From contig CANIVU010000015.1 of the NCBI GenBank assembly GCA_947470805.1, positions 1 through 64,000 of the forward strand: 64,000 nucleotides of DNA. The letters run 5' to 3'. Below are positions 1 through 64,000 of the stretch, one piece after another; position 1 is the first letter of the stretch; the number at the start of each line of letters is the position of its first letter. This DNA comes from Acidobacteriota bacterium (GTDB lineage: Bacteria > Acidobacteriota > Terriglobia > Bryobacterales > Bryobacteraceae). A program made the translations under genes and the position numbers. The notes under the pieces were generated by a model. It was not told where the DNA came from, ran no database searches, and saw only the letters and a list, made by a program, of their open reading frames with translations.

Positions 1-273
1 GTCTTGACGAGTCTTCGACCGGGTATCCCTCCACGAGTTGCTCTCCAGCAGAGCTCGCTTCTGTTTCCCCAGCTACCGCGATTCTGCTAAACCTAAATCT
101 TACTGTCCAGTGCTTTTTCGGCCGGATAGTCAGCTGTGTCTAGACTCGTGTCTCACGTCAGGGGACAAGCCCAGATCCTCATTCGGGTTGCGTCGCGCCC
201 GAGTTCCCGCAAAACACGCAACGTTTTTGACCCCGGTTTCGCCCCGCCCACGCATTCCCAAGCGGTACCCAAA

Positions 274-2100
274 ATGCGCCGCCGAATCCTGCCCGTCTAT
301 CTCCTGCTACTCGCCACAACCGCCCTCCACGCCCAAGTGGAGGTCAACGATGGCACCGTGACCGTACGAGTCCTCTATCAAGGCCAGCAAATCACCAATT
401 GCAACGGACTTCTCAACATGTTTTCCGACGACCTCGGCAGCTTCGGCTGCGGAACCACCCGGACCGGCCAACCGGCGGGTACATTCTCCCTTCGCGAAGC
501 CTTCCGTCCCGTCGTCACCCCCATCCCCTTCACCGTCGTCAATGGACAGACCACGATCGTCGATGTCGACCTCTCCCCCTACGTCGGCGAAATCACCGGA
601 ACGTTCCTGCTCAACGGACAGGTTCCGCCCCCCGGCACCGTGACGGCCGCCGCCGACTTTCCCAAAGTGGTGAACTCGAGCGGCATCGACGCCACCGGCC
701 GCTTTCGCTTCCTCGCCTTCGCCGGCGCCGGCAACGGGCGCGTCAGCTCCGTCACCTTTCCCTTCACGGCGGTCGCCAACACAACGGTCGACGTCGGCGG
801 CTTCGCCACCTCGAACACCGGCGATGTGCAAGTCCGGGTCCTCTATCAAGGCCAGCCGGTCTCCAGCTGCACCACCCTCCTCACAGTGATCGCCGACACC
901 TCCGGCAGCTTCGCCTGCGGCAGTACCCGCACCGGCTTGACGGCCGGCAGCGACACCTTGCGAGTCGCCTTCCATCCCGAGGTCACTCCTGTCCCGTTCA
1001 CCATCACCGCCGGGCAGTTGACGACGGTCGATCTGGAGCTGTCCGCGTATGTGGGCGAAATCACCGGCATTCTCCTCGTCAACGGCGCGCCACCCGCGCC
1101 CTTCTCCGCCACCGCCTCAGCCAATTTCCCCAAACTCGTCAACAGCAGCGCTACCGACGCCACCGGCCGATTCCGTTTCCTCGCCTTTGCCGGCGCCGGC
1201 ACCGGCCGCGCCGGAGCCGCGCCGCTCTCGTTCACTGCGGTGGCCAACACCACCGTCGACATCGGCACCGCCACCTCCGACTTCGGCAACCTCACCGTCC
1301 GGGCGCTCTACTTCGGACAACCCATCACAAGCTGCACCACCCTTTTGAATCTGATCGTCACCGATCCCAGCGGCGGCACCGCCAGCGTCGGCTGCGGCGG
1401 CACAACCACGACGGGATGGGCTCCCGGCAACTACTCCATCAAAGAGGCGTTCCGCCCCGTGGTCCCGTCGATGCCCTTCACCATCACCGCCGGCCAAACC
1501 ACCGCCGTCGACGTGGAACTGTCGCCCTATATCGGCGCCCTCACCGGAACCGTTCTGGTCAATGGCGCCATTCCAGCCTTCGGTACCATCACCGCCGCCG
1601 CGGACTTCCCGCGCTCCGTCAACACCAGCCTCACCGATGGCACGGGCCGCTTCCAGTTCCTCGCCTTCGGCGGCGCCGGTACAGGCCGCGCCGGCACGGC
1701 GGCCTTCAGCTTCCTTGCCGTTGCCGGCCAAACCCGCGACCTCGGCCTCGTCGGCACGCCCACGCTCGATAGCGCCATCGTCACCAAGACAGGCACCCTC
1801 CCCGCCAAAACCTGGCAAATCCGGATCCTGAACACCAGCGCCGTCAACGCCGCCACCGCCGCGCAGTTGGACAACATCACCTTCACCCAAACCAACGGCA
1901 CCGCCTGCTCCGCCCCCGTCGTGACCACGGCGCTGCCAATCCCGGCCGGCACCCTCGCGCCCGGCACCAATGCCGTTCTCCCCGTAAACATCAACTTCGG
2001 GAACTGCACCGGCACCGAGTTCTTCAAGGTAGACCTGACCTATTCCGCCACCGGCGGCGGCCCACCCTCCACCAGGACGTTTCCCCTGCAAAAGCCATAG
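274..2100 (+). CDS. Exported protein with three ~155-residue internal repeats
   Basis: The 608-residue product starts at the ATG at 274, chosen because it gives a Sec signal peptide (MRRR, a hydrophobic stretch, then ALHAQ); an in-frame upstream start at 136 would bury that signal. Three homologous units of about 155 residues follow, each opening with a V-R-V/A-L-Y-x-G-Q strand and a Cys pair and closing with a T/A-x-F-P...N-S-S/L-x-D-x-T/G-G-R-F-x-F-L-A-F stretch rich in beta-prone residues. The closing part recalls carboxypeptidase-regulatory-like beta sandwiches. A unique ~120-residue C-terminal part follows. It is probably a surface or periplasmic beta-sandwich protein. I do not recognise a specific function. 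The stop abuts the stop of the convergent Rid gene. Confidence 0.8.
   Translation: MRRRILPVYLLLLATTALHAQVEVNDGTVTVRVLYQGQQITNCNGLLNMFSDDLGSFGCGTTRTGQPAGTFSLREAFRPVVTPIPFTVVNGQTTIVDVDLSPYVGEITGTFLLNGQVPPPGTVTAAADFPKVVNSSGIDATGRFRFLAFAGAGNGRVSSVTFPFTAVANTTVDVGGFATSNTGDVQVRVLYQGQPVSSCTTLLTVIADTSGSFACGSTRTGLTAGSDTLRVAFHPEVTPVPFTITAGQLTTVDLELSAYVGEITGILLVNGAPPAPFSATASANFPKLVNSSATDATGRFRFLAFAGAGTGRAGAAPLSFTAVANTTVDIGTATSDFGNLTVRALYFGQPITSCTTLLNLIVTDPSGGTASVGCGGTTTTGWAPGNYSIKEAFRPVVPSMPFTITAGQTTAVDVELSPYIGALTGTVLVNGAIPAFGTITAAADFPRSVNTSLTDGTGRFQFLAFGGAGTGRAGTAAFSFLAVAGQTRDLGLVGTPTLDSAIVTKTGTLPAKTWQIRILNTSAVNAATAAQLDNITFTQTNGTACSAPVVTTALPIPAGTLAPGTNAVLPVNINFGNCTGTEFFKVDLTYSATGGGPPSTRTFPLQKP
358..1752 (+). 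repeat. Three tandem coding repeats (~466 bp each)
   Basis: Units begin at about 358, 826 and 1291, so spacings are 468 and 465 bp, in frame. The protein units align end to end, with the conserved R-F-x-F-L-A-F block near the end of each. They are diverged at DNA level, which suggests old duplications kept by selection. Confidence 0.85.
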
Positions 2101-2532
2101 CTACTTCTTCGCCGTCACCGTAATCTCAATCCGCGAACGCCCGATCAACTTGGCAATCCCGGCAATCGTCCGAGTCGGCCGCGGTTCCGGAAAATAGCCC
2201 TTGTAAACCGCATTCATCCGGTCAAACAGCTTCATATCGGTCAGATACACCTGCACCGAAATCACGTCGCCATACTGCATATCCGCGGCCTTCAGAATCA
2301 CGCCGATCTTATCCAGCGCCTGCTTCACCTCCGCCTCGAACTCCTTCGGCACGGCGCCCGTCTGCGGATCCTCCCCGCTAAACCCGGCAACGTAAAGCGT
2401 CCCATCCACCAGTAGCCCGGGAGTAAATGGTAGCCCGCGGTTGTACCCTTCCGGTCGAATCACCTTCTTTTCAGCGGCCACCGGTCCAACTGAAATCAGA
2501 AAAACGGCGAGTATCTGCAAAATGTGTTTCAT
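2101..2532 (-). CDS. Exported RidA/YjgF-family protein
   Basis: A 143-residue member of the Rid family, whose cytosolic members hydrolyse reactive enamines/imines to keto acids and ammonia. The Rid core is visible: V-D-G-T-L-Y-V-A-G-F-S-G, the V-K-Q-A-L-D-K-I helix, V-I-S-V-Q-V-Y-L-T-D, and a C-terminal R-P-T-R-T-x-x-G/I...I-E-I-T-V-T strand with the Arg usual in the active site. The ATG at 2532 is chosen because it starts a clear signal peptide (MKHILQ to VAAE); longer starts give an unlikely N-terminus. Export is less usual for Rid proteins but the signal is clear here. The substrate cannot be told from sequence. Confidence 0.88.
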   Translation of the reverse strand: MKHILQILAVFLISVGPVAAEKKVIRPEGYNRGLPFTPGLLVDGTLYVAGFSGEDPQTGAVPKEFEAEVKQALDKIGVILKAADMQYGDVISVQVYLTDMKLFDRMNAVYKGYFPEPRPTRTIAGIAKLIGRSRIEITVTAKK

Positions 2533-2696
2533 AGGGAAGAGCATACCGCCCCCCGGCCGCGGCCCCTCATTTCCGCCAATTTCCAACCGTCTCCGCAACC
2601 CCGTTCACAACACTTGAAAATAATCTCTAACCCCATCATTCCAAACCACATCCGCCCCGTCACGCCCACCCCAAAAAGCCGAAAATACTAGACAAA

Positions 2697-2717
2697 ATCC
2701 TATAATGTAAATAGGAT
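2697..2717 (+). promoter_or_regulatory. TATAAT promoter element inside a 7-bp inverted repeat
   Basis: A perfect -10 hexamer TATAAT (2701-2706) lies inside ATCCTAT (2697-2703), a 7-nt spacer, then ATAGGAT (2711-2717). No good -35 box is visible at 16-18 bp. The arrangement suggests a promoter overlapped by an operator. A 6-bp hairpin (GGGAGA/TCTCCC, 2743-2757) lies in the leader before the gene at 2794. Confidence 0.5.
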
Positions 2718-2793
2718 CAGCGCCTCGCCGCTGTCCAAAATCGGGAGAGGATCTCCCCCGCGGGCCCACGCCCAACAGGAAAGGAATCCCAAA

Positions 2794-3213
2794 ATGCCCG
2801 ATCCCACGATCGATTTTCAATTCGCCGAATTCGCCATCACCACGCCCGAAAACCAAGCGCTGCTCAACCAACGTGAAACCGACGTCCTCGCCGACGTCAA
2901 ACCCGACAACGTCATCGAGGACATGCTTACCAGCGAACTCATCCACGCCGGCTGGGAACTGGAGCGCGTCCGCCAACTCGCCCACAACCGCGACGCCGAG
3001 CCGCACCTCGCCACCGCCAACGCCCGCGCCTCCCGAAACTGGCACCGCGCTCGAAAATTCCTAAAAAAACTCCAGCGCGCCCAGGCCAGCCAAATTTGCG
3101 CCCAGCTCTCTCAGGAAGCCCGCAGCCGCCTCGCCGCCTGCCCGCTCGCCGATCTCACTCGGCTCCCGAAACCCATCGACCTCGATGTCGAGCCCGAACA
3201 GGAGACCAACTAG
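2794..3213 (+). CDS. Small hypothetical protein, first of a gene pair
   Basis: A 139-residue soluble protein without signal or membrane segment. The N-terminal half is acidic (starting MPDPTIDFQF) and the middle is helical and Arg/Lys-rich (S-R-N-W-H-R-A-R-K-F-L-K-K-L-Q-R). A purine-rich site (aggaaagga) lies about 10 nt before the ATG, and the TATAAT promoter is 88 bp upstream. The next gene starts 2 nt after this stop, so the two are almost certainly co-translated. I do not recognise the family. Confidence 0.65.
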   Translation: MPDPTIDFQFAEFAITTPENQALLNQRETDVLADVKPDNVIEDMLTSELIHAGWELERVRQLAHNRDAEPHLATANARASRNWHRARKFLKKLQRAQASQICAQLSQEARSRLAACPLADLTRLPKPIDLDVEPEQETN

Positions 3214-3215
3214 CC

Positions 3216-3872
3216 ATGGCTACCGCCGCCCAGATTCTCGCCAACCAGGCCAACGCCGCCCATTCCACCGGGCCGCGCACCGAAGCCGGCAAAGCCGCCA
3301 CCGCGCGCAACGCCACCACCCACGGCTTCACCACCGGTGTCTTCCAAGTTGACTCCGAAGACAAGGCCTATTTCGAAGCCATCGACGAAGCCCTGCGCGA
3401 GGACGCCAAACCCGGCGGCGCACTCGAACGCGACGCGATCGCCGAACTCCGCGACGCCTTCTTCCGCCTCCGCCAGATCCGCAAAATCCTGGCCCGGATG
3501 AACGACGAACACGGTGCCGACCCGCTCGTCCACCCCGACACCGCCGCCACCGTGCGCCAGCTCAACCGCTACCGCGCCGCTGCCGAAATGCAGTTCTACC
3601 GCGCCCTCGACGCGCTGCTTGACTTGCAACTCCTCCGCCTCGGCCGCATGGCCCATCTCTCGCCCAGCGAGGAAAAATCCATCGGGCCCATGGTCGACCC
3701 GAGCGTCTTCGCCATCCAGCAGTTCGGCAACTACTTCCTCGACCGCCGCGACCGCGAACGGTTCGACCACAATCTGGCCTTCGTCGATTGGGACGAAGCC
3801 GCCCGCCTGGCCGCCTGTGGCGTCACCTGCGAGCCCGAGCCCGAAGCCGAGCCCGCGAAGGCAGTCAACTAA
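3216..3872 (+). CDS. Hypothetical protein with N-A-x-x-S-T-G-P-R-T motif
   Basis: A 218-residue protein starting at the ATG at 3216, 2 nt after the previous stop. The N-terminus carries A-N-Q-x-N-A-x-H-S-T-G-P-R-T-x-x-G-K followed by a R-N-A-T-T-H-G-F segment, a combination I associate with a recurrent uncharacterised family in Acidobacteriota and Planctomycetota genomes; that link is from memory. The rest is predicted helical with many Arg and Glu and a conserved-looking R-Y-R-A-A-A-E-M-Q-F-Y-R-A-L-D helix. No enzymatic motif is visible. Function unknown. Confidence 0.7.
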   Translation: MATAAQILANQANAAHSTGPRTEAGKAATARNATTHGFTTGVFQVDSEDKAYFEAIDEALREDAKPGGALERDAIAELRDAFFRLRQIRKILARMNDEHGADPLVHPDTAATVRQLNRYRAAAEMQFYRALDALLDLQLLRLGRMAHLSPSEEKSIGPMVDPSVFAIQQFGNYFLDRRDRERFDHNLAFVDWDEAARLAACGVTCEPEPEAEPAKAVN

Positions 3873-3984
3873 CAACTCCGAACCCGCCGTACCCCGGTCT
3901 TGGCCCAAGCCATCGCCGCCGGCCCGGCATCGATCTTTCACAACCGAATAGATTTCCCACGCGGCGGAACCGGGAAGCCGTCTC

Positions 3985-4425
3985 TCAGCCGAAATACCCG
4001 ATCGCCCCGATCGTTCCGCCCACGAAGGAGATCGTGCCAAAAATCGAAACCGCGACAGGCCGCAGCCACTCCACCACCGTGCTGTTCAACTGTGCCTCCT
4101 GCGGATTCGCCGGATTGTACCGGATCTCGATCGGCATCCCGATCGCATACCGGTTCGGGTAGACGTAGGTGTCGCAACGATGCGTCACCACCGCTCCGCC
4201 TTCCGGGCGGAACTCCACCACCGGCGCAAAGTAGGTCGTCCACCGGCTGCCGCCCCGCGACGTGCTTTCTTTCATGCGCGTGGTCAATATCTCCGTCACC
4301 GTACCGGTCGCCATTTGCGCCGTCTTGTTGAATGCGAACTGCTTCCGGCAGAGCGACTGGCCCCACGCCAAAAGCCCCATTCCCAGTCCCGCATAGGCAA
4401 TGCATACAATAATCTCGAACGTCAT
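3985..4425 (-). CDS. DUF3592-family membrane protein
   Basis: A 146-residue protein with one N-terminal (F-E-I-I-V-C-I-A-Y-A-G-L-G-M-G) and one C-terminal transmembrane segment around a beta-rich domain. The domain has T-G-T-V-T-E-I, F-A-P-V-V-E-F-R-P-E-G-G and the I-E-I-R-Y-N-P-A-N-P-Q-E-A signature of DUF3592. The ATG at 4425 is preferred because it places the first membrane helix at the start. Function unknown. A second member of this family is at 53228-53731. Confidence 0.75.
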   Translation of the reverse strand: MTFEIIVCIAYAGLGMGLLAWGQSLCRKQFAFNKTAQMATGTVTEILTTRMKESTSRGGSRWTTYFAPVVEFRPEGGAVVTHRCDTYVYPNRYAIGMPIEIRYNPANPQEAQLNSTVVEWLRPVAVSIFGTISFVGGTIGAIGYFG

Positions 4426-4609
4426 CGCGCCTCCAAGTCCGGGGATCGAACTCCGCCACCGGTCACCTATCAACGCAGGCGCAAATCACGGCGGCGGATT
4501 CTCACCACCCCCTCCCATTCGCCAAATCAAAGCCAATGCGGCTCCGTCCCCCGCTCCAGACCGCGCGGAAGGAAACGACGCTAGGAGGCCATAACGTATT
4601 CTGGTCAAT

Positions 4610-5749
4610 ATGCGCGGAAACACTATGGTAGGGGTGGTGCTGGCAGGGGTGTTCTCTTTGTCCTGCTTCGGCCAGGATCCGGCGGCGCCAGCGTGCGTGA
4701 CCGATCTGGAATCCCTCTTCTTGTTCCTCTTGGAAAACGACACCGGTGCGCGCGACCAACTGGCACGGCTCGGACAGAAGCACTTTGAGGATGCGCTGGC
4801 TCATGCAAAGAGCGAAGCGGCGAGGATTTCCGGCCCCGCCGGTTGCACCCCCGTCATCAACAACTACCTGCGCGAATGGCGGCGTGGACATCTGGGCGTG
4901 GACGATATCAAACCGCCCTCCGCGGCGCCGGCCCAAACGCAGCCCACGGCTGACGCCGTCGCGCGTCGCCGCAGGAACGCTCCGGAACTCGAAATTCTCT
5001 CAGAGAAAACGCTATATCTGCGGTTGAAGAATTTCGAGCCATATAATCGCGAACCATTGCTTGCCCTGCTCAAGACCCATCGCAAGGACTTCCAACGGCA
5101 TCCGAACTGGATCATCGATCTGCGCGGCAACGGCGGCGGAAGCGATAGCAGTTACCAGCCATTGCTGCCCTGGCTTCTGGCGGACGAGACTGTCGACGCC
5201 AGCGCGGCCATACTAGCCACGCCGGCCAACATCGATGCCTGGGGACGAATGTGCGCGCTCTATGCGCCCGGCGATGCGGAGTGCCAGAAGTCTATCAATG
5301 AAGGGATCGAACGGATGCGTAAGGCCGCTCCGGGAACCTTCGTCGCCATGGACGATGGCGGCCCGTTCTCCTACTCTCGCGTGAAGCCGCTGGAACCCCG
5401 CCGTCCTTCTCGTGTGGCGGTTCTGATCGATGGCGGCTGCGGTAGCTCCTGCGAAGAGTTTGCACTCGCGGTGCGCCAGAGTTTCACCGTCAAACTGATC
5501 GGACAGCCTACTTTCGGTTCCTTGGATCACTCCAATCTGCGGCCTCACGATCTGCCCTCCGGCATGCGGCGGCTCTGGTATGCCACTACCCGATCCACGC
5601 GACTACCCGGTTTCAGGGTGGATGTCTCCGGTGTTCAACCCGATATCTACCTTCCGCTTGAGCCGGGCGCCGAGGCCAAAGCCGAAGAAGTCCAGCGCGT
5701 GCGAAGTTGGTTGGAGCGTGGCTCGCTCCAAAGGAATCTGCGCCGTTAG
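4610..5749 (+). CDS. S41-family (C-terminal-processing-like) peptidase, exported
   Basis: A 379-residue protein with a signal peptide (MRGNTMVGVVLAGVFSLSC, possibly lipidated at that Cys). The S41 fold is supported by N-W-I-I-D-L-R-G-N-G-G-G (about residue 165) and V-A-V-L-I-D-G-G-C-G-S-S-C-E-E-F-A, which holds the likely nucleophile Ser. The following G-Q-P-T-F-G-S segment fits the T-x-G strand. No PDZ domain is evident, so it resembles the short S41 proteins of Acidobacteriota. AGGAGG lies about 21 nt before the ATG, rather far. The substrate is unknown. Confidence 0.82.
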   Translation: MRGNTMVGVVLAGVFSLSCFGQDPAAPACVTDLESLFLFLLENDTGARDQLARLGQKHFEDALAHAKSEAARISGPAGCTPVINNYLREWRRGHLGVDDIKPPSAAPAQTQPTADAVARRRRNAPELEILSEKTLYLRLKNFEPYNREPLLALLKTHRKDFQRHPNWIIDLRGNGGGSDSSYQPLLPWLLADETVDASAAILATPANIDAWGRMCALYAPGDAECQKSINEGIERMRKAAPGTFVAMDDGGPFSYSRVKPLEPRRPSRVAVLIDGGCGSSCEEFALAVRQSFTVKLIGQPTFGSLDHSNLRPHDLPSGMRRLWYATTRSTRLPGFRVDVSGVQPDIYLPLEPGAEAKAEEVQRVRSWLERGSLQRNLRR

Positions 5750-5829
5750 CCTCCGTCGCGGCATGATATTTCTCGGTGTTCGGGTGCGGGGAGACCCATT
5801 CACCCACCACTCGAAATATACTGGGGACG

Positions 5830-6936
5830 ATGCGAATTCTCCGCCGTACCCTCCTCCAACTGCCCGCCCTGGCAATCGCCGCCCCCGCCGCCCCCAAACA
5901 CAACATCGTCTTCGGCGAAAAAGGCCGCTTCGGCGGCTGGCCCGCCAATCACCACATGTGGGCCTGGGGCAACGAGCTCGTCGTCGGCTTCGAAGCCGGC
6001 TACTTCCGCACCAACACCGAAAAGACCCGCGAACACGCCATCGACTATTCCAAGCCCGCCGCCCACGTTCTCGCCCGCTCCCTCGACGGCGGCGAAACCT
6101 GGAAAATTGAGGAGCCCGAAACCCTCAAAGCGCCCCCCGGCACCAAGCAGGCCGGCGTCCCCTGCGCCGAAGGCGGCAAGCCCATGGCCCAGTGCCCCGG
6201 CGGCTTCGACTTCACCAAGCCCGGCTTCGCTTTCACCGCCCGCATGGCCTCCATCCACACCGGCCCCTCCCGCTTCTACATCTCCAACGACAAGGCCAAA
6301 ACCTGGGCCGGCCCGTTCGAGTTCCCCAGCCTCGGCACCCCCGGCATCGCCGCCCGTACCGACGCCATCATCGACGGCAAACACGAAATGACCGTCTTCA
6401 TGACCGCCGCCAAAACCAATCTCAAGGAAGGCCGCGTCCTCTGCGCCCGCACCACCGACGGCGCCAAAACCTGGAAGATGGTCAACTGGGTCTGCCCCGA
6501 ACCGGCCGACAACGACTTCGCTATCATGCCGTCCTCCGTCCGTCTCGGCGGCAAGTCAATCCTCACCACCATCCGCCACCGCAAGTTCATCGCCGCCTGG
6601 CGCAGCGATGACAACGGCGCCAACTGGAAAATGGTCGGCCAGCCCGTCGACGACACCGGCGGCGGCAACCCGCCCGCCCTCCTGAAACTCCCCGACGGCA
6701 AGCTCGTCCTCACCTACGGCTTCCGCAACACGCCCTACTCCATCCGCGCCCGCACCTCCACCGACGAAGGCAAAACCTGGTCGAAGGACATCATGCTCCG
6801 CGAGGACGGCGGCTCCTGGGATCTCGGCTACACCCGCACCGTCCGCCGCCCCGACGGCAACCTCGTCACGGCCTACTACTACAACACCAACCAGGGCAGC
6901 GAACGCTTCATCGGAGCCACGATTTGGAAACCCTAA
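5830..6936 (+). CDS. Exported sialidase-like (BNR/Asp-box) protein
   Basis: A 368-residue protein whose ATG at 5830 gives a Tat-type signal (R-R-T-L-L-Q-L-P). At least five Asp-box repeats (S/T-x-D-x-G-x-T/N-W) are visible: S-L-D-G-G-E-T-W, S-N-D-K-A-K-T-W, T-T-D-G-A-K-T-W, S-D-D-N-G-A-N-W, S-T-D-E-G-K-T-W. These define the six-bladed propeller of sialidases. Asp boxes are structural, so glycosidase activity is not proven; the arginine triad was not assigned. It overlaps the next, related gene by 13 nt. Confidence 0.85.
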   Translation: MRILRRTLLQLPALAIAAPAAPKHNIVFGEKGRFGGWPANHHMWAWGNELVVGFEAGYFRTNTEKTREHAIDYSKPAAHVLARSLDGGETWKIEEPETLKAPPGTKQAGVPCAEGGKPMAQCPGGFDFTKPGFAFTARMASIHTGPSRFYISNDKAKTWAGPFEFPSLGTPGIAARTDAIIDGKHEMTVFMTAAKTNLKEGRVLCARTTDGAKTWKMVNWVCPEPADNDFAIMPSSVRLGGKSILTTIRHRKFIAAWRSDDNGANWKMVGQPVDDTGGGNPPALLKLPDGKLVLTYGFRNTPYSIRARTSTDEGKTWSKDIMLREDGGSWDLGYTRTVRRPDGNLVTAYYYNTNQGSERFIGATIWKP

Positions 6937-8087
6937 GACTCTTCCTCCTGTCCGCCGTGGCCCTATCCGCCCAGCCGTTCCTGAAGACCGAACTCATCTT
7001 CACCCCGGAACACTGGCACAACCACAGCTCCTCCATCGTCGAACTCCCCAACGGCGACTTCTTCGTCAGCTGGTTCCACGGCTCCGGCGAACGCCAGTCC
7101 GACGACGTCAAAATCGAAGGCGCCCGCTGGCGCAAAGCCACCGGCACCTGGTCCCAACGCTTCGACCTCGCCGACACCCCCGGCTTCCCCGATACCAACT
7201 GCGTCGTCTGGGTCGACAGCAAAAAGCGACTCTGGCTCTTCTGGCCCACCATCCTGGCCAACACCTGGGAATCGGCCATCATGAAGTACCGCATCTCGAC
7301 CGACTTCCAGCAGCCCGAAGGCCCGCCCAAGTGGGACTGGCAGGATAACCTTCTGCTCATCCCCAAGCGCATGCAGGAGCGCACCCAAGAGGTCTTCGCC
7401 AAAGAGCTCAAGCGCAACGGGCCGCTAAAGGATTGGGCCACCCGCTCCGTCGCCCTCGCTGGTGACAAGCAGTTCTCCCGCCTCGGCTGGTTCACCCGGA
7501 CCCACCCCATCGAGCTGCCCAACGGCCGCTACATCGTCCCGCTCTACTCCGACGGCTTCAGCTTCGGACTCATGGCCATATCGGACGATCAAGGCAAGAC
7601 CTGGCACGCCAGTGAGCCCATCGTCGGCTACGGCAACATCCAGCCCAGCGTCGTCCGCCGCAAGAACGGCGACCTCGTCGCCTTCATGCGCGACAACGGC
7701 CCCGCCCCCAAACGGGTCATGCAGAGCATCTCGAAGGATAGCGGCGAAACCTGGACCGGCGCCGAGGACATCGACCTCCCCAACCCCGGCACCAGCGTCG
7801 AAGCGATCGCGCTAAAGGACGGCCGCTGGGTCATCGCCTACAACGATCTGGAGAAGGGAAGGACGTCGCTGGCGATCTCCATGTCCGACGACGAAGGCCA
7901 GACCTGGAAGTGGAAAAGGAACATGGATAAAGGCGCGGGCAACTACCACTACCCGTCGCTGATCCAAGCCTCCGACGGCACCTTGCACCTCACCTACAGC
8001 ATCTTTGAGCCCAAAGATGGCAAGCAGACGAAGAGCATCAAACACGCCCACTTCAACGCCGACTGGATCCTGGCGGGGGACAAGTAA
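6924..8087 (+). CDS. Exported sialidase-family protein (exo-alpha-sialidase type)
   Basis: A 387-residue protein with a TTG start at 6924 inside the end of the previous gene; this start gives a complete signal peptide (METLRLFLLSAVALSAQ) and I see no better one. The propeller has S-D-D-Q-G-K-T-W, S-K-D-S-G-E-T-W and S-D-D-E-G-Q-T-W Asp boxes, and T-H-P-I-E-L-P-N-G-R-Y-I-V-P-L-Y is typical of the family. The stop TAA shares its last base with the ATG of the following repeat ORF (TAATG). It probably acts with its neighbour on polysaccharides outside the cytoplasm; the specificity is not readable. Confidence 0.87.
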   Translation: METLRLFLLSAVALSAQPFLKTELIFTPEHWHNHSSSIVELPNGDFFVSWFHGSGERQSDDVKIEGARWRKATGTWSQRFDLADTPGFPDTNCVVWVDSKKRLWLFWPTILANTWESAIMKYRISTDFQQPEGPPKWDWQDNLLLIPKRMQERTQEVFAKELKRNGPLKDWATRSVALAGDKQFSRLGWFTRTHPIELPNGRYIVPLYSDGFSFGLMAISDDQGKTWHASEPIVGYGNIQPSVVRRKNGDLVAFMRDNGPAPKRVMQSISKDSGETWTGAEDIDLPNPGTSVEAIALKDGRWVIAYNDLEKGRTSLAISMSDDEGQTWKWKRNMDKGAGNYHYPSLIQASDGTLHLTYSIFEPKDGKQTKSIKHAHFNADWILAGDK

Positions 8088-8638
8088 TGTCCCCCGCCCT
8101 CCCGGCCCTGCCGACTCCACGCCCCGCCAACTCTCCGGCACCCACCAGCGCCCCCTCGGCCCGGCCCGCCCACGCCATCCCAGCCTGGTCGCCTACGCGC
8201 CCGCGCCCCGCCGCAGTCCAGCCTCTGAAGCGCTTACGCACCATCATCCCCCGGCCTGCCGAGCCCGCCGCCCTCCCGGCCCCCGCCCACGCCATCCCAG
8301 CCTGGTCGCCTACGCGCCCGCGCCCCACCGCAGTCCAGCCCCTGAAGCGCCTACGCACCATCCCCCGGCCTGCCGAGCCCGCCGCCCTCTCGGCCCCTGC
8401 CAGCGCCATCCCAGCCTCGTCGCCTACGCGCCCGCGCCCCACCGCAGTCCAGCCCCTGAAGCGCCTACGCACCATCCCCCAGCCTGCCGAGCCCGCCGCC
8501 CTCTCGGCCCCTGCCAGCGCCATCCCAGCCTCGTCGCCTACGCGCCCGCGCCCCACCGCAGTCCAGCCCCTGAAGCGCCTACGCACCATCCCCCAGCCTG
8601 CCGGCCCGACCGCCACTCGTAACCAAGGAGCCCATTAA
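8087..8638 (+). CDS. Putative Pro/Arg-rich repeat protein (possibly non-coding repeat)
   Basis: An open frame of 183 codons, linked by TAATG to the sialidase gene at its start and by TAATG to the hydrolase gene at its end, with an aaggag site at 8624-8629 serving the latter. Most of the frame is a four-copy tandem repeat, giving 38-39-residue units rich in Pro, Ala and Arg ([17 protein letters not shown]). The double overlap favours translation. Against it: the repeat length is a multiple of three and GC is high, so other frames on both strands are also open. No function can be assigned. Confidence 0.35.
8174..8613. repeat. Four-copy 114-117 bp tandem repeat
   Basis: Unit starts, using the first base of gccatcccagcc, are 8174, 8291, 8405 and 8519 (spacings 117, 114, 114). 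The first copy has an extra triplet and the fourth is incomplete. Copies 2-4 are nearly identical, so expansion was recent. Copies are contiguous without spacers, so this is not a CRISPR array. Confidence 0.95.
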
Positions 8639-9504
8639 TGCGCGCCGTCGTCCTCACCCTCCTCCTCGCCGCCGCCCTTCCGGCCATCGAGTACAAGGAC
8701 GGCTACGCTAACTCGAACGGCGTCAAGATACACTACGTCACCGCCGGCCAAGGCCCGCTCGTCGTCATGATCCACGGCTTCCCGGACTTCTGGTACACCT
8801 GGCGCAACCAGATGGAAGCCCTCGCTCCGCAGTACCAGGTAGCCGCCATCGACCTCCGCGGCTACAACCTGAGCGACAAGCCCGAAGGCGCCGAAAACTA
8901 CGACATGCGCCTGCTGATCGGCGACGTCGCCGCCGTCATCAAACACCTCGGCCGCGACAAAGCCATCATCGTCGGCCACGACTGGGGCGGCGCCATCAGC
9001 TGGCAGTTCGCCTTCCACATGCCCCAAATGGTGGAGCGCCTCATCATCCTCAATCTCCCCCATCCCAACGGACTCTCCCGCGAACTCGCCACCAACGCCA
9101 AACAGCAGGAAGCCTCCGCCTACGCCCGCCGCTTCCAGACGCCCGACGCCCACAAAGCCCTAACCCCCGAACGCCTCGCCGGCTGGGTCACCGATCCCGC
9201 CGCCAAGCCCAAATACATCGAGGCCTTCCAGCGCAGCTCCATGGACGCCATGATGAACTACTACCGGCGCAACTACCCCCGCGAACCCTACCAGCAAAGC
9301 ACCGCCCCGCAGCGCCTCAACGTCCCTGTCCTCATGATCCACGGCCTCAAAGACACCGCCCTTCTCTCGCCCGCCCTCAACGGCACCTGGGACTGGCTCG
9401 ACGCGGACCTCACGCTGGTCACCATCCCCAACGCCAGCCACTTCGTCCAGCAGGACGCCTCCGATCTCGTCTCCAAATCCATCAAATCCTGGTTGAATCG
9501 ATGA
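8638..9504 (+). CDS. Exported alpha/beta hydrolase, epoxide-hydrolase-like
   Basis: A 288-residue protein with a short signal peptide ([16 protein letters not shown]). Family features: [11 protein letters not shown] oxyanion region, G-H-D-W-G-G with nucleophile Asp115, a cap domain around [17 protein letters not shown], and a C-terminal N-A-S-H-F-V-Q-Q with the catalytic His. An Asp nucleophile and the D-W-G-G context fit epoxide hydrolases and haloalkane dehalogenases; H-G-F-P favours epoxide hydrolase. It overlaps the following GMC gene by ATGA. Confidence 0.85.
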
Positions 9505-11057
9505 AAACCTACGACGTAGTCATTGTCGGATCCGGTGCCGCCGGAGGCACCCTCGCCGCCCACCTCGCCCGCGCCGGAGTCGATGTGGCCGTGGTCGAAG
9601 GCGGCCCCAAGATCAACACCCGCTCGGACTTCAACACCCACGCCATGCCCTGGGAGTTCGCCAACCGCCAGATCCCGCGAATGAAGCCCGGCAAGGACGG
9701 CATGGCCAGCGAACGTGCTCGCGGTCTGGGCGGCAAATCTCTCACCTGGAACGCCGTGGCCTGGCGCCAGTCCCAGCGCGATTTCAAGGGCAAGTCCATC
9801 GATGGCGCCGGCGAAGACTGGCCTATCGATTACGCCGACCTCGCCCCCTGGTACGAGCGCATCGAACGCGAAGTCGGCGTCTGCGGCAACTACGACGGCC
9901 TGAAGGATCTCCCCGATGGCGTCTTCCTCCCCCCCGTCCCCTACAAGTGCTCCGACAAGCTGATCGATAAAGGCGCCCGCAAGCTCGGATTGAAGACGAT
10001 CCACGTCCGCAAAGCCACCCTCTCCCGCGCCAAGTTCGGCCGCCCGGCTTGCCACTTCTGCGGCAACTGCATGGCCGGCTGCGACGTCGTCGCCAAGTAC
10101 AACTCCTACGACGTCCACATGGTCCCGGCCCTCAAAACCGGCAAGCTCGAACTCATCCCCAACGCCGTCGTCCGCGAGGTCGTCGTCAACGCCGATAACA
10201 AAGTCACCGGCGTCAAATACCTCAACCGCGAGACCAAGGCCGAAGGCGAAGTCCAGGGCAAAGCGGTCGTCATCAGCTGTGCCTGCGCCCAGTCCGTCGC
10301 GCTCATGCAGATGTCGAAATCGCGCCTCTATCCCGACGGGATCGCCAACTCCAGCGGCCACCTGGGCAAGCACTTCATCCCCCACTTCACCGGCGGCGTC
10401 GAGGCCTTCCTGCACGGCCTAAAAGGCTCTCCGCTCAAGGACGACGAAGGCTTCCTTGACCACGCCTACCTCCCCAGCTTCATGCACGAGCGCAAGCGCG
10501 ACTACGCCCGCAGCTTCGGTGCCCAGTTCGGCTACCAGAACCGCCGCGGCGTCGGCTGGGCCCGCGAGATCCCCGGCATGGGCGCCGGCTACAAGCAGGC
10601 CGTCAAGGCCAACTATCCGTCCTTCGTCGTCTTCAGCCCATACGGCGAGATGATCCCGAATCCCAAGTCCTTCCTCGATCTCGACTACGAAAAGAAGGAC
10701 GAGTTCGGGCTGCCATCCGCTCGGCGCAACCAGTTCTGGGGCTCGAACGACATGAAGATCTTCACCGACATGCAGCGCTGGGCCACCGAGATCCTCACCG
10801 CCGCCGGCGCCGATATCCTGCAGGTATACAAGGAGCCGCGGCCGAACCACGAGCTCGGCGGCGCTCGTATGGGGTCCGACCCAAAGACCTCGGTCGTCAA
10901 CGCCAACTGCCAGACCCACGACATCAAGAACCTCTTCGTGGTCGATGGCTCCGTCTTCCCCTCGGCGTCGGAGAAGAACCCGACGCACACCATCATGGCC
11001 TTGGCCGCGCGCCTCGCCGACCACATCGCCGACCGCGGCAAAAAGGGAGAACTATGA
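9501..11057 (+). CDS. GMC-family FAD oxidoreductase (sugar dehydrogenase type)
   Basis: A 518-residue flavoprotein. The N-terminal dinucleotide fold shows [11 protein letters not shown] and [16 protein letters not shown] fits the second FAD-binding region; the C-terminus has [15 protein letters not shown] and [10 protein letters not shown], which carries the active-site His/Asn area. A four-Cys motif [11 protein letters not shown] (10050-10082) could hold an Fe-S cluster. The next gene encodes the small subunit, so the pair resembles FAD-dependent gluconate/glucose dehydrogenases. No cytochrome subunit is seen nearby. The substrate is unknown. Confidence 0.88.
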
Positions 11058-11575
11058 GCAGCGAACGCCGCACTTCACTCAAGATCATCGGCACCATCGG
11101 GGCGACTTGTGCCTTCCCGTTCGCGGCCGATGAGCTCTACGCCCAGCAGGAGCACACGCACACCGAAGGCGTCACCGCCCAGCTCCCGGAGCCCAAGTAC
11201 TTCTCGAAGGAAGACTTCGCCCTGATCGTCAAAGTGGCCGAGCTGATCATCCCGACGACCGATACGCCCGGCGCCATCGCCGCTGGCGTCCCGGCCTACA
11301 TCGACTTCGTCGTCAGCCGCAGTGAGCCGCAGAAGAAGCTCTTCACGGCCGGCCTGGCGTGGCTGAAGAAGCAGAAGCACGACCTGAAAGCGCTGGAGCC
11401 GCTCTGCGCCGCCGTCGACAAAGGGCAGTTGAAGACCCCCGAGCAGCGCTGGTTCAAAGCCATGAAGTCCCTAACCGCCGATGGCTATTGGACGTCCAAG
11501 GTAGGCATGGCCCAGACCCTCGGCTACAAGGGAGCCTCCATGCTCGCCGAATACCCCGAGTGCCGGGAACACTAA
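11054..11575 (+). CDS. Gluconate 2-dehydrogenase subunit 3-like protein (Tat-exported)
   Basis: A 173-residue protein with an R-R-T-S-L-K-I-I-G Tat signal. The body (E-L-I-I-P-T-T-D-T-P-G-A-I-A-A-G-V-P-A-Y-I-D-F-V-V) matches the gluconate 2-dehydrogenase subunit 3 family, the small partner of GMC dehydrogenases. It overlaps the GMC gene by ATGA. The large subunit has no signal of its own, so the known mechanism, export of the folded pair through the Tat signal of the small subunit, is the likely role. Its stop overlaps the stop of the convergent Uma2 remnant. Confidence 0.88.
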   Translation: MSSERRTSLKIIGTIGATCAFPFAADELYAQQEHTHTEGVTAQLPEPKYFSKEDFALIVKVAELIIPTTDTPGAIAAGVPAYIDFVVSRSEPQKKLFTAGLAWLKKQKHDLKALEPLCAAVDKGQLKTPEQRWFKAMKSLTADGYWTSKVGMAQTLGYKGASMLAEYPECREH

Positions 11576-11946
11576 AGCGCGTCCACGCAGCTCAATCGCT
11601 CCGCCACCGTCAGGGATGCTTTCACCGAATTCAGGTGGATCACGGCGTTCTCTCCGGTGTACGCCAGGATCTCCCAGCTTCCGTCCGCCAGCCGCCGGTA
11701 ACGCTCCACGATCAGGAACTCGCGAAGCGAATGCAGTTGACGGTACAGCCTTCGCCTATTCGCCTGGTCAAAGTTCCGGGTTGAAGGGGACAGGGGCTCG
11801 GCGATGACCTTCGGGTCGCTGATCGTATCCTTCCGGGCGTCCGTGTACTCCGGTTTCCCGCAAACCACGGTGACGTGGGGGTAGCTGATTAAGGCCCGGT
11901 CCTTCAGGGCTTTTCGCAGAGTGCCGCTGATGTTGGCGCAGATCAA
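11572..11946 (-). pseudogene. Uma2-family (PD-(D/E)XK-like) endonuclease remnant
   Basis: A 124-codon frame resembling the second half of Uma2/DUF820 proteins: Y-P-H-V-T-V-V-C-G-K-P-E-Y, P-K-V-I-A-E-P-L-S-P-S-T-R-N-F-D, R-R-L-Y-R-Q-L-H-S-L-R-E-F-L-I-V. Normal members have about 190 residues. Here the N-terminal part is gone, and the segment between the L-R-K-A-L-K-D-R helix and Y-P-H-V looks deleted. Traces of a family-like segment continue upstream of the ATG (R-H-P-L-I-C-A-N-I). It is probably a decayed gene. It lies where the operon direction and the strand skew both switch. Confidence 0.65.
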
Positions 11947-11965
11947 CGGGTGGCGCGACGACCCA

Positions 11966-13094
11966 CTACAGTATCGCTGATTTTATCGCTGACCAGACGT
12001 CCTCGCCGGGCAGGACGATGCGGGAGAAACCGGGGCCGTCGGGGCGCCAACGGGCTAGGAAACGGTCGCCGGAGAAGCCGTTGAACACGGTCACTCGGGG
12101 GACGCCGCAGGCGGCGGCGACATGCTGGCCGGCGGAGTCGTAGCCCACGTACAAGCGGCTCCGTCCGATGGCGGCGGCGAAGGGGGCGAAGCTGCCGGAC
12201 CATAGGATCAGTGCTCCGCGGCACTTGGCCTCCAAGGCCGCGGCTCGGTCGGCTTCGGCTGTTCCCGGGGCCCCGGAGTCCAACAGCACGCTCAGGCCAC
12301 GGTCCAGCAGGCCCTGGATCAGGTCCTGTTCGAAGGCGTCGGAGACCCGCTTGGCCGGGTTCTCGCCCACGCCGAAGCTGACGGCGACATCAGCTCGCGG
12401 AACCCAATCGGGGGCCGGGGGCTGGATCCATGGGTGGGCTTCGATGCCCCATATCGAACCGACGAACGAACCCGCCAACGATACCAGTGAGTCCGACGGC
12501 CCGCCCACCCCACGGCTCTCGAAGAAGAGGGTTCGATCCACGTCGGCCAGGGGCAGGAGGCCCAGTTGGGAGAGGCGGGAATCGGGGTCGATCACCAATG
12601 TGCCCTTGTCGGCTAACAACGGCGCCAACTCCATGCCGGCGCGGAGGCGGTCGGCAAGGGCCGCGCCGCGGCCGTAGCGGACTTCGAGCAAAGACAGGCG
12701 CTCGTTGCCGGAGAAGAGTTCGAAGTTCTTGGGTGGGCCGGCGAATACAATTTCCGCCTTGGGCCAGCGCTGCATGGCTCCGGCCAGGAAGGTGGAGGTT
12801 ATGGCTACATCGGCGCCCAGGGTCACGCGGGACAGCACCACTACGCGCGATGGCTCAAAGGACGGGCGGGAGGCACGCAGGGCTTCGTAGCGCTCCGTCA
12901 GGAACGCTGCGGAGAACGACGGGACGGCCCGCTCCATGAGCCGGGAGAAGACGTCGACGTAGGCGGGAATGAGCGCCGGGTCGAAGGCGTCCGACAGCGG
13001 CTCGATTACGCCGCTAAATAGCTCCGCGGCTGGCAGGGCAGCAAGCGCGTCGATGGACTCGACGCGCCCCCCCGCCCGCAGCAGTGCCAGAACC

Positions 13095-13114
<20 letters not shown>
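11966..13114 (-). CDS. Glycosyltransferase family 9-like (heptosyltransferase-like) protein
   Basis: A 382-residue protein with a TTG start overlapping the end of the MTA phosphorylase gene by 20 nt. The C-terminal half has S-R-L-Y-V-G-Y-D-S-A-G-Q-H-V-A-A-A-C-G-V-P-R-V-T-V-F-N-G, which matches the nucleotide-sugar-binding region of ADP-heptose heptosyltransferases (usually G-x-D-S-G-P-x-H-x-A-A-A-x-G-x-P). The N-terminal half is poorly matched. It may be a divergent GT9 enzyme. It is the last gene of the operon, and its link to the metabolic genes upstream is unclear. Confidence 0.65.
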
Positions 13115-13950
<836 letters not shown>

Positions 13951-13964
<14 letters not shown>

Positions 13965-15045
13965 GGGCAATCAGTTCCAGCAACACGCCGCCCGCCGAGG
14001 CCGGATGCACAAATACATACCGGTGGCCGCCTGCGCCGATGCGCGGTTCGCTCAACAGCCGTGCGCCAGAATCCTTCAGTGTAGCAATGGTGCCCGCGAA
14101 GTCCGGCACGCGCAGCGCCATATGGTGAATTCCGGTACCGCGTTTGGCGATGAATTTGGCGACGGTCGATTCCGGCGTCATGGCTTCCAGCAGTTCGATG
14201 CGCGATTCGCCGGCATCGAGCATGGCTACGTGGACGCCTTCGTGGGCTACGGTTTCGCGATGCACGACGCGCATGCCGAGGCCGCCCACGTAGAAGCGGA
14301 GCGACTCTTCGATGCTTTCGACGGCGATGCCCAGATGATCCACGGCGAACCCGGCCAGCGCCGCCGGTCGTTCGCGGCGGGAGACGGAGCGGATCAGTTT
14401 CAGCGCCTCGTCGGCGCCGGTGCCATCTTTGGCGACCATACGGGCGACGGGCAGGCCGGTGCCTTCGTGGAGTTCGCGTTCGGCGCGGTCGGCGCCGGGG
14501 AGGTCTGCTTTATTCAGGATCAATACGTCGGCGGCTTCGAGGAGCCCGGCCTTTTCGGCCTGGACGGAATCGCCGCCGGCGGGGGTGACGACGACTACGG
14601 TGACGTCGGCGAGGGAGGCGACATCCATCTCCTCCTGGCCGACTCCGACGGTTTCGACCAGGACCACCGGGTAGCTGTGGGCGGCCAGCAGGGACAGGAC
14701 ATCCCGCATGCGCGGGGCCAAGCCCCCGCCGTGGCCGCGGCTGGCCATTGAGCGGAAGAAGACGTTGGGCCCGGCGTTGGTCATGCGGACGCGATCGCCG
14801 AGCAGGGCGCCGCCGGTGAAGGGGGAGGAGGGGTCGACGGCGAGGACGGCGACGGGCCCTTCGATCACTCCTAGGAAAGCATCGATGACGGTGGATTTGC
14901 CGGCGCCGGGCGGGCCGGTGATGCCGATGACCAAAGCCGGCCGCGCCGCGGCTGGCGAGGGCCCACCGCGCTCGAGGGCGCTGATGGCCTGGGCGAGTGC
15001 GCGGCTCATTGGGGGACCTGCAGGTTGGGGCGACTGTGACGGCAT
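13951..15045 (-). CDS. MeaB-like GTPase fused to methylmalonyl-CoA epimerase
   Basis: A 364-residue two-domain protein. Residues about 38-225 are a G3E GTPase of the MeaB/ArgK type: G-P-P-G-A-G-K-S-T (44-52), D-P-S-S-P-F-T-G-G-A-L-L-G-D-R-V-R-M, E-T-V-G-V-G-Q (131-137) and N-K-A-D (178-181). Residues about 232-364 are a vicinal-oxygen-chelate epimerase: D-H-L-G-I-A-V (H237), G-I-H-H-M-A-L (H307/308) and L-L-E-L-I-A-H (E357) as metal ligands. MeaB protects methylmalonyl-CoA mutase and the epimerase converts its (2S)/(2R) substrates, so the fusion joins two steps of the propionyl-CoA/succinyl-CoA pathway. The GTPase is shorter than usual (MeaB is ~320 residues). A second ATG is at 15009. No mutase gene lies in the window. 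Confidence 0.88.
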
Positions 15046-15151
15046 GGTGCTGGGCTGACGGCCGGGACAGTCGCCTGTGACGATCGAGGTGGGACTGCCG
15101 GCGCGAGAGGAGGGTGCATCGGGGAAGCCGCAAGGCGCGGGCGGAGTGCGG

Positions 15152-16297
15152 TCATGTGGCCTTCAGCAGCTGCCGGGCGATCACCATTTTCTGGATCTCG
15201 CTGGTGCCTTCTCCGATGGTCATCAACTTCACGTCGCGGTAGAACTTCTCCACCGGATAATCCTTCGTAAACCCGTAGCCTCCGTGGATCTGCACGGCTT
15301 CATTGGCGGCTTTGACGGCGATCTCGGAGGCGTACAACTTGGCCATGGCCGACTCAGCATTCACCGATCGTCCCTGATCCTTCAACCAGGCCGCGCGCTG
15401 GACCAACAGGCGCGCCGCGGCGATCTCGGTGGCCATGTCGGCCAGCTTGAATTGGATGGCTTGGAAATCGGAGATCAGGCGGCCGAACTGCTTGCGCTGT
15501 TTCGAGTATTTCAGCGACGCGTCGAAGGCGCCCTGCGCGATGCCGAGCGAGAGCGCGGCGATGGAGATCCGCCCGCCATCGAGCACGCGCAACGCGTCGA
15601 CGAAGCCTTCGCCGGCGGTGCCTAGCAGCGCGTCGGCCCCGACGCGGCAATCGGTGAGGATCACCTCTCCTGTATCCGAGGCGCGCATGCCGAGCTTGTC
15701 TTCCTTCTTGCCGGGGCGGAAGCCCGGTGTGCCGGACTCCACCAGAAACGCCGAGATGCCGTGGTGGTCCTGCGCTTTATCGGTCACCGCCATCACGACG
15801 CAGAGCTGCGCGTAGTGGGCGTTGGTGGTGAAGGTTTTTGAGCCGTTCAGGATCCAGCTGTCGCCGTCGCGGACGGCGGTGGTCTTGGTGCCGCCTGCGT
15901 CGCTGCCGGCCTCGGGCTCCGTCAACGACCAACTGCCGAGCCACTCGCCGGAGGCTAGTTTCGGCAGGTATTTCTGCTTCTGCTCCGGCGTGCCGGCAAG
16001 GTAGAGATGGTTGGAACAGAGCGACGTGTGGGCGGCGACGATCAGCGCTACCGAGGGGTCGATGCGGGCGAGTTCCTCGATGACGAGCGCGTACTCGATG
16101 TAACCGTAGCCGGAGCCGCCAAGCTCTTCCGGGAAGATGGAGCCCATGAGCCCCATCTGGCCGCATTTGGCGATGACGGCGGCCGGGAAAGTGGAGTGCT
16201 CATCCCACTCGCGGACGTGCGGCAGGATCTCGGCCTCGGCGAACTCTCGTACCGCCCGCCGCAACTGCTGCTGTTCGTTCGTGTACGAGAAGTCCAT
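15152..16297 (-). CDS. Acyl-CoA dehydrogenase
   Basis: A 381-residue FAD enzyme of the usual length for short/medium-chain acyl-CoA dehydrogenases. Visible: [13 protein letters not shown] (FAD/substrate), [43 protein letters not shown], and I-G-E-G-T-S-E-I-Q with the Glu in the position of the catalytic base. It is cytoplasmic. Its place next to the GTPase-epimerase fusion suggests fatty-acid or branched-chain amino-acid breakdown leading to propionyl-CoA; the exact substrate cannot be read. Confidence 0.93.
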
Positions 16298-16315
16298 TTG
16301 GGGAAACCGCCTTCG

Positions 16316-17518
16316 CTATACGATCTCTTCTTTCACCGGGTCCCAGCGCATGGCGCGGCCTTGGCGATAGCTTTCCACAGCCATCCGGCAGGCGATGGAG
16401 ATGCGGAAGCCGATCTCGAAGGGGCAGTTCGGTTCCTTGCCGCTTCGAACACAATCGATGAAGTTCTGCATGTGTCCGTTGGGGTTCGTTTTGGTGGTGC
16501 CGACGCGTTCGGCGCCTTGCGGGCGGTTGACCTTTTGCGGCCAGTAGCGGACCTGGTTGGCACGGGTGATGGTGCCTTCGGTGCCCAGGAGATCTTCGGC
16601 GAAGCCGCGACGATCGTTGCCGAAACCGGAGACCCAGGAGAAGAGAATGTCTTCGGGGTGTTCCATGGTGACGGTCATGGTGTCGGGCACTTCACGGCCA
16701 TCCTTCCAGATGTAGAGGCCGCCCACCATGTTCACCTGTTTGGGGATCTGGAGGTCGAGGAGTTTGTACCAGATGCTCAAGGTGTGGCACATGTTCTCGT
16801 AGACGTTGCCGCCGGAGTAGTCCCAGAAGAAGCGCCAGTTGATGAAGCGGTTGGGGTCGAAGTCGCGTTTAGGCGCGTCGCCCAGGAACTTATTCCAGAG
16901 GACGTTTTCCGACGTCATGTCGGGATAGACGGGGCGAGCCCACTGGGCTTTGCCGGCGGGCGTGTTGCGCCAGTGATCGGCGACGATGGCGGTGATCTTG
17001 CCCATGCCGCCTTCCTTCAGCCAGCCGCGGGCGTCTTCCACCATACCGGTGGAGACATGCTGGTGCCCGATGCCGACGACGAGTTTGCGGTTCTTGTTGT
17101 AGGCGGCGCGCATGGCCTTGGCGTGTTCCGGATTAAACGCCATGGTCTTTTCCTGGTAGACGTTTTTGCCGGCTTCGATGGAGGCGACGAAGTGTTCTTT
17201 GTGCAGGTGCTGCGGGGTGGCTATGAGGACCGCGTCGATGGACTTGTCGTCGAGCATGTAGCGGTAGTCCATGTAGGTCTTGGCGCCGGGGGCGACCTTC
17301 TTGCCGGCCTCCAGGCGCGCCGTGTAGACGTCGCAGAAAGCGGCCATTTCGACGTTCGGGCAGAGCATGGCCTGGTGGACCAGTTCCATACCGCGCGCGC
17401 CGGGTCCGATGATGCCGACTCGGATTTTGTCGTTTGCGCCGAGGACGCGACCGGAGGGTTGCGCCGCCGCTGCGAGGCCGGTTGCCACGTTGCCCAAAAA
17501 GTTTCTACGGGAATGCAT
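16316..17518 (-). CDS. Tat-exported Gfo/Idh/MocA-family oxidoreductase
   Basis: A 400-residue NAD(P)-dependent oxidoreductase. The ATG at 17518 gives M-H-S-R-R-N-F-L-G-N, a Tat signal; an ATG at 17539, overlapping the aroE stop, is also possible. Then R-V-G-I-I-G-P-G-A-R-G (Rossmann), A-V-L-I-A-T-P-Q-H-L-H-K, V-Y-Q-E-K-T-M-A (usual E-K-P variant), and a C-terminal domain with W-R-F-F-W-D-Y-S-G-G-N-V-Y-E-N. Exported Gfo/Idh/MocA proteins are frequent in Acidobacteriota and Planctomycetota. The substrate is probably a sugar or glycoside; not determinable. Confidence 0.87.
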   Translation of the reverse strand: MHSRRNFLGNVATGLAAAAQPSGRVLGANDKIRVGIIGPGARGMELVHQAMLCPNVEMAAFCDVYTARLEAGKKVAPGAKTYMDYRYMLDDKSIDAVLIATPQHLHKEHFVASIEAGKNVYQEKTMAFNPEHAKAMRAAYNKNRKLVVGIGHQHVSTGMVEDARGWLKEGGMGKITAIVADHWRNTPAGKAQWARPVYPDMTSENVLWNKFLGDAPKRDFDPNRFINWRFFWDYSGGNVYENMCHTLSIWYKLLDLQIPKQVNMVGGLYIWKDGREVPDTMTVTMEHPEDILFSWVSGFGNDRRGFAEDLLGTEGTITRANQVRYWPQKVNRPQGAERVGTTKTNPNGHMQNFIDCVRSGKEPNCPFEIGFRISIACRMAVESYRQGRAMRWDPVKEEIV

Positions 17519-17531
17519 GCTTCTGCCTATT

Positions 17532-18389
17532 TTATACATCCAGAGCGGTGCTGAGTGCGGCTTTCATTGCCGCTTCGTCGGGATCCTGCCCGGTCCAGAG
17601 TTGGAATCCGGTGACGCCTTGATACACCAACATGGAAAGTCCGTCCAAAACGGGGAAGCCGCGGGCGCGGGCTGCGGCGAGAAGCCGGGTTTCCGGCGGG
17701 TTGAAAACCGCGTCGCAAACCAGGCAATGCGGTGGAACGTTTCCTAGTTGTATAGACGGCATAGCGTCGACGTCGGGGTACAGGCCGATGGAGGTGGCGT
17801 TTACGAGGATGTCGGTGGTGGCGGGGATTTCGTACGTGCCGAGCCAGGGTTCGAAGCGGATGGGGCCGCCGGTTTTGGCGGCGAGATCGGCGACCATGGC
17901 CTGGCCGCGATCGATGGTGCGGTTGATTACCAGGAGGTCCGCCACGCCGGCGAGAAGGAGTTCGGTGGCGATGGTGCGGGCGGCGCCACCGGCGCCGAGG
18001 AGGACGATGCGTTTGTTTTGCGGGTCAATTTTCGCGTCCTGGCGGACGCCGCGGAGGAAGCCTTTGCCGTCGGTGTTTTCGCCGATGAATTTGTCGCCAT
18101 CGCGGCGGACGGTGTTGACGGCGCCGATCAGTTCCGCTTCGCGGGAGAGCGAGTCGAGCAAAGGGATGACGGCGACTTTGTGGGGGATGGTGCAGTTGAA
18201 GCCTTGCCAGCCCATGGCGCGAGCGCCGTTGACGGCGGCTTTCAAGTTTTCCGGCGAGACCTCGATGGTGAGGTAGCGCCACGCCATTCCAGCCTTTTGA
18301 AAGGCCGCCTCCTGCATTTCGCCGGTGGGGTTTTCGGCGACTGGTTGCCCGAAGCAGGCAACCAGTTCCGACTTGAAGTTTTTCGCCAT
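17532..18389 (-). CDS. Shikimate dehydrogenase-family protein with altered substrate site
   Basis: A 285-residue AroE-fold protein. The NADP domain has L-L-G-A-G-G-A-A-R and V-I-N-R-T. Catalytic residues are kept: F-N-C-T-I-P-H-K (Lys), G-A-V-N-T-V, G-E-N-T-D-G (Asp) and L-V-Y-Q-G (Gln). The N-terminal shikimate-binding motif, normally H-S-x-S-P, is replaced by A-E-N-P-T-G-E-M-Q, so the two Ser that hold the substrate carboxylate are missing. It may be a shikimate/quinate dehydrogenase variant or act on another substrate. It heads the operon or follows the gene at 18411 by 21 bp. Confidence 0.82.
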   Translation of the reverse strand: MAKNFKSELVACFGQPVAENPTGEMQEAAFQKAGMAWRYLTIEVSPENLKAAVNGARAMGWQGFNCTIPHKVAVIPLLDSLSREAELIGAVNTVRRDGDKFIGENTDGKGFLRGVRQDAKIDPQNKRIVLLGAGGAARTIATELLLAGVADLLVINRTIDRGQAMVADLAAKTGGPIRFEPWLGTYEIPATTDILVNATSIGLYPDVDAMPSIQLGNVPPHCLVCDAVFNPPETRLLAAARARGFPVLDGLSMLVYQGVTGFQLWTGQDPDEAAMKAALSTALDV

Positions 18390-18410
18390 GGTTCTGGCGA
18401 TTTTATCAGG

Positions 18411-18920
18411 CTAGATCTCGTCGGTAAGGTGGCCGGAGATGGAGACGTCGAGGAAGGTGGGCGAGGCCTGGTTGGGGGCGGGTAGCGGCAGGCCACCGAT
18501 CATCTGGACGCGGACGGTCTGGCCGGAGGCGACGTACATGCGGACGTTGTGGAGGCCGCTCATGGTGGCGCCTTCGGAGGCGAGCGGGTTTTGCACGGGC
18601 CACATGGTCATGGGCAGGGCGAAGGAGTTGACGAAGCCTATGGAGTTATAGCGCAGGCGAAGGTCAAACAGGCCGACGGCGCGGGAGTAGACCGAGATGG
18701 TTTCGATGACGAGGCGCTTGCCGGCGGGGACCGAGAAGAGCGTGTATTCGATGAGGCCGCTGCCGGGCGGGTTGGTGATTTGTTTGGTGAACGTAAAGGG
18801 TTCGTGGGGCGCCTGGACCAGGACGGGAACGGCGTTCTTGACGGTGTTGTTGACAACGACCGGGGTGTCCGCCGCGCTCAGGCTGAGGGCGAGGAAGAAG
18901 AAGGGAAGTAAGTGTTTCAT
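18411..18920 (-). CDS. Exported hypothetical protein
   Basis: A 169-residue protein with a strong signal peptide (MKHLLPFFFLALSLSAAD). The mature part is beta-rich: E-Y-T-L-F-S-V-P-A-G-K-R-L-V-I-E-T-I-S-V-Y and V-R-M-Y-V-A-S-G-Q-T-V-R-V-Q-M-I-G-G. The pattern suggests a single beta-sandwich domain. I do not recognise a family. It is 21 bp upstream of the aroE-like gene on the same strand and may share its transcript. Confidence 0.65.
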   Translation of the reverse strand: MKHLLPFFFLALSLSAADTPVVVNNTVKNAVPVLVQAPHEPFTFTKQITNPPGSGLIEYTLFSVPAGKRLVIETISVYSRAVGLFDLRLRYNSIGFVNSFALPMTMWPVQNPLASEGATMSGLHNVRMYVASGQTVRVQMIGGLPLPAPNQASPTFLDVSISGHLTDEI

Positions 18921-19033
18921 GTGTGTTAGCTCCTGAATCCATTCAAACCGGAGCGGGGAAGTTACTTGGCAGGGAGTTCTCAGCGAGTTGTCAGGGATTT
19001 GTAAGTGGCATTTGTAACAGGCAAAATGGGACG

Positions 19034-19552
19034 GTGACGCGGATTTTCATTTTTGTGCTTTTGGTGCTGGCGGGTTGTACGGTGACGACGACGGCTGAGG
19101 ATGGCTTTGGCAACCGGGTGCAGACGCCGCCGTTTTGGAAGATGCTGCCCGGGACGGCGACGGAGATCAACGTGGCGGCGAACAACGGGACGGGGCGGAT
19201 TGCGATCCACGCCTATCCGGCGGGGGCGGCGTGCGAGACGTTGCTTGGGCGGAGCGGGGCGAAGTTGGGGGTGCGGTGGGTAAATCCGCGGCCGTGGCAT
19301 AACAAGGATCAATGGGTGGCAGGGGCGGCGTACAAGGGCGGGGAGGGGACTACGTTTTGCGTGCTGCAGGCGCGGGAGGGGTTTGTGGTGACGCTGTTGG
19401 CGCAGGACGGGTTTTGGAAGACGCACCAGGAGTCGCTGTTGCGGACGGCGGAGAGCTACCGGCGGAAGGGCAGCGATAAGCCGGTGTTTGACCTGCGGCC
19501 GTTGGGGCTGGTGAAGCCGGATGGGACGTTGTTGCCGCGGACGGACGACTAG
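19034..19552 (+). CDS. Putative lipoprotein
   Basis: A 172-residue product from the GTG at 19034, chosen because it gives a short signal with a lipobox, L-V-L-A-G-C. The mature part has two Trp-rich stretches (V-R-W-V-N-P-R-P-W-H-N-K-D-Q-W) and ends in R-R-K-G-S-D-K-P-V-F-D-L-R-P-L. It is probably anchored in a membrane facing the periplasm. The family is not recognised. The gene is convergent with the one at 19617. Confidence 0.6.
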   Translation: MTRIFIFVLLVLAGCTVTTTAEDGFGNRVQTPPFWKMLPGTATEINVAANNGTGRIAIHAYPAGAACETLLGRSGAKLGVRWVNPRPWHNKDQWVAGAAYKGGEGTTFCVLQAREGFVVTLLAQDGFWKTHQESLLRTAESYRRKGSDKPVFDLRPLGLVKPDGTLLPRTDD

Positions 19553-19568
19553 GACAAGTCCTGGGTGA

Positions 19569-19597
19569 CCCCCCTTCGCCCTTCGGGCTTCGGGGGG
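19569..19597. terminator. Possible bidirectional terminator hairpin
   Basis: A GC-rich imperfect inverted repeat (six C, then CCC-TTC-GGG, then six G) lies in the 64 bp between two convergent genes. There is no T tract, so it may act only as a structural block. Confidence 0.35.
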
Positions 19598-19616
19598 CAA
19601 GCCTGGAGATATGTGG

Positions 19617-20684
19617 TTATTGTTTGGGGGGCTGCTCGGTGGTGGCGTCGGTGGGGAGCGGTTCGGGGATGTCGAACTTGATCGACGAATCCGTGCCGAA
19701 CTTGCGGTACATGCGGAACTCCACCTCATTCTTCACCAGTTCCTTGCCGGCGCGCATGCGGACTTCGGCGCGCAGGGGGAGCATGAATTTCACGCCGGAG
19801 ATGTCGGTGCTGTCGTAGTCGAGCACCGTCGTCGCCATCTGGACGGGGAAGGTGGGGGGCATGTCGGCGTCGAGGGTGATGCGGCTCACTTCGTTCGTAT
19901 CGCGGTCCACGAAGACTAGACCGCGGTAGCCGGGCGTGGTGACGTCGGTGCGCTGATAGGAGACCGTCCACTTGGAGTTGGGCTGGGCGACGTAGTAGCT
20001 ATAGACGTGATTGCGCTTGCCGCGGAGGGTGGCCCAGCGCTGCCATTCGAATTTGGCGGAGGTGTTGCGCTCGAAAAGCTCGCGCATCATGGAGCCGAAT
20101 TCGCCGGAGGAGGTGGCGCCGTCGAGCTTCTGGTAGTTGACGTCGGTCATGCGGCCGTTGATGGTGATGACTTTATAGTCTTCCTTCTGTTCGAAGTAGG
20201 ACAGGCGGGTCGTGATGGTATCGGCGGTGCGCCAGAATTCCAGGCCCGAGGGGTCTACATAGCGCCGGGTGACCTGCATGCACATGAAATCCGGGAGGCG
20301 CTTGGAATAGCCGAGGGCGTATTCGCGTGCCTTTTCAATGACTTCGAGCTGCGTTTCGGTGGAGGGCGGCGGGATGACGGGGGCCGCGGGCTTGGCGGCG
20401 GCGGTGACTTTGGCGGCCGGAGGCGGGAGGTCCTTGGTCACGGTGACCATGTCGCGCAGGGTTTCGACCGTTTTGGGGCCAACGCCCATGGTGGTGAATT
20501 CCTCATACGCGGCGGCGTCTATTTTCTGCGTTATCTTGGACTTGCGGAGAAAATCGGCGACCTGTTTGTCGGGATGGTGGAGGTCCACCGAGGACTTGAG
20601 GAACGCGCGCAACTGGTCCACCGTGAGGCGCGTTTGCGCCATCGCCGGGACCGCAAGCAAAAGGAGGACCGCTAACCAACGCAT
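19617..20684 (-). CDS. Exported hypothetical protein of acidobacterial type
   Basis: A 355-residue protein with a signal peptide (MRWLAVLLLLAVPAMAQ). An N-terminal helical part (residues ~20-90) is joined by a Pro/Ala linker to a domain starting A-L-G-Y-S-K-R-L-P-D-F-M-C-M-Q-V-T-R-R-Y, a motif I associate with exported acidobacterial proteins of unknown function. The domain runs through a beta-rich LolA/DUF3108-like part (S-R-I-T-L-D-A-D-M-P ... E-V-R-M-Y-R-K-F). Gene order suggests one unit with the SGNH and DUF3108 genes upstream (3-bp gap to the SGNH gene). Confidence 0.7.
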   Translation of the reverse strand: MRWLAVLLLLAVPAMAQTRLTVDQLRAFLKSSVDLHHPDKQVADFLRKSKITQKIDAAAYEEFTTMGVGPKTVETLRDMVTVTKDLPPPAAKVTAAAKPAAPVIPPPSTETQLEVIEKAREYALGYSKRLPDFMCMQVTRRYVDPSGLEFWRTADTITTRLSYFEQKEDYKVITINGRMTDVNYQKLDGATSSGEFGSMMRELFERNTSAKFEWQRWATLRGKRNHVYSYYVAQPNSKWTVSYQRTDVTTPGYRGLVFVDRDTNEVSRITLDADMPPTFPVQMATTVLDYDSTDISGVKFMLPLRAEVRMRAGKELVKNEVEFRMYRKFGTDSSIKFDIPEPLPTDATTEQPPKQ

Positions 20685-20687
20685 AGT

Positions 20688-21749
20688 TTATTGACGTTTC
20701 TTCTTCCCGGTTTGTTGCGGGATTTTCGCGGGCCCCAGTGTTTTGTCGATGGCGGCTAAGGCCAATGGCGCCATGACTTTATAGCCTTCCATGTTCGGGT
20801 GGAGGCCGTCGTCGGCGAGATCTGCTTTCAATTGGCCGGTCGTGTCGACCATGGCGTCGAAGTAGTTGAGGTAGGTGAAACCGCGCTTTTGGGAGAGCGA
20901 AACCAGGTATTGATTGAGTTCGCGGATGACGCTGTTGGGGCGGCCTTTGGTCATCTCGAAGCGGGGGTTTTTGTCTTTGTGGTGATCGGAAGTGGGCAGA
21001 ATCGACGCGAAAATGACCTTGATTTGGTGCTTTTCGCAGAGATCGGCGATCATCTTGAGGTTGTTTTGGATGGTTTCGACGCTGACGCCGCGGGCGATAT
21101 CGTTCGTTCCGGCGAGGATGAGCATGGCGGCGGGTTTGTTGGCGATGACGTCGGCCTGCATGCGGCCGAGCATTTCGCCGGTGATCTGGCCGCTGATGCC
21201 GCGGTTGACGAAGTCCTTGCCGGGGAAGTACTCGTTCAGGCGCCAGCCGTCGGTGATGGAGTCGCCGAAGAACAGGACGCGCTGGGGGGTGGCGGCGGGG
21301 ACGGTTTTGTTGGCTTCGGCGTAACGGCGGAGGTTATCGCGGTCGGCGCCGCGCATTTGGATTTCGGTGGCGGTGAGCTGGGCGCGGAAGTGGATTTCGA
21401 GGCGTTCGACGGCGTCGCGGAGTTCGGTGAGCTGCTGTTTGGCGGCGGGGAGGGGCGGGAAGGACTTGGGGAGTCCGTCGGCGAGTGCGAGGTAGGATTT
21501 CGAATCAACGAGGAGGCTGTAGGCGGTGGAGATCGTCAGGCGGCCGGCGATTTTGATGGCCTTGTCGTCCTGGCGGATGTTTTCGAGCATGGGGGCGGCA
21601 GCGCGGGCGAGGCCGGGGGCGGTGACGGAGGTGGACTCGGCCAGTTGGACCATGCGTTCGCTGAGGGCGATGGCGTCGCGGGCATTGAGGAGTTCGGATT
21701 GCGCAGAGAGCGGGAGGCTGAGGGCGCAGAGGATGAGGAGTCGATTCAT
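20688..21749 (-). CDS. Exported SGNH/GDSL hydrolase
   Basis: A 353-residue protein with a signal peptide (MNRLLILCALSLPLSAQ), a ~125-residue helical N-terminal region and a C-terminal SGNH esterase domain. All four blocks are present: F-F-G-D-S-I-T-D-G-W (nucleophile Ser), N-R-G-I-S-G-Q (Gly), A-G-T-N-D-I-A (Asn) and D-D-G-L-H-P-N-M-E-G-Y (Asp/His). This fits a periplasmic lipase or carbohydrate esterase. Its ATG overlaps the stop of the DUF3108 gene (ATGA). Confidence 0.9.
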   Translation of the reverse strand: MNRLLILCALSLPLSAQSELLNARDAIALSERMVQLAESTSVTAPGLARAAAPMLENIRQDDKAIKIAGRLTISTAYSLLVDSKSYLALADGLPKSFPPLPAAKQQLTELRDAVERLEIHFRAQLTATEIQMRGADRDNLRRYAEANKTVPAATPQRVLFFGDSITDGWRLNEYFPGKDFVNRGISGQITGEMLGRMQADVIANKPAAMLILAGTNDIARGVSVETIQNNLKMIADLCEKHQIKVIFASILPTSDHHKDKNPRFEMTKGRPNSVIRELNQYLVSLSQKRGFTYLNYFDAMVDTTGQLKADLADDGLHPNMEGYKVMAPLALAAIDKTLGPAKIPQQTGKKKRQ

Positions 21750-22486
21750 TTTTTGGGTCCTTCGACGGCTGGTTCTACTTTATCCAGCGTGAACGTTACG
21801 GTACCTATATGGATGCGCATGCGGGCCTGGATTTGGACGGGGAGGCGGCGGGCGTCGTCGGTGATCCAGACGAAGAGGCGGGCGTTGCGTTTGAAGAGCA
21901 CGTCGTTGAAGAGGAACGCTTCGTAGCGGATGGTGTTGAAGGTGCCGACTTTGGTCGAGATCTTCTCCTTCTCCTGCGCTTCGACGCGGGCCTGGGCGAG
22001 TTTCTTGCCGTCGCTAATGGGGATCGTCGTGTTCTGGCCGGGCTGGAGGCCGGTCAAGCTGCGCAGCTTGGCGAGGCCGGCGAGGACGTCGTGGACGCAA
22101 CCGGACATATCCATCTCTTTTTCGAGGATGGTTTCGTTTTTGAGCAGGTCGCGTTCGCGATAGAAGGATTTCTTGTCGGTCCAGCGGATGGTGGTGTCGC
22201 GTTTGCGGGTGCCTTCTTCGGCTTGGAGGCGGGCGTTTTGGGCGCAGAGATCGGCGGTGCCCTGGGCGTCGTAGATATCGTTGACGCGGAAGAGGCGGGA
22301 TACTAAGCCAGCTGAGTATAGCTTCAACTGGCCTTTGAAGCCGGCGGGGCCGCGCTCCCAGGTGAGGTCGGTACGGCCGGCGTTAATGAGACGCCACTCC
22401 ACTTGATAGGAGAAAACTTCGGAGGTTTGGGCACACAGGGCCGCCGCGGTCAGGAGGAGTCCGAGCGATAGGCGGAAAATGAGCAT
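21746..22486 (-). CDS. DUF3108 domain protein, exported
   Basis: A 246-residue protein; the ATG at 22486 starts a good signal peptide (MLIFRLSLGLLLTAAALCAQ), whereas the TTG at 22507 would add seven odd residues. The body matches DUF3108: Y-Q-V-E-W-R-L-I-N-A-G opening, a V-H-D-V-L-A-G-L-A-K-L-R segment, T-K-V-G-T-F-N-T-I-R-Y-E-A, and W-I-T-D-D-A-R-R-L-P-V-Q-I-Q near the end. Members are periplasmic with LolA-like beta folds and no settled function. It is translationally coupled to the SGNH hydrolase gene. Confidence 0.83.
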   Translation of the reverse strand: MLIFRLSLGLLLTAAALCAQTSEVFSYQVEWRLINAGRTDLTWERGPAGFKGQLKLYSAGLVSRLFRVNDIYDAQGTADLCAQNARLQAEEGTRKRDTTIRWTDKKSFYRERDLLKNETILEKEMDMSGCVHDVLAGLAKLRSLTGLQPGQNTTIPISDGKKLAQARVEAQEKEKISTKVGTFNTIRYEAFLFNDVLFKRNARLFVWITDDARRLPVQIQARMRIHIGTVTFTLDKVEPAVEGPKK

Positions 22487-22510
22487 GAACGTTTGAGTTT
22501 GCCACAAAAG

Positions 22511-24070
22511 CTATTTGTGGCGAAGGGCGCGTCCTTGGCGCGTTGTGTTGGGGACGCCTTCTTCGACGGCGATGGCGCCGTTGACGAGGACGTAATCGAA
22601 GCCGGTGCTGTATTGATGGGGCTTGTTGAATTCGGCGCGGTCCTGGACCTTTTCGGGGTCGAAGAGGACGAGGTCGGCGGCGAAGCCTTCACGGATCTGG
22701 CCGCGGTCGCGGAGGCCGAAGGTGCGCGCGGGGAGGGAGGTCATTTTGCGGACGGCGTCTTCGAGGGTGAGCACGTGGCGTTCGCGGACGTATTTGGCGA
22801 AGACGCGGGCGTTAGTGCCGTAGTTGCGGGGGTGGGGGATGGTTTCGCCGAAGGGGACGAGGCTGCCATCGGAGGCTACGGCGGAGAGCGGATGGCGCAT
22901 GATGCGGTCGACGTCTTCGTCGCTCATGGTGTGATAGACGATGGCGGGGCGGCCTTTTAGGCGCATGTCGATGATGGTTTCGATTTCGTCGGCCAACGTC
23001 TTTTTTCGGCCGCGGGCGAGGTTGATTTCACTGATCGATTTGCCTTCGAGGGAACGGTCCTCGGGAAAGCTGGCGATGACGGCGAAGGCGTAATCGGCCT
23101 GGCCCTGGCGGAGGCCGGACTCCTTGGCCATTTGGGCGGCGATGCGTTTGCGGCTGGCGGGGGAGCTTAGGCGTTCATGGATGGCGGCGGGGCCATCGGC
23201 GAAGACGTCGCGGGGGAAGAAAATGTCCATCGTCGCGCTGGCGGCGGTGTAGGGGTATTGGTCGACGACGACGTCCATCCCGTCTTTTCTGGCGTCTTCG
23301 ACCATTTGCAGGGTTTTCGTGGAGTTGCTCCAGCGGCGTTTGTCGATGATTTTGAAGTGGGAGATTTGGACGGGAAGGCTGGATTGGCGTCCGATTTCGA
23401 GCGCTTCGCGAATGGCGTCTTCGACGGTCATGCCTTCGTCGCGCATGTGGGTGGCGTAGACCTGGGCGCCCGCCGCTTTCGCGGCTTGGGCCATGGCGGC
23501 GACTTCGGGCGTCTTCGAATAGGTGCCGGGGACGTACCAGAGGCCGGTGGAGAAGCCGACGGCGCCATCGCGGACGGCCTGGGAGACGATCGCGTTCATC
23601 TTGGTTTGTTCGGCGGCGGTGGGGACGCGGTTGGCGCTGCCCATCACTTCGTTTCGAACGGCATTGTGGCCGATTAGAGCGGTGACGTTGGGGCCGATGC
23701 CTTGTTTTTCCAGGCGGTCGTAGAACTCCTTCATGTTGGTGGCCGACATGCCGCAGTTGCCGGTGACGAGGGTGGTGACGCCATCGCGGAGGAAGGAATC
23801 GGCACGGGGGACGAGGAATATGCCGGCTTCGATGTGGGTGTGGACGTCGATGAAGCCGGGGGTGAGGACGCGGCCGGCGGCGTCGATGGTTTTGGTGGCG
23901 GAGGCGGTGGGGAGGGTGCCGATTTTGGCGATTTTGCCGTCTTTGATGGCGACGTCGGCGCGGTACCAGGGGTTGCCGGCGCCATCGACGACGCGGGCGT
24001 TGCGGATGAGGATGTCGTAATCGGCGGCGAGGGCAGGGAGGGCGAGGAGAAGGAGCGCGAGGCGATGCAT
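22511..24070 (-). CDS. Exported N-acyl-D-amino-acid deacylase-like amidohydrolase
   Basis: A 519-residue metal-dependent hydrolase. The ATG at 24070 starts a signal peptide (MHRLALLLLALPALAAD). Motifs: T-P-G-F-I-D-V-H-T-H-I-E (metal-binding H-x-H), V-T-G-N-C-G-M-S, V-Q-I-S-H-F-K (His), Y-H-T-M-S-D-E-D-V and V-A-S-D-G-S (Asp), and a C-terminal G-Q-I-R-E-G-F-A-A-D-L-V-L-F-D. D-aminoacylases share the length, the G-N-C-G block and the S-D-G-S end. It probably removes acyl groups from N-acyl-D-amino acids or D-dipeptides in the periplasm, perhaps from peptidoglycan material. Confidence 0.88.
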   Translation of the reverse strand: MHRLALLLLALPALAADYDILIRNARVVDGAGNPWYRADVAIKDGKIAKIGTLPTASATKTIDAAGRVLTPGFIDVHTHIEAGIFLVPRADSFLRDGVTTLVTGNCGMSATNMKEFYDRLEKQGIGPNVTALIGHNAVRNEVMGSANRVPTAAEQTKMNAIVSQAVRDGAVGFSTGLWYVPGTYSKTPEVAAMAQAAKAAGAQVYATHMRDEGMTVEDAIREALEIGRQSSLPVQISHFKIIDKRRWSNSTKTLQMVEDARKDGMDVVVDQYPYTAASATMDIFFPRDVFADGPAAIHERLSSPASRKRIAAQMAKESGLRQGQADYAFAVIASFPEDRSLEGKSISEINLARGRKKTLADEIETIIDMRLKGRPAIVYHTMSDEDVDRIMRHPLSAVASDGSLVPFGETIPHPRNYGTNARVFAKYVRERHVLTLEDAVRKMTSLPARTFGLRDRGQIREGFAADLVLFDPEKVQDRAEFNKPHQYSTGFDYVLVNGAIAVEEGVPNTTRQGRALRHK

Positions 24071-24140
24071 AGTCGGCCTTTCTACTTTATCCCTCTTAAG
24101 GGAACGAAAAATATGGTGGACTCGTAGGAAGGTAATAGCG

Positions 24141-26774
24141 ATGATCGACCGAACCCTTTTCCTCCTTACCGCGACCGCGTGTGGACTTTTCGCCCAGCAG
24201 CCGCCGCTACTCGACCGTGAGCTGTTCTTTGGCGACCCGGAGATCTCCGGCGCGCAGATTTCGCCGGACGGCGAGTACATCACCTTTATGCGGCCGTTCA
24301 ATAACGTTCGCAACATTTGGATCAAGCGCGCTGCCGAGCCCTTCAGCGCCGCGCGGCCGTTGACCGCGTCGGCGAAGCGGCCGATACCGGCGCACTTCTG
24401 GACGCGGGACGCGAAGTTCGTCCTGTTTATTCAGGACAATGACGGGGATGAGAATTTCAATGTTTTCGCGATCGATCCGACGCAGGCGAAGCCGGAGCCG
24501 CGGAATTTGACCAACGCCAAGGGCGTGACGACGATATTGTACGGCTCGCCGAAGAACGATCCGGATACGTTTTTCATGGGAATCAATGACCGGGATAAGG
24601 CTTGGCACGACCTGTACCGGTTGAAAGTTTCGACTGGCGAGAAGACGCTGTTGCGGAAGAATACAGAGCGGATCGGGGCGTGGACATTTGATCTGGCGGG
24701 GAACTTGCGGCTGGCGTCGCGGACGGCGGGGAATGGGGATACGGAGATTTTGCGGGTGGACGCCGATGGGTTCAAGGTGATCTACACCTGCACGGTGTTT
24801 GAAGGGTGCGGGGTGGTGCGGTTCCATAAAGACGGCAAGCGCGCATATCTGGAATCGAACGGGGGCGCGAATGTGGATCTGACCGGGCTGTACCTGTTGG
24901 ACGTGGCGACGGGGAAGACGGAGCTGGTGGAGAGTGATCCGAACAAGCGGGTGGATTTCGGCAGTGCGCGGTTTTCCGATCTCACCGATGAGCTGGACGC
25001 TACCTCTTATACCGAAGACCGGACGCGGATGTACTACCGGAACAAGGCGAAAGAGGCCGATTACAACCTGCTGCGGAAGAAGTTCGCGGGGCGGGAGATT
25101 GGGTTTTCCGGTTGCACGAAGGATGAGCAGAAGTGTTTGATTAGCGTTTCTTCAGACACCGATCCGGGCGAGGTGTTCCTGTTTGACCGGAAGACGAAGG
25201 CGACGGTGGCGCAGTATAAGATGCGGGAGAAGATGCCGCGGGAAGCGCTGGCGGCGATGGAATCGATCCGGTATAAGTCCTCCGACGGGATGGAGATTCC
25301 GGCGTATTTGACGATTCCGAAAGGCGCCAAGCGGCCGCTGCCGTTGATCGTGTTGCCGCATGGCGGGCCGTGGGCGCGGGATATGTGGGGCTATAACGGG
25401 CTGGCGCAGTTCCTGGCCAACCGCGGGTATGCGGTGTTGCAGCCGAACTTCCGGGCGAGCACCGGATTTGGAAAGAAGTTCCTGAACGCCGGGAACGGGA
25501 AGTGGGGCGAGACGATGCAGGACGATTTGACGTTTGGCGTGAAGCATTTGGTGGCGAATGGGACGGTGGACCCGAAGCGGGTGGGCATTATGGGCGGTTC
25601 GTATGGCGGCTACGCAACGCTGGCCGGGGTGGCGTTTACGCCCGAGGTCTATGCGGCTGGGGTTGCGATTGTGGCGCCGTCGAACTTGCTGACGCTGCTG
25701 GATTCGATTCCGCCGTACTGGGAGGCCGGGCGGAAGATGTTCCACACGCGCATGGCCGATCCGGGGACCCCGGAGGGGAAGGCGCAGCTGATGCGGCAGT
25801 CTCCGTTGAACTCGGCGGGGAAGATTAAATCGCCTTTGATGGTGGTGCAGGGGGCCAATGACCCGCGCGTGAACCAGGCGGAGAGCGACCAGATTGTGAT
25901 TGCGTTGCGGGAGCGTAACTTCCCGGTGGAGTACTTAGTGGCTCCCGATGAGGGACACGGGTTTCAGCGTCCGGTGAATAACATGGCGATGTTCCTGGCG
26001 GCGGAGAAGTTCCTGGCCAAGCACCTGGGCGGGCGGGCGCAGGAGGATGCGAAGCCGGAGGTGGTGAAGCGGCTGGCGGAGATTACAGTGGATCCGAAGA
26101 CGGTGAAGCTGAAGGCGAAGGTGGCGGGCGGCGGAGCGGCGGCGCCGGTGGCGGCGTTGACGCCGGGAGTTAGTAAGTACTCGGTGGCCATTTCGATGGG
26201 GGAGCGGAAGATCAATATGTCGGTTGTTTCGACCATTAAAGAAGTGGCCGGAGACTGGGAAGCGACCGATGTGATGTCGACGCCGGGCGGGGATGTGGTG
26301 GAGACGGCGACGCTGGACAAGACCACGCTGCAGCTGAAGAAGCGGGTGATGAAGCAGGGCGCGATGCAGATGCAGTTGGAGGTGAAGGGCGGGAAGGTGA
26401 TTGGGACGCTGAGTGCCAACGGGCAGGATCGGCCGGTGGAGAAAGACCTGCCGGGGCCGCTGCTGGCCGATGGCGCGGGTGGCCCGAATGTGTTGGGGAC
26501 ATTGCCGCTGGAGAAGGGGTACAAGGCGACGTTTACCAACTTCGATACCACCCGGCAGCGGGTGAAGCCGATGCAGTTGGAGGTGACGGCGGTGGAGAGC
26601 GTGACGGTGCCGGCCGGGACGTTTGAGGCGTGGAAGGTGGAAACGTCGACGACCGATGGCGGGAACGAGAAGATGACGTTCTGGATCGATACGAAGGCGC
26701 GGAAGTTTGTGAAGGCGTCGGCGACGTTGCCGCAGGCGGGCGGGGCGACGATGGTGTCCGAGTTGTTGCCTTAG
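24141..26774 (+). CDS. S9-family serine peptidase with extra DUF3108-like domain
   Basis: An 877-residue exported peptidase (signal MIDRTLFLLTATACGLFAQ). Residues ~25-370 form a propeller; ~375-640 form the alpha/beta-hydrolase domain with G-G-S-Y-G-G-Y (Ser487), G-A-N-D-P-R-V (Asp574) and D-E-G-H-G-F (His606), as in acylaminoacyl and prolyl oligopeptidases. Such enzymes normally end near 640-680. Here a further ~220 residues form a beta domain ending V-P-A-G-T-F-E-A-W-K-V-E-T...T-F-W-I-D-T-K-A-R-K-F-V-K-A, which resembles DUF3108. A good AGGAAGG site precedes the ATG. Confidence 0.9.
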   Translation: MIDRTLFLLTATACGLFAQQPPLLDRELFFGDPEISGAQISPDGEYITFMRPFNNVRNIWIKRAAEPFSAARPLTASAKRPIPAHFWTRDAKFVLFIQDNDGDENFNVFAIDPTQAKPEPRNLTNAKGVTTILYGSPKNDPDTFFMGINDRDKAWHDLYRLKVSTGEKTLLRKNTERIGAWTFDLAGNLRLASRTAGNGDTEILRVDADGFKVIYTCTVFEGCGVVRFHKDGKRAYLESNGGANVDLTGLYLLDVATGKTELVESDPNKRVDFGSARFSDLTDELDATSYTEDRTRMYYRNKAKEADYNLLRKKFAGREIGFSGCTKDEQKCLISVSSDTDPGEVFLFDRKTKATVAQYKMREKMPREALAAMESIRYKSSDGMEIPAYLTIPKGAKRPLPLIVLPHGGPWARDMWGYNGLAQFLANRGYAVLQPNFRASTGFGKKFLNAGNGKWGETMQDDLTFGVKHLVANGTVDPKRVGIMGGSYGGYATLAGVAFTPEVYAAGVAIVAPSNLLTLLDSIPPYWEAGRKMFHTRMADPGTPEGKAQLMRQSPLNSAGKIKSPLMVVQGANDPRVNQAESDQIVIALRERNFPVEYLVAPDEGHGFQRPVNNMAMFLAAEKFLAKHLGGRAQEDAKPEVVKRLAEITVDPKTVKLKAKVAGGGAAAPVAALTPGVSKYSVAISMGERKINMSVVSTIKEVAGDWEATDVMSTPGGDVVETATLDKTTLQLKKRVMKQGAMQMQLEVKGGKVIGTLSANGQDRPVEKDLPGPLLADGAGGPNVLGTLPLEKGYKATFTNFDTTRQRVKPMQLEVTAVESVTVPAGTFEAWKVETSTTDGGNEKMTFWIDTKARKFVKASATLPQAGGATMVSELLP

Positions 26775-26789
26775 GAGGTTGGGAGGGCT

Positions 26790-27476
26790 TTGGGCCGGCG
26801 GGACGTGATGCTGGGAATGGCGGCGGCGGGGCTGGGGGCCGCGCCGCCGCCGGACCTGGGTACGCTGCTGGCGGCGGTGGCGGCGCGGTATGCGGGATTG
26901 ACCTGCTATACGCTCGGGATCACGCATTGGCGGGAGATGGGCGGCGGCCGGAAGACGATGCGTCTGGTCTATGGGGACGAGGCGCATTTCCGTTTTGAGG
27001 CGCCGGAGTCGGTCTTGGTTGCCGATGGGGACTTCTGCTGGCAGTACCGGGCGGAGGGGCGGGAGTATTTACGGGAGCCGGTGGGGCAGGTGGATGCGCG
27101 GGTGCGGGCCGAATTCAACCGGCTGCGGGAACAGTTTGTGGGCCGGTTCCGGGAGTTGCCGCGGCTGTTGCCGGTGGCGCGGGCGATGGGCGAACAGCGG
27201 GTGCCGGGGACGAAGTTGGCGTTGCCCCAAATAGAAATCGCCCCGCGGGACGGGGCGTGGCTGGAACATATTTGGGTGGACCCTGTGGCGGCGCTGGTGG
27301 TGCAATCGGCCTTTTCGCGTCTGCTGACTACGCAGGGGCGGCAATGGGTTTATCACCGGTTCGCGTTTCAGCCGGACGTAGATGGGGCGGCGTTTTGGTT
27401 CACGCCGCCCGCAAAGGCACGGCAGGTGGAACGGTTTTCCACGCCGCCGGTACCGATCGAGGCGATCCCGCTTTAG
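26790..27476 (+). CDS. LolA-like exported protein
   Basis: A 228-residue protein read from a TTG at 26790, 15 bp after the peptidase stop and preceded by taggagg; this start gives a Tat signal (G-R-R-D-V-M-L-G-M-A-A-A-G). The mature part recalls the LolA outer-membrane lipoprotein carrier: R-L-V-Y-G-D-E-A-H-F-R-F-E-A-P followed by V-A-D-G-D-F-C-W-Q-Y-R and a late W-V-D-P-V-A-A-L-V-V-Q. The match is only by pattern. An ATG at 26808 would cut the signal. Confidence 0.6.
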   Translation: MGRRDVMLGMAAAGLGAAPPPDLGTLLAAVAARYAGLTCYTLGITHWREMGGGRKTMRLVYGDEAHFRFEAPESVLVADGDFCWQYRAEGREYLREPVGQVDARVRAEFNRLREQFVGRFRELPRLLPVARAMGEQRVPGTKLALPQIEIAPRDGAWLEHIWVDPVAALVVQSAFSRLLTTQGRQWVYHRFAFQPDVDGAAFWFTPPAKARQVERFSTPPVPIEAIPL

Positions 27477-27814
27477 TTGAGCTGGGTCGGAATCTGGACG
27501 GGGCGCAGGTCGAAACGGATGCCGGTGAACTGGCTGCCGTTGTCTTCGAAGGTCAGGTTGTCGGCTTCGGTACCGGTTTTGCCGGGGCGGAGGACGATTT
27601 CCATGGCGCTGGCGCCGCGGTTGGCCCCGGCGAGGGAGACGGTGTAGGCGTCGTCGTAATTACGGCCATCGAGGCCGCTCACGACAACGGAATAGGTCCC
27701 GTCGAAATTCGAAAACAGGGCTGCGTGGATGGGCACGTAGGGGTGCTCGGTATAAAGCACCATATCGCTCATCGGGCCTCGCCGCCGGTCAGTGGCTATG
27801 TCGGTTGTGCGCAT
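27473..27814 (-). CDS. Small hypothetical protein
   Basis: A 113-residue soluble protein (ATG 27814; an alternative ATG at 27772 with gagg ahead of it). It has normal amino-acid composition, with beta-prone stretches: Y-S-V-V-V-S-G-L-D-G-R-N-Y-D-D-A-Y-T-V-S-L, and F-E-D-N-G-S-Q-F-T-G-I-R-F-D-L-R. No family is recognised. It overlaps the convergent LolA-like gene by 4 nt. A divergent 126-bp interval separates it from the next gene. Confidence 0.55.
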   Translation of the reverse strand: MRTTDIATDRRRGPMSDMVLYTEHPYVPIHAALFSNFDGTYSVVVSGLDGRNYDDAYTVSLAGANRGASAMEIVLRPGKTGTEADNLTFEDNGSQFTGIRFDLRPVQIPTQLN

Positions 27815-27940
27815 TGTGTCGTTTCCGGGCCGATTGGCCCTCACATATACAGACGCGGAAACGGGGTGCAAAAGAGGCAACGATTTTTGAAAAAGATTGT
27901 TAAGAGATTTTAGGGCGGGGAATTGCATAGGATGGGGGCT

Positions 27941-30058
27941 ATGTGGACCCGTCGAACGCTCCTTCAACTGCCGTTGGCCGCCGCGGTGCCGGCCCAATCC
28001 GCCGGGTGGTACGACCGCCCCATGCGTTGGGCGCAGGTGGCGTTTGTGGAGGACGATCCGGGGAGCTATTCGCTGGACTTCTGGCTGGAGTATTTCCAAC
28101 GGATTCATGCGGATGCAGCGTGTTTGAGCGCGGGCGGGTGCATTGCTTTTTACCCCACGAAGGTGCCGTATCACTACCGCAGTCGATTCATGGGGGATAG
28201 CGATCCGTTCGGGGATTTCGTGGCCGGGTGCCGGAAGCTGGGGATGAATATCCTGGCGCGAACGGATCCGCATGCGATGCACGATGACGCCTATCGCGCC
28301 CATCCGGACTGGGCGGCGGTGGACGCCGAGGGCAAGCCGCGGCGGCACTGGGCGATGGAGGACTACTGGGTGACCTGTTGCCTGGGGCCGTACTCGTTCG
28401 AGTTTATGCGGGATGTTACTAAGGAGATCGTTCAGGTATATGACGTAGATAGTGTGTTTTCGAATCGCTGGCACGGGAGCGGGAAGTGTTTTTGTCAGCA
28501 CTGTCAGGCGAACTTCCAGAAGGCTACGGGATTTGCGATTCCGAAGTCGAACAATCCGGCGGACCCGGCGCAGCGGCGGTATTTGACGTGGCACCAGGAG
28601 CAGTTGTTCGCGGTGTGGGATGCGTTGGATAAAGAGGTGCGGGCGATCCGGCCGAAGGCTTCGTTCATCGCGAATTCGGGGGGCGGGGCGCTGAGCGAGT
28701 TGGACATGAACGGGATTGGGAAGCGGGCGGCGACGCTGTTTGCCGACCGGCAGGCGCGGCGGGGGCTGATGGCGCCGTGGGCGAATGGGATGACGGGGAA
28801 GGAGTACCGGTCGACGTTGGGGGCGAAGCCGATTGGCGGGATTGTCAGCGTGGGCGTGGAGGAGCCGTACCGGTGGAAGGATTCGGTGCAATCGAACGAG
28901 GAGATCAAGTTATGGTTTGCCGAGGCGATCGCCAATGGGTTGCGGCCGTGGTTCACTAAGTTCAACGCGAAGGTGATTGACAAGCGCTGGATGCCGGCGG
29001 TGGCGGAGGTGTACCAGTGGCATTGGAAGAATGAGAAGTATCTGCGGAACACGGCGCCAGTGGCGCGGGTGGCGATTGTGTATTCGCAGCAGACGGCGCA
29101 TTTCTACGGCGGGGAGCAGGCGCGGGCGAAGGTGGAGGACCCGATACTGGGGTTCTACCAGGCGCTGATTGAGGCGAGGGTGCCGTTTGAGATGGTGCAT
29201 GACCGGCGGTTGGATGCGGCGTCGCTGGCTCCGTTCAAGACGCTGATTCTGCCGAATATTGCCTGTTTATCCGATGCGCAGTGCGCGGAGTTGCGGGCGT
29301 TTGTGGGGCGAGGTGGCTCGATTGTGGCGACGGGGGAGACGTCGTTGTATAACGAATGGGGCGACCGGCGGCCGGATTTGGCGTTGGGTGCGTTGTTTGG
29401 CTGTGCGTTTACGGGGCGGGTGGAGACGAAGATGCAGAATGCGTATCTGACGTTGCGGCATCCGCACCCTTTATTGAAGGGGTTGGAGGATGCGCCGCGG
29501 GTGATCCATGGGACGCGGCGGTTGGCGACGCGGGCGTTGGGGTCGGGGAAGGCGGCGTTGACGCTGGTGCCGAGTTATCCGGACTTACCGATGGAGGAAG
29601 TCTATCCGCGGCAGCAGCAGACGGACCAGCCGGAATGTTACACGCGGGAAGTTACTGGCGGGCGGGTGGTGTATTTCCCGTTTGATTTGGACCGGACGTT
29701 TTGGGAGGTGTTGTCGCCCGATCATGGGAAGTTACTGCGGAACGCGGTGGAGTGGGCGACGAACGAGGCGCCGGTAGTGGAGGTGACGGGGAAGGGGCTT
29801 TTGGATGTTACGGTGTGGCGGCAGGCGGCTTCGGCCACCGTGCATTTGGTGAATTTGACGAACCCGATGATGATGAAGGGGCCGTACCGGGAGACGTTTC
29901 CGGTGGGGCCGTTTTCGGTGTTCGTGCCGGGCGTGAAGGCGCGGGCGGTGCGGCTATTGACGGCGGGCGTGGCGGCGGAGTGGAAGGAAGAGAGAGGGGG
30001 GACACGGGTGACCGTCCCCGTTTTCGATTTGCATGAGGTGGCGGCGATAGATGTGTAA
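27941..30058 (+). CDS. Exported GHL6-type glycoside hydrolase-like protein
   Basis: A 705-residue protein with a Tat signal (M-W-T-R-R-T-L-L-Q-L-P-L-A); ATG at 27932 and TTG at 27923 are alternative starts. The N-terminal part looks like a TIM barrel of the hypothetical glycosyl hydrolase 6 group: R-W-A-Q-V-A-F-V-E-D-D-P-G-S-Y, H-P-D-W-A-A-V-D-A-E-G-K, D-S-V-F-S-N-R-W and a C-F-C-Q-H-C-Q-A-N-F Cys cluster. The middle (~390-600) resembles a beta-galactosidase trimerisation domain: P-F-K-T-L-I-L-P-N-I-A-C-L-S-D-A-Q and F-V-G-R-G-G-S-I-V-A-T-G-E-T-S-L-Y. It probably acts on plant or microbial polysaccharide. Confidence 0.8.
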   Translation: MWTRRTLLQLPLAAAVPAQSAGWYDRPMRWAQVAFVEDDPGSYSLDFWLEYFQRIHADAACLSAGGCIAFYPTKVPYHYRSRFMGDSDPFGDFVAGCRKLGMNILARTDPHAMHDDAYRAHPDWAAVDAEGKPRRHWAMEDYWVTCCLGPYSFEFMRDVTKEIVQVYDVDSVFSNRWHGSGKCFCQHCQANFQKATGFAIPKSNNPADPAQRRYLTWHQEQLFAVWDALDKEVRAIRPKASFIANSGGGALSELDMNGIGKRAATLFADRQARRGLMAPWANGMTGKEYRSTLGAKPIGGIVSVGVEEPYRWKDSVQSNEEIKLWFAEAIANGLRPWFTKFNAKVIDKRWMPAVAEVYQWHWKNEKYLRNTAPVARVAIVYSQQTAHFYGGEQARAKVEDPILGFYQALIEARVPFEMVHDRRLDAASLAPFKTLILPNIACLSDAQCAELRAFVGRGGSIVATGETSLYNEWGDRRPDLALGALFGCAFTGRVETKMQNAYLTLRHPHPLLKGLEDAPRVIHGTRRLATRALGSGKAALTLVPSYPDLPMEEVYPRQQQTDQPECYTREVTGGRVVYFPFDLDRTFWEVLSPDHGKLLRNAVEWATNEAPVVEVTGKGLLDVTVWRQAASATVHLVNLTNPMMMKGPYRETFPVGPFSVFVPGVKARAVRLLTAGVAAEWKEERGGTRVTVPVFDLHEVAAIDV

Positions 30059-30108
30059 CCGGGAGGGGCGGGGGCGCGTCGAAAGCGGCAAAGGAGATTC
30101 GCCCTGCT

Positions 30109-30489
30109 ATGCGACTCATTTTCTTTCTTTGCGCCGTGGCTGGATTGGCTTCGGCGGAACCCAAGGTTCGTATCTTCGTTACTGAAAGTGGCGCGATGAT
30201 GGTTTCGGGCCACTCGATGTCGTTCACCGGGCCGACCAGCTCGGAGAACATTGAAGTGATGAAGGCGTTTCAGAAGCACTGCCCTTCGGTGGCGGTAACT
30301 TCGGACCGGGAGAAGGCGGACTACATTGTCCGGCTAGACCGAGAGGGGCCGAGCCCGGTGACGCCGTTTGTGCGGGGGAATAAAGTGGCGGTGTTTAACA
30401 AGGACGCCGATTTGGTGTTTGCGCAATCCAATCGCACGCTGGCTCCGGCGGTGAAGGGGGCTTGCGCGGCGGTGATGGCGAAGCGGTGA
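30109..30489 (+). CDS. Small exported hypothetical protein
   Basis: A 126-residue protein with a signal peptide (MRLIFFLCAVAGLASA). The mature part has F-Q-K-H-C-P-S-V-A-V-T, E-K-A-D-Y-I-V-R-L-D-R-E and N-K-V-A-V-F-N-K-D-A-D-L-V-F-A-Q-S. I recall similar small acidobacterial proteins without assigned function. No enzyme motif is seen. It is 50 bp after the glycoside hydrolase gene and likely co-transcribed. Confidence 0.65.
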   Translation: MRLIFFLCAVAGLASAEPKVRIFVTESGAMMVSGHSMSFTGPTSSENIEVMKAFQKHCPSVAVTSDREKADYIVRLDREGPSPVTPFVRGNKVAVFNKDADLVFAQSNRTLAPAVKGACAAVMAKR

Positions 30490-30491
30490 AG

Positions 30492-31370
30492 TTACTCCGT
30501 GGCGCGGAGGTTTAACTTACCCAGGAATTCGAGGATGGCGGCGTAGGCGCCCTGTTGGGCCTGGACGCCGAAGTTGCCGTGTTTGCCGCCCTTGATGGTG
30601 ACCAGTTCGTTGCTGACCTTGGCTTTGTTGAGGGCTTCGTGGAGCTGGGTGGCGTGGGCGTAGGGGACGGTGGGGTCGACATCGCCGTGGATGGTGATGA
30701 CGGGCGGCTGGCCGGGGCGGACGTAGGTGAGCGGGGAGACGCGCTTGGCGACTTCGCGGCGATTGGGTAGGGAGCCAAGCCACTTGACGGCGTAGGTCTT
30801 GGTGTTGGGACCGTCGATGATGTCGGCCACGTCGGTGATGCCGAACCAGTTGACGATGGCGGCGACCTTCAGCTCTTCGGTACCGGGGCACTGGCGATCG
30901 AGTTCGGCGGAGGCGGGCGTCATGCCGGTGGTGAGGGCCAGGTGGCCGCCGGCGGAGTGGCCCATGGTGACGAGGCGGGTGGTGTCGATGTTGTACTGCT
31001 TTGCATTTTTGATGACCCAGCGGAGGGCGCAGAGACAATCTTCGACGGCGGCCGGGGCGAGGGCGATGGCCGAGCTGCGGTATTCGACGTTGACGACGTT
31101 CCAGCCCATGTGGAGGAAGGGGAGGAACCAGTGTTGGTACTGCTCCTTGGACGGGCCGCCGGCCCAGCCGCCGCCGTGGATGTAGATGAGCGTGGCGTTG
31201 GGGGTGGGCGTTTGGAACTGGTAGACGTCGAGCTTGTTGTCGTAGCCGCTGGAGGTCTGATAGGTGATGTTGGGGATGATTTTGTACCGCTCCATGCGCT
31301 CGACGGCCGCGGGGATGGCGGATTGGGCGGCGAGCGTCGCGGCGGCGCAGAGGAACAGGAGGGTTTTCAT
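30492..31370 (-). CDS. Exported alpha/beta hydrolase (esterase/lipase)
   Basis: A 292-residue enzyme; the ATG at 31370 starts a signal peptide (MKTLLFLCAAATLAAQ), while the frame stays open upstream without being real. It has Y-I-H-G-G-G-W (oxyanion), M-G-H-S-A-G-G-H (nucleophile Ser), I-H-G-D-V-D-P-T-V-P (Asp) and a late G-G-K-H-G-N-F (His). This resembles the BD-FAE/hormone-sensitive-lipase-like esterases, including feruloyl and acetyl-xylan esterases. It is probably periplasmic. The methyltransferase gene lies 13 bp upstream. Confidence 0.88.
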   Translation of the reverse strand: MKTLLFLCAAATLAAQSAIPAAVERMERYKIIPNITYQTSSGYDNKLDVYQFQTPTPNATLIYIHGGGWAGGPSKEQYQHWFLPFLHMGWNVVNVEYRSSAIALAPAAVEDCLCALRWVIKNAKQYNIDTTRLVTMGHSAGGHLALTTGMTPASAELDRQCPGTEELKVAAIVNWFGITDVADIIDGPNTKTYAVKWLGSLPNRREVAKRVSPLTYVRPGQPPVITIHGDVDPTVPYAHATQLHEALNKAKVSNELVTIKGGKHGNFGVQAQQGAYAAILEFLGKLNLRATE

Positions 31371-31383
31371 GCCGCTTGTTATT

Positions 31384-32022
31384 CTATCGCCGGAGGTGGA
31401 CGCGGAAGCGGCGCTTGCCGGGATCGAAGGGGTCGTCGAAATCTTCGAAGCGGACGATGGCGAGGCCTTTGGATTCCAGCTGGTGGATGTCGGCGGGGGT
31501 GAGTGGCCAAGGGAGTTGGCCGGGCGGGTCGGACTCGTCGCGGCCGCGGCAAATGATGACGAGTTCGTTGCTGAGTTCGGCGACGGCGTCGATGGCGCGG
31601 GCGCGCATGTCGAGCGGCATGGCTTGCAGTGTGTAGATTTCGACGACGAGATCGTAGCGGCCGGTGAAATCGAGCAGGTTGGCGACTTGGTAGTCGACCG
31701 TTGATTCGGGAAAACGTTCGCGGCACCAGCCGATGGCGGTTTCCGAGAGGTCGAAGGCGGTGACGTGGGCGCCGCGGGCGGCGAGGTATTCGGCGTCGTC
31801 ACCGAGGCCGCAACCGACGACGAGGACGCGGGCGCCGGGGCGGGGAAGTGACTCGCGGTCGCACCAGGCGGCGAGGTGGGGGTTAACGGCGCGGTCGGCC
31901 CAGGGAATGGTTTCGAAGTCGCGATTGGCTTGGTTGTAGAGATCCTCGAACCAGCCGAGCGGGTCGCCTTGGGAGTAGTGCTGGCGGGCGAGTTCACGGG
32001 CCAGATCGCGTTTTTCGTCCAT
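31384..32022 (-). CDS. Class I SAM-dependent methyltransferase
   Basis: A 212-residue cytoplasmic protein. Motif I is V-L-V-V-G-C-G-L-G-D-D-A-E-Y-L-A-A-R-G, followed by V-T-A-F-D-L-S-E-T-A-I-G-W-C and Y-D-L-V-V-E-I-Y-T-L-Q-A. The W-A-D-x-x-V-N-P-H-L-A-A-W region and small size recall thiopurine-type or TehB-type methyltransferases. The acceptor is unknown. Its ATG shares one base with the stop of the upstream tandem-Rid gene (TAATG). Confidence 0.85.
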   Translation of the reverse strand: MDEKRDLARELARQHYSQGDPLGWFEDLYNQANRDFETIPWADRAVNPHLAAWCDRESLPRPGARVLVVGCGLGDDAEYLAARGAHVTAFDLSETAIGWCRERFPESTVDYQVANLLDFTGRYDLVVEIYTLQAMPLDMRARAIDAVAELSNELVIICRGRDESDPPGQLPWPLTPADIHQLESKGLAIVRFEDFDDPFDPGKRRFRVHLRR

Positions 32023-33137
32023 TACCGGGGCACCGCGACGAGTTCGATGGCGAAGGAGGCGTCCATGGAGGGTAGGCCTTCGTAGAGGAGCAGGGTGGCG
32101 GCGGGCGGTTTGGCCTTGTCGTAATAGTCGAAGCGGGTGGCGCGGATCTTGGCGATGATGGGATTCGTCAGGGCGTGGAGGCTGGAGAAGGCGACCAGCT
32201 TCATGGACGACCCGGCGGCGTCGAGCACCTTGGCCATGCGTTGGAAGGCCAGGTGGACGTCCTTGTCTTCGCTATGGAAGGCCATCTGGGTACCGGTGAG
32301 GATGAGCTTTTCCGAGCCGATTAATGCGCCCTTGGAATACATCGGCGACGGGTTCATTTCGGGCGGGTTCAGCATCGTCAGCGCGTCGGCGGGCTTGGTG
32401 CGGAGGCGCGTCACGGCTTCGCATTCGGCGAGGGCGGTGTCGTGCAGGCGCTGGGCCTGGACGGCGACCAGGACCGCGGCCGGGAAGGCTTTGGCGACGC
32501 GGGTCCGGACTTCGCCGATCGTATCGAGGGCCGATAACAGACAAGTGACGCGTTGGACGTCGGCCGGGTCGGAGCCGCCGGCTTTGGCGGCGTGGGAGAG
32601 ATCGGCGATGGCTTTATCGAGCATGGGAAGAAGTTTTTCCGGCCCTTCCTTGCTGCCGCCGCCCATGCCGCTGAGGAAGCCGAGGCCGTTGGGGTTTACC
32701 GCTTTTTTACCGCTGACGACGGCCTCCAGGATGACCTGCGCGCCTTCCATGGGCAACATGCCGACCTGGATCGTTGCCACTGCGGGGAGCGGCTGTTTCT
32801 TTTCGGCAAAGGTTTCGCTGACGATCGATTGCACGCGGCGCTGGTCACCGGTGCCGGCGACGAAGGCGCGGATTTTAACGATCTGGCGCGCGCCGGCCTG
32901 GGTGCGGAGGGATTTGAGCGCGTCGCGAATCTGCTGGGAGAGCAGGCCTTTTCCGGATAAGGGCGAGGCCAGGAATTCGAGCTTCGCGGTCTCCACCGTT
33001 ACCGAAGCGGGCGGGTCCGGGACCACTTCCAGCGTCTGCGTGATTTCGATTTCCGGCTTTTTCTTCTTTTTCTTCTGTGCCAGCATCGCCGCCGGCAGCA
33101 GCGTCAGGATGAGGAGGAGCGATAAGACAGTGCGCAT
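32022..33137 (-). CDS. Exported protein with two Rid-like domains
   Basis: A 371-residue protein with a signal peptide (MRTVLSLLLILTLLPAAMLAQ) followed by a run of six Lys. Residues ~48-150 and ~265-371 both look like Rid/YjgF domains: the first has L-S-Q-Q-I-R-D-A-L-K-S-L-R and P-A-V-A-T-I-Q-V-G; the second has L-I-L-T-G-T-Q-M-A-F, V-H-L-A-F-Q-R-M-A-K-V-L-D-A-A-G and P-P-A-A-T-L-L-L-Y-E. The typical catalytic Arg is missing from both (A-V-A-T and A-A-T-L instead of R-x-T/S), so they may bind rather than catalyse. It heads a three-gene unit with the methyltransferase and esterase. Confidence 0.7.
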   Translation of the reverse strand: MRTVLSLLLILTLLPAAMLAQKKKKKKPEIEITQTLEVVPDPPASVTVETAKLEFLASPLSGKGLLSQQIRDALKSLRTQAGARQIVKIRAFVAGTGDQRRVQSIVSETFAEKKQPLPAVATIQVGMLPMEGAQVILEAVVSGKKAVNPNGLGFLSGMGGGSKEGPEKLLPMLDKAIADLSHAAKAGGSDPADVQRVTCLLSALDTIGEVRTRVAKAFPAAVLVAVQAQRLHDTALAECEAVTRLRTKPADALTMLNPPEMNPSPMYSKGALIGSEKLILTGTQMAFHSEDKDVHLAFQRMAKVLDAAGSSMKLVAFSSLHALTNPIIAKIRATRFDYYDKAKPPAATLLLYEGLPSMDASFAIELVAVPR

Positions 33138-33172
33138 GATGCGATACCAATTTTAACAACGAGTGCTCCAAT

Positions 33173-33209
33173 AAAAATCGCCGCGGGAAAGCAGTAGCCT
33201 TCCCGCGGC
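33173..33209 (-). terminator. Rho-independent terminator of the PEP-CTERM-like gene
   Basis: A perfect 10-bp stem (33180-33189 with 33200-33209; GCCGCGGGAA/TTCCCGCGGC) with a 10-nt loop. Read on the minus strand it is followed by a run of T at 33173-33177. It lies 27 bp after the stop of the gene at 33236-33973. Confidence 0.85.
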
Positions 33210-33235
33210 ATGGCTTGGTCGCCTTCGGAGGAAAA

Positions 33236-33973
33236 TCAGATCGCTTGTGCCTGCAGTCGCCGGCGTGCCAGGGCCAGCAGGCCCGCGCCCATGGCGATTT
33301 GCAGGAGGGTGCCCGGCTCGGCGGTTTCGGCCGGGGGCGGGGCAACGGAGTAGGAGCCCTGGACGATATCGTCGATCACGATGTAGCGGTTGGTGTCGTT
33401 GATGTAGATATCGGCGAAGGTGAAGGTTTGCGTGTCACTGACAACGCCCCAGAAGGCCATGGTGTTGCCTTGCGAGGTGTTGATGTTGATCGGCGTCAGG
33501 CCGGAAGGGGAGATGGTGATGCTGGCCGCGGCGCCGGGCGTGCAACCGGTGAAAAAGGTCTGGCAGCCGCCAACGCCGTAGTTGAAGCCGAAGGCGCTGA
33601 CCGGTGTGGGGAAAGTAAGCCGGGCGAAGACGGTGTTGGTAGCGGTTTTGTCGTCGGTGCGGAGGATCGCGCCGCTGTTCCAGTTGTAGTAGGACTGGCC
33701 CGCGCCGGCGTTCGCGCGCGTCAGGCTGTATAGGGTAGTCAGCGGATCGATACTGACGATGTTGACGCCTTGCACTTGGAGATTGGTAAACACCAACCCG
33801 CCCACGCCAAAGTTAGTACTTGTTCCGATGGCTTGGGTTCCACTGTCGAAGTTCGACAGTCCCGAGATGAGCGCCGCCCATTGGAGCCGGTCTGAGTAGG
33901 TGAGCGTTCCCGCTGCGGCCGGAGTTGCCGCCGCCAGCGCCAGTACGCCGAGACTGATCATGATTCGTTGCAT
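33236..33973 (-). CDS. PEP-CTERM-like sorted surface protein
   Basis: A 245-residue protein with an N-terminal signal (MQRIMISLGVLALAAATPAAAG). The C-terminus is A-E-P-G-T-L-L, a short hydrophobic helix and A-R-R-R, which is the layout of PEP-CTERM sorting tails (E-P in place of P-E-P). Between them is a beta-rich domain with two Cys (G-G-C-Q-T-F-F-T-G-C). Proteins of this kind are processed by exosortase and linked to exopolysaccharide in other bacteria. No exosortase gene is in the window. Confidence 0.8.
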   Translation of the reverse strand: MQRIMISLGVLALAAATPAAAGTLTYSDRLQWAALISGLSNFDSGTQAIGTSTNFGVGGLVFTNLQVQGVNIVSIDPLTTLYSLTRANAGAGQSYYNWNSGAILRTDDKTATNTVFARLTFPTPVSAFGFNYGVGGCQTFFTGCTPGAAASITISPSGLTPININTSQGNTMAFWGVVSDTQTFTFADIYINDTNRYIVIDDIVQGSYSVAPPPAETAEPGTLLQIAMGAGLLALARRRLQAQAI

Positions 33974-34020
33974 TCGTGGTCCTCTCTCTTGCGAAATGTG
34001 GACGCACCTCTCTTCGATCT

Positions 34021-34041
34021 CGCAGGCTCACGTTGCTTGCG
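34021..34041 (-). other. Hairpin in the leader of the PEP-CTERM-like gene
   Basis: The sequence CGCAGGCTCACGTTGCTTGCG can fold (CGCA..GC / GC..TGCG with one mismatch pair and a 7-nt loop), about 50 nt before the start codon at 33973. It is at a place where a leader regulator could sit. It does not match the GEMM consensus I know. Confidence 0.3.
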
Positions 34042-34167
34042 GGTACGCCGGGTGCACTCCCTTTTCGTTTCAATAAGGAAGTGGCGGAATGCGGTGTAGA
34101 TTCTCGTAAGACGTTGTTAGGTTTATGCCGAGAGGCAAACTCTTAGTACGTATTACTGAAATGTCTG

Positions 34168-35541
34168 CTATTGCAGGCTCTTTTGTACGACACCCATATA
34201 ACGTTCGGCGTCGGCCTGGACTTTGGCTTTGTTCAGCGTGAGCGGTTGCCGGTCGCGCACGACGGTCTTGCCGTTGACGACGACGTCGCTGACGTCGGAG
34301 GCCTTCAGCGCGTAGACGAGCTGCGAATAGACGTTGTACATGGGCCAGGCGTGGGGCGCGTCCATGCGGATGGCGATCACGTCGGCCAATTTGCCGGTCT
34401 CGAGAGAGCCGATCTGCTTTTCCATTCCCAACACGCGGGCGCCGCCGATGGTGGCCATGGTGAAGGCCGTCTTGGCGGGTAGCGTCTCCGGGTCCATCGT
34501 AGTTACTTTCTGTAACTTGGCGGCCAGGTCCATTTCTTCGAATAAGTTGAACTCGTTATTCGATCCCGCCGGACCATCCGGGCCGAGGCCGAGGGCCACA
34601 CCTTGTTTGAGTAACTTGGGCAGCGGAGCCACGCCGCTCGAAAGCTTCATGTTGCTGGAAGGGCAGTGCGCGACGCCGACGTGCTTTTCGGCGAGGGTCT
34701 TGATGTCGGCGTCTTCCAGCCAGACGCCGTGCGCGGCGATGGTGCGCCCGTCGAAGACGCCGAGTTTCGCCAGAGCCTGCACCGGCGTCAGACCGCGTTT
34801 CTGTTTGCTTTCGTCGAACTCACGTTTGGTTTCCGAGACGTGAATGAGCAGCGGGGCATTGTATTTATTGGCCAGCGCGCGGGTGGCCTGGAGAGTTTCG
34901 TCGCTATTGGTGTAGAGCGCGTGGGGGGCGACGGCAGCGGTGATGAGCGGATGGCCGGCGAACTGCTTGAGGAATGCCTCGGCGCGGGCAAGGGCCAGTT
35001 GCGGCGTCTTGGCGTCGGGGACGGGGAAGCCGATGACGGTTTGGCCGAGCACGCCGCGCATGCCGGCGGCGGCGGTGGCTTCGCCGATCACTTCCTCGAA
35101 GTAATACATGTCGGTGTAAGTCGTCGTGCCGCCGAGTAACATCTCCAGGACGGCGAGTTGCGTGCCGGCGCGGACGAATTCCGGTGTAACGTTGCGGGCT
35201 TCGGCGGGGAAGATGTATTTCTCCAGCCATTCCTGGAGGCGGAGGTCATCGGCGATGCCGCGGAACAGGCTCATCGGCGCATGGGTGTGGGTGTTGATCA
35301 GGCCGGGAGTGATGAGCGCGTCGGGCCGGTCGATGCGCTGCTTGGCTTTGTAGGCTTTGTCGATTTCGGCGCGTGGGCCAACGGCGACGATGCGCGAGCC
35401 TTTGATGGCTACGGCGCCGTTGGCGATGATACGTTCAGTCGCGTCCATCGTTACCACTTGGCGGCCGCTGACGATCAGGTCCACCGGTTCGGCGGCCGAT
35501 GCGGCGAACGCCAGACAGAAACTAAGTAAGTAACGAATCAT
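34168..35541 (-). CDS. Exported MTA/SAH- or nucleoside-deaminase-like amidohydrolase
   Basis: A 457-residue amidohydrolase. Metal and catalytic signatures of the MtaD/SsnA group are present: I-N-T-H-T-H-A-P-M-S-L-F-R-G, I-H-V-S-E-T (His), A-A-H-G-V-W (His), V-A-H-C-P-S-S-N-M-K-L-S-S-G and L-G-P-D-G-P (Asp; G-T-D-G is usual). MtaD deaminates methylthioadenosine, adenosylhomocysteine or adenosine. The N-terminus (MIRYLLSFCLAFAASAAEP) is a signal peptide, unlike the cytosolic MtaD. It is the last gene of the nucleoside operon and overlaps cdd by 20 nt. Confidence 0.85.
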   Translation of the reverse strand: MIRYLLSFCLAFAASAAEPVDLIVSGRQVVTMDATERIIANGAVAIKGSRIVAVGPRAEIDKAYKAKQRIDRPDALITPGLINTHTHAPMSLFRGIADDLRLQEWLEKYIFPAEARNVTPEFVRAGTQLAVLEMLLGGTTTYTDMYYFEEVIGEATAAAGMRGVLGQTVIGFPVPDAKTPQLALARAEAFLKQFAGHPLITAAVAPHALYTNSDETLQATRALANKYNAPLLIHVSETKREFDESKQKRGLTPVQALAKLGVFDGRTIAAHGVWLEDADIKTLAEKHVGVAHCPSSNMKLSSGVAPLPKLLKQGVALGLGPDGPAGSNNEFNLFEEMDLAAKLQKVTTMDPETLPAKTAFTMATIGGARVLGMEKQIGSLETGKLADVIAIRMDAPHAWPMYNVYSQLVYALKASDVSDVVVNGKTVVRDRQPLTLNKAKVQADAERYMGVVQKSLQ

Positions 35542-35914
35542 CAAAGGCCTCCGGGAGCAGTTCGCCCACAGTAAATTCGCGAGTAACTCCCGCCAGGTTG
35601 GTTAACGTAATAGGCACATCGCCGCAGAACTCCCACAGGATCTGGCGGCAGGCGCCGCAGGGTGGCGTGAGCCGTTCGGTGTCGGCGCAGATTGCGATGC
35701 GCTTGAACGATTTCGGCGCGACGCCTTCGCTGATGGCTTTGCAGATGGCGACGCGTTCGGCGCACACGGTGAGTCCGTAGGTCGAGTTTTCGACGTTGCA
35801 GCCGGTGACGATCCGCCCGTCGTGCAACTCCAGCGCCGCGCCCACACGGAAGCCCGAGTACTTGGCGTAGGCGTGTTCGCGCGCCGCAATCGCCGCGGCC
35901 AGCAGCGGGTCCAT
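35522..35914 (-). CDS. cdd: Cytidine deaminase
   Basis: A 130-residue zinc enzyme converting cytidine and deoxycytidine to uridine forms. The signature is complete: G-C-N-V-E-N-S-T-Y-G-L-T-V-C-A-E-R-V-A (Zn Cys and catalytic Glu) and P-C-G-A-C-R-Q-I-L-W-E-F (two Zn Cys). The length and three-Cys ligand set fit the small homotetrameric form. It starts 3 bp after the purine nucleoside phosphorylase stop, within the nucleoside salvage operon. Confidence 0.95.
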   Translation of the reverse strand: MDPLLAAAIAAREHAYAKYSGFRVGAALELHDGRIVTGCNVENSTYGLTVCAERVAICKAISEGVAPKSFKRIAICADTERLTPPCGACRQILWEFCGDVPITLTNLAGVTREFTVGELLPEAFDDSLLT

Positions 35915-35917
35915 CGG

Positions 35918-36742
35918 CTAACCCTGCAACTGCGGCAGCACGGTCTTGAGCAGGGAGGTGAAGCGGCTGCGCACCTGGCGCCCAGTCTCCAAAACCTCTT
36001 CGTGGTCGATCTTTTGGTCGAGCACACCGGCGGCCATGTTGGTGACGCAGGAGATGGCCAGCACCTTCATGCGCATGTGGTTTGCGACGATGACTTCGGG
36101 GACCGTCGACATGCCTACCAGATCGGCGCCGATGGTGCGCAGGAAGCGGATCTCGGCCGGCGTTTCATAGTTGGGCCCGGAGAGGGCGGCGTAGACGCCT
36201 TCGGGCAGCGTGAAGCCCAGTTCCTTGGCGGCGTCGCGGGCGATCTGCCGGTAGGCGAGCGAATACGCCTCGGTCATATCGGGGAAGCGCGGGCCCCAAT
36301 GCTCGTCATTGTGGCCGATCAGCGGGTTGGTTCCCTGCAGGTTGATGTGGTCGCTCAGGGCTACCAACGCGCCCTGGCTATAGCTTAGATTGATGCCCCC
36401 AGCCGCGTTGGTGAACACCATGGAATGTGCGCCGAGCGTGTGTAGGACTCGCGTGGCGAACGTTGCTTGCTGCGCCGTGTAGCCTTCGTAGAGGTGCGCG
36501 CGCCCCGATAACACCACCACGGGCGCATCGCCGACGTAACCCGCCACTAACTGCCCGGCGTGGCCAATGGCGGTGGACGCCGGCCAATGCGGGATCTCGG
36601 TATAAGGTACCGTCACCGCGTCGCGCAACTCTTCGGCGAAGGCGCCCAGTCCGCTGCCCAGGACTACCCCTACAGCGGGCGTGATCCCGATCTTCGCCTG
36701 AATGGCCGCCACGGCCACGTCCACAAGAATTCGTTGGTTCAT
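35918..36742 (-). CDS. punA: Purine nucleoside phosphorylase (trimeric, class I)
   Basis: A 274-residue enzyme cleaving inosine/guanosine-type nucleosides with phosphate. It shows V-V-L-G-S-G-L-G, G-H-A-G-Q-L-V, L-S-G-R-A-H-L-Y-E-G-Y, F-T-N-A-A-G-G-I-N, G-P-N-Y-E-T-P-A-E-I-R and G-A-D-L-V-G-M-S-T-V-P-E; Glu and Asn of the purine site (E-T-P, T-N-M-A-A-G) are present. The length and motifs fit the trimeric PNP family rather than the hexameric DeoD. It overlaps nupC by 4 nt and works on nucleosides that NupC brings in. Confidence 0.94.
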   Translation of the reverse strand: MNQRILVDVAVAAIQAKIGITPAVGVVLGSGLGAFAEELRDAVTVPYTEIPHWPASTAIGHAGQLVAGYVGDAPVVVLSGRAHLYEGYTAQQATFATRVLHTLGAHSMVFTNAAGGINLSYSQGALVALSDHINLQGTNPLIGHNDEHWGPRFPDMTEAYSLAYRQIARDAAKELGFTLPEGVYAALSGPNYETPAEIRFLRTIGADLVGMSTVPEVIVANHMRMKVLAISCVTNMAAGVLDQKIDHEEVLETGRQVRSRFTSLLKTVLPQLQG

Positions 36743-37956
36743 AACAAGAGCCCCGCTATACAGGCTGACATGAAATTGGCCATCGTACCAGCGGCCACCG
36801 CCCGCAGGCCCAGCCGGGCGAGGTCCGATTTACGCGAAGGCACCAGCGCCCCGATGCCGCCTACCTGAATCGCGATCGACGACAGGTTGGCGAAGCCGCA
36901 CAATGCAAACGTCGCGATCACGAACGACTTATGGTCCAGTTGGTCCTTCACCGGGCCTAAGTTCAGGAAGGCCACAAACTCATTCAGCACCAGCCGCGTG
37001 CCGAGTAAGTTGCCTACAATGGAGGCGTCTTTCCACGACACGCCGAGCAGCCACGCGATAGGCGCGAAGACGAGTCCGAAGATCTTCTGCAACGAATCGG
37101 GAATGAAGGGCACCAGCGAGTGCACCCAGCCCAGCATCCCATTCACCATGGCGATCAGCGCCAGGAAGGCGATCAACATGCCACCGATATTCAGTGCCAA
37201 CTGCAACCCGTCGGCCGCACCGCGGGCGGCGGCATCGATGACATTGACGCCCGGCTTCTCGATTTCGATCTTCACATCGCCGGCCGTTTCCGGTTCGCCC
37301 GTCTCCGGAATGAACATCTTCGCCAGCATGATGGTGGCTGGGGCGGTCATGATGACGGCGGTGAGTAAGTGGGTAATGTCGACACCGGCGATTTTCACAT
37401 ACGCTGCCATCACCGCGCCGGAGACGTGTGCCATGCCGCTGGTCATGATCGTGAACAGTTCGCTGCGCGTCAGGTTGGCCAGAAATGGCCGGATGGTTAA
37501 CGGCGCTTCCGTCTGGCCCATGAAGATACTGGCCGCCACGCAGGTGGACTCGGCGCCGCTGGCGCCCATGATCCGGCGCATGGCGATGGCCATGACCTTA
37601 ATCACGACCTGCATTACGCCAAAGTAATAGAGCACGGCGAACAGCGCGGCGATAAAGATGACAATCGGCAACACCTGAAAGGCGAAGACAACGCCATAAG
37701 GGCCGGCCTTCGTTCCCAACGGTCCGAAGAGAAACTTACTGCCTTCCTCGGCATACTCCAGCAGTGCGTTGACCGCGACACTGGCCGACTGGAAGAGAAA
37801 TCCGACGTTGGTTTTTAATACCAGAAACGCCAGGGCAAATTGGGATCCCAATCCCCAAAGGAGGAGGCGTGGTTGTATCTTCCGCCGGTCCGAAGAGAAT
37901 AAGTACGCCGTCGCTAAGATCGCGACCAGTCCCAATAGACCGGTGAACCGCTCCAT
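36739..37956 (-). CDS. nupC: Concentrative nucleoside transporter (CNT/NupC family)
   Basis: A 405-residue inner-membrane protein with about ten hydrophobic segments. CNT signatures are G-Q-T-E-A-P-L (substrate/ion site), L-T-R-S-E-L-F-T-I-M-T-S-G, V-A-G-x/V-S-G-A-V-M-A-A-Y, L-L-G-x-R/T-L-V-L-N-E-F-V-A-F and C-G-F-A-N-L-S-S-I. It imports nucleosides with protons or sodium. It lies between thymidine phosphorylase (42-bp gap) and PNP (4-nt overlap), so its cargo is very likely the substrates of those enzymes. Confidence 0.95.
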   Translation of the reverse strand: MERFTGLLGLVAILATAYLFSSDRRKIQPRLLLWGLGSQFALAFLVLKTNVGFLFQSASVAVNALLEYAEEGSKFLFGPLGTKAGPYGVVFAFQVLPIVIFIAALFAVLYYFGVMQVVIKVMAIAMRRIMGASGAESTCVAASIFMGQTEAPLTIRPFLANLTRSELFTIMTSGMAHVSGAVMAAYVKIAGVDITHLLTAVIMTAPATIMLAKMFIPETGEPETAGDVKIEIEKPGVNVIDAAARGAADGLQLALNIGGMLIAFLALIAMVNGMLGWVHSLVPFIPDSLQKIFGLVFAPIAWLLGVSWKDASIVGNLLGTRLVLNEFVAFLNLGPVKDQLDHKSFVIATFALCGFANLSSIAIQVGGIGALVPSRKSDLARLGLRAVAAGTMANFMSACIAGLLL

Positions 37957-37998
37957 AGGGCCTCCTTAGGGGAAATGGGGAGATGCTAAATCGCTTAC

Positions 37999-39303
<1,305 letters not shown>

Positions 39304-39421
39304 ATAAGTTCCTTCAGCGTAGCACGCCAATTCATTGAAAGGAAACCTTCTTGCGAGGTTTGTCGTCAGGGCACACTCCCGGCGGGCTGTCTCCGCTGGT
39401 ATCACTGAATGGCGAAGCGGC

Positions 39422-40240
39422 CTATTTACTTACCTGGATTTGCGGCAACGGGTAGCGGAACTTCCCGGCGAATACCTCGCCGAAAATCTGCAGCATCTCC
39501 TCATGAATCAAGCCATTGTCGGCCAGAATATGCTTCCCGCGCAGTTGGCGTGGCGCCCCGTGCATATCCGCACAGCGCCCCCCCGCCTCTTCCACAAGGA
39601 GTATTCCAGCAGCCATATCCCACGGGCTTAGTCCGAATTCCCAGAATGCGTCCAGTCGCCCGCTGGCCACGTAGGCCAGGTCCAACGCGGCCGCCCCAGG
39701 ACGGCGTACGCCGTGGCTGAGCATTGCCAGTTGGTAGTAAAAGTGGATGTTTATGTTTTCAGGCCGTTTCCGATTCGGAAACCCGGTAGCTACAAGGCTT
39801 TCGGACACACTGGCGGCTTTCGACACGTGGATGCGCCGCCCGTTCAAATACGCGCCGCCGCCCCTTTCGGCGGCGAACATTTCGTTGCGCGACGGGTCGA
39901 AGACAACGCCCGCCACCAATTCCCCTGCTTTTTCCAAAGCCAGCGTGACATTCCACGCCGGAAAGCCGTGGGCGAAGTTCGTCGTCCCGTCCACCGGGTC
40001 CACGTACCAGCAATACTCCCCTTGCCGGTCCCTCTGGCCCCCCTCTTCCCCGACGATCGTGTGCGAAGGGAAGTGGCTCTGCAGGCGTTCGACGATCAAC
40101 GCTTCCGACGCGCGGTCGGCCGCCGTCACCAGATCGAAGTCGCCTTTCAACTCAAACGGAATGCCCCGTTCGGACATGTTCAAAACCAGCGCGCCCGCTT
40201 CCCGCGCGATTTCTACTGCCGTTTCAAGAAATGGTGCCAT
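39422..40240 (-). CDS. Inositol monophosphatase-family phosphatase
   Basis: A 272-residue Mg-dependent phosphatase. Metal-binding motifs: V-G-E-E-G-G (Glu), W-Y-V-D-P-V-D-G-T-T-N-F-A-H-G-F-P (Asp pair) and S-P-W-D-M-A-A-G-I-L-L-V-E-E-A-G-G (Asp). The family includes SuhB, histidinol-phosphatase and PAP phosphatase; the motifs do not separate them here. It follows the Hfq-like gene by 4 bp, so it is the last gene of the moaDE-VWFA-hfq unit. Confidence 0.9.
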   Translation of the reverse strand: MAPFLETAVEIAREAGALVLNMSERGIPFELKGDFDLVTAADRASEALIVERLQSHFPSHTIVGEEGGQRDRQGEYCWYVDPVDGTTNFAHGFPAWNVTLALEKAGELVAGVVFDPSRNEMFAAERGGGAYLNGRRIHVSKAASVSESLVATGFPNRKRPENINIHFYYQLAMLSHGVRRPGAAALDLAYVASGRLDAFWEFGLSPWDMAAGILLVEEAGGRCADMHGAPRQLRGKHILADNGLIHEEMLQIFGEVFAGKFRYPLPQIQVSK

Positions 40241-40244
40241 GAGG

Positions 40245-40481
40245 TCAAACTTCGAAAACGTATTTGATGTCGTGCTTGTACAAGAACAAATTCGCCTGGC
40301 CGGCGCGCGTCAGTCGCACGACGTCCAGGTCGAAATACTCAACCGTGCCCGAATGCTCCTGATTGTCCATCAGCCGAACCCGCACCGGCTGTTGCCGGGC
40401 GATCAGGTCCCGCCAATACTCGACCTCACGGAGCGTCGTCTCGGGTGCCTTCTTCTTCGAACTTGCGCCTTTAGATGCCAT
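40245..40481 (-). CDS. hfq: Hfq-like RNA-binding protein
   Basis: A 78-residue Sm-fold protein. After a Lys/Ser-rich N-terminus the Sm1 strand region reads P-V-R-V-R-L-M-D-N-Q-E-H-S-G-T-V-E-Y-F-D-L-D-V-V and the Sm2 region N-L-F-L-Y-K-H-D-I-K-Y-V, close to the Y-K-H-A-I of Hfq. Canonical Hfq has G-x-V-x-x-F-D; here E-Y-F-D-L-D is close. The ATG at 40481 is 10 bp after the VWFA stop; ATGs at 40511 and 40535 would lengthen it inside that gene. It probably binds small RNAs and mRNAs. The usual hfq neighbours (miaA, hflX) are absent. Confidence 0.78.
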   Translation of the reverse strand: MASKGASSKKKAPETTLREVEYWRDLIARQQPVRVRLMDNQEHSGTVEYFDLDVVRLTRAGQANLFLYKHDIKYVFEV

Positions 40482-40491
40482 CCGGTGAGGG

Positions 40492-41400
40492 TTACGGAGC
40501 GGAATCTCCATAATAGCCACTTCGCGTTTGCACACGCAAACCCGCAGTTTTCGTTTCCACCTTCACGGTGTGGAAGCGGTTCTTCGTGAGCGGCACATTT
40601 TTCGGGTAGTAGCCCACCAGATATTGCGTTCGCAGATCGCGCAGAATGGAGTCGAATGCACGGTCCAAAGCCGCGCCAATCGTGGGTTGGAACACTTTGC
40701 CGCCGGTGCCGCCGGTGAACTGCGCCAGCGCGTGTTCGCCGCCGATATTGCGCCCCGCGTCGTTCTCAATCGGCACAACGAGATTGGCGTAAATAACGCA
40801 ATCGTTGCGGTGCGCGGCCTCCATCGCTTTGTGAAAACTGGTCAGCGACGTGGTGTCGCCGCCGTCGGTGACGATCACCATCACCCGCCTGCCGTCGCGC
40901 CGTCCGAGTTCAACGGCGCCCAGTTCGATGGCGTCGTAGAGCGACGTGCCGGCCTCGGCCTTGATGCCCTTCATCGCGTCTTCCAGCCGCTTCAACCGCC
41001 GTGTGAACGGGCTCAGCTTCACCACGTCGTGATTGAACGTGAACAGCGCCGCCTGGTCGCCCTCGTTGCCGGAGCCGAACAGCGCTTTGGCGAACCGCTG
41101 CAGCGAATCCACTTCGTACTTCAGATCCTTCGCCGTCGACCCGCTGATGTCGAGCATAATGGCCACCGACAAGGGCTGCGCCGTGTGGTGTTCAAATACC
41201 GCCAACTCCTGCGCCACGCCGTTGTCGAAGATGCGGAAATCGTCTTTGGTCAGTCCGCCCACCAGCCCGCCGTCAGCGTCCTTCACGGTCGCCAGCAGCC
41301 GCACCAGTTTCACTTCGGTGCGGAACGTCACTGGAGGCTGCTGCGCGAACGCCGCCAGTCCCGCCGTCGCCAAAAACGTCCGCCGCGAAGCCAATGTCAT
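40492..41400 (-). CDS. VWFA-related protein of acidobacterial type (Tat-exported)
   Basis: A 302-residue protein. The ATG at 41400, overlapping the MoaDE stop by ATGA, gives a Tat signal (S-R-R-T-F-L-A-T-A-G-L). An N-terminal beta part (V-K-L-V-R-L-L-A-T-V-K-D...L-T-K-D-D-F-R-I-F-D-N-G) precedes a von Willebrand A domain with the MIDAS sequence M-L-D-I-S-G-S-T and V-I-V-T-D-G-G-D. It ends R-T-Q-Y-L-V-G-Y-Y-P. This layout is that of the VWFA-related domain described for Acidobacteria (TIGR03436). Its partner is unknown. Confidence 0.9.
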   Translation of the reverse strand: MTLASRRTFLATAGLAAFAQQPPVTFRTEVKLVRLLATVKDADGGLVGGLTKDDFRIFDNGVAQELAVFEHHTAQPLSVAIMLDISGSTAKDLKYEVDSLQRFAKALFGSGNEGDQAALFTFNHDVVKLSPFTRRLKRLEDAMKGIKAEAGTSLYDAIELGAVELGRRDGRRVMVIVTDGGDTTSLTSFHKAMEAAHRNDCVIYANLVVPIENDAGRNIGGEHALAQFTGGTGGKVFQPTIGAALDRAFDSILRDLRTQYLVGYYPKNVPLTKNRFHTVKVETKTAGLRVQTRSGYYGDSAP

Positions 41401-42116
41401 AGTGTTTTCAGCCGGTCGTCCCACTCGCCATCCACCCACACTTCGCCATCGGCGAAGTACTCTTTCTTCCAGATCGGCACCAGCTTCTTCAGCTTGTTGA
41501 TGCCTTCCAGCGACGCTTCAAACGCCGGCTTCCGGTGTGGCGAAAAAGCAATCACCACCACCGACGTTTCGCCGATCTCCATCCGCCCCAACCGGTGCAG
41601 CATCGCGATGCGGCTGATGGGGAAGGTGGCAGTAATCTCATCGCCGATTTGCGCCATCATCTTAATCGCCATCGCCTCGTAGCACTCGTATTCCAGGTAC
41701 AGCGTCGCCCGGCCCTTGGTGTTATTGCGCACCACGCCTTCGAAGTTCACGAACGCGCCGTCGCAGCCCTGCAGCAGTTCCTTCGCCACGGCCGCCGCGT
41801 CGATGGGCTGCCGTGTGATCCCATAAAAATTGCCAGTATTCTCGCTAGTAATTTGATGGATCCACTGGCCCGTCCCGCCGCTCACCGGGGGCAGCAGCGC
41901 CACTTCGTCGCCATCGGCCAGGACCACCGACGGGTCGGCGAACTCCTGATTCCGCGCCACCGTGACGCTCTTCCGCGCCGCTTCCAGCGCCGGGAATTGG
42001 GCCGCAAAATGGTCGAACAGCCCCTTGGCTGTCACGCCGTCGGCCAGTTCCACATCACACTCCCGCTGCCCGGTCAGGTCGCGCAGCACACCGAAAAATA
42101 GGACTCGAATTCGCAC
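41397..42116 (-). CDS. moaX: Fused molybdopterin synthase (MoaD-MoaE)
   Basis: A 239-residue fusion. Residues 1-81 are MoaD-like (ubiquitin fold) ending L-L-P-P-V-S-G-G at 80-81, the double Gly that must be thiocarboxylated. Residues ~86-239 are MoaE: A-F-V-N-F-E-G-V-V-R-N-N-T-K-G-R, L-E-Y-E-C-Y-E-A-M-A, L-H-R-L-G-R-M-E-I-G-E, H-R-K-P-A-F-E-A and P-I-W-K-K-E-Y. It adds the dithiolene sulfurs of molybdopterin. Mycobacterial MoaX is a known fusion processed after the Gly pair, and processing is likely here. No other moa gene is in the window. Confidence 0.92.
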   Translation of the reverse strand: MRIRVLFFGVLRDLTGQRECDVELADGVTAKGLFDHFAAQFPALEAARKSVTVARNQEFADPSVVLADGDEVALLPPVSGGTGQWIHQITSENTGNFYGITRQPIDAAAVAKELLQGCDGAFVNFEGVVRNNTKGRATLYLEYECYEAMAIKMMAQIGDEITATFPISRIAMLHRLGRMEIGETSVVVIAFSPHRKPAFEASLEGINKLKKLVPIWKKEYFADGEVWVDGEWDDRLKTL

Positions 42117-42189
42117 AGTGTCATCCTAACAGACTGTTTTCGAACTCCCTTGGTTCCAACTCACTCGCCGCGGCATCCAAACAATTGCC

Positions 42190-42663
42190 ATGAACCCCAC
42201 TCGCAACAACATCCCCGCTTCGTCGCGGGAACAACTGATCCCGTTGCTGAACGCCCTGCTCGCTACCGCCACTGATCTCAAAAGCCAGGTGAAACAGGCG
42301 CACTGGAACGTGAAAGGTCCGCAGTTCCTCCCGCTCCACGAACTCTTCGATGGCATCGCCGGCCGTCTCGACACGCAGATTGACGACCTCGCCGAACGCG
42401 CCGTCCAACTCGGCGGCACTGCCCTCGGCACCATTCGCCAAGCCGCCGCGGCGTCCGCGCTGCCGGAGTACCCCGTGAACCTCAAGACCGGCCTCGATCA
42501 CGCCGCCGCCATCGCCGACCGACTGTCCCACTACGGCGCCGCCCTCCGCGTCGCCATCGACACCGCCACCACGCTCGACGACGCCGACACGGCCGACCTG
42601 TTCACCGGCTTTAGCCGCGAGGCCGACAAGGACCTCTGGTTCGTCGAAGCTCACCTGCAATAA
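42190..42663 (+). CDS. dps: Dps-family ferritin-like DNA-protection protein
   Basis: A 157-residue four-helix protein of the usual length. Ferroxidase-site residues characteristic of Dps are present: V-K-Q-A-H-W-N-V-K-G-P-Q-F-L-P-L-H-E-L-F-D and the paired helix R-L-D-T-Q-I-D-D-L-A-E-R-A-V-Q-L-G-G. Dps dodecamers oxidise and store iron with peroxide and may bind DNA. The N-terminal tail (M-N-P-T-R-N-N) has few Lys, so DNA binding is not obvious. It is divergent from moaDE with a 73-bp gap. Confidence 0.92.
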   Translation: MNPTRNNIPASSREQLIPLLNALLATATDLKSQVKQAHWNVKGPQFLPLHELFDGIAGRLDTQIDDLAERAVQLGGTALGTIRQAAAASALPEYPVNLKTGLDHAAAIADRLSHYGAALRVAIDTATTLDDADTADLFTGFSREADKDLWFVEAHLQ

Positions 42664-42672
42664 TTGGCTGCT

Positions 42673-43074
42673 ATGGAATCGCATCAGGCCCGCGTCCGTG
42701 TCCGCTATGCCGAAACGGACCAGATGGGTGTCGTCTATCACGCCAATTACATCGTGTGGATGGAGGTCGGCCGCGTGGAGTTCTGCCGCGCCGCCGGCCT
42801 CTCCTACCGCGATATGGAGAACGAAGGCGCGCTCCATCTGGCCGTTATCGAAGCCAACTGCCGCTACGTCTCCCCGGCCCGTTACGACGACGAAATCCTC
42901 ATCGAAACCCGCATCGAAAAAGCCACCCCGCGCGGCGTTCATTTCGTCTATGAAATGCGCCACGCCGAAACTGGCCAGAAACTTGCCGAAGGCTTCTCCC
43001 GCCACCTGTTTCTCGATCACAACTTGAAGCCCATGCGACTGCCCGCGCGCTTCTATCCGCAGTTCGGGCTGTAG
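42673..43074 (+). CDS. YbgC/4-hydroxybenzoyl-CoA thioesterase-family protein
   Basis: A 133-residue hotdog-fold thioesterase. The family signature R-V-R-Y-A-E-T-D-Q-M-G-V-V-Y-H-A-N-Y-I-V-W-M-E-V-G-R is complete; the Asp in T-D-Q-M-G is the catalytic residue. The rest (Y-V-S-P-A-R-Y-D-D-E-I-L-I-E-T-R) also fits. The ATG at 42673 is preferred over the TTG at 42664 since homology starts at once. It hydrolyses acyl-CoA; the chain type is unknown. Confidence 0.9.
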   Translation: MESHQARVRVRYAETDQMGVVYHANYIVWMEVGRVEFCRAAGLSYRDMENEGALHLAVIEANCRYVSPARYDDEILIETRIEKATPRGVHFVYEMRHAETGQKLAEGFSRHLFLDHNLKPMRLPARFYPQFGL

Positions 43075-43084
43075 TCGTCATGCG

Positions 43085-43435
43085 TTGGCGGCTCCTGCTG
43101 GCGATCCCCCGCTGCTCTGGGCACTACTGCCCGCCATCGACGCCCTCCGCCGCCCGCGGTTCGACATCCTCCTCGATCAACTCGCCGGCAGCGGGTGCCA
43201 ATTCCAGGACCACGCCCGCTCCCTGAACCCGTTTACCACCTACGCAATCCGCCACCCCGAATACGCCTGCCCCATCTGGGCTGCCGAAAATCTCGCCGGG
43301 GCGCCACCAGCCGACCGCCCGCGCGTGCTCGCCGCCATCGACGCCGCCCTCCTCCGTCTGCCAGCCACCTTCGACACCGGCGACGGCGTCCTTCCCATCG
43401 CAGCCCAGTTAAAAGCCGCCCGCGCGGCCATCTAA
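43085..43435 (+). CDS. Hypothetical protein (uncertain)
   Basis: A 116-codon frame from a TTG, 10 bp after the thioesterase stop. The product (e.g. R-F-D-I-L-L-D-Q-L-A-G-S-G-C, N-P-F-T-T-Y-A-I-R-H-P-E-Y-A-C-P-I-W-A-A-E-N) has protein-like composition and a helical C-terminus, unlike the neighbouring out-of-frame readings. No family is recognised and the start is poor, so it may be a small gene or a decayed one. Confidence 0.4.
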   Translation: MAAPAGDPPLLWALLPAIDALRRPRFDILLDQLAGSGCQFQDHARSLNPFTTYAIRHPEYACPIWAAENLAGAPPADRPRVLAAIDAALLRLPATFDTGDGVLPIAAQLKAARAAI

Positions 43436-43454
43436 CCTTGCTACCCTTTTCAAA

Positions 43455-44483
43455 ATGACCACCCCGCTCCGTGGCGCCCTCGTCGGCTGTGGCTTCTTCG
43501 GCCAGATCCATCTCGAAGGTTGGCGCCGTATCGATGAAGCCCAAATCGTCGCCGCCTGCGACACCGATCTCGCTAAAGCCAGCCAGTCCGCCCCCCAGGC
43601 CTTCGACAACCTGGAACGTATGCTCGACGAAGTCAAACCGGACTTCCTCGACATCGCCACCCGCCCCGAACTGCACGTCGAAATGCTCCGGATCGCCGCC
43701 GCCCGTAAGCTCCCGGTGATCTGCCAGAAGCCCATGGCCCCCCGCTGGGACGAATGCCTGGAGATGGTCCGCATCGCCGAAAAGGCCGAAATTCCCTTCA
43801 TGATCCACGAGAACTGGCGCTGGCAACCCTGGTACCGCGTCATCGCCGCTGAAATGGCGAAAGGGAGTTTAGGCGCGCCCGTCACTTATACCTTCCGCAC
43901 CCGCAAACGCGACGGCGCCGGCCCGGAACCCTACTTACTCCAGCCCTATTTCCGCAATATGCCGCGCCTGCTGTTGTTTGAAACGTTGGTCCACCACATC
44001 GACACCAGCCGCTTCCTCTTCGGCGAACTCGACACCGTATACGCGCGCCTCCGCCGCGTCAATCAAACCATCCAGGGCGAAGACCAGGTCCTGCTCATCG
44101 CCTCCCACCAGTCCGGGCTCAACGGCGTCATCGACGGCAATCGCTTCCTCGACCTCGCCCCCGACTCCCCCCCGCTCGGCGACGCCTTCTTCGAGTTTGA
44201 AAACGGCGCCCTCCGCCTCTCCGCCACCGGCGATATCTTCCGTGTAACTCCCACCGGTGGCGACTTACTCTGGAAAAATGAGGTAACATCGGGATATCGC
44301 GGCGACAGCGTCCGCGCCACCTCGCAACACTTTGTCCGGTCGCTCGCCGCCGGGCTCCCGTTTGAAACCCCGGGCCGCGACTATCTTGTGACCGTTGCCG
44401 CCGTCGAAGCCGCCTACCGCAGTCACGAATCGGGCGCCGCCGTCCGCGTACCCACCCCAACCGACATCGCCAAAGACCTCTGA
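43455..44483 (+). CDS. Gfo/Idh/MocA-family oxidoreductase (cytoplasmic)
   Basis: A 342-residue protein without signal. The Rossmann part has G-A-L-V-G-C-G-F-F-G-Q-I-H and the V-I-C-Q-K-P-M-A variant of the family's E-K-P motif; then I-H-E-N-W-R-W-Q-P-W-Y-R-V-I in the substrate region and F-E-T-L-V-H-H-I-D-T-S-R-F-L with the usual His. It probably oxidises or reduces a sugar or inositol-like compound with NAD(P). It differs from the exported family member at 16316-17518. Confidence 0.9.
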   Translation: MTTPLRGALVGCGFFGQIHLEGWRRIDEAQIVAACDTDLAKASQSAPQAFDNLERMLDEVKPDFLDIATRPELHVEMLRIAAARKLPVICQKPMAPRWDECLEMVRIAEKAEIPFMIHENWRWQPWYRVIAAEMAKGSLGAPVTYTFRTRKRDGAGPEPYLLQPYFRNMPRLLLFETLVHHIDTSRFLFGELDTVYARLRRVNQTIQGEDQVLLIASHQSGLNGVIDGNRFLDLAPDSPPLGDAFFEFENGALRLSATGDIFRVTPTGGDLLWKNEVTSGYRGDSVRATSQHFVRSLAAGLPFETPGRDYLVTVAAVEAAYRSHESGAAVRVPTPTDIAKDL

Positions 44484-44488
44484 GGGAC

Positions 44489-45049
44489 ATGCAACTGCTA
44501 CCCCCATCTTTCCTTCCGTTCTGGATGGAAGTGGAGGGCGACGCCCAATCGCCCAAGCCCCCATCGCCCAAGCAACGCCAGGGCCACGCCTTGGCGTTCT
44601 TCGTGGGCGTCTGCGCGCTGGCGGCGTTCTACGCATCTCTCTATGCGCCCAGCGGGGCGGGGAACTGGGGTTGGTATCCGCGTCTGACCAAGCCCGCCTG
44701 GGCACCGTCGCCCGCCTTCACCGGCCCGGTTTCTACGCTCTTCTACCTTGTCCTCGCCGTCTCCATCTGGCGCATCTGGCGCACCGGCGCCTTTCGCACG
44801 GTCCCCTTCACGCTGGCCGGATTCGCGGGGTTGCTCTTCCTCCAAAGCATCTGGTCCACGCTCCTATACGGGCTCCAAAGCCCGGCGCTCGGCTTCGCCG
44901 ACCTGATGATCATCGCCCTGCTCGCCGCCATTCTGTGGCTGACCTACCACCCCATCGACAAACTCGCCGGTCGCCTCTGGCTCGCCTATCTCTGCTGGGT
45001 CGTGTTTCTACTCCCGCTCAACGCCGCCCTCTTCTACCTCAACCGCTAA
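44489..45049 (+). CDS. TspO/MBR-family membrane protein
   Basis: A 186-residue membrane protein with about five helices. Family features: [20 protein letters not shown] (helix 1/2 loop), [24 protein letters not shown] and [17 protein letters not shown]. It has an extra ~30-residue N-terminus. TspO proteins bind porphyrins and take part in their turnover and in stress signalling. It overlaps the convergent hydrolase gene by 4 nt. Confidence 0.88.
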
Positions 45050-45993
45050 ACCAAAAAACGCCGTAAGAACGACAGTGCCTCCGCCCGCATCCCGGCCGTC
45101 TCCACGTGCGCCACGTCCTCCCGAACCATCTTCCAACGCTCCGGATGCCCGGCCTTCCGGTAGACCTCCGTCAACTCCCGGTCGATCCGGTCCAACCCCG
45201 CCGGCGGCGTCAACTTATCCAAATTCCCGGCCAACCCCAAATGCGCCCGCGGTGCGATCAGCGCATTAATCTGCGACGTCGAAAAATGCTTTAACAGCCC
45301 CGGCACGTAGTAATACACCCCGTGCCCCTTCAAGTTATCAGTGGCCAGCAACGCATCGAAGTCAGTCAAACAACAGATATCCACACAAACTTTCACCCGT
45401 TCGTCCAACGCCGCCACCCACCACGCCATCGTCGACCCCATCGACATCCCAACCGTCCCAATCCGCCCCGCGTCCACATCCGGCCGCGAAACCAGATAGT
45501 CCATCGCCCGCAGCGAATCGTACACCATCATTCCCCACATCACCCGCCCGTGCCACAAAAAGTCCTTGAAAATGTCCGGCTCCGTGCGCACCGCCCGCTC
45601 CCCGAACGCCCAAGTGTCCACGCACAGCGCCGCATACCCCTCGGCCACCAACGCGTCCGCCCACGACGGCACGTCCTTCTTCGGACGCAGCATCTCGTCC
45701 TTGCCCAACTTATACTCGCCCCCGTGCCAGTGATGAAACAAAACGGTGGGCAGCCGCCCGCTCTTTCCCAGTGGCTTGATGAAATAAGCGGGCGCCTTCT
45801 CCAGCCCGTTCAAGTCGAGAACTAACTTCTCAAAGTGATACCCGCGCGACGTATCCACCCCGCGCGACTCCACGCCAATCTTCCGGTCCCGCGCCGGCAA
45901 GTCGCCCAACAGCGAATACAACTCCTTCCGCCGCGAACCCGCCGGGCCTCCCGCCGCCAGTGCCATTGTCTTCATGAGTGTGCGCCGTTCCAT
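45046..45993 (-). CDS. Alpha/beta hydrolase (dienelactone hydrolase/acetyl-xylan-esterase-like)
   Basis: A 315-residue protein with a short N-terminus that may be a weak signal ([16 protein letters not shown]). Hydrolase features: L-F-H-H-W-H-G-G-E (oxyanion), [12 protein letters not shown] (nucleophile Ser) and D-V-A-H-V-E-T (late His). It resembles exported esterases of Acidobacteriota. The substrate is unknown. Confidence 0.82.
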
Positions 45994-46137
45994 ATCCGGC
46001 GACCATCCTACCCCATAATTACGCGATTTTGCGGCTTATTTCGCAACTCGCGCAGCCAAAAGCAGCTCCACGCAGCCCGCCCAGCCTGCGCAAAACCGCG
46101 CTTGCCGCCCCGCCCGTCCCGCCGCACCATCGGACCC

Positions 46138-48030
46138 ATGCGAACTCTACTCCTTGCCGCCCTGGCAACGTTTTCCCTCCACGCACTCACCGAACCGCTC
46201 ACCGGTACCAAAGGAGCCCTGGCCTTCACCCGCAACGGCGAAGCCTGGATCATGAATACCGACGGCTCCAGCCAAACCCAACTCACCCAGCGCGGCGACG
46301 TCCGCCAAACCCGCGTCGCCAACGGCGTCGTCGCCTTCATCGGCGGCAATCGGATCTACGCCGCCCCCATCGCCGGCTTCACCCTGGCGGCCCCACCCAC
46401 GCCCGTCCCTAACACCGACGGCGTCCTTGAATTCGACCTCGCCCCGGACGCCTCCAAAGCCGTCCTCACCTACTTCGCCAACTCCAACACCACTCTCTTC
46501 ACCATCAACCTCGACGGCTCCGCGCTGACCCCCATCAACAGCGCAGGCCTCCATCAGTTCTCCGGCAACTGGGCCTCCAACGGCCTCATCTACTTCGGAC
46601 AAAGCTCCATCGGTAACGCCTTCAGCCAAACCGTCTACAGCATCCCCGAAAACGGCGTCAATAATCCCACCGTCGTCACCGGCTACTTCAGCCAGTTCCC
46701 CGCCCTCGGGGGCCCCTCCAACCGCATTGCGTTTCTCATGAACTTCCCCGTCAAAACCCTGCGTGTCGTCAACCAGGACGGCACCGGCGCCTTTGACGTC
46801 CCGGGCGTCGACGCCGGCGATGGCGGCACAATCGCCTACGACCTCGAGCAGGAGGTGATCTACTACCGCCGCTTCACCGAGATCCACCGCGTCAACGCCG
46901 ATGGCTCCAATCACCAACTCCTCACCCAAGGTGTCTGGGACGGCGTCGACTACGGCCGCGTCCCGTTCGACAATTCGGCCCCCGTGATCACCTCTTCCGT
47001 CACCGGCCTCCCCGGCCAGAACAACTGGTTCCGCGGCGACGTCACCGTCACCTGGACCGTCGCCGACGCCGAATCCGGCATCTCCTCCTCCTCCGGTTGC
47101 GCCCCGCAAACCATCACCGCCGAAACCCCTGGCGTGACGCTCACCTGTTCCGCAACCAATAATGCTGGGCTCACCACCACCCGCTCCGTCACCGTGAAGC
47201 TGGATCGCACCGCCCCCGTCCTCTCCGCCGTCCAATCCCCGCTGCCCAACGCGAACGGCTGGAACAACACCAATGTCACAGTGAACTTCGCCTGCCTCGA
47301 CGCGCTGTCCGGCCTCGCCTCGCTCGCCCCCAGCGTCGCCGTCCTCACCGCCGAAGGCGCCGGCCAATCCGCCGCCGCCTCCTGTACCGATCAGGCCGGC
47401 AACACCGCCACCACCGCCATCACCGGCATCAACATCGATAAGACCGCTCCCACGCTCACGAACCTCACCGCCACGCCCAACCCGGCCCGTGTCAACACCG
47501 CCATCACCCTCGCCGCCACCATGGCCGACCAGGGCGGCAGCGGCCTCGCTCCCGCCAACACCGCCGTGGCGCCATTCGCGACTGCCGGCATCTACAACCT
47601 CTGCCTGCAGGCTCGCGATCTGGCCGGCAACACCAGCCCCAACACCTGCATCGACGTGCCCGTCTACGACCCCGCCGCCGGCTATCTCAAAGGCGGCGGC
47701 AAAATTCAAACTCCCGCCGGCCGCGGCCAGTTTGAGTTTGAATCGGAGTACAGGAACGGAGCCGCCGTCCCCACCGGCCAACTCGAATACCAGACCGATA
47801 CGTTGAAGTTCAAAAGCAAGCAGTTCTCCTGGATGGTCATCACCGGCAATCAGGGTATCTTCACCGGCCAGGGAACGCTAAACGATGCCCCCGGCTACCG
47901 CTTTGAAATCACCGCCGTCGATGGTCCGGACCGTTTCCGTATCCGCATCTGGAACTCCGCCGGGTCACTGGTTTACGACACCGCGCCTCTCGCCGCCCTG
48001 CTCGAAGGCAACGTCGAGATCCGCCACTAG
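46138..48030 (+). CDS. Exported propeller/HYR-like protein with post-COAP-1-like end
   Basis: A 630-residue protein; the ATG at 46138 starts a signal peptide (MRTLLLAALATFSLHA). Residues ~25-270 look like a TolB-type propeller (W-I-M-N-T-D-G-S-S-Q-T-Q-L-T-Q, H-R-V-N-A-D-G-S-N-H-Q-L-L-T-Q). Residues ~280-520 carry Ig-like modules (A-P-V-I-T-S-S-V-T-G...W-T-V-A-D-A-E-S-G-I; D-R-T-A-P-V-L; D-K-T-A-P-T-L). The end (~525-630) has Y-L-K-G-G-G-K-I-Q, L-E-Y-Q-T-D-T-L-K-F-K-S, F-S-W-M-V-I-T-G and F-R-I-R-I-W-N, as in the post-COAP-1 domain. It is a probable surface or periplasmic binding protein. Confidence 0.8.
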   Translation: MRTLLLAALATFSLHALTEPLTGTKGALAFTRNGEAWIMNTDGSSQTQLTQRGDVRQTRVANGVVAFIGGNRIYAAPIAGFTLAAPPTPVPNTDGVLEFDLAPDASKAVLTYFANSNTTLFTINLDGSALTPINSAGLHQFSGNWASNGLIYFGQSSIGNAFSQTVYSIPENGVNNPTVVTGYFSQFPALGGPSNRIAFLMNFPVKTLRVVNQDGTGAFDVPGVDAGDGGTIAYDLEQEVIYYRRFTEIHRVNADGSNHQLLTQGVWDGVDYGRVPFDNSAPVITSSVTGLPGQNNWFRGDVTVTWTVADAESGISSSSGCAPQTITAETPGVTLTCSATNNAGLTTTRSVTVKLDRTAPVLSAVQSPLPNANGWNNTNVTVNFACLDALSGLASLAPSVAVLTAEGAGQSAAASCTDQAGNTATTAITGINIDKTAPTLTNLTATPNPARVNTAITLAATMADQGGSGLAPANTAVAPFATAGIYNLCLQARDLAGNTSPNTCIDVPVYDPAAGYLKGGGKIQTPAGRGQFEFESEYRNGAAVPTGQLEYQTDTLKFKSKQFSWMVITGNQGIFTGQGTLNDAPGYRFEITAVDGPDRFRIRIWNSAGSLVYDTAPLAALLEGNVEIRH

Positions 48031-48037
48031 CAACACC

Positions 48038-48073
48038 CCCACGCCATCATCCCGCCCGGGATAATGGCGTGGG
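48038..48073. terminator. Strong bidirectional terminator hairpin
   Basis: Near-perfect inverted repeat: CCCACGCCAT (48038-48047) pairs with ATGGCGTGGG (48064-48073), then one mismatch, then ATCCC/GGGAT around a GCCC loop. It sits between two convergent genes (stops at 48030 and 48082) and can serve both. Confidence 0.8.
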
Positions 48074-48081
48074 TAACATGC

Positions 48082-49704
48082 TTACTTCCCGGCCTCCGCT
48101 GTCCGCAGCGTCGGGTACTTGATCCCGAGCTGTTCCAAATAACTGCCGAACTTATCGGGGTTGTAGTACATCTCCTTCATCCGCGGCCGGAACTCGTCCA
48201 TGATCTTCTTGTTCAGCCACAGCGCGGGTTGATCGTCGGGCCGAAGGAACGTCTGATACTTCGTGTCCTTCGTCTGCACATTCCGGAAATAATCCCAGGC
48301 CGAGTTGACTAACTCCGGCTTGGTGATCAGATCGAGCAGCGTCATCGCCTGGGCCTTCGCTCCAGCGATCACGCCCTTGTGCGCGATCGGCGTGGCCATG
48401 GAAATGGCGTTGGCCCAGCTATGTCCGGGGCCTGCCTGAATGTTGGCCGGGTAGCGGAGCGTGATGGTGGGAACATTCCACGAGATATCGCCGATGTCGT
48501 CGGAGCCGCCGCCAGTGGGGCCAATGGAGCGTCCGCCCTCGCCGCCGGCCTCGGCATTCCCCGTCGGGCGCCGCAACTCGCCGACCTGCTCGGAGAGCCC
48601 GGTCACCGGGACCTTCAGTTCCCGCTGCAGCGCAACCGCCAACGCCTTATCGTCCTCCGACCACTGCGGGTAGCCCACTTTCTTGATGTTGGCGTGCATC
48701 GCCGCCGCGATGGGCGGGGAGAAGTGGCCGGCCCACGCCGTGCCCAGAACGCGCGAGGTGAACGTGGTATCGGTCATCAACGCGGCGCCCTTCGCCATGT
48801 TGTCGCCGACGCGCCAGAGGTCCATCACATGGCTATAATCGGCCTCGCGAAAGAAATACCAGACGGAGGCGTTCTGCGGCACCACATTCGGTTGGTCGCC
48901 CCCGTTGGTGATCACATAGTGCGACCGCTGCGCCAGCCGCAGATGTTCCCGCCGGAAGTTCCAGCCCACGTTCATCAACTCCACCGCGTCGAGCGCCGAC
49001 TTGCCCCGCCACGGCGCGCCCGCCGCATGCGCGCTCTCGCCCTTAAACTGGTACTCCACCGAGACCATGCCGTTCTGCCCGCCGGGCCCCGAAGAGACGT
49101 TGAAGTCCGAAGAAACGTGGGCAAACAACACCGCGTCGACGTCCTTGAAGGCCCCCGCACGCACGTAGTAGGCCTTCGTGCCGAGCTGCTCTTCCCCCAC
49201 GCCGGGCCACAGTTTGATCGTGCCCGGAAGGTTCTCCCGCTGCATAATCTCCTTCACCGCCAGCGCGGCGATGATGTTCAGCGGCATGCCGGAGTTGTGC
49301 CCTTCTCCGTGGCCGGGCGCGTAATCCAACATCGGGGCGCGGTAAGCAACACCAGGCTTTTGCGATGCCTGCGGAATGCAATCGATATCCGAACCGAGGG
49401 CGATGACGGGCTTGCCGCTCCCCCATGTGGCCATCCACGCGGTGGGGATACCGGCAATCCCGCGCTCGATTTTGAAGCCTTCTTTTTCCAGAATGCCGGT
49501 GAGGTACTTGCTGGTTTCGAACTCCTGGAAGCCGAGTTCGCCGAAGCTGAACACGGAATCGACCATGACCTGGGCTTGCTTGGACATGCGGTCGATGCGG
49601 CCGGTGAGGTCGGCCTTGATGGCAGCCTCCCGTTCGGGAGAGATTTTGGTTTGGCCGCAGACGAGGCAGGCAGAAATGAGGAGAAGGACAGCGGATCTGA
49701 TCAT
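48082..49704 (-). CDS. Exported M20-family amidohydrolase (AbgB-like)
   Basis: A 540-residue zinc amidohydrolase with a signal peptide (MIRSAVLLLISACLVCGQ). Features fit aminobenzoyl-glutamate-utilisation B/M20D: S-F-G-E-L-G-F-Q-E-F-E-T, I-A-L-G-S-D-I-D-C-I-P, G-H-G-E-G-H-N-S-G (His), G-V-G-E-E-Q-L-G (Glu pair), G-E-S-A-H-A-A-G-A-P-W-R-G-K (dimerisation-loop His) and G-G-S-D-D-I-G-D-I-S-W. It likely cleaves an N-acyl amino acid or dipeptide in the periplasm. Confidence 0.9.
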   Translation of the reverse strand: MIRSAVLLLISACLVCGQTKISPEREAAIKADLTGRIDRMSKQAQVMVDSVFSFGELGFQEFETSKYLTGILEKEGFKIERGIAGIPTAWMATWGSGKPVIALGSDIDCIPQASQKPGVAYRAPMLDYAPGHGEGHNSGMPLNIIAALAVKEIMQRENLPGTIKLWPGVGEEQLGTKAYYVRAGAFKDVDAVLFAHVSSDFNVSSGPGGQNGMVSVEYQFKGESAHAAGAPWRGKSALDAVELMNVGWNFRREHLRLAQRSHYVITNGGDQPNVVPQNASVWYFFREADYSHVMDLWRVGDNMAKGAALMTDTTFTSRVLGTAWAGHFSPPIAAAMHANIKKVGYPQWSEDDKALAVALQRELKVPVTGLSEQVGELRRPTGNAEAGGEGGRSIGPTGGGSDDIGDISWNVPTITLRYPANIQAGPGHSWANAISMATPIAHKGVIAGAKAQAMTLLDLITKPELVNSAWDYFRNVQTKDTKYQTFLRPDDQPALWLNKKIMDEFRPRMKEMYYNPDKFGSYLEQLGIKYPTLRTAEAGK

Positions 49705-49742
49705 GATGTGCTCCGGATGCAGATCAGGATAACAGCAGCGTC

Positions 49743-50633
49743 TTAAAACATTCGCCGGAACGCCAGCGCCTGCTGCTTCCAGAACCCCTCGCCATAATCC
49801 CGGCCGGTCAACTGATCGTCAATGCCGGTCGGGAGAAAGGCGTGCGTGAAGTTCGCCGTGCCGAACAGGATGTCCCACACCGGCAGCACGGAAGCAAAGT
49901 TGCACCCCATCACCCGCCCCGTATGCCCAATCCCAATGGCGTGGTGCACCCGGTGGAACAGCGGGCTCACAATCAACCGGTCCCCCAGCCACCCGAAGCT
50001 CAACTTCACGTTGGCGTGGGAAAAGCTCTCAATCGCCCCGGTCACCAGCGTCACCGTCAGGAACGCCGCCGGTGGCGCGCCCACTGCCAACCCGACCGCC
50101 GCCCGGCCCGCCGCGGCGATCAGTTGGCCCAGCAAATGCTCTCGCTCATCGGTCCAAAACGTCATCTGCCGCTGCGAATGATGCACCGCGTGCAGCGCCC
50201 ACCAGATGTGGAACCGGTGCTCCCACCGGTGCCGCCAGTAATCGGCAAAATCCAGAATCACCAGATACAAAAACAAGTTATCGAACGATGGCGGAATAAT
50301 GCCCGCCAGCCGGATTTCCGCGTTCACCCAGTCAAACGCAGGCGTCAGCACGATGAAGAAGAAAATCGGCAGAATCCCCAGTCGCGCCAGCAGTGTGTAG
50401 AACACGTCCACGCGCGTCGCCTTCCGGTCCTCCCACCGCTCCACCGGCAGCCACAACTCCAGCGGCCGGATCACAATCCACAGCGCCACCAGTTCCAACG
50501 CCCCCAGCAGAAACAGGTGCGTCCAGTCATAGGCCATCTCGTCGAAACTCATCCAGCCAAACCGGTACAGCGCCGGCTGCACAACCTGCTCAAACAGCCA
50601 CTGGTGCCACGCGTTGAACCACTCGGTAAACAA
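49743..50633 (-). CDS. Sterol desaturase/fatty-acid hydroxylase-family membrane protein
   Basis: A 296-residue membrane protein with His clusters of di-iron enzymes: D-Y-W-R-H-R-W-E-H-R, A-V-H-H-S and H-R-V-H-H-A, plus a late N-F-T-H-A-F-L-P-T-G. It is probably an O2-dependent hydroxylase of a lipid, carotenoid or sterol-like compound. The start is a TTG directly after the stop of the deacetylase gene, supported by a GGAGGA site about 9 nt upstream; the next ATG would lose the first helix. Confidence 0.85.
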   Translation of the reverse strand: MFTEWFNAWHQWLFEQVVQPALYRFGWMSFDEMAYDWTHLFLLGALELVALWIVIRPLELWLPVERWEDRKATRVDVFYTLLARLGILPIFFFIVLTPAFDWVNAEIRLAGIIPPSFDNLFLYLVILDFADYWRHRWEHRFHIWWALHAVHHSQRQMTFWTDEREHLLGQLIAAAGRAAVGLAVGAPPAAFLTVTLVTGAIESFSHANVKLSFGWLGDRLIVSPLFHRVHHAIGIGHTGRVMGCNFASVLPVWDILFGTANFTHAFLPTGIDDQLTGRDYGEGFWKQQALAFRRMF

Positions 50634-51368
50634 CTACTTCTTCCTCCGCTCCGGAATCGTGGCGAAGCAAAAACCCTTCGCTTTGAGTTGTGTCAACAGC
50701 GGGTCCAGCATCGGCCAATACGGGTCCTTCCGGCTCCAGATTCCCAGGTGCATCAGCAATATGTCGCCGTCCCGAATATCCCGAACCGCATTCCGCAGCA
50801 GCGTTGCGTTCGGGTACTTATCGGACGGCAATTCATCGCCCAGAAACCCCGCCGGGGACCAGCCGATATGCTCTTTATACCCGCAACTGGCCGCCGCCTT
50901 CAATGCTAATGGCGTCGTCTTCCCGCCCGGTGCGCGCCAGATGCCGTCGTACCCGCGGCCCGTCAACTGCCGGAATACATCCTCGGATTTCTTCAGCTCA
51001 CGGCAAACCCCGGCGCGGTCCAGTAACTCCCGCTTCCCGTTCTTGCCCACATAGGCCACCTGCCCGCCCGCCACGTCGCCCCGGAAGTAGTGGTGCCGGA
51101 ACGTGTGCGAACCAAACGCGTGCCCATCGGCCACCAGCGATTTCCAGAACGGCGCCCAGGACGGGTCCATCGACATATCCTCTCGCGTCGTCTTTTCATT
51201 GGCGACGAAGAACGTGGCCTTCACGTGGTGCTTCCGCAGCACCGCCGCAATCTCCTCGGCCGGGCCCATGGACCCGGTGTCGATCGTCAGGTACAGCGTC
51301 TTCTCGCACCCGGCCGCCAGCAGCAGCCCGCTACTTGCGAGGCGCGTGAGAAGAGAGATAAATCCCAT
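50634..51368 (-). CDS. Polysaccharide deacetylase-family lipoprotein
   Basis: A 244-residue protein with a lipobox (L-L-L-A-A-G-C). NodB-fold motifs: Y-L-T-I-D-T-G (the usual second Asp of D-D is T), S-H-T-F-R-H-H (metal His), W-R-A-P-G-G-K-T and I-L-L-M-H-L-G. It likely removes acetyl groups from a polysaccharide outside the cytoplasm. The D-D to D-T change at motif 1 could lower activity. Its start overlaps the YVTN-propeller gene by 38 nt. Confidence 0.85.
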   Translation of the reverse strand: MGFISLLTRLASSGLLLAAGCEKTLYLTIDTGSMGPAEEIAAVLRKHHVKATFFVANEKTTREDMSMDPSWAPFWKSLVADGHAFGSHTFRHHYFRGDVAGGQVAYVGKNGKRELLDRAGVCRELKKSEDVFRQLTGRGYDGIWRAPGGKTTPLALKAAASCGYKEHIGWSPAGFLGDELPSDKYPNATLLRNAVRDIRDGDILLMHLGIWSRKDPYWPMLDPLLTQLKAKGFCFATIPERRKK

Positions 51369-52278
51369 GAGGTGAGCGTCCTACCGGGATCTGCTTGACG
51401 ATCGTCTTGGTCTGCAGATCCAGAATTGAAACCTTCCGCGCCCAGCGCGATGTCATCCACAAATACCGCTGGTCGCTGGTCACGTCCATGCAGTCCGGCC
51501 CGCCCGGCGCCGGGTAGGAATCGACAACTTCCAGCGTCTCCATATTGATCTTCGAAATCGTGTTCTCCGCGCGATTGGACAGGAACACATGCTTCCCATC
51601 GCCCAGGCGGACGAAGTTATGCGCGCCCTTGCCGGTGAAGATCTTCTTCACCCGCTTCTTCGTGCGCCAATCGATCACGTCCACATAGTTCTCGCCCAAA
51701 ATCCCAATCAGCAGATACTTCCCATCCGGCGTAATTAGGATGCCCGCCGGCTGCTTGCCGGTTGTTAGCTTCCAGAGGATAGTCTGCGTCTCCAGGTCGA
51801 TCGCCGCCAATTGATTGGTGTCCTGCAGCGTTATGAACACTGTCTTCGAATCCGGCGAATAGGCCAGGTGCGACGGCGCCTTCGGCAGCGACAGCCGCTT
51901 CACGATTTGAAAATTATCGGGCTTGTAGATGTCCACCCGGTTCAGCCGCAGCGAGACGGAAACGAACCACTTCTTGTCCGGCGAATAGCCGATCTGATAG
52001 GGGTCGGAGATGTTCTTTACTTTGTTCTTGATCTCGCCCGTGGTCCGGTCCAGGAAGACCAGTTCGTTGGAGGCGGCGTTGGCGATGATGATGAACTTAT
52101 CGTCGGGCGTCGCCATCAGGTGATGCGGCTCTTTGCCGATCGCGACGCGCTTGGTTTCGCGCTGGGTGTTGGCGTCGATCAGCGAAAGGGTTTCATCCCC
52201 GGAGTTCAGTACGATGGCGATTCCAGGAGCAGCGGCGAGAGAGAAGGAAAGCAGAAGTCCGAAACAGAAGTAGTGCAT
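51331..52278 (-). CDS. Exported YVTN/YncE-like beta-propeller protein
   Basis: A 315-residue protein with a signal peptide (MHYFCFGLLLSFSLAAA). Repeated blades show the D-x-x-T/L and P-D-x-K/Y patterns: L-S-L-I-D-A-N-T-Q, S-P-D-K-K-W-F-V, S-P-D-S-K-T-V-F, T-P-D-G-K-Y-L-L, V-I-D-W-R-T-K-K. About seven blades fit the length. Such propellers usually bind proteins or cell-surface ligands; no catalytic site is expected. Confidence 0.85.
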   Translation of the reverse strand: MHYFCFGLLLSFSLAAAPGIAIVLNSGDETLSLIDANTQRETKRVAIGKEPHHLMATPDDKFIIIANAASNELVFLDRTTGEIKNKVKNISDPYQIGYSPDKKWFVSVSLRLNRVDIYKPDNFQIVKRLSLPKAPSHLAYSPDSKTVFITLQDTNQLAAIDLETQTILWKLTTGKQPAGILITPDGKYLLIGILGENYVDVIDWRTKKRVKKIFTGKGAHNFVRLGDGKHVFLSNRAENTISKINMETLEVVDSYPAPGGPDCMDVTSDQRYLWMTSRWARKVSILDLQTKTIVKQIPVGRSPHGIYLSSHAPRK

Positions 52279-52389
52279 TTTGTTTTCGAGCCACGGGGCT
52301 CTTCCTCACCGTACCAGAATCCGCCGCCGGGGACTAGCGGGGGGACTGGCATAGGGCAAAACTCCGCCCGGGTGTATTACCATTGAAAG

Positions 52390-52872
52390 ATGTCACCTTG
52401 GACCGACAGGGTGAGTCGCCTGGTTCTAGGAGCTGTGCTAACCGCCTGTACTGTGGGTGTGGTTCATGCGGATCCGGCGGCTTCCTCATGCGACATGGAC
52501 ACCCGATGCGTGGCGTTGCGTAACTTCTTTTTGCGCTACGAAAGCCCGCTTCACAATTTGGCGCACGTTTTCCTCCGCGCCGCCGACGCACACAAGATCG
52601 ACTGGCGTCTGCTCCCGGCTCTTTCCATCGTGGAAACCGGCGGTGGGAAAAGCGGCACGCCGTCGAACGTTTTCGGTTGGAATTCCGGCCGTACCCGATT
52701 CGCCAACGTCGAAGCGGGCATTCTCTTCGTCGCCAGCCGTTTCGCCGAATCGCCGATCTACGCCGGCCGGACCGCCATCGGCATCCTGCAGAAGTACAAT
52801 CCGGCGCGCAAGTCCTATCCGCCACGGGTTACCAAGTACATGCTGGAGATCGCCCCGCACCCGGTGGAATGA
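52390..52872 (+). CDS. Exported glucosaminidase/lytic-transglycosylase-like protein
   Basis: A 160-residue protein with a signal peptide ending near V-V-H-A-D. The core has I-D-W-R-L-L-P-A-L-S-I-V-E-T-G-G-G-K, where the Glu is in the position of the catalytic acid, followed by N-V-F-G-W-N-S-G-R-T-R-F, V-A-S-R-F-A-E-S-P-I-Y and L-Q-K-Y-N-P-A. These are typical of glucosaminidase-like peptidoglycan hydrolases. It ends 80 bp before the peptide gene; a link is possible but not shown. Confidence 0.78.
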   Translation: MSPWTDRVSRLVLGAVLTACTVGVVHADPAASSCDMDTRCVALRNFFLRYESPLHNLAHVFLRAADAHKIDWRLLPALSIVETGGGKSGTPSNVFGWNSGRTRFANVEAGILFVASRFAESPIYAGRTAIGILQKYNPARKSYPPRVTKYMLEIAPHPVE

Positions 52873-52952
52873 TTTTTTCGCTGGAGTGATACGAAATCCG
52901 TTTCTGTTCCGTTCGTCCTAGGGAAGGCACTCACTTCCTGGAGAAAACGAAC

Positions 52953-53249
52953 ATGAAACTGAAAACCTCCCTCAAAGCCGGCTACAAAGCCTGCACCCGT
53001 ACCGACGGCACCTGCACGGATTCGAACCACAACCAAGCCACAGCGCTGCGCCTGAAGACCTCCCTCAAAGCCGGAATTAAGGTCTGCACGCGCACCGACG
53101 GCACCTGTGCTGACTCCAACCACAACCAGGCCACCGCGCTTCGCCTGAAAACCTCCCTGAAAGCCGGTATCAAAGTCTGCACCCGAACGGACGGCACCTG
53201 TATGGAATCCAACCACAACCAGACCCGCTACTCCCCCACAAAAAAGTAA
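52953..53249 (+). CDS. Small repeat peptide with three Cys-containing units
   Basis: A 98-residue product without signal peptide: a two-residue start, three 31-residue units, then a short tail (S-P-T-K-K). Each unit reads L-K-T-S-L-K-A-G, two or three residues, C-T-R-T-D-G-T-C, two variable residues, S-N-H-N-Q. A ggag site lies about 9 nt before the ATG. Most differences between the units are synonymous (see findings), so the peptide is under selection. It could be a multi-unit precursor, a metal-binding protein or a secreted repeat protein. No modifying enzyme is next to it. It overlaps the convergent DUF3592 gene by 22 nt. Confidence 0.8.
   Translation: MKLKTSLKAGYKACTRTDGTCTDSNHNQATALRLKTSLKAGIKVCTRTDGTCADSNHNQATALRLKTSLKAGIKVCTRTDGTCMESNHNQTRYSPTKK
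52959..53237 (+). repeat. Three exact-length 93-bp coding repeats
   Basis: Units start at 52959, 53052 and 53145, all 93 bp apart and in frame. Conserved at protein level over 24-28 residues, variable at third codon positions. The third unit diverges after N-H-N-Q. Confidence 0.95.
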
Positions 53250-53731
53250 ACCACCGTCGCCGCCACCACCGGTACCAAACTCAATCCCAGCAGCACCACC
53301 GTCAACCACATCCCCACAAAACTCTGCTCCCCCGGCCCAGCCAGCAACACGTTGCTCGCCGGATTTCCCGGGTCGTAGAAAACCCGCACTGCAGCCCCCG
53401 CCACAAATCGCCCCGCCACCTCCCGCTGCGCCTGCTCCGAACTGGAATCTCCCTCCACCCCAAGCCGTACCCGGTCCCCCGTCCACTCCCTACCACCCAC
53501 CTCGAACCGGTACCGCACCTCCGCCGAATAGCTCACGCTTCGCTGATTATTCGTCACCTCCCGCTCCACCGTACTCGAAACAATCGTCCCCACCGCCGCC
53601 GGCCAACCCGCGCTCGCCTTGGCATTCCAATACACCGGAACCCCCAGCCACAACCCGCGCACAAACACAACGCAGAAGCCCCCAAAGACCAAATAAATCG
53701 CCAGTAATCCCCACCACGGAATCAGTCTCAT
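53228..53731 (-). CDS. DUF3592-family membrane protein
   Basis: A 167-residue protein with an N-terminal (L-L-A-I-Y-L-V-F-G-G-F-C-V-V-F) and a C-terminal transmembrane segment (L-T-V-V-L-L-G-L-S-L-V-P-V-V). The middle has V-G-T-I-V-S-S-T-V, Y-R-F-E-V-G-G-R-E-W-T-G-D-R-V and A-V-R-V-F-Y-D-P-G-N-P-A-S-N, the DUF3592 pattern. ATG at 53731 preferred; GTG at 53740 possible. It is the second family member here, clearly diverged from the one at 3985-4425. Confidence 0.78.
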   Translation of the reverse strand: MRLIPWWGLLAIYLVFGGFCVVFVRGLWLGVPVYWNAKASAGWPAAVGTIVSSTVEREVTNNQRSVSYSAEVRYRFEVGGREWTGDRVRLGVEGDSSSEQAQREVAGRFVAGAAVRVFYDPGNPASNVLLAGPGEQSFVGMWLTVVLLGLSLVPVVAATVVYFFVGE

Positions 53732-53757
53732 CCCGCTCACGATACCCTAAATAGACG

Positions 53758-54267
53758 ATGTTCGCGATCCGCCTCCTCACCGCCGCCGACGCGCCCGCCT
53801 TCTGGAACCTCCGCCTGGAGGCCCTCTCCGCCGTCCCCGAAGCCTTCGGCGAATCCGCCGCCGAGCACGCCAAAACCACCGTCGATGCCGTCGCCCAGCG
53901 CCTGGCCAACTCCACCCCAGCCAACTTTGTCGTCGGCTCGTTCGACGATTCCGGCCTCGCCGGCACCGCCGGTTACTACCGCGACACCCGCGAAAAGCGC
54001 CGCCACAAAGGCCACGTCTGGGGCATGTACGTAGCCCCGCGCCTCCGCGGCCAAGGGGCAGGGAAGTCCCTCCTTGCCGAACTCATCCGCCTCGCCAAAA
54101 CCGATCCCAATCTCCGCACCATCCTCCTCTCCGTCTCCGAAACCCAGCCCGTCGCCCGCCGCCTCTATGAATCGATGGGCTTCGTCCACTACGGCACCGA
54201 ACCGGTCGCCCTCCGCGTCGGCGATCGCGACCTCGCCGAGGAATTTCTGGCCCTCCGGCTATACTGA
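53758..54267 (+). CDS. GNAT-family N-acetyltransferase
   Basis: A 169-residue protein with the acetyl-CoA-binding core V-W-G-M-Y-V-A-P-R-L-R-G-Q-G-A-G-K-S-L-L, followed by L-S-V-S-E-T-Q-P-V-A-R-R-L-Y-E-S-M-G-F. The N-terminus (I-R-L-L-T-A-A-D-A-P-A-F-W-N-L-R-L-E-A-L) is typical. The acceptor amine is unknown. It ends 3 bp before the permease gene. Confidence 0.92.
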   Translation: MFAIRLLTAADAPAFWNLRLEALSAVPEAFGESAAEHAKTTVDAVAQRLANSTPANFVVGSFDDSGLAGTAGYYRDTREKRRHKGHVWGMYVAPRLRGQGAGKSLLAELIRLAKTDPNLRTILLSVSETQPVARRLYESMGFVHYGTEPVALRVGDRDLAEEFLALRLY

Positions 54268-54270
54268 CTC

Positions 54271-55689
54271 ATGGCCTTAAACGACGCGCAGGACCTGGGT
54301 AAATTCGGCTACGCGCAAGAACTCTTCCGGAGCATGGGTGGCTTCTCCAACTTCGCCATCTCCTTCTCCACCATCTCCATCCTCACCGGCGTCGCCACCC
54401 TCTATGGCTACGGCCTGGAAATGGGCGGCCCGCTGCAAATGACCATCGGCTGGCCCCTGGCAACGTTTTTCACTCTCGCCATCGCCGCCTCCATGGCCGA
54501 ACTCTGCTCGGCCTACCCCACCTCCGGCGCCATGTACCATTGGGCCGCCGCCCTCGCCGGCCCCGCCACCGGTTGGTTCGTCGCCTGGCTCAATATCATC
54601 GGCGGCGTCGCCGCCATCGCCGGTATCAACTACGGCTGTGCCCAATTCATCCTCCCGTTCTTCGACATCGCCGCCACCCCGCTCAACGTCTTTCTCGTCT
54701 TCGCCTTTACGCTCATCGTTCACGGCGCCCTCAACCACTGGGGCGTCGGCCTGGTCGCCAAGCTCAACGACGTCAGCGTCGCCGTCCACATCGTCGGCGT
54801 CATTCTGATCGTCGGCTGCGTCTTCTTCCTCGCGCCAACCCAGCCTCCGGCGTTCTTAATGGAAGCCGTCAACAGCAACGGCCGCTCCCCCTACGCCTGG
54901 GCCTTCCTCCTCGGCCTCCTCCAAGCCCAGTGGACGTATACCGGCTACGACGCCTCCGCCCACATGTCCGAAGAAACCAGCGACCCCCGCCGCACCGCTC
55001 CCTGGGGCATCGTCATGGCCGTCGCCATCGCCGGCATCACCGGCTACGCCCTCATCCTCGCCCTCACCATCGCCATTAAGAGCATCCCCGAAGTCCTATC
55101 CGCCAAGGACGCCGGCGGCAACGCCATCCCAGCCGCCATCGCCATCCTCCAAACCGCTCTCGGCGCCAAACTCGGCAACACCATGGCGGCGCTCGTCTCC
55201 ATGGCCATGTGGTTCTGCGGCCTCGCCTCGGTCACGAGCGTCTCCCGAACGGTCTATTCGCTCGCCCGCGACAACGGCACGCCATTCGCGACTCTCTTCA
55301 AACGCGTCAATCCGAAGCACGGCACCCCGGGCCCCGCCATCTGGGCCACGGCGATCTCGGCAATGGTCGCCATGGTCTGGAGCGGCATCGTCCCCATCGT
55401 AACGTCGCTCAGCACCGTGGCCCTGTATCTTGCCTACGTGATCCCGATCATCCTCGGCCTCCGCGCCCGCGCCCAATGGGCCGGACAAGCCGTATGGACG
55501 CTAGGCAAATGGGGCCCAATCGTGAATATCCTCGCCATCGTCTACGGCCTGGCAGCGTGCATCATCCTCGTCATGCCCCCCAACGAACTGGCCGGCAAGA
55601 CGCTCGCCGGCGTCCTCGCCGCCCTGGTCGGCATCTACCTGATCGCCGTCCGCAAAAACTTCACCGGCCCCACCTGGGCCTCCCATTAA
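54271..55689 (+). CDS. APC-superfamily amino-acid permease
   Basis: A 472-residue protein with about twelve hydrophobic segments. Features of the amino acid/choline transporter branch: G-G-F-S-N-F-A-I-S-F-S-T-I-S-I-L-T-G, M-A-E-L-C-S-A-Y-P-T-S-G-A-M-Y-H-W, W-T-Y-T-G-Y-D-A-S-A-H-M-S-E-E-T and S-R-T-V-Y-S-L-A-R-D-N-G-T-P-F. It likely imports an amino acid or amine; specificity is not readable. Last gene before a strong terminator. Confidence 0.92.
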   Translation: MALNDAQDLGKFGYAQELFRSMGGFSNFAISFSTISILTGVATLYGYGLEMGGPLQMTIGWPLATFFTLAIAASMAELCSAYPTSGAMYHWAAALAGPATGWFVAWLNIIGGVAAIAGINYGCAQFILPFFDIAATPLNVFLVFAFTLIVHGALNHWGVGLVAKLNDVSVAVHIVGVILIVGCVFFLAPTQPPAFLMEAVNSNGRSPYAWAFLLGLLQAQWTYTGYDASAHMSEETSDPRRTAPWGIVMAVAIAGITGYALILALTIAIKSIPEVLSAKDAGGNAIPAAIAILQTALGAKLGNTMAALVSMAMWFCGLASVTSVSRTVYSLARDNGTPFATLFKRVNPKHGTPGPAIWATAISAMVAMVWSGIVPIVTSLSTVALYLAYVIPIILGLRARAQWAGQAVWTLGKWGPIVNILAIVYGLAACIILVMPPNELAGKTLAGVLAALVGIYLIAVRKNFTGPTWASH

Positions 55690-55708
55690 ACCGTGTCACA
55701 CACGGTTT
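55688..55708 (+). terminator. Rho-independent terminator after the permease gene
   Basis: A perfect 9-bp stem AAACCGTGT/ACACGGTTT (55688-55696 with 55700-55708) and a CAC loop, starting in the stop codon region. The T run is short (4). Confidence 0.75.
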
Positions 55709-55776
55709 TCACAAAGGGGTGATGTTGAAAACAAAGGCCTTCTGCGTCGAGCATGCGAAAAAAGCCCCGAAACTTA

Positions 55777-55795
55777 ATTGTGCCTGACACAATTT
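55777..55795. repeat. Short palindrome upstream of the dioxygenase gene
   Basis: AATTGTG (55777-55783), CCTGA, CACAATT (55789-55795): a perfect 7-bp stem. The core G-T-G-C-C-T-G-A-C-A-C recalls REP-type palindromes. A single copy only is seen in this window. Confidence 0.5.
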
Positions 55796-55825
55796 CCGGT
55801 CTACGCAATCCGTCAAACTAGACTC

Positions 55826-56608
55826 ATGCAACCCATCGACTTCATCCCCCACGGCGGCGGCCCCTGCTTCTTCATGGACTGGACCATGGGCCCGGCCGAC
55901 ACCTGGGACAACATGGCCGCCTTCCTCCGCGCCTACAATACCCAGCCCCACCCCAAGGCCATCCTCCTCATCTCCGGCCACTGGGAAGAATCCGCCTTCT
56001 CCCTCACCACCCACCCCAACCCGCCCCTCATCTACGACTACTCCGGCTTCCCGCCCCACACCTACAAACTTGAATACAACGCCCCCGGCTCCCCCGATCT
56101 CGCCGCCCGCGCCGCCGAACTTCTTCAACAATCCAACCTTCCCACCCGCCTCGACCCCACCCGCGGCTGGGACCACGGCGTCTTCATCCCGCTCAAACTC
56201 ATGTACCCCGACGCCCAAATCCCCATCGTCCAACTCTCCCTCCACAACAGTCTCGACCCCGCCCTCCACCTCCGCGCCGGCGCCGCACTAAAACCCCTCT
56301 TAAATGAAGGCGTCCGCATTATCGCCAGCGGCATGTCCTATCACAATCTCCGCCAATTCGGCCCCCGCGCCGCCGCTCCGTCGGAAGCCTTCGATCAATG
56401 GCTCACCCAAGCCCTCACCGCCGAAGACCGCAACGCCCAACTCACCCACTGGGCCTCCGCCCCCTCCGCCCGCGACGCCCACCCCCGCGAAGAACACCTG
56501 ATCCCGCTCATGGTCGCCGCCGGCGCCGCCAACCCCGCCCCCGCCGAGAAAATCTACACCGATCACGTCATGGGCGCCCGCGTCTCCGCCTTCCGCCTGC
56601 ATCCATAA
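55826..56608 (+). CDS. DODA-type extradiol ring-cleavage dioxygenase-family protein
   Basis: A 260-residue member of the LigB/YgiD group. Metal and active-site segments are conserved: I-P-H-G-G-G-P, I-S-G-H-W-E-E (His), G-W-D-H-G-V-F-I-P-L (His), G-M-S-Y-H-N-L-R (His) and R-E-E-H-L-I-P-L. The family cleaves catechol-like compounds such as DOPA using Fe or Zn. The ATG at 55826 is chosen; an upstream in-frame start adds 16 unrelated residues from the palindrome region. Confidence 0.9.
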   Translation: MQPIDFIPHGGGPCFFMDWTMGPADTWDNMAAFLRAYNTQPHPKAILLISGHWEESAFSLTTHPNPPLIYDYSGFPPHTYKLEYNAPGSPDLAARAAELLQQSNLPTRLDPTRGWDHGVFIPLKLMYPDAQIPIVQLSLHNSLDPALHLRAGAALKPLLNEGVRIIASGMSYHNLRQFGPRAAAPSEAFDQWLTQALTAEDRNAQLTHWASAPSARDAHPREEHLIPLMVAAGAANPAPAEKIYTDHVMGARVSAFRLHP

Positions 56609-56684
56609 TCCACCTTGTAAAGAAGTGTTAGGAACCCGCCCCCCGCGGAACGCCCCACCCTCCGACCGCGTCGACAAGAACGTG

Positions 56685-57407
56685 ATGATTTCCCGCCGCA
56701 CCCTCCTAACTACCTCATTCCTAACGCCCATAATCGCCCGCAACTGGGACCGCAACACCTTCCCCGACTGGTCCCCCGACCACATCGACAAACTCCTCAC
56801 CGACTCTCCCTGGGCCCGCCCCCACACCCTCCCCTTCCGTTTCTCCGCCCCCGCCCATATCAATCATTTCGATCAAATCGGCGAACCCCTCGGTCTCCCC
56901 AAAGGCTGGCCCGGCAACTCCCCCAAACCCGCCAACAACCCCATCCCCAACATCCAAACCGCCCCGCCCGTCCAAACCGAAATCTACCTCACCACCCGCT
57001 GGTCCAGCGCACTCCCCATCCGCCAGGCCCTCGCCCTCCACCAATTCGGCCGCGCCGGCCTCCAATTTGCCAACGCCGCCGCCCTCCTCAACGAATCCCC
57101 CGCCGAATACATCCTCGACGTCGCCGGCTTCCCCGCCGGCTCCATCCCCCAAGGTGTCCGCCGCTTCGAAGCCGAACTCCTCCAATCGGCGACAATCACA
57201 GTGAAGGGCCACAAACCCCTCCACGCCACCGCCGTCAGCGTCCCCGAACACGGCAACCACCTCATCGCCACCATTCGTTTCCCCCGTAACGGCAACTTCA
57301 CAGACCAATCCGGGTTCATAGAGTTCACGGCCCAATCCGGCCCCATGGACATCCGCCAGAAATTTAAACTGCAAGACATGAACTACAAAGGCCGCCTGGA
57401 GCTCTAA
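56685..57407 (+). CDS. Exported hypothetical protein (S-P-W-A motif)
   Basis: A 240-residue protein. The ATG at 56685 starts a Tat-like signal (M-I-S-R-R-T-L-L-T-T-S-F-L-T-P). The mature start F-P-D-W-S-P-D-H-I-D-K-L-L-T-D-S-P-W-A-R recalls a group of acidobacterial exported proteins without known function. The rest has a long Pro-rich loop and a beta-rich C-terminal half. It ends 1 bp before the protease gene. Confidence 0.7.
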   Translation: MISRRTLLTTSFLTPIIARNWDRNTFPDWSPDHIDKLLTDSPWARPHTLPFRFSAPAHINHFDQIGEPLGLPKGWPGNSPKPANNPIPNIQTAPPVQTEIYLTTRWSSALPIRQALALHQFGRAGLQFANAAALLNESPAEYILDVAGFPAGSIPQGVRRFEAELLQSATITVKGHKPLHATAVSVPEHGNHLIATIRFPRNGNFTDQSGFIEFTAQSGPMDIRQKFKLQDMNYKGRLEL

Positions 57408-57408
57408 C

Positions 57409-59763
57409 ATGCGATTGACAATCCTCCTCTTCGCCCTCGCCGCCTTCGCCCACGCCGAAGTTGTCCCCGGTCGCTACATCGTCGAACTCACCGGCGACTC
57501 GATCTCCCAGCACCTCTCCCGCCGTGCCCGGCGCGAAACCCTCCGCGGCCCCGAAGCCGCCACCCGCCGCTCCGCCATTCGCGCCGAACAGGCCACCCTC
57601 CGCGGGCGCCTCGGCGCCGCCGTCACCGTCCAGGACAGCGTCGAAAACATCTCCAATTCCCTGTTAATCGAAGTAAACGACGCCGAAGCCGCCCGCCTCT
57701 CCCGCCTCCCCGGCGTCCGCCGCGTCACTCCGGTCCGCACCCTCAAACGCGTGCTCGACCGCGCCGTCGTCGTCAATCGCATCACCGAAGCCTGGGATCA
57801 AATCGGCGACGACAAGGCCGGCGAAGGCATCAAAATCGCCATCATCGATACCGGTGTCGATAACGGCCACGCCGCCCTCCGCGACGCCGCTCTCAAGTTA
57901 CCCTCGTCATTCCCAAAGACAAATGCCGCCACCGACGAGACATTTACAAGTAACAAGGTAATCGTCGCCCGTAGTTACGTGAACTTACTCGCGCGCCGCG
58001 ATACCGACTTATCCGCCCGCGACCGCGTTGGCCACGGCACCGCCCTCGCCGTCGTCGCCGCTGGCATCCGCACCGCGGGGCCTCTCGCCACCATCCAGGG
58101 TGTCGCCCCCCGCGCCTACATCGGCAGCTACAAAGTCTTCGGCTCCCCCAATGTCAACGATGGCGCCACCAACGCCGCCATCCTCAAAGCCATTGATGAC
58201 GCCGTCGCCGACGGCATGGACATCATCAACCTGAGCCTCGGTGACGATATCGTCTCCCGCCAGGAGGACGACCCCCTCGTCGCCGCCGTTGACCGCGCCT
58301 CCGCCGCCGGCGTCCTCGTCGTCTGCGCCGCTGGCAACAATGGCCCCGACTTCGGCACCATTTCCTCGCCCGGCTCCGCCCGCTCGGCCATCACCGTCGG
58401 CGCCACCCGCAACGACCGTGGCTTCGGCGCCAGCGTCGACGTCGAAGGCCTCGGCGTCGTCCTCGCCCTCACCGGCAGCGGCGCGCCCCCGGCCAACCCC
58501 ATCACCGGCCCGATCGCCGATGCCGGCCTCGCCTGCGACACTCTTCTCGCCGGTAGCCTCACCGGCAAAGTCGCCCTCATCCTCCGCGGCACCTGCACCT
58601 TCGAAATCAAACTCAACAACGCCCAGCGCGCCGGCGCCATCGCCGGCCTCGTCTACGCCACCGCCGCCGCGCCCGACCCCATCGGAATGAACGTCGGCGC
58701 CGCCACCCTCCCGGCCGAAATGATCTCCAATGCCAACGGCCAAATGCTCAAGGAGAAGGAAGGCGCTACCGTAACCCTCCGCTTCACCCTCGGCGCCGTC
58801 CCCCAAAGTTTCAACCAGATCGCCCCCTTCTCCGCCATCGGTCCCAACGTCGATCTCTCCATCAAGCCGGATCTCGTTGCCGTCGGCGAAAGCTTCTACG
58901 TCGCCACCCAAACCGTCGACCCCGCCGGCGACATGTACAGCGCCAGCGGCTTTGCCATCGTCGATGGCACCAGCTTCTCCTCCCCCCTCGTCGCCGGCTC
59001 CCTGGCCCTGCTCAAAAGCGCCCGCCCCGGCCTCACCGTCGACCAATACCGCTCCCTGCTCATCAACAGTTCCACCCCCGTCACCGACGTCATCGGCGAC
59101 GCCGCCACCATCCAGAAAATGGGCGCCGGCCAGCTCCATCTCGGGGCCACTCTCCGCGCACAGGCCGTGGCCTACCCGGCCTCACTCAGCCTCGGGACCA
59201 ACTCCCGCGCCACCGGCACCCTCAAGGTCGAGAACCTGAACCCGGCCGACGAAATCTACTCGCTTTCCATTGAACCGCGCAACGGCGCCGCCGCCCCGAA
59301 TCTCTCCGAATCCACCCTCAACATCCCCACGGCCAAGACCGCCGAAGTGGCCCTCGAACTCGACGCCTCCACCCTCGCCCCCGGCGCCTACGAAGGCTTC
59401 GTGAAAATCACCGGCGCCACCTCCGGCACCGAGATACGCGTCCCCTACTGGTTCGCCGTCCCTGACAAAACGCCCGCCGCCATTCCGATCCTCGCCACCA
59501 CCGCCACCGGCCGCCGCAACGGCCAGGTCCGCGACGCCATCTACTTCCGCGTCACCGATGCCGCTGGCGTCCCCATCTCCGGCATCAAACCCGACGTAAC
59601 CGTGCAATCCGGCAATGGCTCCGTAACCGCGATCAGCGACTACGACAACGATTCCCCCGGCCTCTTCAGCGCCACCGTTCGCCTCGGCCCGGTCGCCGGC
59701 GCCAACGTCTTCCGCATCGAAGCCGGTGAAAAGACAATCGACATCACCATCACCGGCAACTAA
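57409..59763 (+). CDS. Exported subtilisin-like (S8) protease with PA domain
   Basis: A 784-residue protein: signal (MRLTILLFALAAFAHA), I9-like propeptide (~20-115), S8 domain with I-A-I-I-D-T-G-V-D (Asp147), G-H-G-T-A (His209) and G-T-S-F-S-S-P (Ser522). Between His and Ser a protease-associated insert (~360-450) contains C-D-T-L-L...K-V-A-L-I-L-R-G-T-C-T-F. C-terminal Fn3-like (~590-680) and Ig-like (~690-784) regions follow, with V-R-D-A-I-Y-F-R-V-T-D-A-A-G-V-P. It is a secreted endopeptidase resembling lactocepin-type S8 proteins. Confidence 0.92.
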   Translation: MRLTILLFALAAFAHAEVVPGRYIVELTGDSISQHLSRRARRETLRGPEAATRRSAIRAEQATLRGRLGAAVTVQDSVENISNSLLIEVNDAEAARLSRLPGVRRVTPVRTLKRVLDRAVVVNRITEAWDQIGDDKAGEGIKIAIIDTGVDNGHAALRDAALKLPSSFPKTNAATDETFTSNKVIVARSYVNLLARRDTDLSARDRVGHGTALAVVAAGIRTAGPLATIQGVAPRAYIGSYKVFGSPNVNDGATNAAILKAIDDAVADGMDIINLSLGDDIVSRQEDDPLVAAVDRASAAGVLVVCAAGNNGPDFGTISSPGSARSAITVGATRNDRGFGASVDVEGLGVVLALTGSGAPPANPITGPIADAGLACDTLLAGSLTGKVALILRGTCTFEIKLNNAQRAGAIAGLVYATAAAPDPIGMNVGAATLPAEMISNANGQMLKEKEGATVTLRFTLGAVPQSFNQIAPFSAIGPNVDLSIKPDLVAVGESFYVATQTVDPAGDMYSASGFAIVDGTSFSSPLVAGSLALLKSARPGLTVDQYRSLLINSSTPVTDVIGDAATIQKMGAGQLHLGATLRAQAVAYPASLSLGTNSRATGTLKVENLNPADEIYSLSIEPRNGAAAPNLSESTLNIPTAKTAEVALELDASTLAPGAYEGFVKITGATSGTEIRVPYWFAVPDKTPAAIPILATTATGRRNGQVRDAIYFRVTDAAGVPISGIKPDVTVQSGNGSVTAISDYDNDSPGLFSATVRLGPVAGANVFRIEAGEKTIDITITGN

Positions 59764-59770
59764 ACCGCGC

Positions 59771-60058
59771 TCAGTGCGCGGTCTTCAAAATCAGCGTCAT
59801 CAGGTTCCACGCCACCAGCGCCGCGAAGCCAATATTAATCCGTCCCAACAACTGCCCCTTCGCCGTCTGCCAGCAATAGACACCCAGGCCGAAGGCAAGC
59901 ACCTTCACGGCCAGCAATCCCGATAACGGCGTCGGGAATGCTTGAATCGCCCAGTTCACAAGCGGATTTCCTTCGCTAACCCCGTTAATGAGGAACGCGA
60001 TGGTCGTCAGAAAATCAAGAACCTGCAGGTAGGAGTAGTGGTAGAGGGTCTGCGTCAT
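59771..60058 (-). CDS. DUF5658-family small membrane protein
   Basis: A 95-residue protein with three hydrophobic segments. The family pattern L-Q-V-L-D-F-L-T-T-I-A-F-L-I-N-G-V-S-E-G-N-P-L-V is clear. Function unknown. Confidence 0.8.
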   Translation of the reverse strand: MTQTLYHYSYLQVLDFLTTIAFLINGVSEGNPLVNWAIQAFPTPLSGLLAVKVLAFGLGVYCWQTAKGQLLGRINIGFAALVAWNLMTLILKTAH

Positions 60059-60157
60059 GCTGGCGTGCTCTTCCCAATTAGGCTATCCCTGGGGAACAGG
60101 GGCACCAATAGATCACATCTACCAAAACTACCCAACTCCCGTACCAGTACGATTTCG

Positions 60158-61559
60158 TTAAACCGTAAAACTATCCCCTCGCGCCGGGATCGTCACCGCC
60201 ACTCCGTACCGATCCTGAATCGCCGCCGCCATCGCCTGCTGCTGCGTATACTCCCCATGCACCAGGAACACGTGCTTCACCGTTTTCACCAACGGCTCCA
60301 TCCACGCCAGCAACTCCTGCTGATCGGCATGTCCGCTCAACTCGTTGATCTTCAAGACTTCCGCCCGCACCCGCACCGGTTCGCCGAAAATATTCACTTC
60401 CTTCTGCCCGTCCAGCAACTTCCGGCCCAGCGTGTTCTCCGCCTGGAACCCGGTGATCAGCACCGTGTTCTTCGGGTCGGCGATGTTGTTCCGCAAATGG
60501 TGCAGTACGCGCCCGGCTTCCGCCATCCCCGATGCTGAAATAATCACGCACGGCACCCGCACATCGTTCAGTGCCTTGGACTCCTCCACATCCCGGATAT
60601 ACCGCAGCCGCCGGAAGCCGAACGGATCGTCCCCGCCATCGACGAACGTGTTGGTCTCGGCGTCGTAACACTCGGTGTGCGTCCGGAACGCCTCGGTCAC
60701 GTTTACCGCCAGCGGGCTGTCCACAAATACCGGAATCTCATTGATCCGTCCCTCGTGAATCAACTCGTGAATCATCAGCACCAACTGCTGCGTCCGCCCC
60801 ACCGCGAACGCCGGCGCGATGATCTTCCCCCCCCCGGTTCGCCGTGCCGTTGATGATCGCCGCCAGCTTCTCTTTCGCATGCGCCAGCGGCTGGTGCAGC
60901 CGGTCGCCATACGTGCTTTCCATGATCAGAATATCGGCCGCCACCGCCCGCTCCGGATCCCGGATGATCGGCAGATTCTTCCGCCCCACATCGCCCGAAA
61001 ACACCAACCGCTTCCCCTCCAACTCCAACTCCAGGAACGTCGACCCCAACATGTGCCCCGCCTCGTGCGTCGTCGAAAACACCCCCGGCAGAACCTCCGT
61101 CCGGGAATGCATCTCCACCGCCCGGAACTGCGCCATCGCCGCCTTGGCGTCGTTCACCGTGTACAACGGCGCCACCGGCTCTCGCTCCGGTTCGTCAATC
61201 ACCCGCCGCCGGCGCGATGTCCGCCGGTTCAAGAACTCCGCGTCCTTCTCCTGAATGAACGCCGAATCCTGCAACATCGAGTTGCACAAATCAATCGTCG
61301 CCGGCGTCGTGAAAATCGGCCCGCCGAACCCCTTCGATGTCAGGTTCGGAATGTTCCCGGAATGGTCAATATGCGCGTGGGAAAGTAACAGCGCATCCAC
61401 CTCCGAAGGCGGGAAGGGAAAGTTCGTATTCCTCTCCGCCGACTCGCTCCGGCGGCCCTGATACATCCCACAATCCAATAGGAACCGGCGGCTCCCGGTC
61501 TGGATCTCGTGCATGGAGCCAGTGACTGTGCGCGCTGCGCCGCGAAATGTGATTTGCAT
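60158..61559 (-). pseudogene. Beta-CASP metallo-beta-lactamase nuclease, frameshifted in a G9 tract
   Basis: Two overlapping frames make up one ~466-residue RNA-metabolism MBL protein. The first (61559 to 60738) has L-L-S-H-A-H-I-D-H-S-G (zinc), H-E-A-G-H-M-L-G-S and F-S-G-D-V-G, and M-E-S-T-Y-G-D-R. The second has I-I-A-P-A-F-A-V-G-R-T-Q, V-F-V-D-S-P-L-A-V-N, I-S-A-S-G-M-A-E-A-G-R and L-S-G-H-A-D-Q-Q-E-L. They join at nine C on the + strand (60827-60835): with eight, N-R-G-G-K-I-I-A-P would read through. It could be a decayed gene, a phase-variable one or a sequencing error. The ends are intact. Confidence 0.85.
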
Positions 61560-61600
61560 TCTACTCTGACTCTACCTTGTTATCCTGAGTTTCGCTCCGC

Positions 61601-63094
61601 ATGTCGAAACTTGCCATTACCCTCCTCGCCCTCCTGCCCTCGTTCTGGATGTTGTGGCATTGCGGCGGCACCCCTCACCTCGGCTACTTCCACGACGATG
61701 GTATCTACGCCGGCACGGCCGCCTCCGTGGCGGAAGGAAGAGGCCTCCGCGTCGAAAGCCTTCCCGGCGAACCCTGGCAGGTCAAATACCCGCCCCTCTT
61801 CCCCCTCTATCTCGCCCTTGGCGTCAAGTGGGAACCCGCTCTCACGTTCCTCGTCTGGGTCCTTCTGCCCGTCCTCATGTTCCTCCTTTGGCGCTGGCGC
61901 GGCGATCCCTGGATGGTCCTCCTCCTTGGTTGGAATGTTTACTCGGTTATCTTCGCCTCTACCGCCCTCTCCGAAATCTTTGCCACCGTCTGGCTCGTCG
62001 CCTCCATTCATCTCCTGGAAAAGGACCGCTTCCGCGCTTCCGCCGTTTGTGCCGCCATGGCCTATCTCGTTCGTTCTGCGCTGATCGCCCTCCCCGCCGC
62101 CGCCGTCCTCTGGCTCCTCTGGCGCCGTCGCTTCCGGGACGCCCTTATCTACTCCGCCATCTTCGCTCCGTTCTTTGTCGCATGGTCGTACTTCGCGGCA
62201 TCCCACATGATGCCCAATCTCAAAGGGCCCTGGGTCTACTACATCTCTTATCCCCAGATCTTCCGCGAAAGCATGAGCTGGGAACTGTTGCCAACCGTCC
62301 TCTCCACTAATTTCCAGTCCCTCATCGCCAGCCTCGGCGGCGTACTCTTCTTCAACTCCGGCGACTCCTTCCTGGACGTCAACTTCGCCCGCATCCTGCT
62401 CTTCGCCTCTATCTCCGGCCTCGTCCGCGAGTTCCGCCGCCACGGTCTCGCACCTTATCCGCTCATGGCCATCCCCTACTTGGTGCTCCTCGTTGTCTGG
62501 AACTTCGTGCCAACTGAGCGGTTTCTCTTCCCTCTTCTGCCGCTCCTGCTCGCCGGTCTCGTCACTGAACTCCGCCACATATACGCCATGCTCCAGTCCA
62601 CCTGGGAAAAGCAGCGTGGCGCCACCATCGTGATCGGCGCGCTGGTCGCCGCGGGAGCCTTCTGGATGGTGGAGCGCAACAGCCTGGCAGCCTGGCGCAG
62701 CCCCATCGCGATCGCGAGAAACTACCGTGAGCTCGCCGCCGACCGCGACCTCGCCTATCAATGGATTATTGCCAATACGTCCCCTGACGCCAACTTCCTC
62801 GCTGCAGAGGACCCGGCTCTCCGCCGCCACACTGGCCGTCACGCCATTGGAATCCACTGTCCCGCCCGCTACTTTTACACCAACGATATGAAGGGCATCT
62901 ACGCCTACCACGACTCGCTCATTCGTAACATGTCCGCCGAAAATCTGAGCTACGTCCTGATCGGACCTAACGATCTTGCCCAGGACCTCAATGGGAGCGA
63001 CCGCGAGAAGATCCTCTCCGATTGGAAGACCCGCCCCGACCTGGAGACCGTCTACGAAAACTCCCGCTTCCAAATCCGCCGCCGCCTTAATTAG
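61601..63094 (+). CDS. GT39/ArnT-like membrane glycosyltransferase
   Basis: A 497-residue protein with a signal-like first helix and about ten more. The first outside loop has F-H-D-D-G-I-Y-A-G-T-A-A-S-V-A-E-G-R-G-L-R and Y-P-P-L-F-P-L-Y-L, the D-D and P-P-L-F-P-L features of dolichyl/polyprenyl-phosphate-sugar glycosyltransferases. A ~120-residue soluble C-terminal part follows the helices. It may transfer a sugar from a lipid carrier to a protein or glycan outside the membrane. Confidence 0.82.
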   Translation: MSKLAITLLALLPSFWMLWHCGGTPHLGYFHDDGIYAGTAASVAEGRGLRVESLPGEPWQVKYPPLFPLYLALGVKWEPALTFLVWVLLPVLMFLLWRWRGDPWMVLLLGWNVYSVIFASTALSEIFATVWLVASIHLLEKDRFRASAVCAAMAYLVRSALIALPAAAVLWLLWRRRFRDALIYSAIFAPFFVAWSYFAASHMMPNLKGPWVYYISYPQIFRESMSWELLPTVLSTNFQSLIASLGGVLFFNSGDSFLDVNFARILLFASISGLVREFRRHGLAPYPLMAIPYLVLLVVWNFVPTERFLFPLLPLLLAGLVTELRHIYAMLQSTWEKQRGATIVIGALVAAGAFWMVERNSLAAWRSPIAIARNYRELAADRDLAYQWIIANTSPDANFLAAEDPALRRHTGRHAIGIHCPARYFYTNDMKGIYAYHDSLIRNMSAENLSYVLIGPNDLAQDLNGSDREKILSDWKTRPDLETVYENSRFQIRRRLN

Positions 63095-63234
63095 AGCCAC
63101 CCACGCTTATTTCCGACTTTTTTCTAAAATTTCCGATAACCCTATTTAACCCAATCGCTTATAAGGAAGTTCTATCCCCGAAAAAGGGTACCCCCCTCGC
63201 GCCCTCCCCCCTCTGTCCGGCTACAATCAAAATC

Positions 63235-64000
63235 GTGCCACCACTCCAGCGTGTACTCGCCGCCGCCCTCCTCCTCGCCGCCCCCGTCCTGGCGCAAAAG
63301 AAACCCGTAACTCTCGAAGCCGCCGCCGCCGCCCGCCCCATGGGCGACAACGTCTCCCCCGTCTGGGCTCCCGACGGCACCCGCTTCCTCTACACCGAAG
63401 CCCGCAAAATCCGCCTCTACAACGCCGCCACCAAAGAATCCCGCGTTCTGGCCAACCTCGCCGACCTCGAAGGCAAAGCCAAGTCCGACACCAAAACCGG
63501 CGGCGCCTTCCAATGGCAAAACCGCCGCGTCGCCGGCAGCCGCCCCCAATGGTCGGCCGACGGCAAATCCATCCTCGTCCCCGCCGCCGGTGATCTCTTC
63601 CTCCTCGACCCCGCCACCGGTAACGCCCGCCAAATCACCGCCACCGCCACCCCCGAAGAGGACCCCCAACTCTCCCCCGACGGCACCCACATCGGCTACC
63701 GTTCCAACAACGATCTCTACGTCATCGCCATCGACTCCGGCAAAGTCCGCCGCCTCACCGCCGACGGCAGCGCCACCATCTGGAACGCCCGGCTCGATTG
63801 GGTCTACCCCGAAGAACTCTCCATCCCCCGCGCCTGGTGGTGGTCCCCAGATAGCCGCGAAATCGCCTATCTCCAGTTCGATGTTGTCGCCGAAATGATG
63901 CACCCGCAGGTCGATCCCGGCCCCGTCCAGGCCGTCCTCGAACCCCAGCGCTTCCCCAAGGCCGGTACCCCCAACGCCACCATCAAGCTCGGCGTCGTCC
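63235..64000 (+). CDS. DPP-IV-like S9 peptidase, N-terminal part (runs off the window)
   Basis: A frame of at least 255 codons from a GTG at 63235, continuing past base 64000. The start gives a signal peptide (M-P-P-L-Q-R-V-L-A-A-A-L-L-L-A-A-P-V-L-A-Q). The propeller has S-P-V-W-A-P-D-G-T-R, L-S-P-D-G-T-H-I-G-Y-R and D-W-V-Y-P-E-E-L-S-I-P-R-A-W-W-W-S-P-D-S-R-E-I-A-Y-L-Q-F-D, which is very typical of dipeptidyl peptidase IV N-terminal domains; the E-E holds the substrate N-terminus. The catalytic domain must lie beyond the window. Confidence 0.85.
   Translation, partial: MPPLQRVLAAALLLAAPVLAQKKPVTLEAAAAARPMGDNVSPVWAPDGTRFLYTEARKIRLYNAATKESRVLANLADLEGKAKSDTKTGGAFQWQNRRVAGSRPQWSADGKSILVPAAGDLFLLDPATGNARQITATATPEEDPQLSPDGTHIGYRSNNDLYVIAIDSGKVRRLTADGSATIWNARLDWVYPEELSIPRAWWWSPDSREIAYLQFDVVAEMMHPQVDPGPVQAVLEPQRFPKAGTPNATIKLGVV

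Follow-up and report, generated by a model that had tools for sequence, protein, structure and literature searches.

The ORF at positions 52953-53249 of the window (the whole 64,000-nucleotide stretch of DNA analysed here) is a real gene of 98 codons with three units. It appears to encode a polyprotein of exported short peptides that is cut after KAG by a dedicated C39-ABC exporter encoded elsewhere, a reading to which we give a probability of about 0.72. Each unit would open with a 10-residue recognition element, [M/L]xxK[ST]x[VLI]KAG, to be bound by the C39 peptidase domain of the dedicated ABC exporter, and the predicted partners of the exporter are an HlyD adaptor, a second ABC protein and a TPR protein. 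The chain would be cut after KAG and the core exported; with KAG as the sole cut, the inner fragments would keep the recognition part of the next unit. The cores, here with a Cys-x6-Cys pair and NHNQ, would be the products, short peptides that probably serve as extracellular signals or weapons between cells. One exporter may serve many scattered precursor genes, with processing in trans. The observations behind this reading are a peptide family with constant flanks and variable cores, exporter linkage at some loci and co-occurrence across genomes, aligned C39 residues, and a common upstream element. Because the exporter of the window's genome lies on a different contig and the ORF lacks the shared element, the link of this ORF to the exporter rests on homology.

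The three-unit gene and its reading frame

The features of the gene are as follows.

52953..53249, + strand: precursor ORF, 98 aa, three tandem units (from the sequence, paralogues and dN/dS)
52940..52943, + strand: Shine-Dalgarno-like GGAG, read directly; similar sites at tiny relatives
52953..52982, + strand: unit 1 leader MKLKTSLKAG, with putative cleavage after G; a like 10-residue leader opens relatives of 16-23 aa
52953..53045, + strand: unit 1, 31 codons, core YKACTRTDGTCTDS, then NHNQ
53046..53138, + strand: unit 2, 31 codons, recognition LRLKTSLKAG, core IKVCTRTDGTCADS, then NHNQ
53139..53228, + strand: unit 3, recognition LRLKTSLKAG, core IKVCTRTDGTCMES, NHNQ, TR
53229..53246, + strand: C-terminal tail YSPTKK

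The ORF starts with ATG, nine bases downstream of the GGAG. Its units are 31, 31 and about 30 residues long, and each contains L-K-T-S-L-K-A-G, C-x6-C and S-N-H-N-Q, so that the three-unit Cys-peptide gene proposed here by the first-pass annotation agrees with direct reading in coordinates, motifs and units. Units 1 and 2 differ over 31 codons by 10 synonymous and 5 replacement codons, of which two, M/L and K/R, lie at the unit boundary, leaving 3; units 2 and 3 differ up to NHNQ by 9 synonymous and 2 replacement codons. The annotation's own counts (11 and 3, 8 and 2) were slightly off, but the mostly synonymous pattern that it described holds. Nei-Gojobori dN/dS is 0.094 for units 1 and 2, 0.084 for units 2 and 3 and 0.235 for units 1 and 3. 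The annotation had named a lack of homologues outside the strain and a dN/dS near 1 as evidence against its proposal of a maintained repeated peptide (a multi-core precursor or a secreted repeat peptide); homologues exist, dN/dS is 0.08-0.24, and the proposal is well supported.

One antisense frame over the ORF likewise has most of the changes at third positions. The sense frame is taken as the real one because the relatives are proteins read in that frame from start codons, and Shine-Dalgarno sites precede those that were checked. An antisense open frame of 223 codons (window 52815-53486, - strand) spans the ORF and is taken as a by-product. Scanning the ORF and family representatives against Pfam and NCBIfam gave no match at cut-off. 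A CIDE-N match (22.2 bits against a cut-off of 23.5) is sub-threshold and taken as chance, as are the remaining weak family-scan matches of precursors and neighbours.

A family with constant flanks and variable cores

The window's genome (G000) is a draft of 8.7 Mb in 220 contigs with an estimated contamination of 3.1%. A unit profile at E<=0.01 matches 38 places in it, 3 of them inside ORF 52953-53249, and since similar units also occur in other genomes, the three-unit ORF is beyond chance. A protein search followed by a unit-alignment search placed further family genes on contigs C33, C171, C95, C75, C18, C188, C100, C127, C1 and C141, with four genes in a row on C33 and six units in the gene on C171. 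They have K[ST]x[VLI]KAG and NHNQ or a close form in common (KATG/KAAG on C141), and the stretch between KAG and NHNQ may be as short as a few residues or form a loop with Cys. The usual unit is K[ST]x[VLI]KAG, a variable core, then NHNQ. The first-pass annotation had associated K-T-x-x-K-A-G...N-H-N-Q with other small bacterial peptides, and in substance this was right.

Extraction from the collected precursors, which missed at least 2 of the C33 genes, gave 51 distinct ORFs with one to 15 units each, 185 units in all and 150 distinct cores. Because the extraction pattern fixed or limited the flanks, only the variety of the cores is informative in these units. Six core positions were measured for entropy; four have 3.4-3.9 bits, and the first two have 1.65 and 2.99. 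Some core has a Cys in 5 of the 51 ORFs, and so do two C33 genes missed by the extraction. The Cys pair of ORF 52953-53249 is a local variant, and the metal binder that had also been suggested is not supported as a family trait.

At E<=0.01 the unit matches 8 of the 101 genomes of the same family (G000 included), with 73 matches in G058. A DNA-pattern scan of named genomes found precursors in Acidobacteriota titled Bryobacterales, Paludibaculum and gp1, and in the Myxococcota Myxococcales 68-20 and Labilithrix. It returned 42 stretches, 26 of which are precursors (19 in genomes already examined, 7 new); 16 were rejected, seven having the motif in frame without a second unit or leader context and nine lacking it in frame. 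A first DNA pattern was discarded as too loose (72 matches against 76 for the reversed control). The A2 profile, a strict one, matched 2 of 396 genomes over the phylum and found a four-unit precursor in G424. Plasmids and phages searched with one precursor gave no precursor match. The sole occurrence of NHNQ as a whole word in the literature searched is unrelated, and the titles and abstract starts listed showed nothing recognisable as the K[ST]x[VLI]KAG/NHNQ family.

Tiny leader peptides

Some relatives, of only 16 codons, pair the same leader of 10 residues with a core that has Trp close to its end. Leader ORFs of 16-17 codons such as MKVRSNVKAGMAVWGD occur in G013, G034, G050, G083, G088 and G093. 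G064 has MKIKSKIKAGDEGFKITWGT three times plus one variant, in G021 MKAKTKVKAG occurs twice, followed by a core that ends in NHNTVVR or similar, and G028 has five tandem genes of the tiny leader kind. Shine-Dalgarno sites are present at the tiny ORFs examined. Predicted C39 substrates are MKVRSNVKAGMAVWGD, MKTNTTALVVRTAVKAGAYKLRGSLQ and any one unit of ORF 52953-53249.

Weak matches were controlled at E<=1, where some match is present in all 8 of the exporter-positive genomes and in 6 of the 12 that are exporter-negative. The best match of four of these six lies inside frames of 390-850 codons, and those of G011 (LRMKTRCKAGS) and G018 have no ATG or Shine-Dalgarno site at the leader.

The C39-peptidase ABC exporter

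An HlyD protein, an ABC transporter with an N-terminal C39 peptidase domain and a second ABC protein adjoin precursors at loci L087 and L092 of two genomes of the family, as identified by family scans. Clustering and inspection by eye place the same set beside precursors at L136 (a gp1 acidobacterium) and L120 (Myxococcota). TPR proteins are neighbours at L087, L092, L119 and L120, and by eye at L156. The first-pass annotation had suggested looking near homologues for a shared modifying enzyme or exporter: no such enzyme was found at the ORFs examined, and the exporter was. The C39-ABCs of these four loci have 50-59% identity to the first. Alignment to PCAT1 pairs the catalytic Cys, His and Asp with the same residues. 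The catalytic Cys and His of PCAT1 are named in PMC6959990.

On contig C127 of the window's genome the exporter gene lies at 16162, two precursors lie at 14634 and 14796, and a weaker precursor lies at 21332. The C127 set comprises a sigma factor, a kinase, a TPR protein, two tiny precursors, the HlyD protein, the C39-ABC, the second ABC and the weaker precursor-like ORF. Between the TPR protein and the tiny precursors lies an ORF of 650 aa (L099 7556-9508), which by its look may be CotH-like. Among the largest 14 recurring clusters of 16 exporter loci, ABC proteins occur at 16 loci, HlyD at 12, TPR at 6, a kinase at 4 and a sigma factor at 3; two further clusters, at 4 and 3 loci, were without identity, and several of the 14 are antisense artefacts. 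A related C39 exporter lies on the Piscinibacter gummiphilus plasmid NZ_CP136338.1 (L191, 1032-9221) together with a DUF692 protein and a MoeB-annotated protein. The same region holds an ORF of 57 aa with KAKVNVKLG that may be a modified relative.

Co-occurrence of exporter and leader peptides

A C39 profile at E<=1e-5 matches 20 of the 101 family genomes. Fifteen were counted as having the exporter subtype, 14 with 245-319 bits and G050, whose match is cut by a contig end; five genomes with matches of 29-43 bits were dropped as carrying other C39 transporters. The unit matches 8 of the 101 genomes and the exporter 15, with an overlap of 7 (Fisher p=2.8e-6, or p=0.004 once the four genomes represented in the alignment are left out). 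Small leader ORFs are present in every one of the 8 genomes that have the exporter and no unit match. It had been predicted beforehand that divergent precursors would adjoin the exporter, which held in 2 of these 8 (G021 and G034); in the other 6 they are elsewhere.

A profile of the tiny peptides, at a limit of E<=0.02 that was chosen after the table was seen, matches 14 of the 15 genomes with the exporter and 1 of the remaining 86 (p=4e-15); leaving out the 7 genomes whose sequences built the profile, the figures are 7 of 8 against 1 of 86 (p=6e-9). At E<=0.5 it matches 33 of 101 genomes, many of them by chance. G049 (84% complete) and G075 (72% complete) have leader peptides, yet no exporter match; the tiny-peptide matches of G075 are on its contigs C90, C14 and C33.

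In a draw of 396 genomes from the phylum the exporter is present in 10, that is, in 9 besides G000. A relaxed leader scan outside the family found 5 ORFs at 4 of the 9 exporter loci (164,397 bases). The control, of 181,594 bases, gave 2, one at L135 and one at L217, whose genome is itself exporter-positive. One leader ORF outside the family is a precursor of four units with QHNK, another is a peptide of 28 aa that has both Trp and NHNE, and five of the 9 loci have no leader ORF nearby by the relaxed pattern. A strict scan matched at 1 of the 9 loci and gave 3 matches in 210,095 control bases, among which L100 and L216 are a true precursor and a candidate.

A shared upstream element

Several precursor genes share a common upstream element. 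The pattern TGATCAAATCC-N8-CCTTCGCTGAG is common to seven in G000, four on C33 and one each on C171, C95 and C75, its start lying 50-92 bases upstream of the ATG. If up to 3 mismatches are allowed, it has 13 sites in G000 (L256-L268), 12 of them before leader peptides, and the reversed pattern has none. Five of the six sites not used for its derivation precede leader peptides, namely the known gene on C18, a tandem group of three on C106 and a single gene on C161; the four genes on C106 and C161 are new, being absent from the protein-search lists. No leader-peptide gene was seen after the site at C29:27273, and ORF 52953-53249 has no close copy of the element, that is, no site within 3 mismatches.

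The core AYKLRGSLQ is encoded on both C106 and C161, by DNA that differs at five codons, all of them synonymous; the leaders in front of it differ before VKAG. Since the core is kept through synonymous change, it may well be the selected product, with KAG as its border. The sigma-54 consensus was found 4 times upstream of precursors against a shuffled mean of 1.7 and maximum of 5, which is no clear enrichment.

Comparison with known systems

The predicted system resembles that of the double-glycine PCAT peptides (PCAT1/CtA, ComA/ComC, LahT) in having a C39-ABC partner and a short leader ending in Gly. The known C39 leader consensus is L(-12)xxxE(-8)L(-7)xxxxG(-2)G(-1) in an excerpt of PMC6959990, and L(-12), E(-8) and L(-7) are also given in an excerpt of PMC6363468. 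The proposed cut site reads AG in 174 of the 185 extracted units, with a further G in 133 of the 185, where the double-glycine criterion is Gly-Gly, Gly-Ala or Gly-Ser. The extraction pattern fixed -7 to K or R, and these units are therefore no test of Leu(-7). In 21 tiny leaders position -7 is K (14), R (2), N (2), T (2) or E (1) and never Leu, -8 is V, T, I or A, and there is no position -12. Because they lack L(-12), E(-8) and L(-7), the tiny leaders are not filed as canonical double-glycine peptides; the hydrophobic -4 alone fits, and only if the cut is after KAG. Unlike the known system, there is a leader of about 10 residues in tiny genes, with no Leu at -7 and no -12, there are up to 15 tandem units per ORF, and the genes are scattered over the genome. 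The leader peptides appear to work like double-glycine peptides, but they fail that leader consensus.

HetC of Nostoc is a PCAT that has been suggested to export regulatory peptides such as PatS; PMC10986499 reports no leader-bearing gene near hetC and calls it open where the HetC substrate is encoded. HetC is similar as a Gram-negative PCAT with suspected small peptide substrates that are not necessarily encoded beside it; the system described here differs in that its likely substrates can be told by the leader they have in common. NHLP/NHLM bacteriocin export (TIGR03794, TIGR03796, TIGR03797) also combines HlyD, a C39-ABC and a second ABC. The L087 and L092 exporters, in contrast, score 165 and 198 bits against a cut-off of 853 for TIGR03796 and 61 and 54 bits against 156 for TIGR03794, and the scanned precursors have no family match.

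The ends of the tiny W-type cores resemble that of the ComX decapeptide of the Bacillus pheromones. Leader, exporter and neighbours differ here, and the likeness of the core ends is probably only convergent. In layout the precursors are similar to yeast prepro-alpha-factor, in which one ORF carries several near-identical short peptides, each behind a processing site; the processing machinery differs, and the system here is bacterial.

Alternative explanations

That the ORF is a selfish or degenerate repeat without a peptide product is highly improbable. Such a repeat could be dispersed and patchy with a variable copy number, as the units are, but it would not be expected to have a low dN/dS, Shine-Dalgarno sites at the tiny ORFs examined, a core kept through synonymous change and co-occurrence with an exporter. 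A cytoplasmic or structural repeat protein that is neither exported nor processed, such as a metal-binding Cys repeat, is very unlikely: there are two Cys per unit here and Cys also in C33 cores, but only 5 of the 51 ORFs extracted have Cys in a core, a repeat protein cannot be formed by relatives of 16 residues, and the exporter co-occurrence also argues against it. It is possible, if at less than even odds, that the ORF is a multi-core RiPP precursor, whose cores would be modified before export (e.g. at NHNQ, Trp or Cys) by an unlinked enzyme that uses the KAG element as its recognition site; this is compatible with export and cutting as a polyprotein. The repeated recognition-core units with variable cores and a recurrent NHNQ, several cores to a precursor, are consistent with it, as is the Piscinibacter plasmid, where the exporter shares one region with the DUF692 (MNIO) protein and the KAKVNVKLG ORF. 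No known RiPP enzyme, however, was found at six ORFs of the exporter locus in the window's genome or at five neighbours of ORF 52953-53249, and none was identified among the largest 14 recurring clusters of the 16 exporter loci.

More doubtful, and likewise compatible with the polyprotein reading, is that the peptides are signals for adjacent transmembrane Ser/Thr kinases, which would phosphorylate and activate adjacent ECF sigma factors, with the precursors in the regulated set. In G058 at least 10 of 15 precursor contigs have a Ser/Thr kinase within 5 kb (94 of 99 matches used) and 10 of 15 have a TIGR02999 ECF sigma factor within the same distance. About 9% and 4% would be expected, figures that are rough, being derived from counts and genome length. 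In G000 a kinase and a sigma factor are near the C33 precursors, and within about 10 kb at C127. In the ten kinases checked a hydrophobic segment follows the kinase domain, starting at residue 354-409. The eight sigma factors checked carry a QPTA or QATA motif that resembles the QTTA of ECF43. In ECF43 sigma factors the Thr of QTTA is phosphorylated and the factor is activated by a partner kinase, according to an excerpt of PMC13147305. FHA-sigma54 activators also adjoin tiny ORFs of G034 and G093. But kinases of this type are common (57 and 99 matches), C33 is the single one of 11 precursor contigs in the window's genome to have the pair within 5 kb, neither protein is at the locus of ORF 52953-53249, and the sigma-54 consensus is not clearly enriched upstream of precursors. 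The kinase and sigma factor neighbourhood is treated as a lead.

These two activators have an FHA-GAF-sigma54 architecture and lie directly beside the 16-codon genes of G093 (L211 3081-4997) and G034 (L214 3401-5329). By eye, an ORF with a similar start is seen at L092 10944, near the G073 precursor.

Implications

To our knowledge, little is known of secreted peptides in Acidobacteriota. A leader rule of approximately [KR]x[KRNT][ST]x[VI]KAG with the exporter as a marker makes such peptide sets findable and yields exact predicted peptides, which is useful because genes of 16-26 codons easily escape annotation. If the polyprotein reading is true, a PCAT may manage with a leader far shorter than the known consensus and handle many substrates whose genes are unlinked to it. 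Tentatively, the scattered minigenes and polyproteins, dozens to a genome and recognisable by the 10-residue leader, could together be a peptide language of Acidobacteriota and Myxococcota not recognised before: different short peptides, exported by one C39 exporter, in many cases expressed under a shared promoter, and sensed through Ser/Thr kinase and ECF sigma (or FHA) proteins whose genes adjoin some of them.
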